From the IMG/VR virus record IMGVR_UViG_3300034018_000235, positions 1 to 21,472 of that record: a stretch of 21,472 bases of DNA; one strand, given 5' to 3'. The notes under the pieces were generated by a model. It did no database searches. It was given only the letters and a program-made list of their open reading frames with translations, and had not been told where the DNA came from. The first letter of the stretch is position 1. Each line of letters opens with the position of its first letter. This DNA comes from a virus. Below, piece by piece: positions 1-21,472 of the stretch. The position numbers and the translations under genes are program-made.

Positions 1-1035
1 CTCCGTCCCCACAGTCGGTTCCCGCATCGGGCCACGGCGGATGGCGATGTAGATGTAGGTACCACCGTTAGTGTTCACCTCACCATTTGTAGACGTAACT
101 TGGAAGCCCGTGGCTGTTGGGTTGGTGTAGTTAACATCTTGCTCTGCAATGTTCGTTGCCGGACCAAGCCATTTGTCTCCTGTTCCTACAGGCCAGCCGC
201 GCATGTTATCAAAAATGCCCCAGTTTTCGGCGGCTGTCGCACTTTTCCACAAAACCCACTGCGGTTCCCACCCAAGGTTAATCACAGGCCCAGTTGTGCT
301 GCCATTCCCCGTATAACTCCCACACGCAATCAACCCATCCGAGCCATCACCAGACGGGCCGAGGGGATCGTGGGCGAAGAGGTAGGCGACGTAGGTGCCA
401 CCAGAGGCGTTGACAGTGGTCGCCGTTCCCAATGAGAACACAGTGCTTGTTGGCAGCGTATCATTCCAGCGAGTGTTGTCGTCTACCGTTGCAGCCGTAG
501 AATTCAGCACAAGGTAATCTGTCTCGGGTGCAACGGTGTTGCCACGGTGGTAGACCTGCCAATCAGCAGAAGCATCCGTGCGCTTGATGATAATGCAGCC
601 GGGAACGACACCAAGATTGTGGGCGATAGTGCGGTTCGATCCTGTCCCCGTATAAGTCACCACATCAAAAAAGCGTGGGGCTTTGCGGAAGGTCCATGAG
701 GCGTAGGTTGCAGAACTGGTGTTGGTGTTGGAATCTGCACCAAGGGAAAAACCATCTGCGTTGAATGCAGTTAGAGTATCCGCATCAGTAGCTTCTGCCG
801 CCGTAGAGTTAGAAATAAGCTCTTTGGTCGCGCCGCGAATGGTGTCAAACAACTGATGGGCTGTGGATGCACTACGGGATTTAATCCACGTCAGCCCACC
901 CTCACCAGCAAGGTCAATATCGTTGGTGATCGTCTGCGTGGAGCCGTTGCCAGTGTAGAGGTACGTTGAGAACACGTCCTCAATGGCCAGAGATTCAGCC
1001 GCAGCCGTTGCCCCCAGAAGCTTGGCCTTCAACAT
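1..1035 (-). CDS. Phage tail/appendage protein, DUF7483-like (3' end off window)
   Basis: The frame is open for 345 codons from the ATG at 1035 to the left edge, so the C-terminus is missing. It reads as a virion appendage protein. About 40-residue units recur near residues 27-68, 128-165 and 241-280, each starting YTGxGS and ending in a W/hydrophobic strand, a K-[RS] pair and usually an RG. This architecture matches DUF7483-type tail proteins of marine phages. The start is fixed by a TAATG overlap with the stop of the upstream gene, which suggests translational coupling. The protein is rich in Ser, Thr, Gly and Asn, as is usual for beta-structured fibres. Receptor binding is possible, but nothing in the sequence proves it. 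Confidence 0.82.
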   Translation of the reverse strand, partial: MLKAKLLGATAAAESLAIEDVFSTYLYTGNGSTQTITNDIDLAGEGGLTWIKSRSASTAHQLFDTIRGATKELISNSTAAEATDADTLTAFNADGFSLGADSNTNTSSATYASWTFRKAPRFFDVVTYTGTGSNRTIAHNLGVVPGCIIIKRTDASADWQVYHRGNTVAPETDYLVLNSTAATVDDNTRWNDTLPTSTVFSLGTATTVNASGGTYVAYLFAHDPLGPSGDGSDGLIACGSYTGNGSTTGPVINLGWEPQWVLWKSATAAENWGIFDNMRGWPVGTGDKWLGPATNIAEQDVNYTNPTATGFQVTSTNGEVNTNGGTYIYIAIRRGPMREPTVGTE

Positions 1036-1544
1036 TATGCGTCTCCTACGCGAGCGCCGTAAACCTGACCGCCGACTTCAAACAGTACGATGACCGTGTA
1101 GCCCGTCGTGTTCAGCGTGGGCGCGACACCGCCGTCCGTCTTCCACACAACGCCAGAGCCGCCGAAGGTCGCGTCAGTCCACGTCAGCGTGTAAGCCGTG
1201 CCGTCATCAACCATCAGCGTGACGGCCTCGCCGTTGGCGAAGTTGGTGGCCTTGGGCGTGCGGTTGGCACCCAGCGTGATAAGCTGGATTGAGCCATTAC
1301 CGGGGTCGATCTCAAAGGCCGCGCCATCGGTGATCGTGAAGATGTCCTCAAGGATGGTGCCGATGATCGCCGGATCGGTCAGCGTCTTGTTCGTCAGGGT
1401 CTGCGTGCCGGTCAGCGTCGCCCGAGCAGCAAGCAGCGTGTCAAGGCTGTCAAGGTTCGTGTTGATCTTGGTGCCCCAAGTGTCCTCGGACGCGCCGACC
1501 TCGGGCTTCACAAGTGCAAAGTTTGTTGTCGTTGTGTCTGCCAT
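1035..1544 (-). CDS. Tail fibre/appendage structural protein
   Basis: This 169-residue protein begins with MADTTTTNFALVKPEVG followed by W-G-T-K-I-N-x-N-L-D, an N-terminal module common in phage tail appendages and thought to anchor fibre proteins to the tail. Next comes a TGTQTLTNKTLTDP segment, a short repeat typical of fibre shafts, and then a beta-rich C-terminal part (residues about 70-169) with many Gly, Thr and Asp. It lies 12 nt after the Ala/Ser-rich gene and overlaps the next gene by 1 nt (TAATG). The family recognition is strong; the exact position in the virion is inferred. Confidence 0.8.
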   Translation of the reverse strand: MADTTTTNFALVKPEVGASEDTWGTKINTNLDSLDTLLAARATLTGTQTLTNKTLTDPAIIGTILEDIFTITDGAAFEIDPGNGSIQLITLGANRTPKATNFANGEAVTLMVDDGTAYTLTWTDATFGGSGVVWKTDGGVAPTLNTTGYTVIVLFEVGGQVYGARVGDA

Positions 1545-1556
1545 TTTGAGCGGCCC

Positions 1557-2252
1557 TTATGCTGCTTTGGTCCAGATTTCGCTTGTATCAGGCTGCGGCG
1601 TCCATGTTTCCGCCGTATCCTGCACAGGCTCCCACTTCTTAATAGATGCTGCCGACACTATACACGAAATTGCAGCAAGCGCACTACCTAAGCGCACGCG
1701 CTGCAAAGACGCGCTGGAAGTGACAGCGCATGCCGATGAAACAGACACGTTCACCGAGAAAACCGTCGAGACGGACGTTGTAAAGGCCGCCGTTGCCGTG
1801 GCAGAAATATTGCGTTCCCGATCCGCATCAAGCGAAACTGTAGCCGCCGACGACACCGGGGCCTCAACCTCGCGCAACCGCTGTGCGCTTACAGACGCGG
1901 ATGCCGTGATTGTGATGGCGGCCCCGTCGAACCCATAGGCATTCGCGCCATATGCGCCACGACCGAAGCCTGTACGGTACTCGACCACGGCGGCATCAAT
2001 CACCCGATCTGCGGAGGCTGTTGTTGCAGACGCAACAGAGGCAACCGCGCTGGCCGAGCGCAAGACCTGCATTGAAACCGTTGCCGCCGAGGTTGCGGAT
2101 GCAGCGGCTGATACATCAAACCGCTTGCCTGCCAGCACAGAAGCGGTAACAGCGACCGAAGCCGACGCCGAAGCGTCTTTGACTTCGCCGCTGAGGCCAT
2201 ACGAGTCTAAGCCGTATGTGCCTGTACCGAATGCTGTACGGTAGACCGCCAC
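1557..2252 (-). CDS. Ala/Ser-rich repeat virion protein
   Basis: The 231-residue product is dominated by Ala, Ser, Val and Thr. A 18-residue unit occurs twice, at residues 3-20 (VYRTAFGTGTYGLDSYGL) and 91-108 (EYRTGFGRGAYGANAYGF), each followed by a long low-complexity Ala/Ser/Val stretch with isolated Arg-Glu or Lys-Arg patches. The C-terminus carries a doubled DT[AS]E[TI]WT motif (about residues 212-228), a tail end I have seen in marine-phage virion proteins. It lies between a tail-type protein and a fibre protein, so a virion role is likely. No enzymatic motif is visible. Low-complexity sequence makes homology calls unreliable. Confidence 0.7.
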   Translation of the reverse strand: MAVYRTAFGTGTYGLDSYGLSGEVKDASASASVAVTASVLAGKRFDVSAAASATSAATVSMQVLRSASAVASVASATTASADRVIDAAVVEYRTGFGRGAYGANAYGFDGAAITITASASVSAQRLREVEAPVSSAATVSLDADRERNISATATAAFTTSVSTVFSVNVSVSSACAVTSSASLQRVRLGSALAAISCIVSAASIKKWEPVQDTAETWTPQPDTSEIWTKAA

Positions 2253-2262
2253 CTATCCAGCC

Positions 2263-2649
2263 TCAGTCGAGGTTGATGTCAAGATCGCCCGTCGGCACGC
2301 GCAGAACGTCCCCGGTGTCGATCACCTTAGAGGCGGTCAGCGAGGCGTAGGCGATCATGTTGCCAGATGTTGAGGCGTCGAACACAGCCGCGTGCGTGAT
2401 GGTGCCCCAGTTACCCGATGCAGTCGGGAATTCAATGGCAGCATTGTTCGAGGCGTTGTTGCCGCTCACGGTGAACGTGATGGCCTGACGCGCATAGCCG
2501 CTGCCCGACAACTCGGTGCCGCCGCCAGCTTCGCCCGGTGCAGCCGTGAATAGGCCGAGATACCAAGCGGTCGGACGCGCCGGTGACGGCGAGGATGCCG
2601 TCAGGAGGTACGTCAGGACGCTGGTTTCGAAAGAGTTGGTCAGTGACAT
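2263..2649 (-). CDS. Phage tail-type protein (MSLTNSFETSVL family)
   Basis: This 128-residue protein opens with MSLTNSFETSVLTYLL and continues with W-Y-L-G-L-F-T-A-A-P-G-E-A. Both are hallmarks of a common phage protein often annotated as a tail fibre protein. A Gly/Thr/Asn-rich beta region follows, and the end reads VPTGDLDINLD. The start is coupled to the adaptor gene by a TGATG overlap at 2649. Its place directly after the head-tail adaptor is the usual one for this family. The molecular role (tail tip, decoration or fibre) is not resolved by the sequence. Confidence 0.75.
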   Translation of the reverse strand: MSLTNSFETSVLTYLLTASSPSPARPTAWYLGLFTAAPGEAGGGTELSGSGYARQAITFTVSGNNASNNAAIEFPTASGNWGTITHAAVFDASTSGNMIAYASLTASKVIDTGDVLRVPTGDLDINLD

Positions 2650-3269
2650 CAGAAACTCCTGATTTTCATACGCAGGCCGGTTCCGCTGTGCCGCGCGTCG
2701 TTGGAAGAGTCGTTCAGGTTATCAATCGCGGATTGATACAGGGCTGCCCAGATTTGGATGCGGGCGTCGTCTTTGAGATACGGGGCCGAATGGATCAGCG
2801 CCCCGTAGAGGTAGGCGTCCGGCGCGTTGGTCAGGAGCCAGTTGGTCGTGGCCGAGTCCGACAGCGCAGGTATCTTGCCGAAGTATAGCAGTTCGCCCGT
2901 GTAAAGGCCATCAGGAACCGGGTACAGTTCAAACTGCGCCCCGGTCATCGCGTAGTAATACGGGCGGCCCGTGACGTTGCTGTCGCCTTCCTTGCGGTCG
3001 ATCAGTTCCGCTTGGCTGATGAGTTCCAGCCGCGAGGTTTCGCCGGTGGTCAGATAGAAGCGGATCGTCTCGACCCAATCGGCGGGGATGGCGCTGAATT
3101 GCGTGTCAAGCTGGGCGGTCGCACGGGCTTCCATGCGCCAGTGACGCAGCTTGCGCTGCATGTCGGCCTCGGCCAGCGCGATGAACGTGGGGATGACAGA
3201 CGTGAGATCGTCGCGGTTCAGAAAGTCCGCGACGGCTGTCTTTAGCGTGGCATAGGTCGTGATGGTCAT
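2649..3269 (-). CDS. Head-tail adaptor protein (SU10/P22 gp4-like)
   Basis: The 206-residue protein is rich in helix-forming sequence at both ends. It contains F-I-A-L-A-E-A-D-M-Q-R-K-L-R (residues about 29-42), then a central part with YYYAMTGAQFELYPVPDG (residues about 104-121) and a long Ala-rich C-terminal helix. This order is characteristic of adaptors that sit under the portal and connect it to the tail (P22 gp4 and SU10-type adaptor families). The start overlaps the stop of the DUF6321 gene by 4 nt. No portal or capsid gene is in the window; they would be expected elsewhere in the genome. Confidence 0.8.
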   Translation of the reverse strand: MTITTYATLKTAVADFLNRDDLTSVIPTFIALAEADMQRKLRHWRMEARATAQLDTQFSAIPADWVETIRFYLTTGETSRLELISQAELIDRKEGDSNVTGRPYYYAMTGAQFELYPVPDGLYTGELLYFGKIPALSDSATTNWLLTNAPDAYLYGALIHSAPYLKDDARIQIWAALYQSAIDNLNDSSNDARHSGTGLRMKIRSF

Positions 3270-3568
3270 TTCTTCTTCGCCTCGTTGCGGGCCGAAATGG
3301 CCTTGGCTTTTGCCTTAGCGTCCGCCTTGCTGCTTGCGCCCCATGCGTTGAGTGATAGCAGAAGTCGCGTGGGTTTTCCATCCTCGTCACGCTCGGGGCC
3401 GGGCATACCGCCCATCCGAGCCAAGAAGGACGCCCGGCGCGGGTTGTCGCCCGCCTTTACCGGGGCCTTCAGGTTCATTCCCTCGGCCTTGGCAGACGCG
3501 CGGCCTTTAGCGTTTAAGCCGCCGCTGGGCGACTTGCCTTCCTTACGCTGCCAAGCCGGGGTCTTCAT
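3266..3568 (-). CDS. DUF6321-family small phage protein
   Basis: The 100-residue protein is strongly basic. It contains T-P-A-W-Q-R-K-E-G-K-S-P-x-G-G-L-N-A-K-G-R, then L-K-A-P-V-K-x-G-D-N-P-R-R-x-S-F-L-A-R-M, and finally P-T-R-L-L-L-S-L-x-A-W-G-A-S-S-K, a combination I recognise as DUF6321, a family common in phages of marine bacteria. The function is unknown. The charge and the location beside the adaptor suggest nucleic-acid contact or a minor virion role, which is inference. It overlaps both neighbours by 4 nt (ATGA). Confidence 0.8.
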   Translation of the reverse strand: MKTPAWQRKEGKSPSGGLNAKGRASAKAEGMNLKAPVKAGDNPRRASFLARMGGMPGPERDEDGKPTRLLLSLNAWGASSKADAKAKAKAISARNEAKKK

Positions 3569-3714
3569 TTCTTCTTGGCCGTCTTGGCCGAAGCCTTGAA
3601 TGCAGCCGCAGTCGGAGCGCCCTTGGTGCCGGGCTTCCGCATCTTTTCGCCTGATCCGGCTTTGATACGGGCTTTCTTGGCGTGGATCGCTGCGTACAGT
3701 CCTGATTTAGCCAT
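3565..3714 (-). CDS. Small Lys-rich phage protein (DUF5872-like)
   Basis: This 49-codon gene starts at the ATG at 3714 and reads MAKSGLYAAIHAKKARIKAG, then S-G-E-K-M-R-K-P-G-x-K-G-A-P-T, and ends in a Lys run (AKTAKKK). The pattern L-Y-x-x-I-H-A-K-[KR]-x-R-I-x-A-G-S-G-E-x-M-R-x-x-G-x-K-G-A-P-T is a recurrent small phage protein, which I associate with DUF5872. The stop overlaps the DUF6321 start (ATGA), and the start overlaps the HNH gene by 8 nt. The high positive charge suggests DNA or RNA binding, but no direct evidence is visible. It is short enough to be missed by length cut-offs. Confidence 0.8.
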   Translation of the reverse strand: MAKSGLYAAIHAKKARIKAGSGEKMRKPGTKGAPTAAAFKASAKTAKKK

Positions 3715-4213
3715 TTTTCATAAACCTCACATCATTGCCTTCCTCGTCTTGCATCCAGCCTGCCACGGCGCGGCAAAACATTAGAAACTGCTCGCCTGTC
3801 ATCGACGATTTCATGCTGTTCACGGCCTTGCACACAAGAACTGTGTTCTCAACCGTGTAACCGATTGAATTGTCCACGCGCTCAACAGACACAGAAAATA
3901 AGCTGTTGGGTTGCAGTTCCATTTGTAACCCAGAATAGCAGCAAATTCCACCCTGAGCGTTCCACATGTCAACAAGATCAGACGCGGTTAGGCTGAACTC
4001 ATTTTGCCTTTTCCGCGCGTTGGTTCGACAAGACACGAGAAAAGTCGGCACCCTACCCTCGAACGTGCTGTATTTCTTGGCTCGAGATTTTTCGTTGCCT
4101 TCCTTGCAGCAAGACTTGCACCACGAGTGCAAACCATCAGAGGTCTGATGGTGCTTGAAGAAGAAGACAACAGACTGCTCCCTCTTGCACTTGTAGCACG
4201 TCTTGGTGTTCAT
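3707..4213 (-). CDS. HNH-type endonuclease with N-terminal zinc finger
   Basis: The 168-residue protein has an N-terminal zinc-binding pair (C6-x2-C9 with C32-x2-C35), followed by a basic segment and an HNH-like core: G-G-I-C-C-Y-S-G (residues 88-95), V-E-R-V-D-N-S-I-G-Y-T (110-120) and N-T-V-L-V-C-K-A-V-N-S-M-K (123-135). This is the arrangement of phage HNH endonucleases related to the homing type. The ATG at 4213 is preferred over longer in-frame starts because it forms a TAATG overlap with the upstream microgene. It sits inside a run of conserved tiny genes and its codons look more AT-rich than theirs, so it is probably a mobile insertion. Whether it still cuts DNA is unknown. Confidence 0.8.
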   Translation of the reverse strand: MNTKTCYKCKREQSVVFFFKHHQTSDGLHSWCKSCCKEGNEKSRAKKYSTFEGRVPTFLVSCRTNARKRQNEFSLTASDLVDMWNAQGGICCYSGLQMELQPNSLFSVSVERVDNSIGYTVENTVLVCKAVNSMKSSMTGEQFLMFCRAVAGWMQDEEGNDVRFMKNG

Positions 4214-4308
4214 TACTTCTTTCCCTTCATCATGCACTTGCCCATAGCCTTGCACTTGGCAGGGTTCGGGCAGCCTTTGCACGGGGTGAACTTCACTGGC
4301 TTTTTCAT
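4213..4308 (-). CDS. Cys-rich microprotein (CKGCPxPAxC type)
   Basis: This 31-residue gene reads [20 protein letters not shown] and then [11 protein letters not shown]. Four cysteines (10, 13, 19, 25) among many lysines suggest a small metal-binding knuckle, though that is inference. The F-T-P-C-K-G-C-P-x-P-A-x-C pattern recurs in marine phages close to the terminase. The junctions support it: ATGA with the gene upstream and TAATG with the HNH gene downstream. The function is unknown. Confidence 0.75.
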
Positions 4309-4436
4309 TTCTTCTTCGCCTTTCCTGCTTTGCTGAGAGCAATGGCAATCGCCTGCTTTTGCGGCTTGCCGGATTTCATTTCCGTGCGGATGTTAGCAGA
4401 AATCGTCTTGGCAGACGAACCTTTTTTGAGTGGCAT
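4305..4436 (-). CDS. Small basic phage protein (DUF6496-like)
   Basis: The 43-residue gene reads [20 protein letters not shown], followed by [15 protein letters not shown] and a Lys-rich end. The motif KKGSSxKTISxNIxTEMxxGKPxKQAxAIAL is a frequent phage and bacterial small protein that I associate with DUF6496. The sequence suggests two amphipathic helices with a strongly basic tail. It follows the large terminase gene after about 40 nt that hold nothing recognisable, and it overlaps the next microgene by ATGA. The role is unknown. Confidence 0.8.
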
Positions 4437-4476
4437 TGTGGCCTCCTCTGGCGCGGGATGCCGCCACCCTATCACA

Positions 4477-5775
4477 TCACGCAAAGCCTTTCAAATTCCG
4501 CCTGATAGGTGCGCCCCAATCGTCCTGCGTTGCCATCCCGGCCTTGAAGATAGCCACCAAGCCAAAGGCATCGGCGGCATGGCTGGAGAAGTCATGCTCA
4601 GGCCCAAGCCCGATGCCGCGCACCTCATCCCGCTTTTCGTGATACCAGCCGAGAGCCTCGCGCCCGCCGCGCGTTGTCTCCTCGTTAAAGCGGATTGCCG
4701 GGAACAGGCGGCGCGTTGCGTCGATACGCTGCAATGCAGCACCGGCACCTTGGTTCTTCACCAGATCAACCACGAAGCCAGCCTCGCGCAGATAGGACAT
4801 GGGCGTAACGGCATAGACGCTGTCGTGCTTGCGCCCGTCGTGCGGCAGGACGCAGACGGCCTCCTCGTAGTCATTGGCCCGGAGCCAGTTGACGTGCGCC
4901 TCGAAGGGCTGACCTACGGCCTCGTAATAGTCCAGCACGCGCACCTCGGGGCCGATAAATTGCACGATCCAGATTGCCGTGGCGTCGGATTTTGATGACG
5001 TGCCGCCGATGTCCCAGCAGGCGTAGACCTTCATCAGCGGATCGCGCGGGATAAAGCCGATCCGGCGCTCAAGCTGGGCGTCGGTCAGATGCTTGGCGTA
5101 ATAGGCCCCTTCGAGGACGGTTGCATATTCGCCTTCCCAGATGTGGCCGTATCTCTCGGATTGGTTCTCCAAGCAATCCCGGCGCTCTTGCTCTAGGACG
5201 GACGGGAACCACGGATTGTCTGACCAGTTGGCTCGGACAACGACCGATCCTGATGGCGTGACAGGCCCGCGCAGAAGCTGGTCGATAGGATCGGTCGGGC
5301 GCGATGGGTTCCAGCTAAACCAAAGCTCAGACTTCTCTGCGCGGATTGTTGGGCGCAGGAGTGAGAGGGATCGGTCGGAGAGGGATTGGGCTTCTTCAAC
5401 CCAAGCCCGGTCGAAGCCTTCCAGCGATTTCACGCTGTCTGCGGTGTGATCCTGCATCCCTTGGAAGATGATTAGGCCATCGCCGGGCGTTTCGATCACC
5501 TCGCGGAACACCTTGAAGCCTTGGGCCTCGCCGAGGTTGTAGGATTGCAGGGTATCTTCGATCAGCTTCTTTGCTGACTGCTTGAGGGACTTTTGCACTT
5601 CACGGATGCAGACGCTGCGATGGCCGGGGAACATCAGGTGTTCTTCGGCTAGAAGACCTGCGAAGAAGCGTGATTTGCCTGAGCCACGGCCACCCCATGC
5701 GCCTTTGTATCGGGATGGGTTTAGGAGCGGCGCAAAGGCCGCTGCCGTTCTGATTTGCAGGCGGTTCTTAGGCAT
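4477..5775 (-). CDS. terL: Terminase large subunit
   Basis: The 432-residue protein is the ATPase-nuclease motor that packages DNA into the prohead. The Walker A motif GGRGSGKS lies at residues 28-35 and the Walker B with catalytic acids at about 122-129 (DRAWVEEA). The motor coupling region W-F-S-W-N-P follows at 152-157. The C-terminal RNase H-like nuclease shows CWDIGG (D255), PHDGRKHD (D313) and HAADAFG (D402), the expected acidic residues. Length and order fit PBSX/Terminase_3-type proteins. It overlaps the small subunit gene by 8 nt. Confidence 0.96.
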
Positions 5776-6184
5776 CCGCGTCTTTTGGCTGGACGATGAT
5801 GCGTTCGATCACCTGCGGCGTCATGGAGCCGTCTGAGGATGTCAGGTCAACGTCCTGCTTTTCGCGCCAATCGCTTGGGAAGCGGTTTTTCATGTTGAAA
5901 ATGTAGCTGGTCGGGTTGAAGTTTTTGGTTCCGCCAAATGTTGCGATGCGGCCCTGATCTTCCCACCAAGCCTGCGATTTTTGCAAACCTTCTTTTACGG
6001 CGTCGGAAAATTCAGGATGCGCTTTCATCCATTCGTTGAGCGTTTCGCGCTGAATATCTAGATCATTAGCCATTCCGACAAGAGTTTTGCCTTCGGCTCC
6101 GCTCTTTACGACGACCTCACACATTTCTGGCTTGTATTTCGTAGGCCGTCCGGCTGGCATGTTATCCTCGCTCTGTCGCTTCAC
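5768..6184 (-). CDS. terS: Terminase small subunit
   Basis: The 138-residue protein begins, after a short leader, with M-P-A-G-R-P-T-K-Y-K-P-E-M, the classic opening of phage small terminases. It then has a helix-turn-helix region (about residues 37-60, G-M-A-N-D-L-D-I-Q-R-E-T-L-N-E-W) and a central helical part with W-W-E-D-Q-G-R and P-T-S-Y-I-F-N-M-K-N-R-F-P-S-D-W, typical of DNA-binding terminase subunits. It recognises packaging DNA and activates TerL, whose gene follows with an 8-nt overlap. Start 6184 (MKRQ) forms an ATGA overlap with the gene upstream; the internal ATG at residue 9 is an alternative. Confidence 0.93.
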   Translation of the reverse strand: MKRQSEDNMPAGRPTKYKPEMCEVVVKSGAEGKTLVGMANDLDIQRETLNEWMKAHPEFSDAVKEGLQKSQAWWEDQGRIATFGGTKNFNPTSYIFNMKNRFPSDWREKQDVDLTSSDGSMTPQVIERIIVQPKDADA

Positions 6185-6363
6185 GGTGCAGATTGTCTGT
6201 CGCGCATTATACGCCTTTGCGTCTCGGAATGAAAGCGTGATGGATCAAGGATGCGCTTGGCTTCTTGCCGGGTCACTCCGAGCTTGCGTGCTGCATCGGA
6301 CACGCTGGTGTATTTTCCGAGAGGGCGGGGCTGTGAGCCATTGGGATGATGCGGGCTGGTCAT
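6181..6363 (-). CDS. Small HTH-like protein
   Basis: This 60-residue protein contains one recognisable helix-turn-helix-like stretch at residues about 19-39 (S-V-S-D-A-A-R-K-L-G-V-T-R-Q-E-A-K-R-I-L), with an A-x3-G-V-T turn. The rest is polar and basic. It is linked by ATGA overlaps to both the methyltransferase gene upstream and the small terminase gene downstream. It could bind DNA in packaging or regulation, but no specific family is recognised. Confidence 0.7.
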   Translation of the reverse strand: MTSPHHPNGSQPRPLGKYTSVSDAARKLGVTRQEAKRILDPSRFHSETQRRIMRDRQSAP

Positions 6364-7037
6364 AGGTCGAACCCCCCTTGCACGGGCTTTGTTGGTGGCG
6401 CTGCGACGAACAGGTCGGGTTGTCTTGTTGCCTCGTCCACACGCTTGCAGGCAATGGCGAAGTAATCCGGGTCAAGTTCGATGCCTGTGCCGTTGCGGCC
6501 AAGGCGCTGGCAAGCGACTAAGGTGGTGCCGCTGCCCATGAAAGGGTCGAGGATGGTTTGGGCGTTGGGCAGGAAGCCTAAGCACCATTCCATGAGGGCG
6601 ACGGGCTTTTGGGTGGGGTGTTCTTTGCCGCCCATTTTGTTGCAAATCGTAAACTTTCGCAGCGCGCGGTCTAAGCTGGTCCACGCCAACTCACCGTCAG
6701 CAAAATCACCGCCCATCAGCTTGTCCCAATAAAGCCAGCCTTTAGATGGTGGCAACAAATCTGCAAAGTAATTCCCGCCCCATATGACTTGTTCATCCGC
6801 CGCGGAAAGCATGGCTGAAAATGCAGACGCATCTGGCCGGGCGCTGTCCCATCCCTTACGCGGCAAAACACGATGGCCTCCGCCTATGCGGCCTCGAAAC
6901 CGACCGCCATCTTCCCCAATCCCATAAGGCGGATCAGTCACCACAGCATCCACCTTGCCTAAGAGCGGCATGACCTTCAGGCAATCGCCCAAAATCAGGC
7001 GTTGCCCGCCGATGCGTTCTTCTTTGATGATTGTCAT
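6360..7037 (-). CDS. DNA methyltransferase (N6-adenine/N4-cytosine type)
   Basis: The 225-residue protein has the catalytic motif IV TDPPYG at residues 34-39, HPTQKP at 140-145, and the AdoMet-binding motif I L-D-P-F-M-G-S-G-T-T at 163-172, followed by G-I-E-L-D-P at 185-190. The catalytic motif precedes the cofactor motif, which is the beta-class order. The ATG at 7037 is preferred because the methyltransferase fold begins there and it overlaps the previous stop by ATGA; the longer frame upstream is only the shadow of the neighbouring gene. It likely methylates phage DNA, perhaps against host restriction. No partner restriction enzyme is present. The target sequence cannot be predicted. Confidence 0.93.
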   Translation of the reverse strand: MTIIKEERIGGQRLILGDCLKVMPLLGKVDAVVTDPPYGIGEDGGRFRGRIGGGHRVLPRKGWDSARPDASAFSAMLSAADEQVIWGGNYFADLLPPSKGWLYWDKLMGGDFADGELAWTSLDRALRKFTICNKMGGKEHPTQKPVALMEWCLGFLPNAQTILDPFMGSGTTLVACQRLGRNGTGIELDPDYFAIACKRVDEATRQPDLFVAAPPTKPVQGGFDL

Positions 7038-7255
7038 CTCTTTACCGCCAAATATGCAAAGGTTGATCCGTAGGCCCGCTTGCAGAAGAGGAGGGCCAGC
7101 TTGTCGGTCTCGGCGCGTGCAGCCGCGTGGCGATGGATGCCGCCGCAGGTATGCCCGACATGGTAGACGATGCGGTCGCCCTTCTGCGCCTCGGCCAGCG
7201 CGCGGTAGAATGCGTCCGGTTTTGTGTCGCCGGTGATATAGATGGTCTGGCTCAT
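7034..7255 (-). CDS. Conserved small phage protein
   Basis: This 73-residue protein reads MSQTIYITGD, then F-Y-R-A-L-A-E-A-Q-K-G-D-R-I-V-Y-H-V-G-H-T-C-G-G-I-H-R, and ends with a basic strand-like segment. The K-G-D-x-I-x-Y-H-x-G-x-x-C-G-G pattern is shared by short proteins in many phages of unknown function. The ATG at 7255 is chosen over one 12 nt upstream because GGAGGGG stands at proper distance before it and the ATGA overlap with the preceding ORF falls there. The His and Cys residues could bind metal, which is speculative. Confidence 0.75.
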   Translation of the reverse strand: MSQTIYITGDTKPDAFYRALAEAQKGDRIVYHVGHTCGGIHRHAAARAETDKLALLFCKRAYGSTFAYLAVKR

Positions 7256-7530
7256 TTGCCCCTCCATGATGTTTGCACATTACGCACCAAGATACACAGA
7301 CGCGATAACTTGTAACCCATTGGCCTGTAAGGCTTTTCTATAGATATTATATGTTTACACATATATATATACTTACTTATTTCTCTCCCATAGGGGCTAT
7401 AGGTGGTCTCTCTGGCTGTGATATTATGACTGATATAGGTGTAAACATCGCAAAGTTTAAACTTGCCGTTTTTGCCAACGTTATCAATGGCTTGCAAGTT
7501 ATCAGGCGTGTGTAAAATCGTGTGTAACAT
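7252..7530 (-). CDS. AT-rich hypothetical ORF joined to both neighbours
   Basis: The frame is open for 92 codons from the ATG at 7530, which overlaps the stop of the DUF3987 gene (TGATG), to a stop at 7252 that overlaps the next start (ATGA). Such perfect junctions at both ends argue for a real gene. The product (start MLHTILHTPDNLQAIDNVGK, end W-R-G-K) matches no family I know, is rich in Tyr, Ile and His, and lacks clear domains. Base composition is far more AT-rich than all neighbours, with TA runs near 7361-7372, and it holds repeated ATGTTTRCACAT elements. It may instead be a regulatory spacer that happens to stay open. Confidence 0.5.
   Translation of the reverse strand: MLHTILHTPDNLQAIDNVGKNGKFKLCDVYTYISHNITARETTYSPYGREISKYIYMCKHIISIEKPYRPMGYKLSRLCILVRNVQTSWRGK
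7269..7448. repeat. Repeated ATGTTTRCACAT elements
   Basis: ATGTTTGCACAT occurs at 7269-7280 and ATGTTTACACAT at 7351-7362. AGGTGTAAACAT at 7437-7448 is the same element inverted with one mismatch. Distances between starts are 82 and 86 nt. Each copy has the imperfect dyad ATGT-N4-ACAT, as expected of a small operator. Weaker relatives (GTGTAA followed by AT) lie near 7509 and 7522. They sit in the AT-rich island between the DUF3987 and small-protein genes. A regulator binding site or an origin-type iteron are both possible. Confidence 0.5.
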
Positions 7531-9038
7531 CACGCCACCACCCAAACATCTGGGATTTTCCCCTTCCAAGCCTTCTTGCCAGCTTCGCGGCGGATCATGC
7601 CCGCGCTCACCATTTTGTTCAGGATCGGCTCAAGCGCCTCTGGCTTCATTCTCATGCGGTTTGCCAACACCTTGGTCGATGCGCCCTTGTCTGGGTCGAT
7701 GTAATTGATGACGCGAGCGGCAATGGCTTCCTCTGGGCGGTCCTTGGAGTTGTCGTTGGCAAAGACCAGCTTGATCTTGGCGTCCAGTTCAGCGCGGACA
7801 TAGGCAAAAGCCCAGCGCACATGCTCGGCGGTTCTCTGGGCTGTTGGGATGGCCAGAATAAAACTTATCTTGGCGACCAATTCATAGGCGCGGCGGATCA
7901 TGGCAACGGATGCTTCGCCGGTGTTCTCGCCCATCTCCTCGGCATAGGCGTGCAGCCACTTGGACACCTTGCGGAGCATTTCGCTGGCATCATCGTCAGT
8001 CTTGACGGGTTCGCGGTCGCCGGAATATTCCACCCGCCCGCCGCTGTTCATCACGTCAAAGTTACCACCGTGGAAAATCTGGGCCAGCCTCATGGCAAGG
8101 TTTTCTGGCATCGGGCGCTTGCGGAAGTTCTCGCGTTCTTCTGGGTTGTTGTCGGTCTCAGCCACGATGATCGCGCGGCCCACGAAGCCCTGCGTTGCTG
8201 TTTCGCCGTCCATGATCTGATCGAAGGTGCCGGGCGTTGTGAAGCCGACCACGGAAAGAAACGGGCGATCAAGACCCTGATCCACCATGTTCAGCATACG
8301 CTGCGCGCGGGCGATTAGATCATCGCGGCCATCATCTTCAGCCTTGGCCAGCATTCCGCCGAACATCTTGCGAAGGTCGCGCTTGGTGTCGCCCTGCAAA
8401 AGCATTCGGCTGTTGGCCTTTGAATAGCCCGACATGATCGCACCGAACACGCTTTCGAGATATGCCGCACCGCCGCGCTTCTGAGCATTACGGACCTTGA
8501 TAAGGAAAATGCCGATCTCGTCTATGATGTAATAGGCCGACTGATGTTCAATCAGGTTCCGCATGATTTCCTGCTCGGACTTGATGCCGCCTTGCAGCGC
8601 GTAATGCACGCCAGCCGCAATGTGCAGATCGGTCAGGGCCTGCATAACCGCCTCTTTGCCGGTGGCGCTGGCAGCCACGCAGAAGGCCAGCATGTTTGCT
8701 GTGACGCCATCACGCAGGTCTTCGTGGCGAAGGCCGCCGATGTTGCCGATGGCAGAAATGGCAGACGCCACGGCCAAGCGGCGGCGGGGATAACGGCACT
8801 GGCTGTCGATCCAAGCGGCCACGTCACCAACAAAGCCGGGCGGGGTGAGAAGGTCTAGGCCGTCAAGTGGAAATGGCGGGGGAAAGCGGTCGTTGCTTTC
8901 TGGTGCTTCTGGCGCGGGCGGTGCAAAGTCTTCTGCGCTAAACTCATCCTGTGAATAGGCTTGCGCGGCTTGAGGTGATTGCCCGAACTTGGCACCGTTA
9001 TAGCCCGCCTCAAAGTCTGCGAAATCGTCGGCACTCAT
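7530..9038 (-). CDS. DUF3987-family helicase/primase-like ATPase
   Basis: The 502-residue protein has an acidic, Pro- and Ala-rich N-terminus (about residues 1-58), then a RecA-like ATPase core with a phosphate-binding loop variant ASATGKEA at 123-130 and a Walker B strand YYIIDEIG at 169-176. Residues about 100-400 resemble DUF3987 (YfjI-like) proteins, found in phages and mobile elements where they act as replicative helicase/primase-associated ATPases. The C-terminus (about 438-502) looks like a winged helix (A-S-T-K-V-L-A-N-R-M and L-N-K-M-V-S-A-G-M-I). Its place on the strand opposite to the recombination genes is notable. The start overlaps the previous stop by ATGA. Confidence 0.85.
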   Translation of the reverse strand: MSADDFADFEAGYNGAKFGQSPQAAQAYSQDEFSAEDFAPPAPEAPESNDRFPPPFPLDGLDLLTPPGFVGDVAAWIDSQCRYPRRRLAVASAISAIGNIGGLRHEDLRDGVTANMLAFCVAASATGKEAVMQALTDLHIAAGVHYALQGGIKSEQEIMRNLIEHQSAYYIIDEIGIFLIKVRNAQKRGGAAYLESVFGAIMSGYSKANSRMLLQGDTKRDLRKMFGGMLAKAEDDGRDDLIARAQRMLNMVDQGLDRPFLSVVGFTTPGTFDQIMDGETATQGFVGRAIIVAETDNNPEERENFRKRPMPENLAMRLAQIFHGGNFDVMNSGGRVEYSGDREPVKTDDDASEMLRKVSKWLHAYAEEMGENTGEASVAMIRRAYELVAKISFILAIPTAQRTAEHVRWAFAYVRAELDAKIKLVFANDNSKDRPEEAIAARVINYIDPDKGASTKVLANRMRMKPEALEPILNKMVSAGMIRREAGKKAWKGKIPDVWVVA

Positions 9039-9445
9039 TTCTTACCTTCCATTTGATCTGTGGCCCATTTTGCAAAGGCCGATTGTTCGCTGGGCGACAT
9101 CCGCCGCCAAAGCGCGCCGACAAGACGCTTGATCTGCCGAGAAGCAAACAGCGCATGACCACCGCTCATGCCGCCAAGCCTGTCAACAGCGGCAAGAGCA
9201 TAGCATTCAAGCTCGGATGGGTTCGCAGTCTCAGCCCAGAACCTTGCGTCATCGCGGGCAGTGCCGTCAATGAGCGGCAGAAGCGGCAGACCAGCCGCGC
9301 GGATGTTCAGCCAATCATAGGCAGCCCATGCAACAGCCTCGGCGTCTTGCTCGGCCAGCGTGTCAAGATAGACAACCGCCTGCGAAACGATATGCGCTGG
9401 GCGTGCAGGCCGAACAGGCGCGGGGAAATCAGGATCGTGGGTCAT
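9035..9445 (-). CDS. Conserved hypothetical phage protein
   Basis: The 136-residue protein has a Pro-rich N-terminus (residues 1-17), a helical middle with A-V-A-W-A-A-Y-D-W-L (about 37-46), and an Ala-rich C-terminus ending with R-R-M-S-P-S-E-Q-S-A-F-A-K-W-A-T-D-Q-M. No catalytic motif is visible. It sits between the HTH regulator and the DUF3987 protein with 4-nt ATGA overlaps on both sides, so all three are probably made together. A partner role for the ATPase is possible but unproven. Confidence 0.7.
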   Translation of the reverse strand: MTHDPDFPAPVRPARPAHIVSQAVVYLDTLAEQDAEAVAWAAYDWLNIRAAGLPLLPLIDGTARDDARFWAETANPSELECYALAAVDRLGGMSGGHALFASRQIKRLVGALWRRMSPSEQSAFAKWATDQMEGKK

Positions 9446-9618
9446 GCGTCACGCGGCGAAAGATAAAGGGATAGCGCCTCTATCGTCCTCAATGTCGGGT
9501 TGGTGTTCTTGCCGTCGCGGATCGCGGTCAGCGTGTTTCGGTGAACACCCGTCGCGTCGGCTACTACATTTAGCTTCCTGTCATGCAGAAGGCCCTTGAT
9601 CTGGTCTAGCGTCATCAT
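9442..9618 (-). CDS. Small XRE-like HTH regulator
   Basis: The 58-residue protein is little more than a helix-turn-helix: L-N-V-V-A-D-A-T-G-V-H-R-N-T-L-T-A-I-R-D-G (residues about 16-36), followed by N-P-T-L-R-T-I-E-A-L-S-L-Y-L, as in Cro/CI-type XRE proteins. The ATG pair at 9618/9615 is chosen because GAGGAG stands 9 nt upstream; a longer frame to 9672 would run over the promoter region. As first gene of the leftward operon, next to the palindrome at 9653-9686, it may regulate its own promoter and the divergent recombination operon. No dimerisation or cleavage domain is present. Confidence 0.82.
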   Translation of the reverse strand: MMTLDQIKGLLHDRKLNVVADATGVHRNTLTAIRDGKNTNPTLRTIEALSLYLSPRDA

Positions 9619-9652
9619 CTGAAAAAACTCCTCGTTTGTGCGCCTATGCCCT

Positions 9653-9686
9653 CTTGACATACTCCCGCGCACAATGCAATGTCAAG
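9653..9686. promoter_or_regulatory. Divergent promoter/operator palindrome
   Basis: CTTGACAT (9653-9660) and ATGTCAAG (9679-9686) form a perfect 8-bp inverted repeat with an 18-nt spacer. Each arm contains TTGACA, the sigma-70 -35 consensus, one facing right and one facing left. On the minus strand TATGTC follows the -35 after 18 nt as a fair -10; on the plus strand the -10 (CAATGT) is poor. The two promoters would overlap fully, so only one could be occupied at a time. An HTH gene lies immediately to the left. Confidence 0.6.
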
Positions 9687-9700
9687 TCACCGGGTTGAGA

Positions 9701-9732
9701 GCCTGCCCCGGTCAGGCGAGGCACAAGGTGCC
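9701..9732 (+). promoter_or_regulatory. Two short hairpins in the leader of the recombination operon
   Basis: GCCTG (9701-9705) pairs with CAGGC (9713-9717) and GGCAC (9720-9724) with GTGCC (9728-9732), giving two 5-bp hairpins in tandem before the ribosome binding site GAAAGGA of the gene at 9753. They could stabilise the transcript or influence translation. Stems this short also occur by chance. Confidence 0.3.
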
Positions 9733-9752
9733 AAACATGAAAGGAACGATCC

Positions 9753-10544
9753 ATGTCAATCATGGAGTTAGCACGCAAGCCGGTTGACCGGCCTGTCATT
9801 GTGACAGTTTGCGGCGATGCTGGGAGGGGCAAGACAAGCCTCGCAGCGGCATTTCCCAAGCCGATCTTCATTCGCGCAGAAGATGGGATGCAAGCCATCC
9901 CGGCAGACAAGCGACCTGATGCTTTTCCGCTTTTGCAAAGCGCATCGCAGCTTTGGGAGCAAATCACGGCTGTGATCCACGAGCCGCACGACTACCAGAC
10001 GCTGGTGATCGACAGCGTGACCGCCTTGGAGCGGTTGTTCGTGGCGGATGTTCTGGCGCAAGACCCGAAGGCCAAGAGCATCAACCAAGCCCTTGGCGGA
10101 TACGGCGCTGGCACGGCTGCGGTGTCGGCTATGCACCAGCGGGTTCGCAAGGGTGCTGGGCTGGCAAATGAAAAGCGCGGGATGCACGTTGTCTTCGTGG
10201 CGCACGCTGATGTGGAAACGCTGAAGCTGCCCGACGTTGACGACTACATGCGCTGGACCCTGCGCCTGCCGCCTAAATCGCAGCCGCCTTACACCGACGA
10301 TGTGGATGTTGTCGGGTTCCTGCGGCTTGTGACCTACACCAAGGGCGAGGACGGCGACCGCAAGAAGGCGATCAGCACGGGCGATCTGGAAATGGTCTGC
10401 CATGCTACGGCTGCCAACGTCTCGAAGAACCGCTACGGCATCACCGATCCGCTGGATTACCGCATCGGGGAAAACCCGCTGGCCAAAGTCATCCCGTCGC
10501 TTGGCGGGGCAAAATTTAACACCAATGAAGAAGGAGCCGAATGA
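9753..10544 (+). CDS. RecA-like ATPase, Sak4-type recombinase candidate
   Basis: The 263-residue protein has a Walker A motif GDAGRGKTS at residues 21-29 and a Walker B strand TLVIDSVT at 83-90, and lacks other domains. Length and layout fit the AAA_24/Sak4-like phage NTPases, single-domain RecA relatives that support single-strand annealing. The next genes encode a DUF669-like ssDNA-binding protein and a YqaJ exonuclease, the usual partners. The start is supported by GAAAGGA 7 nt upstream. A role limited to NTP-driven DNA handling without annealing cannot be excluded. It heads the rightward operon and is probably controlled from 9653-9686. Confidence 0.85.
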   Translation: MSIMELARKPVDRPVIVTVCGDAGRGKTSLAAAFPKPIFIRAEDGMQAIPADKRPDAFPLLQSASQLWEQITAVIHEPHDYQTLVIDSVTALERLFVADVLAQDPKAKSINQALGGYGAGTAAVSAMHQRVRKGAGLANEKRGMHVVFVAHADVETLKLPDVDDYMRWTLRLPPKSQPPYTDDVDVVGFLRLVTYTKGEDGDRKKAISTGDLEMVCHATAANVSKNRYGITDPLDYRIGENPLAKVIPSLGGAKFNTNEEGAE

Positions 10545-11182
10545 TGGGCTTTTGGGACTTGAGCGACGGCGAGACAGCCGCAAACACCGGCACCGAATAT
10601 GAGGTGCCTTCGGGCAACATTGAACCGATCCCGGCTGGATCGTCAGTGCTGGCTATGATTGACGAATGCAAGTGGGAGATGAAGCCCACCGGCGAGGAGT
10701 TTATCTCGGCACGCTGGACAGTGCTTGCGCCGGAGGAATACAAAAACCGCAAGGTGTTTCACAAGCTGTGGGTTTTGGACATGGACCCCAGCGCCAAGGA
10801 CGAAGCGTCTGGCATCAAGAAGCGCGACAAAGCCCGCAAGATGCTGGCAGCCATCGACGCCAACGCAGGCGGCAAGCTGACCGCAAAGCCGGGACGCCCG
10901 ACCAACGATGATCTCTTGAGCCTGACCAACAAGCCGATGGTTGCAAGCATGATGATCTGGTCAATGCCAGACACGCGCAACGGCGGCATGATGCACGGCA
11001 ACTGGGTGTCAGCGGTTGCTTCAAAGGGCGCGAAGGACATCTATGTCGCAGAAGCAAAGCCCTTGCCCGCAGCAGGTGCTGCACCGGCGCAGCGCGATGA
11101 TTTCGGCACAGGCGGTGGCGGCTATGCCAAGCCCGGCTTGGTCGATGATGACATCCCATTTGCCCCGGCTTGGTTGATCTAA
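10541..11182 (+). CDS. DUF669-like ssDNA-binding protein
   Basis: The 213-residue protein has an OB-like N-terminal half, with strands around residues 27-80 including I-D-E-C-K-W and I-S-A-R-W-T-V-L-A-P-E-E-Y. A flexible Ala/Pro/Gly-rich linker follows (about 172-200), and the end reads DDDIPFAPAWLI (202-213). The acidic DDDIPF patch resembles the tip by which SSBs recruit partner proteins, though here six residues follow it. The gene overlaps the ATPase gene by ATGA. AGGAG lies 4 nt before the first ATG and 7 nt before the second (10544), so the protein may start one residue later. The DUF669 assignment is from pattern and context. Confidence 0.82.
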   Translation: MMGFWDLSDGETAANTGTEYEVPSGNIEPIPAGSSVLAMIDECKWEMKPTGEEFISARWTVLAPEEYKNRKVFHKLWVLDMDPSAKDEASGIKKRDKARKMLAAIDANAGGKLTAKPGRPTNDDLLSLTNKPMVASMMIWSMPDTRNGGMMHGNWVSAVASKGAKDIYVAEAKPLPAAGAAPAQRDDFGTGGGGYAKPGLVDDDIPFAPAWLI

Positions 11183-11193
11183 GCTGGAGCAAG

Positions 11194-11260
11194 GTTGCCA
11201 GCGCCACGAAGGTGGGAGAGGCCGATTACCCTGAGCATTCAGAGGCGCGGCGCTGGCAAC
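11194..11260 (+). promoter_or_regulatory. Stem-loop leader before the exonuclease gene
   Basis: GTTGCCAGCGCC (11194-11205) and GGCGCTGGCAAC (11249-11260) are perfect 12-bp complements. They enclose 43 nt that hold a second small hairpin (CTGA-GCAT-TCAG at about 11231-11242). The structure fills most of the 104-nt gap between two operon genes and ends 26 nt before a TTG start codon. No T-run follows, so a simple intrinsic terminator is unlikely. A translational control element, an RNase processing site or a structured RNA fit better. Confidence 0.6.
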
Positions 11261-11286
11261 ACCATCAAAACACATAGGAGCCAAAA

Positions 11287-12150
11287 TTGGAACAGCGAAC
11301 AGAAGAATGGCACGCAGCACGCAAGGGTCGCATCACAGCATCGTCTGTGGGGGCAATCTTGGGCCATGCGCCCTATGCCACGCGCGACGATGTGATGCGC
11401 CGCATGGTGCGAGAGTGGGTCGGGGCGGAACCTGAATTCGAAGGCAACATTGCCACCGAATACGGCACGCGCAATGAGGCTGGGGCGCTGACCGAATACG
11501 TGATGGAAACGGGAAATGCCGTTGAGGCTGTCGGGTTTATCACGCGCGAGGATTGGGCAGGGTGCAGCCCGGACGGGTTGATTGGCGAAGAGGGTGGTCT
11601 TGAGATCAAATGCCCGTTTGGCCTGCGGAAAGATGAAACGCCTGCGTTTAAATCGATCTTTGACCAGCCCCATTATTTTGACCAAGTGCAGTTTTCGATT
11701 TGGGTCACGAATAGATCGTGGTGGAATTTTTACCAGTGGTCGCCAAACGGGACTTCAATGGAAAAAGTAATGTGGAGCGGGTCTTGGCAAGATCAAAACC
11801 TGCCAAAGCTGCGACAGTTTTATGCGGAATATTTGGCCGAGCGCGAAGATCCGGCAATTCACCTAGAGCCAAAGCGTCCCATCATCGACACGCCAGAGGC
11901 GCGGCGCATTATGGATGAATACGACCAGCTTTGCGATGCTGTGGAGCGAGCCGAGGCGCGCAAGAAAGAACTGATGTCGGACATGACGACGATCGCCATG
12001 AACCGGGACGTTATCTTTGCAGGGCGCAAACTGACCAAGATCGAAAAGGCTGGCGCGATTGCCTATGCCAAAGCTGTCAAGGCGCTGATCCCGAATGCCG
12101 ACCTTGAGCCGTATCGCGGCAAGCCTTCAAGCTATTGGGTGGTCAAATGA
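11287..12150 (+). CDS. YqaJ-type recombination exonuclease (lambda Exo-like)
   Basis: The 287-residue protein shows the YqaJ/lambda exonuclease pattern: R-T-E-E-W-H-A-A-R-K-G-R-I-T-A-S at residues 4-19, G-T-R-N-E-A near 60-65, C-S-P-D-G at 93-97 and G-G-L-E-I-K-C-P at 103-110. The catalytic acids are D96 and E106 with K108. It should resect double-stranded ends to give single strands for the annealing ATPase and ssDNA-binding protein upstream. The start codon is TTG (11287), supported by TAGGAG 6 nt upstream; such a weak start after a strong stem-loop may keep expression low. The C-terminal part (about 200-287) is helical. Confidence 0.93.
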   Translation: MEQRTEEWHAARKGRITASSVGAILGHAPYATRDDVMRRMVREWVGAEPEFEGNIATEYGTRNEAGALTEYVMETGNAVEAVGFITREDWAGCSPDGLIGEEGGLEIKCPFGLRKDETPAFKSIFDQPHYFDQVQFSIWVTNRSWWNFYQWSPNGTSMEKVMWSGSWQDQNLPKLRQFYAEYLAEREDPAIHLEPKRPIIDTPEARRIMDEYDQLCDAVERAEARKKELMSDMTTIAMNRDVIFAGRKLTKIEKAGAIAYAKAVKALIPNADLEPYRGKPSSYWVVK

Positions 12151-14018
12151 CACTCCGCCCCTATCAGCAGGACGCGGCAGATGCGGCGTTGGAATGGATG
12201 AAGCGCAGCGCGGCACCATTCATCATCGACGCGGCCACTGGCGCGGGCAAGTCTCACATCATTGCGGAGATTGCCCGAGTGATCCACGACATGACGGGCA
12301 AGCGCGTGCTGTGTCTTGCCCCCAGTGCCGAGTTGGTGATGCAGAACCGCGAGAAGTTTCTGGCCACGGGAAACCGGGCCAGCACCTTTTCTGCCAGTGC
12401 CGGTGCAAAGGAATTGCGGCACCCGGTGGTGTTTGGCTCTCCGCTGACAGTCAAGAACAAGATCAGCCGCTTTCAAATGCAGGGGCCAAGCGGCTACGCG
12501 CTGGTCATTCTGGACGAGGCGCACGGCATCACGCCAACGGTGCGGGACATCATCACAGCAATGCGCGAAGGCAACCCAAATCTGCGCGTGTGCGGGCTGA
12601 CGGCTACGCCCTACCGCCTTGGGTCTGGGTGGATTTTCCAAGAACACGACAACGGGCGCATAAACGGCGAAGATACGGCATTTTCCCCCTATTTTGCGAA
12701 GTGCGTCTACAAAATAGATGCACGCGCGCTGATCGGCATGGGCTACCTGACACCGCCGGTAATCGGGGCCATCAATGCCAGTGGATACGATACCAGCGGG
12801 CTTGCGCTGAACAGCCGTGGACAGTTTGATGCCGACGCAGTGGACCGGGCCTATCACGGCCAAGGGCGCAAGACGGCGGCGATTGTGGGCGACGTGGTGG
12901 CTCAAGCTGCCAATCGCAAAGGCGTGATGTTCTTTGCCGCCACTGTGAAGCACGCGCAAGAAATCATGGCCAGCCTGCCGCCAGAGCTTTCTGGGATCGT
13001 CACAGGGCAAACCCCTAAAGCCCAGCGCGACAGCATCCTAAAGCGGTTCAAGGCGCAGGAAATCAAGTATCTGGTCAATGTCTCAGTGCTGACCACGGGC
13101 TTCGATGCAAGCCACGTCGATCTGATTGCTATCCTTCGCAAGACCGAAAGCGTTGGCCTCTTGCAGCAGATCATCGGGCGCGGGCTGCGCCTACATGATG
13201 GCAAGACCGATTGCTTGGTTTTGGATTACACGACCAACCTTGAGGACCACTGCCCGGATGGTGATCTGTTTGCACCTGTTGTGAAGGCTAGTAAGGCTGG
13301 TGGCGGTGGTGACGGAATGACCTGCATCTGCCCGTCTTGCTCATATGAAAATATGGTCAGCGTCAATCCGCAGTATTTTGACTATCCGTATGATGAGGCG
13401 GGCTATGCGCTCGATCTGGATGGTCGGCAGATCATGTCCGACTTTGGTCCAATCCCTGTGCATTTCGGTCGGCGTTGCATGGGGGTGGTGCAATCTGGCA
13501 AGCGCGGTGAGTATGAACGCTGCGGGTATCGCTGGACGTTTAAAGAGTGCCCAAATTGCAGCATGGAGAACGACATTGCAGCGCGACACTGTGCATTTTG
13601 CAAGTGCGAGATTGTCGATCCCAACGAGAAGCTAAAGGCTGATTTCAAGGCGCTGAAACGCGATCCCACGCGCTGGCAGACTGACCGTGTTCTTAGCATG
13701 TCAGCATCGCCCAACATTAGCCGCAGCGGCAACAAGACCCTGCGCGTTGAATGGGTGACGCCTTACAGGCAATTCACGACTTGGGTGATGCCTGAGGCCA
13801 AGCACATCAGAGGGCAGTCTCAATGGAACGCTTTTGATGCTGCTACGCAATGCGGGACGGTTGCGCCAAGGACCGTGACGTATCGCAAAGACGTTGAGAG
13901 CGGCTTCTTTGACATCCGCGCTTATAACCGCCCGGAGGACATAGAGCCAGAAGCGCCAAGCGTTGCGGAAATCGAGTGGAACCCATTTAGCGAGGAAGAA
14001 AAACATGCGGCTCAGTGA
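12147..14018 (+). CDS. SF2 DEAH-type helicase with C-terminal zinc-binding clusters
   Basis: The 623-residue protein carries AATGAGKS (residues 29-36), DEAH (123-126), LTATP (151-155), the motif V-like T-T-G-F-D (316-320) and QIIGRGLR (341-348), the full set of an SF2 helicase. The C-terminal 230 residues add cysteine pairs at CICPSC (393-398), C444/C459, CPNC (468-471) and CAFC (482-485), likely zinc ribbons. It should unwind or remodel DNA during replication or recombination. The ATG at 12147 forms an ATGA overlap with the exonuclease stop; a TTG 12 nt upstream is less likely. Confidence 0.92.
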   Translation: MTLRPYQQDAADAALEWMKRSAAPFIIDAATGAGKSHIIAEIARVIHDMTGKRVLCLAPSAELVMQNREKFLATGNRASTFSASAGAKELRHPVVFGSPLTVKNKISRFQMQGPSGYALVILDEAHGITPTVRDIITAMREGNPNLRVCGLTATPYRLGSGWIFQEHDNGRINGEDTAFSPYFAKCVYKIDARALIGMGYLTPPVIGAINASGYDTSGLALNSRGQFDADAVDRAYHGQGRKTAAIVGDVVAQAANRKGVMFFAATVKHAQEIMASLPPELSGIVTGQTPKAQRDSILKRFKAQEIKYLVNVSVLTTGFDASHVDLIAILRKTESVGLLQQIIGRGLRLHDGKTDCLVLDYTTNLEDHCPDGDLFAPVVKASKAGGGGDGMTCICPSCSYENMVSVNPQYFDYPYDEAGYALDLDGRQIMSDFGPIPVHFGRRCMGVVQSGKRGEYERCGYRWTFKECPNCSMENDIAARHCAFCKCEIVDPNEKLKADFKALKRDPTRWQTDRVLSMSASPNISRSGNKTLRVEWVTPYRQFTTWVMPEAKHIRGQSQWNAFDAATQCGTVAPRTVTYRKDVESGFFDIRAYNRPEDIEPEAPSVAEIEWNPFSEEEKHAAQ

Positions 14019-14448
14019 TTTTCAAGACATCGCGCAGAATGGCGTGCTGACATTTGGTGATCTGGAGTTTCGCGGCAAATGCCCGACCGAGGAGCAAGAA
14101 CAGATCACGTTTTTCGGTCGGTTGCGGCGCACGCATCCTGATACATGGGGGAAGATTGCTCTGCACCCGCGCAATGAGGGGCTGCGGATCGGCGGCCAGT
14201 TTGGCGCTGTGTCGAAGCACAAGGCCGAAGGCATGACGCCGGGCGCTTCGGACATCATTATTCCGGCGCGGGTGGCCTTTGTCTGCGAATTGAAGCGCCG
14301 CGATCCGACGCTTGGGAGGTGGCAGGATGGGCAGAAGGAGTATCTTGCCGCATCGGCCAAGGCTGGGGCATTTGCCTGCGTTGCGCTGGGCTGTGACGCG
14401 GCTTGGCAGGCTTTTGAGGCTTGGCTGGCGGCCAGTGATTTAGCCTAG
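14005..14448 (+). CDS. VRR-NUC domain nuclease
   Basis: The 147-residue protein shows a PD-(D/E)xK fold of the VRR-NUC kind: T-E-E-Q-E-Q near residues 28-33, G-A-S-D-I-I-I-P (80-87, D83), F-V-C-E-L-K-R (92-98, E95 and K97) and W-Q-D-G-Q (106-110). Such nucleases act on branched or flapped DNA and often accompany phage helicases. The ATG at 14005 is preferred to an upstream in-frame start because GAGGAAG precedes it and the family pattern begins there. It overlaps the helicase gene by 14 nt, and its 3' end overlaps the opposing gene by 9 nt. Confidence 0.88.
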   Translation: MRLSDFQDIAQNGVLTFGDLEFRGKCPTEEQEQITFFGRLRRTHPDTWGKIALHPRNEGLRIGGQFGAVSKHKAEGMTPGASDIIIPARVAFVCELKRRDPTLGRWQDGQKEYLAASAKAGAFACVALGCDAAWQAFEAWLAASDLA

Positions 14449-14664
14449 CTTGCGCCCATAGAAGGCTTCCAGTTGTGCAAGCCTTTTTTGGATTGCAGCC
14501 TTTGCGTCATCGTCAAGGCGGTTTTCTTTGTGCAGTTGCAGCATGTAGCCTTTGAGTTCCTGCACGCCGATGATTGTTGCCACCTTTTCGGCATGTGTTG
14601 GCTCTTGCCCACGCGCCGAAGCACGCAGGCAATGCCATTCTGCTTTGCTCCTTTCGAGCCTCAC
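14440..14664 (-). CDS. Hypothetical helical protein
   Basis: This 74-residue protein has a helical C-terminal half with charged heptad-like spacing (L-D-D-D-A-K-A-A-I-Q-K-R-L-A-Q-L-E-A-F-Y). It is not recognised. The start is GTG at 14664, forming a GTGA overlap with the stop of the DUF6378-like gene. Its 3' end overlaps the VRR-NUC gene tail to tail by 9 nt, leaving no room for a terminator. It is the last gene of a three-gene leftward operon led by an HTH protein. Confidence 0.65.
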   Translation of the reverse strand: MRLERSKAEWHCLRASARGQEPTHAEKVATIIGVQELKGYMLQLHKENRLDDDAKAAIQKRLAQLEAFYGRKLG

Positions 14665-14930
14665 CCTTCCCCCACCGCAATCTCACCGCCGCAGGCCAGA
14701 TAGCCGCAGCCGTCGATCCAGTTGTCAGCATGGGCCGGGTTCGACTTGGCGCGGGCCAGCTTCAGCAGGGTCATCATCACGGCCACGTCGTGGGCGGTCA
14801 CGATGGTGTCGAGGTGCGCGGTCCAGTACAGGGCGATGAGATTGAAATTGCTCTCCGCGTCGCCGTGCGTGTCTGCGCGATCCTTGGTGACGTATTCCTT
14901 GGCCGTGTCCAAAATCTCGGCGCGGTTCAT
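14661..14930 (-). CDS. DUF6378-like phage protein
   Basis: The 89-residue protein reads MNRAEILDTAKEYVTKDRAD, then T-H-G-D-A-E-S-N-F-N-L-I-A-x-Y-W, L-L-K-L-A-R-A-K-S-N-P-A-H-A-D-N-W-I-D and C-G-Y-L-A-C-G-G-E. This R-x-x-x-H-G-D ... K-x-A-R ... H-x-D-N-W-x-D-x-x-G-Y pattern is the widespread DUF6378 phage family. Its conserved acidic, His and Arg residues suggest metal or nucleotide binding, but the activity is not established to my knowledge. The ATG at 14930 is favoured by the ATGA overlap; the longer frame upstream is a shadow of the HTH gene. Confidence 0.85.
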   Translation of the reverse strand: MNRAEILDTAKEYVTKDRADTHGDAESNFNLIALYWTAHLDTIVTAHDVAVMMTLLKLARAKSNPAHADNWIDGCGYLACGGEIAVGEG

Positions 14931-15127
14931 TTCCACGTCCCCTTGTCGCGCAGGCTGTCGATGCCCGTGATCTCGGCCAGCCGGTTGCGGTAGATCGCAC
15001 CGGGAGTGATGTTGTTCTGCATCCAGCGAGACATGCTGGATTTGGCGACGGGTACTTGGTCTGCAATCCAGCCAAGCTTGCGCCCGCCGTCCGCCGCCCA
15101 CTGTCTGATTTGATCTTGAGCCTTCAC
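14927..15127 (-). CDS. HTH regulator (Cro/CI-like)
   Basis: The 66-residue protein contains a helix-turn-helix at residues about 14-44 (G-G-R-K-L-G-W-I-A-D-Q-V-P-V-A-K-S-S-M-S-R-W) and a short C-terminal helix (L-A-E-I-T-G-I), typical of minimal XRE-type repressors. The start codon is GTG at 15127 with AGGAGG 5 nt upstream. It faces the divergent early operon at 15259 and probably regulates that region. Together with the HTH gene at 9442-9618 it gives two small regulators, each beside a divergent promoter region. Confidence 0.82.
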   Translation of the reverse strand: MKAQDQIRQWAADGGRKLGWIADQVPVAKSSMSRWMQNNITPGAIYRNRLAEITGIDSLRDKGTWK

Positions 15128-15154
15128 GGCGTCCTCCTGTGCTTCGGTTCGATC

Positions 15155-15183
15155 TGTCTATGTGTGAAATAATTTTGCGTCAA
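15155..15183 (-). promoter_or_regulatory. Leftward promoter candidate for the HTH operon
   Basis: On the minus strand TTGACG (15183-15178) is followed after 17 nt by TAGACA (15160-15155), a good -35 and a modest -10. Transcription would begin near 15148, about 20 nt before the GTG start of the HTH gene, leaving room for its AGGAGG. Confidence 0.5.
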
Positions 15184-15197
15184 GTGCATTTTTATGC

Positions 15198-15225
15198 TTG
15201 CATGAGGTATGGCAGGCTGTATGGT
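15198..15225 (+). promoter_or_regulatory. Rightward promoter candidate for the early operon
   Basis: TTGCAT (15198-15203) is followed after 16 nt by TATGGT (15220-15225), an acceptable sigma-70-like pair about 35 nt before the first rightward gene. GCAT-TTTT-ATGC at 15186-15197 lies between the two divergent promoters and could serve as a small dyad for a regulator. The match is modest. Confidence 0.4.
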
Positions 15226-15258
15226 GGGGATACGAACTAGCAAACAAGGATGACCATC

Positions 15259-15528
15259 ATGATCCACAAAATTCACCTGAAGCAAAGCGTTGGCGGTGTC
15301 CCGGCGTGCGCCTGCCGTGGCCAGCGCAACGGCAAGATCGTTCGCAACAGCCGCACCACATACCAACACATGTCGTCGGTGTCGGTCAGCCCCGAAGAGT
15401 TCCGCGCGACACCCGCCGAGGATCGCTGCGCCCATTGCTGCGACAGGTTCACCCCGATGATGAACGCGCGCCGCGCGCTGGCCGGGATGCCCCTGTACGC
15501 TGACGCAATGACGAAGACGCTGCTATGA
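15259..15528 (+). CDS. Small Cys-containing protein, possible zinc knuckle
   Basis: The 89-residue product starts MIHKIHLKQSVGGVPACACR, and a second cysteine group C-A-H-C-C-D-R-F lies at residues 57-64. Cys17, Cys19, Cys57 and Cys60 or 61 could bind a zinc ion in a treble-clef-like fold. The ATG at 15259 is preferred because AAGG lies 9 nt before it; one at 15250 falls on the Shine-Dalgarno itself. It is the first gene of the rightward cluster. No family was recognised with certainty. A small early regulator is a reasonable guess. Confidence 0.7.
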   Translation: MIHKIHLKQSVGGVPACACRGQRNGKIVRNSRTTYQHMSSVSVSPEEFRATPAEDRCAHCCDRFTPMMNARRALAGMPLYADAMTKTLL

Positions 15529-15653
15529 CCAACCTCGAACTCGAACTCAACAGGCTTGGCATTATTGCCAAGCCAGCACCCCGCCCCCAGCCAGCGGCCT
15601 ACGCGCCGCCCCAGTGGAAACCAACTTACCCCGGCGAAGAGCCGCCGTTTTGA
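15525..15653 (+). CDS. Pro-rich microprotein ending GEEPPF
   Basis: This 42-residue gene has a short helix (MTNLELELNRLGIIAK) and then a Pro-rich tail with Trp and Tyr that ends PTYPGEEPPF. The start overlaps the previous stop as ATGA. The terminal acidic-Pro-Phe end resembles the C-terminal tip of SSB proteins, which could make it a partner-binding peptide, but that is speculative. It is too short for usual gene finders. Confidence 0.6.
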   Translation: MTNLELELNRLGIIAKPAPRPQPAAYAPPQWKPTYPGEEPPF

Positions 15654-15665
15654 TAGGAGACTAAC

Positions 15666-15860
15666 ATGACCAACATCACCATCACTATCACGCTCGACCA
15701 AGCTTACACCGCGATTGACTGCATTGACCGCGACATGGACTACAGCACGCACAGCGAGCCTAACTATCAAGACCTTGGTGAGATGCTGCACAACCTGCGC
15801 CGCGTTGAACTGCGTGAACGCCTGCGCGCCGCCATCAATGCAAACAAGGAGATTAAATAA
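15666..15860 (+). CDS. Hypothetical small protein
   Basis: The 64-residue protein has an N-terminal beta-like segment (N-I-T-I-T-I-T) and a helical, charged remainder (L-R-R-V-E-L-R-E-R-L-R-A-A-I-N). AGGAG stands 7 nt before the ATG. Its stop overlaps the next start as TAATG. No family is recognised. Confidence 0.7.
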   Translation: MTNITITITLDQAYTAIDCIDRDMDYSTHSEPNYQDLGEMLHNLRRVELRERLRAAINANKEIK

Positions 15861-15958
15861 TGCGTATCCGCGACATCGCCGCCGACCTGATCGGGGCCAT
15901 CGCAATCTTCGGCCTGCTTTGGGCTGGCTTCGTCTTCGCTCACGGTATGGGGTGGTAA
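15860..15958 (+). CDS. Single-helix membrane microprotein
   Basis: The 32-residue product reads MRIRDIAADLIGAIAIFGLL and then W-A-G-F-V-F-A-H-G-M-G-W. A basic start is followed by one hydrophobic helix (residues about 10-27), so it should insert in the inner membrane. TAATG joins it to the gene upstream and 1 nt separates it from the next ATG. Similar tiny MRIRDIAADLIGA-type proteins occur in alphaproteobacterial phages, from memory. A role at the host membrane is plausible. Confidence 0.65.
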   Translation: MRIRDIAADLIGAIAIFGLLWAGFVFAHGMGW

Positions 15959-15959
15959 A

Positions 15960-16151
15960 ATGGCGATCAAACTTGGAGCAAAAGACACCCACATCGTGCT
16001 GACCGCGCTGTGGGATTACCGCGAGACGCTGACCAACATTCCCGGTGACGTGTCCAGCCCGCACATTGAGGCCAAAATCGACAGCGTTGACCGCCTGATC
16101 AAAGCCTACAAGAAATCATACTTCGCCTTGGACAGATTGGGGATCATGTAA
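15960..16151 (+). CDS. Hypothetical small protein
   Basis: The 63-residue protein appears all-helical, with H-I-V-L-T-A-L-W-D-Y-R-E-T-L (residues about 11-24) and I-E-A-K-I-D-S-V-D-R-L-I-K-A-Y-K-K (36-52). It starts 1 nt after the membrane microprotein and its stop overlaps the next ATG (TAATG). No family is recognised. Confidence 0.65.
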   Translation: MAIKLGAKDTHIVLTALWDYRETLTNIPGDVSSPHIEAKIDSVDRLIKAYKKSYFALDRLGIM

Positions 16152-16336
16152 TGACCAAAGAAGAATGCCGCGCCTACATCGCCCGCAAGCAGGAGCAGAT
16201 CGACGATCTAGAAAAGAGATACGGAACGGGCGTCAGGCCGTCATGGGTCGGGGAAGAGATTATGATCCTGATCCACTATCAACGTGACGCAGAAGACCAA
16301 CTTGCATATCTGGAGAAAAACAATGCAGCCGACTGA
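16151..16336 (+). CDS. Hypothetical coiled-coil-like protein
   Basis: This 61-residue protein is charged and helical (E-E-C-R-A-Y-I-A-R-K-Q-E-Q-I-D-D-L-E-K-R-Y), with a short break around GTGVRPSW (residues 25-32) and a second helix. Residues 1-24 have heptad-like spacing. Its 3' end overlaps the OB/winged-helix-like gene by 14 nt. No family is recognised. Confidence 0.6.
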   Translation: MTKEECRAYIARKQEQIDDLEKRYGTGVRPSWVGEEIMILIHYQRDAEDQLAYLEKNNAAD

Positions 16337-16733
16337 ACTTATCGTAACAAACCGCCTTCAGACAGGCACCACCTTCGCCGTGCTGGCCGACGACATGACG
16401 CAGAACGTGTTCATCCCCAGCAAGCTGGCGCTTGATGCCAGCCTGCGCCCCGGCCAGAAGGTCATGGCGCAGATCGTACCTAACATGAGCCAGCCCGAGA
16501 AGACACCGTGGCTGGCGATCTCGCTGGAGGATGCCGCGCCTGTATCACGGAATGATACGCTGGGTGCCTTCATCCTCGGCAACCTGCAAGCCGATGGCCG
16601 CGCCACCGTCGAAGAGATCGCCGAGGATATGAACATGGCTGACGACAAGATCGCAGCCAAGCTGGCCGAGCTGGTCGCAGCTGGGCGTGTGGTGCGGCTG
16701 ACCTGCTTCGATCTGCCGGAGGATGTGGCATGA
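16323..16733 (+). CDS. OB/cold-shock-like domain joined to a winged-helix-like domain
   Basis: The 136-residue protein has two parts. Residues 6-68 resemble a small beta-barrel of the cold-shock kind: F-A-V-L, N-V-F-I-P-S-K-L (28-35), L-R-P-G-Q-K-V-M-A-Q-I-V-P-N (41-54) and T-P-W-L-A-I-S-L (61-68). Residues 80-128 look like a winged helix: L-G-A-F-I-L-G-N-L, T-V-E-E-I-A-E-D-M-N, I-A-A-K-L-A-E-L-V-A-A-G-R-V-V-R-L. Both folds bind nucleic acid, so a phage-coded regulator of RNA or transcription is a fair inference. The ATG at 16323 has GGAG 7 nt upstream. The assignment is by pattern only. Confidence 0.7.
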   Translation: MQPTELIVTNRLQTGTTFAVLADDMTQNVFIPSKLALDASLRPGQKVMAQIVPNMSQPEKTPWLAISLEDAAPVSRNDTLGAFILGNLQADGRATVEEIAEDMNMADDKIAAKLAELVAAGRVVRLTCFDLPEDVA

Positions 16734-16948
16734 TGTTCTGGCGCAAGGAACCAAAGACCCTGCCGCACCGCGACGTGCAGGCAGAGGCGGCACTGGGCAT
16801 CAACAATGCGGCATCTGTGCTGCCACCCAAGAGGTTCATGGACCTCGTCTACTGGGCTATTATGACCAACCGCCAGATCACGGTCGAGGACATGGACGCG
16901 CTGGCCAATCGCCTGTCGCGGGCGGCTTGGGAACGGGGACGGAGATGA
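16730..16948 (+). CDS. Hypothetical small protein
   Basis: The 72-residue protein has a basic N-terminus (M-M-F-W-R-K-E-P-K), a helical middle and a final basic helix (A-L-A-N-R-L-S-R-A-A-W-E-R-G-R-R). ATGA overlaps join it to the genes before and after. No domain is recognised. The basic end could contact nucleic acid. Confidence 0.65.
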   Translation: MMFWRKEPKTLPHRDVQAEAALGINNAASVLPPKRFMDLVYWAIMTNRQITVEDMDALANRLSRAAWERGRR

Positions 16949-17136
16949 AAGAACTGACAAGAGAAGCCCAGCAGGGCGCGATCCACATGAAGTTTGGCTT
17001 CCTGCCCGTGTTTATGGTCCGTGTGGCGGTGCCAAGCTCCGCGCCGGGGATTTGGAAGTGGGGTCGCTGGCGCTATGCGCGGCTGACTGAGGTGGTCGAC
17101 CTGAACTCGCGGCTGATGGGGACATGGAGGGACTGA
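16945..17136 (+). CDS. Hypothetical small protein
   Basis: The 63-residue product starts at the ATG at 16945 (ATGA overlap with the previous stop) and reads MKELTREAQQGAIHMKFGFL, then a hydrophobic strand (P-V-F-M-V-R-V-A-V-P) and W-K-W-G-R-W-R-Y. It is basic and rich in Trp near its centre. No family is recognised. The longer frame in this region begins inside the previous gene and is not preferred. Confidence 0.6.
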   Translation: MKELTREAQQGAIHMKFGFLPVFMVRVAVPSSAPGIWKWGRWRYARLTEVVDLNSRLMGTWRD

Positions 17137-17137
17137 C

Positions 17138-17467
17138 ATGAGTGACAACCCCGTTCAACGGTGGCACGCCCACAACCCCGCCGCCACGCCCACGCACGCC
17201 GATCTCAAGAAGGGAGCGGCATATGCAGTGGGCTTTGCGGACGGCCATAAGCAAGCCGACCGCATCGAAGCCCTGACTGAGGCCCGCGATACGATGACCA
17301 ACCTGTGGGCCAAAGAAGCTGCCGAGAAACAAGTGGCTCTTGGTCGCATCGAAGCCCTGAACGCCAAGCTGGCGAAGGCGGTGGAGGGGCTGCGGGAGAT
17401 TGCGGGTGAGTGCGGTTGCTCAACAGCCCGCGCCATCATCGCCGAGATTGAGGGAGAGAAGGGATGA
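17138..17467 (+). CDS. Coiled-coil early protein
   Basis: The 109-residue protein has a short polar N-terminus with W-H-A-H-N-P, then G-Y-x-x-G-F-A-D-G-like spacing at A-A-Y-A-V-G-F-A-D-G (residues about 27-36). A coiled coil follows (about 40-90; R-I-E-A-L occurs twice, I-E-A-L-T-E-A-R-D and I-E-A-L-N-A-K-L-A-K). The end carries a C-G-C pair. GGAGG is 7 nt before the ATG. This type of protein recurs in early regions of alphaproteobacterial phages as unknown. Its function is not known. Confidence 0.7.
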   Translation: MSDNPVQRWHAHNPAATPTHADLKKGAAYAVGFADGHKQADRIEALTEARDTMTNLWAKEAAEKQVALGRIEALNAKLAKAVEGLREIAGECGCSTARAIIAEIEGEKG

Positions 17468-17772
17468 GCAGTCTTAAACTATACAGAACGACCAAAGGCG
17501 AGATGGAGCGAATCTTGTGCGACATCACATATCCGCATCCTGTCTACTTCGACCGACCTTCTAAGCGGCTTGCAAAGCATGATCTCAAGGTAATGTTGCG
17601 CGAGCGGGCAGAGGAGGCCAAACGCATCATTGATATGATGGAGCGCATGGCTGAGGCCAATGTCGAGAACGCGAGGCTTCGAGATTACATCAACGCCCTG
17701 CATGACTTCCACAACGCATTTGGTTTTTTCACTGTGGAAGCGCCCGGTAGACCGCATCTTTGGGAAGTGTAG
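17464..17772 (+). CDS. Hypothetical protein
   Basis: The 102-residue protein has a mixed N-terminus with T-Y-P-H-P-V-Y-F-D-R-P and a long charged helix (L-R-E-R-A-E-E-A-K-R-I-I-D-M-M-E-R-M-A-E-A), followed by an aromatic C-terminus (F-H-N-A-F-G-F-F-T-V-E-A). ATGA joins it to the gene upstream. Its bases are somewhat more AT-rich than those around it. No family is recognised. Confidence 0.65.
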   Translation: MSSLKLYRTTKGEMERILCDITYPHPVYFDRPSKRLAKHDLKVMLRERAEEAKRIIDMMERMAEANVENARLRDYINALHDFHNAFGFFTVEAPGRPHLWEV

Positions 17773-17775
17773 CCA

Positions 17776-17970
17776 ATGCCCCGTGACGCCAGCAACAGCC
17801 CCGGCGCGAGAGCGTTGAGGCAAGCGGGCTACGTCAAGTTGCCTGCGTGGTGGGTCACGCAGGAGCAGTTCGAGTTGATAGAGTATATGTGCCGAGGCAA
17901 TCTTGAAGAAATCAATCGCATCAAAAGCGAGGCAGAGGCTTGCCAGCCACGGTGGCAATCAGATAGTTAA
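17776..17970 (+). CDS. Conserved small phage protein
   Basis: The 64-residue protein reads MPRDASNSPGARALRQAGYV, then K-L-P-A-W-W-V-T-Q-E-Q-F-E-L-I-E-Y-M and a charged C-terminal helix. The G-A-R-A-L-R-x-A-G-Y-V-K-L-P-x-x-W-V-T pattern recurs in small proteins of alphaproteobacterial phages (from memory). The form resembles a compact helical DNA-binding unit, which is inference. It is the last gene of the rightward cluster; the inverted repeat at 17976-18060 follows directly. Confidence 0.7.
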   Translation: MPRDASNSPGARALRQAGYVKLPAWWVTQEQFELIEYMCRGNLEEINRIKSEAEACQPRWQSDS

Positions 17971-17975
17971 TGCAA

Positions 17976-18060
17976 GCGAGGGGCGCATACGAAACCTGCG
18001 GTTTTGTATTGGTCGACGGTCAGACTGCGCTACGGCTCATCTTCATCAAGCGCCCCTCGC
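17976..18060 (+). terminator. Nested inverted repeats between convergent operons
   Basis: GCGAGGGGCGC (17976-17986) and GCGCCCCTCGC (18050-18060) are perfect 11-bp complements spanning the gap between the early cluster and the endolysin gene. Inside, ATACGAAACC (17987-17996) pairs with GGTTTTGTAT (18000-18009) over a TGC loop with one G-U pair, formed fully only on the rightward transcript and followed by a T-rich tail. The inner hairpin is a likely rightward terminator. The outer pair could act from both sides or shape an RNA. Confidence 0.6.
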
Positions 18061-18062
18061 GA

Positions 18063-18923
18063 TTATCCAAGCAGCTTCGCCAGCGTCTTCGGGCCAGCCA
18101 CGCCGTCAGCAGTCAAGCCGTTGCGGGCCTGCCACTTCTTCAAGGCGTTTTCTGTGCCTTGGCCAAAGTCGCCGTCAGCCTTGATGCCGAGCTTGGCCTG
18201 CATACGCTTTACAGGCTCGCCCTTGGCACCTTTACGCAAAACTTGTGTCACTGCATCGGTGATCTGCGAGTTGACGACGGCTTCGATCTTCCCGCCCAAC
18301 GCCGCCATCGCCTTCGCATAGCGTTGTTGGCGGTCAGATAGGCCGATGTCGCCCCCGTTAATGATCTTCGTGAGCCTCACTTGGTCGCCAGTGTCTGCGA
18401 CTTCGTTCAGGTTGCGGCTGTCCCAGAACCACAGTGCGCTTTCAAGTGCGCCCTTCTTGGTCAACAGGTAGGCAGCGGCTTCCTCTGCGGTCATGCCGAT
18501 GGTCTTGCCGAAGGCCGTCGTATTCGCACGGCCGGTGACTTGCTTGAGACCTTTGCCAGAAAAAAGCCAGCCGTCGCCATCCTTCACATTGCCAAGAGCG
18601 CCGCCCTTGGAGCGGTTCTTGTCCATGTAAACATAGTTGGCAATCTTCTCGGGCTTGCCTGCATACTCGGCGGCGTTCTCCTTGCCGGGGCCGAAGTAGC
18701 GCGGGAACACCTTCAGGAGGGTGGCCTCCTTGTAGTTCAGGTTCTCCTGCAAGACCCGGAAGTCCATGCTCTCATGGGCACACTGGGCGATGAAGCCAGC
18801 GATCCGCTTGTCGGTGGTGATGCCGTACTTCGGCAGCATCTCATTAAGAGCGGCGCACCACTCACCGACTTCTTTATTGGTCGGGATCATAGCCGCAAGT
18901 TGGGCTTCGGTCAGAAGGCTCAT
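18063..18923 (-). CDS. Endolysin: GH19 lysozyme/chitinase-like domain with peptidoglycan-binding domain
   Basis: The 286-residue protein has a GH19-type catalytic domain (residues about 8-215). Q-C-A-H-E-S (E51) and L-Q-E-N-L (E60) supply the candidate acid residues, with K-V-F-P-R-Y-F near 71-77, F-S-G-K-G-L-x-Q-V-T-G-R near 121-132 and I-I-N-G-G near 187-191. A C-terminal peptidoglycan-binding domain follows (about 229-285; L-R-K-G-A-K-G-E-P-V-K-R-M-Q and D-G-D-F-G). It cuts the glycan of the host wall at lysis. There is no signal peptide, so release through a holin is expected. The thermonuclease gene lies 11 nt upstream. Confidence 0.93.
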   Translation of the reverse strand: MSLLTEAQLAAMIPTNKEVGEWCAALNEMLPKYGITTDKRIAGFIAQCAHESMDFRVLQENLNYKEATLLKVFPRYFGPGKENAAEYAGKPEKIANYVYMDKNRSKGGALGNVKDGDGWLFSGKGLKQVTGRANTTAFGKTIGMTAEEAAAYLLTKKGALESALWFWDSRNLNEVADTGDQVRLTKIINGGDIGLSDRQQRYAKAMAALGGKIEAVVNSQITDAVTQVLRKGAKGEPVKRMQAKLGIKADGDFGQGTENALKKWQARNGLTADGVAGPKTLAKLLG

Positions 18924-18934
18924 TGTCTATCTCC

Positions 18935-19336
18935 TCATTCACACCAGGATTGTTTCGCATCGCCCTTGTAGGGACGAGCCAGGCCGGCAGAGATCAGGCT
19001 TTCAGCTAGGCTCTTGTGGTCTAGAAAGATGGTCCCCAGCACCCGGCCACCGTACTTGTCCCACTTCAAGATCTTGACATCGACCTCAAGCGCATTCGCA
19101 ACCGCGTCTTTTGTAAAGGCGCTGGCTTTCTTAGCCAAAGCTGCTTCCGCATCGCATTGAGCGCGAGGTGCCTTTTCGGGCGTGTCGATGCCGATGACCC
19201 TGATTGAGAGTTTGGGCGGCAGGGGCGACGGAAGAAAATCCACCGCAATCTCCACGGTATCGCCGTCAATGATGCGGGTGATCTCATAAGCATGAGCAGG
19301 CGCAGCCGTCAGCAGGAGCAGGGACAGCCACTTCAT
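18935..19336 (-). CDS. Secreted thermonuclease (SNase family)
   Basis: The 133-residue protein starts with a signal peptide (M-K-W-L-S-L-L-L-L-T-A-A-P-A-H-A, likely cleaved after residue 16). The SNase fold follows: I-D-G-D-T (residues 23-27), I-R-V-I-G-I-D-T-P-E (45-54, R46, D51, E54) and D-K-Y-G-G-R (93-98, R98). These correspond to the metal-binding acids and two catalytic arginines of staphylococcal nuclease. It is expected to degrade DNA in the periplasm or outside the cell. It lies directly upstream of the endolysin gene and overlaps the next gene by ATGA. Degradation of released host DNA or of superinfecting DNA are possible roles. Confidence 0.92.
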   Translation of the reverse strand: MKWLSLLLLTAAPAHAYEITRIIDGDTVEIAVDFLPSPLPPKLSIRVIGIDTPEKAPRAQCDAEAALAKKASAFTKDAVANALEVDVKILKWDKYGGRVLGTIFLDHKSLAESLISAGLARPYKGDAKQSWCE

Positions 19337-19560
19337 TTCTTGGGTCTCTTGATCGGAACCTTCTTGGTGATTGCACCAAGCACAGCTTCCTGCGCCATGT
19401 CCTTGCCCATGCCGCCAAGCAGATCACCCACGTTGCCCGTGGCCGCCGCCTTGATCGCGTTCTCCACCGGATCAGGCAGGTTCACCTTATCCAGCACTGC
19501 ATCAACGGCTTTCTCTTTGAGCCTGCGGCCCATGAACATTCCAATCATGCGTCCGATCAT
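19333..19560 (-). CDS. Hypothetical small basic protein
   Basis: The 75-residue protein begins M-I-G-R-M-I-G-M-F-M-G-R-R-L-K and has a helical middle with A-V-D-A-V-L-D-K-V-N-L-P-D-P-V (residues about 18-32). A Gly-rich turn (G-N-V-G-D-L-L-G-G-M-G-K) follows, and the end is basic. The N-terminal amphipathic Met/Gly stretch could touch a membrane. ATGA overlaps link it to the holin-like gene upstream and the nuclease gene downstream. No family is recognised. Confidence 0.65.
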   Translation of the reverse strand: MIGRMIGMFMGRRLKEKAVDAVLDKVNLPDPVENAIKAAATGNVGDLLGGMGKDMAQEAVLGAITKKVPIKRPKK

Positions 19561-19838
19561 TGTGGCGTCTCCTGTGTTGGCGGCTCGTCGTCGCCGCGCT
19601 TGTTCCGACTATTGCCCGCAGCTAGTACGCCAGACAAAGCGCCTACTAGAAACGAGGTGATTGGCGTGAGGATTGAGAATAGCGCCCTATCGTTTTCACT
19701 GCTCTCGCCAAGAGGCTGGGTCACGAACACCAGCGAGTAAAGGATGATGAAGATGCTGCCGCCCAAGATCATGGTCAGCGACACGCCAATGAAGTAGCGC
19801 AGCTTGGCTTCCAGAAAATCAGGATCGTTCTTGCTCAT
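19557..19838 (-). CDS. Two-helix membrane protein, holin candidate
   Basis: The 93-residue protein has two hydrophobic helices at residues about 14-40 (Y-F-I-G-V-S-L-T-M-I-L-G-G) and 53-75 (I-L-T-P-I-T-S-F-L-V-G-A-L-S-G-V-L-A-A-G), charged ends, and a Pro/Glu-rich tail. Size, two helices and position in the endolysin operon fit a class II-like holin. Similar proteins ending the second helix with SGVLAAG occur in marine phages without proven function. Overlaps with neighbours are ATGA. Confidence 0.6.
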   Translation of the reverse strand: MSKNDPDFLEAKLRYFIGVSLTMILGGSIFIILYSLVFVTQPLGESSENDRALFSILTPITSFLVGALSGVLAAGNSRNKRGDDEPPTQETPQ

Positions 19839-20026
19839 GGCGCGGCCCCTCCAGTTAGGTCTTCAGCGCAGTTTTTGGTGCGAAGGCAGATCGGGGGCTG
19901 ACACTCAAGTGCAGACCAGTTCGCCGGGTCTTGGCAGGGATAACGGTAGAACCCGTCACCGCTGAAGTAGAAGATCAGACCGATGCCAACGGCAAAGGAA
20001 GGCCATATCCAATGTTCAAGTGCCAT
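19835..20026 (-). CDS. Small membrane-anchored Cys-rich protein
   Basis: The 63-residue protein has one hydrophobic helix (about 6-22, W-I-W-P-S-F-A-V-G-I-G-L-I-F-Y-F) followed by a region with four cysteines (31, 42, 47, 53) and C-Q-P-P-I-C-L. If the tail lies in the periplasm the cysteines may pair as disulfides. The ATG at 20026 is preferred over GTG at 20032 because GGGAGG stands 6 nt upstream and it forms TAATG with the previous stop. A lysis accessory or spanin-like role is possible only by position. Confidence 0.65.
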   Translation of the reverse strand: MALEHWIWPSFAVGIGLIFYFSGDGFYRYPCQDPANWSALECQPPICLRTKNCAEDLTGGAAP

Positions 20027-20517
20027 TACCACCTCCCCAGATAAACGCCCCAGACATAAAGTCCAGCGCCAGCAAGCGCCGTGGTGATTAAGATTATACC
20101 AGACCAGAGTAAAAACTCCATGATCGACTCAATGATCTCCCGCCGACGGTAGACCTGCTCGCGCTGCTGCTCCCGAACCCGGCGCTCAATGTTCTGGAAC
20201 TCCAGCCAAGCGTCGTTCCCGTATGTGTAGCTGATAAGCTGGCGCAACTCTTTGCGCTGCTGTTCGCACTGCTTTTGCGCGGCAAAGATGTCGATGGCGC
20301 TCTTTTGATTGCCACCGCCAAACAGCGCCTGGAACACACCCGGAGGCTCGTTGGCTTTTTCCGCTGCGTAGGCAATGTCAGAAACAGCCTTGCCCCATTC
20401 GGATAGCTGAGACGCCATGTCCTGAATTTCACGACCAGCCGCAATGCCTTGCTTCAGCAGGCCAAATGCTTTGCTGCCGATGCTAACAGCCATGCCGATT
20501 GAAACTGGGTCAAACAT
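20026..20517 (-). CDS. Conserved phage protein with C-terminal membrane helix
   Basis: The 163-residue protein starts MFDPVSIGMAVSIGSKAFGL, continues with helical segments (Q-D-M-A-S-Q-L-S-E-W-G-K-A-V-S-D-I), a turn E-P-P-G-V-F-Q-A-L-F-G-G-G, a charged Gln/Glu/Arg helix with coiled-coil character (about 78-130), and a C-terminal membrane helix (about 134-158). This arrangement is frequent in marine phage genomes near lysis genes with unknown function. The ATG at 20517 has GGAG 6 nt upstream and overlaps the previous stop as TGATG; GTG at 20520 is an alternative. Confidence 0.7.
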   Translation of the reverse strand: MFDPVSIGMAVSIGSKAFGLLKQGIAAGREIQDMASQLSEWGKAVSDIAYAAEKANEPPGVFQALFGGGNQKSAIDIFAAQKQCEQQRKELRQLISYTYGNDAWLEFQNIERRVREQQREQVYRRREIIESIMEFLLWSGIILITTALAGAGLYVWGVYLGRW

Positions 20518-20660
20518 CACAGGCTCCAGAATGGCGGGCAGAGATCAAGCGGATGAACCGCCAGTGCTATGTCCGCAGTATACCTGCAAATCTTGACAAA
20601 TACCATGCGCCCGTCGATCCAGAGGTGGGTATAGCCCACCCAGATCAGCAGCACCTTCAC
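20517..20660 (-). CDS. Hidden GTG-started 47-aa gene
   Basis: The frame runs from a GTG at 20660, which overlaps the previous stop as GTGA, to a TGA that overlaps the next ATG as TGATG. The product reads MKVLLIWVGYTHLWIDGRMV, then F-V-K-I-C-R-Y-T-A-D-I-A-L-A-V-H-P-L-D-L-C-P-P-F-W-S-L. It has two cysteines, strand-like hydrophobic segments and an aromatic C-terminus. The two exact couplings in a region otherwise without coding make it likely real. No ATG start is available except an internal one at 20606 (29 aa). The function is unknown. Confidence 0.65.
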   Translation of the reverse strand: MKVLLIWVGYTHLWIDGRMVFVKICRYTADIALAVHPLDLCPPFWSL

Positions 20661-20881
20661 TTCCGCAAGGCGGCCTCAATGCCGTCCAGCTTTTCAAAGA
20701 CGCGCTTGAAATTCTCACGCAGCTCCTTGAATTCCCGGTCATGGGCTTCTTTGTTCGCCTCGTGTACGGCGGAAAGAACAGCCAGCTTGGTGGCATGGTC
20801 CTGCTGCGTGCGGTACATCCAGAACACAAAAGCCGCAACCGGGGCGACGATCCACTGCATGATTGTGTCGATAACTTCCAT
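20657..20881 (-). CDS. Small membrane protein with C-terminal coiled coil
   Basis: The 74-residue protein has one membrane helix (about residues 5-22, D-T-I-M-Q-W-I-V-A-P-V-A-A-F-V-F-W-M) followed by a charged helix (about 38-74; L-S-A-V-H-E-A-N-K-E-A-H-D and F-K-E-L-R-E-N-F-K-R-V-F-E-K-L-D-G-I-E-A-A-L) with heptad character. One-helix proteins with this layout in lysis regions are often holins or holin partners, but nothing proves it here. The ATG at 20881 lies 1 nt after the previous stop; a GTG at 20905 is an alternative. Confidence 0.65.
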   Translation of the reverse strand: MEVIDTIMQWIVAPVAAFVFWMYRTQQDHATKLAVLSAVHEANKEAHDREFKELRENFKRVFEKLDGIEAALRK

Positions 20882-20882
20882 C

Positions 20883-21170
20883 TCAATACCGCCCTTCCCA
20901 AACACGCAAGTGCGCGTTGTCGCTGCTGTTCAACTCACGGGCCACAACCTCACGCATGGCCGCCGCGTCGTTGGGATTGACACCCCACTTCTTCGCCCAC
21001 TCAGCCCAGACTTTCATCGGCACTAAACCGACCAGCTTGCTTTCTCCGAAGCTGTCCGCCCCGGCGCTTTTTAGGGCTTTCGCTCGTTCCAGAACCGGGC
21101 TGAAGTCGTGCTTCTGCTGCACGATGATCTTCCCGTCCTCCTCGAACATCTTCTCCGCGATCTTCGACAT
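20883..21170 (-). CDS. Conserved phage protein (MSKIAEKMFEEDG type)
   Basis: The 95-residue protein reads MSKIAEKMFEEDGKIIVQQK, then H-D-F-S-P-V-L-E-R-A-K-A-L-K-S-A-G, K-L-V-G-L-V-P-M-K-V-W-A-E-W-A-K-K-W-G-V, and ends with L-R-V-W-E-G-R-Y. It is a recurring type in marine phage genomes, to my recollection, without known function. The ATG at 21170 is preferred over 21182 because GAGG stands 6 nt before it. It overlaps an upstream ORF in another frame by 170 nt, which is unusual here. Confidence 0.75.
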   Translation of the reverse strand: MSKIAEKMFEEDGKIIVQQKHDFSPVLERAKALKSAGADSFGESKLVGLVPMKVWAEWAKKWGVNPNDAAAMREVVARELNSSDNAHLRVWEGRY

Positions 21171-21309
21171 GGGCGTCCTCAAAGGTCAGATTAGGGTAGG
21201 CCAAACGCATAACATCCGCCACTTCCGGAGGCATCCGTAGGATTTGCCCGCGACGATAGCGTATGCCTCCCCGGAATATTCCCTCACATGTTACGCGATA
21301 TTCTCTCAT
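21001..21309 (-). CDS. Hypothetical protein overlapping the next gene out of frame
   Basis: The first 46 residues (start MREYRVTCEGIFRGGIRYRR, then G-Q-I-L-R-M-P-P-E-V-A-D-V-M-R-L-A-Y-P-N-L-T-F-E) look like a normal small phage protein with beta and helical parts. The remaining 56 residues are only the second reading frame of the following gene and are Arg/Gly/Glu-rich, as chance frames in GC-rich DNA are. Either the protein has acquired a long meaningless tail or an indel removed a nearer stop. No Shine-Dalgarno is seen before the ATG at 21309, and a hairpin ends just upstream. Confidence 0.45.
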   Translation of the reverse strand: MREYRVTCEGIFRGGIRYRRGQILRMPPEVADVMRLAYPNLTFEDAHVEDRGEDVRGGREDHRAAEARLQPGSGTSESPKKRRGGQLRRKQAGRFSADESLG

Positions 21310-21317
21310 TGGGAAGA

Positions 21318-21341
21318 AGGGGCGAGCCTAAACCCGCCCCT
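21318..21341. terminator. GC-rich hairpin terminator
   Basis: AGGGGCG (21318-21324) and CGCCCCT (21335-21341) form a 7-bp GC-rich stem with a 10-nt loop. On the plus strand CTTTT follows the stem. On the minus strand the stem is preceded by AACGAAAAG and followed by TTCTTCCC. It lies just after the stop of the gene at the right edge, so it most likely ends that leftward transcript, possibly acting in both directions. Confidence 0.65.
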
Positions 21342-21348
21342 CTTTTCG

Positions 21349-21472
21349 TTATGACACGGTGGCCGAGAACGGGGTCGCTTCGGTGCCGGATGCTTCCGAC
21401 ATGACCACGACTGCCCAAGTGTTGGCAGCGATGTCGTCACAGACTACACGCCAACCCTTGAGGCCGCCTTTG
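21349..21472 (-). CDS. 3' end of a phage gene (5' part off window)
   Basis: The last 40 codons of a minus-strand gene enter from the right edge: K-G-G-L-K-G-W-R-V-V-C-D-D-I-A-A-N-T-W, V-V-V-M-S-E-A-S-G-T-E-A-T-P-F-S-A-T-V-S, then TAA at 21349-21351. The frame is complete from the edge to the stop and a hairpin follows directly. The beta-rich, Thr/Ser-rich end suits a virion protein, but the family cannot be told from this part. Confidence 0.7.
   Translation of the reverse strand, partial: KGGLKGWRVVCDDIAANTWAVVVMSEASGTEATPFSATVS

Follow-up and report, generated by a model that had tools for sequence, protein, structure and literature searches.

A conserved palindrome between divergent phage operons as a probable pair of interlocked promoters, with a covarying leader at the predicted start of the Sak4 message

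Divergent transcription from overlapping promoter elements is known from the bidirectional promoters of Warman et al. (PMC12825309), in which pseudo-symmetric DNA supports both directions from one shared -10 element and the start sites fall beside or within that element. Five such promoters tested in E. coli exhibit no competition between directions at basal activity, with competition appearing once one direction is strongly activated (PMC12825309). At the level of RNA, the gene 32 operator of phage T4 is a 5' pseudoknot of ~28 nt, the proposed nucleation site for gp32 in autogenous translational repression (PMC535899). The STAXI motif, which is repeated two to three times, likewise places a pseudoknot by genes for ssDNA-binding and other DNA-handling proteins (PMC2864571). 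Finally, phage Sak4-SSB modules have a sak4 gene that adjoins an ssb gene, and in phage HK620 the cognate SSB stimulates Sak4; the passages of that source drawn on here describe neither a leader RNA nor an interlocked promoter (PMC5928155), unlike the locus that we report.

The window analyzed in this study is one 21,472-base virus record (IMG/VR IMGVR_UViG_3300034018_000235), compared with records of relatives that may be fragments. Two operons diverge from a 134-bp intergenic region located between an HTH gene and a gene for a Sak4-like ATPase (Table 1). The leftward operon encodes, in order, a 58-aa HTH protein, a 136-aa protein without known family and a DUF3987 primase, while the rightward operon encodes a Sak4-like AAA_24 ATPase, an SSB, a YqaJ/RecE-like exonuclease and a DEAD-type helicase. 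Matches to phrog and Pfam families agree with a first-pass annotation of this DNA in placing an HTH gene at the head of the leftward operon and a recombination ATPase at the head of the rightward one. Family assignments place replication, recombination and packaging genes in both operons, and relatives of the terminase include those of Sulfitobacter and Bradyrhizobium phages. Two further open reading frames were noted by eye on the minus strand: one near the terminase genes that resembles an HNH-type homing endonuclease (3707-4348) and one with an apparent signal peptide and nuclease-like sequence (18935-19336).

Table 1. Coordinates of genes and of observed or predicted elements at the divergent intergenic region
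Feature	Position	Strand	Basis or match
Cro/C1-type HTH regulator gene, 58 aa, first of leftward operon	9442..9618	-	phrog_18104, PF13443
Palindrome CTTGACAT-N18-ATGTCAAG, holding both putative promoters	9653..9686		sequence; conserved span
Putative rightward -35, TTGACA	9654..9659	+	35 bp before first base of S1; conserved position
Putative leftward -10, GTATGT, spacer 17 (alternative TATGTC, spacer 18)	9657..9662	-	weak here; relatives better than chance
Candidate HTH-protein binding site, GCA-N3-TGC	9669..9677		enriched in intergenic regions of relatives
Putative rightward -10, CAATGT, spacer 17	9677..9682	+	TANTGT conserved in relatives; weak by E. coli consensus
Putative leftward -35, TTGACA	9680..9685	-	sequence; conserved at 32-33 bp span
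Leader S1 5' strand, ACCGGG; first base is the predicted mRNA start	9689..9694	+	
Leader S2 5' strand, GCCTG	9701..9705	+	
Leader S1 3' strand, CCCGGT	9707..9712	+	
Leader S2 3' strand, CAGGC	9713..9717	+	
Small hairpin C, GGCAC-AAG-GTGCC	9720..9732	+	stem changes in relatives, complementarity kept
Likely ribosome-binding site, GAAAGGAA	9739..9746	+	sequence; position before ATG 9753
Sak4-like AAA_24 ATPase, first gene of rightward operon	9753..10544	+	phrog_124, PF13479
Phage SSB, second gene of rightward operon	10541..11182	+	phrog_9002

As first annotated, the intergenic region contains a perfect 8-bp inverted repeat with an 18-nt spacer (CTTGACAT at 9653-9660 and ATGTCAAG at 9679-9686) that places TTGACA on both strands, and this site is the only one of its kind in the record. 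The bare 8-bp inverted repeat, taken alone, is nothing unusual; 16 such repeats with spacers of 0-30 nt occur in the window versus 15.4 +/- 4.3 in shuffles, and the probability that the 134-bp region holds at least one by chance is P=0.036. For TTGACA and TGTCAA lying 10-45 bp apart in that region we obtain P=0.00055 in a post-hoc test picked after the site had been seen. Scored against the consensus of E. coli, the rightward -10 CAATGT matches at two of six positions with a spacer of 17, and the leftward -10 is either GTATGT (one of six, spacer 17) or TATGTC (three of six, spacer 18). Because both -10 hexamers are weak, a simple consensus scan reports no sigma-70 promoter at the palindrome. 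The early description of each -35 as lying beside the -10 of the other promoter needs correcting in one detail, since the two overlap by three bases. The locus resembles the promoters of Warman et al. in its pseudo-symmetric DNA, predicted divergent transcription and overlapping elements, but differs from them in having two separate -10 elements, each overlapping the opposite -35, in place of a shared one, and in predicted start sites that are ~39 bp apart. A second 8-bp inverted repeat, TTGTGCGC-N23-GCGCACAA (9636-9643 and 9667-9674), overlaps the leftward promoter, and the relative L043 carries TGCATCTTGC-N19-GCAAGATGCA at the matching position.

Homologues of the HTH protein and of the ATPase, together with loci found by pattern scans, provided 296 usable upstream regions, 61 of which are less than 70% identical to one another and make up the set used for counting the span. 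In 20 of these 61 regions TTGAC...GTCAA covers 32 or 33 bp end to end (200 shuffle rounds gave a mean of 0.015 and a maximum of 1), and in three further regions it covers 35. The 32-33 bp span was first noticed in a subset, and the excess is far beyond the effect of that choice; the representatives share descent, the counts are not independent trials, and all of the evidence is comparative. The exact pair is absent from 35 of the 61 regions, and in some of these the arms are symmetric but of another sequence (TTTAC, TTGCA), more in keeping with a protein site than with a -35. Across these relatives, conservation of the inverted repeat settles that the site is more than a chance occurrence.

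The conserved distance has a simple geometry, in which a promoter spacer of 17 gives a span of 32 and a spacer of 18 a span of 33. Each -10 ends in TGT, complementary to the ACA that ends the opposite -35, and the outer distance is fixed at 32-33 bp because the inner three bases of an arm also end the opposite -10. In the rightward -10, compared across 25 distinct elements, position 1 is T in 17, position 2 is A in 23 and position 6 is T in 24, giving TANTGT; the mean match of this -10, 2.88 versus 1.83 for a null with inner bases shuffled, is reached by none of 500 shuffles. In the leftward -10, position 2 is A in 18 of the 25, with a mean match of 2.24 versus 1.92 for the null (P=0.014). The final G and T of a -10 are partly set by the arm, and the independent signal in these values is that of the first positions. 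Additionally, the Vibrio phages L259 and L262 have a perfect TTGACA-N17-TATAAT before the orthologous gene, which supports the assignment of the rightward promoter. As in a sigma-70-type divergent pair, both strands carry a -35 hexamer placed one promoter spacer away from a -10. The conserved span, both -10 elements being above chance, and the location of the rightward -35, in most diverged lineages, at 35-36 bp before the leader RNA described below all uphold the initial call of two overlapping divergent promoters. The palindrome is probably a conserved pair of interlocked divergent promoters of the sigma-70 type, with a structured leader at the predicted rightward start.

It is conceivable that only the rightward promoter is real, with the leftward TTGACA being a relic or a chance match in this phage and the HTH operon starting elsewhere. 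In the clade to which the window belongs, the leftward -10 lacks the conserved A and is the poorest of those compared, and the second arm is missing in some relatives that do have a divergent gene (L065, L069, L161). We consider this unlikely, however, as the span is conserved in 20 of the 61 regions and the leftward -10 is above chance overall. Equally doubtful in our view is that the palindrome is primarily a protein operator, with a dimeric regulator on both arms and the -35-like sequence being secondary. Several relatives have symmetric arms that do not match the consensus (ACTTTAC/GTAAAGT in L008-L010, TATTGCACA/TGTGCAATA in L235 and TATTGCAAAC/GTTTGCAATA in L252), the arms reach 9-11 bp in L107, L166, L178 and L240, and the residue of the recognition helix before RNT tends to track the arm class, with TTTAC and TTGCA classes in some clades. 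Arm class and residue nonetheless follow clades and thus represent few independent events, and own-arm matching is barely above permuted-arm matching (5.39 versus 5.13, P=0.04), making co-change beyond the shared -35 marginal. TTGACA arms are also kept where the regulator is RHH-like or a different HTH protein, and arm centres that are ~27 bp apart would be too distant for one small HTH dimer. The palindrome may still double as an operator alongside its promoter role, as the first-pass annotation proposed.

A lead for a site bound by the HTH protein is GCA-N3-TGC, which occurs 10 times in 13 representative intergenic regions versus 1.3 expected (maximum of 6 in 500 shuffles); this motif was picked by eye from the same 13 sequences, one of which (L060) has an RHH-like gene. 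Short proteins that appear ribbon-helix-helix-like by eye replace the divergent HTH gene next to this promoter region in L022-L027, L058-L060, L062, L109, L161, L166, L178 and L198. A different Cro-like HTH protein is the regulator in L139, L229, L240 and L244, and in the Vibrio phages L257, L259 and L262 an HTH ORF that lacks an annotation points away from the Sak4 gene on its upstream side. We also considered whether symmetry of the arms tracks the HTH regulator and rejected this idea, as RHH-like loci show symmetric (L166, L178, L198) and asymmetric arms alike.

Downstream of the palindrome, the plus strand from 9689 reads ACCGGG-TTGAGA-GCCTG-C-CCCGGT-CAGGC, a 29-nt core in which the strands of two helices, S1 and S2, are interleaved. 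Two bases past the S2 3' strand is a small hairpin (hairpin C), which is followed by the ribosome-binding site. Some candidate helix pair is found in 65 of 86 distinct leaders, and 55 leaders score at least 27, a value reached by 0 of 1300 dinucleotide shuffles of those 65. A score of 27 is also reached at three other places in tiles of the window, in coding DNA, so the helix score alone is no proof and the case rests on covariation. With the helices of 31 distinct cores parsed to pair, 99% of pair cells are standard versus 77% (maximum 82%) in a permutation control in which the 3' strands were dealt anew. A MAFFT alignment of 29 sequences gives a covariation score of 0.545 versus 0.175 (0 of 500), and when the partners are shifted by 1-3 columns pairing falls to 22-54%; MAFFT misplaces S1 where loop 1 is longer, such that S1 counts from this alignment are conservative. 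Two pattern scans of all viral contigs returned 57 stretches, 50 of them 30-37 nt upstream of a Sak4 gene (49 identified by protein match, plus L285, which lies at a contig end and shares the start codon context) and the remainder in unrelated contexts. A covariance model (R1) finds one strong copy per related record. Rfam covariance models, STAXI included, gave no match at E up to 5 for 9600-9800, and none at gathering score in 18 sources. The leader RNA is apparently undescribed, being absent from Rfam and from the open-licence papers searched.

Calculated energies of S1 alone and S2 alone are similar, and minimum-energy folding alone does not reveal the structure (z -1.0) because it cannot draw both helices together. 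A classical H-type pseudoknot with no nucleotides between S1' and S2' is sterically unlikely; the two 3' strands may instead stack as one continuous strand in the manner of a kissing loop, or the helices may alternate. With regard to a 5'-terminal pseudoknot of the gene 32 type, both helices covary and lie at the predicted 5' end, where they may form together or in turn. The leader, at the predicted 5' end and upstream of a ribosome-binding site, recalls the gene 32 operator of T4 and RB69, whose pseudoknot precedes the ribosome-binding site of an ssDNA-binding protein gene, and its 29-nt core is close in size to that ~28-nt pseudoknot (PMC535899). The pairing topology differs, however, with no loop before S2', and the UUAAA/UAAA repeats of gene 32 are absent from 9718-9752, where the small hairpin is found instead. 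Sak4 comes first and SSB second in this operon, and the likeness to gene 32 is one of placement. In contrast to the repeated STAXI motif, the leader is present once per record.

Relatives without the leader still keep Sak4 and SSB, and the leader is therefore dispensable in some hosts; the genome collection contributed one distant relative that lacks the leader (L253). Hairpin C or a remnant of it (CCAAGGAGCC, CCCAATGAGG) overlaps the likely Shine-Dalgarno sequence in L108, L111, L214, L217 and L256, an overlap suggesting that hairpin C may have begun as a Shine-Dalgarno-masking stem. Two other candidate roles were rejected: an attenuator or terminator, as the hairpins are not followed by a U-run, and an upstream ORF from the ATG at 9737, as this ATG is not conserved. 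We find it improbable that the covarying leader functions at the level of single-stranded DNA, as a replication-origin hairpin would, rather than as RNA. The leader does sit between replication and recombination operons, and STAXI motifs have been discussed in like terms (PMC2864571), but its fixed distance after a promoter and its location 30-37 nt before the same gene argue for a transcript, as do three G-T/T-G cells and no A-C cells in the paired columns, small numbers that favor RNA of the plus strand.

The reading as RNA also ties the leader to the promoter. With the first base of S1 taken as +1, 28 of 36 representatives have their best -35-like hexamer beginning at -35 or -36; among the remaining eight, five have a TTGCA element at -35 that is passed over by the consensus score, and in the last three the hexamer starts at -37 or -38. 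Given this fixed distance, the predicted 5' end of the Sak4 mRNA is the first base of S1 (9689), and the message would open with the structure.

Simultaneous occupancy of both fully overlapping promoters is unlikely, and polymerase would use one direction at a time. The first-pass annotation went further, holding that the geometry forces mutually exclusive use of the promoters and yields a simple two-state switch; the first of these statements is at odds with the published promoters that lack competition at basal activity (PMC12825309). A switch in which overlapping promoters and the HTH protein set up mutually exclusive, heritable expression states is very improbable, even with full promoter overlap and a regulator gene heading the leftward operon, because no lysogeny module is seen (no integrase, PF00589, in 14 related records and no resolvase, PF00239, in 10, records that may be fragments) and competition at basal activity is not seen in the bidirectional promoters that have been tested, while the gene families on either side, of replication, recombination and packaging, suggest lytic functions and the leftward -10 is weak in this window.

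We propose instead that each arm of the palindrome would serve as the -35 of one promoter, with its inner three bases also ending the -10 of the other. The rightward promoter would drive the Sak4-SSB-exonuclease-helicase operon, with the mRNA starting at the first base of the structured leader, and the leftward promoter, presumably the weaker of the two in this phage, would drive the regulator-primase operon. The HTH protein may repress through sites between and beside the -35 elements. The leader in turn may govern how well the Sak4/SSB message is translated or how stable it is, most likely through feedback by the ssDNA-binding proteins that the operon itself encodes, as for T4 gene 32; alternatively, it may stabilize the 5' end of the mRNA. 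That SSB stimulates Sak4 in HK620 (PMC5928155) makes shared control of the Sak4/SSB pair plausible. Our more tentative suggestion, which we regard as possible but somewhat against the odds, is that the Sak4 leader represents a new class of 5'-terminal regulatory RNA through which SSB or Sak4 would control its own translation, placed at the start site of one of the two interlocked promoters and with a divergent regulator that has been repeatedly exchanged between families. Control at this locus appears richer than the on/off switch first proposed.

If these assignments hold, a cassette of 32-33 bp would serve two divergent operons, with one set of three bases ending both a -10 and the opposite -35. 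The locus also provides a natural series in which HTH, RHH-like and other Cro-type regulators have been placed over one promoter core. The leader, found in 55 of 86 distinct Sak4 leaders across a large and mostly uncultured group of phages, is a candidate for post-transcriptional control of Sak4/SSB modules, a role that simple reporters can test.
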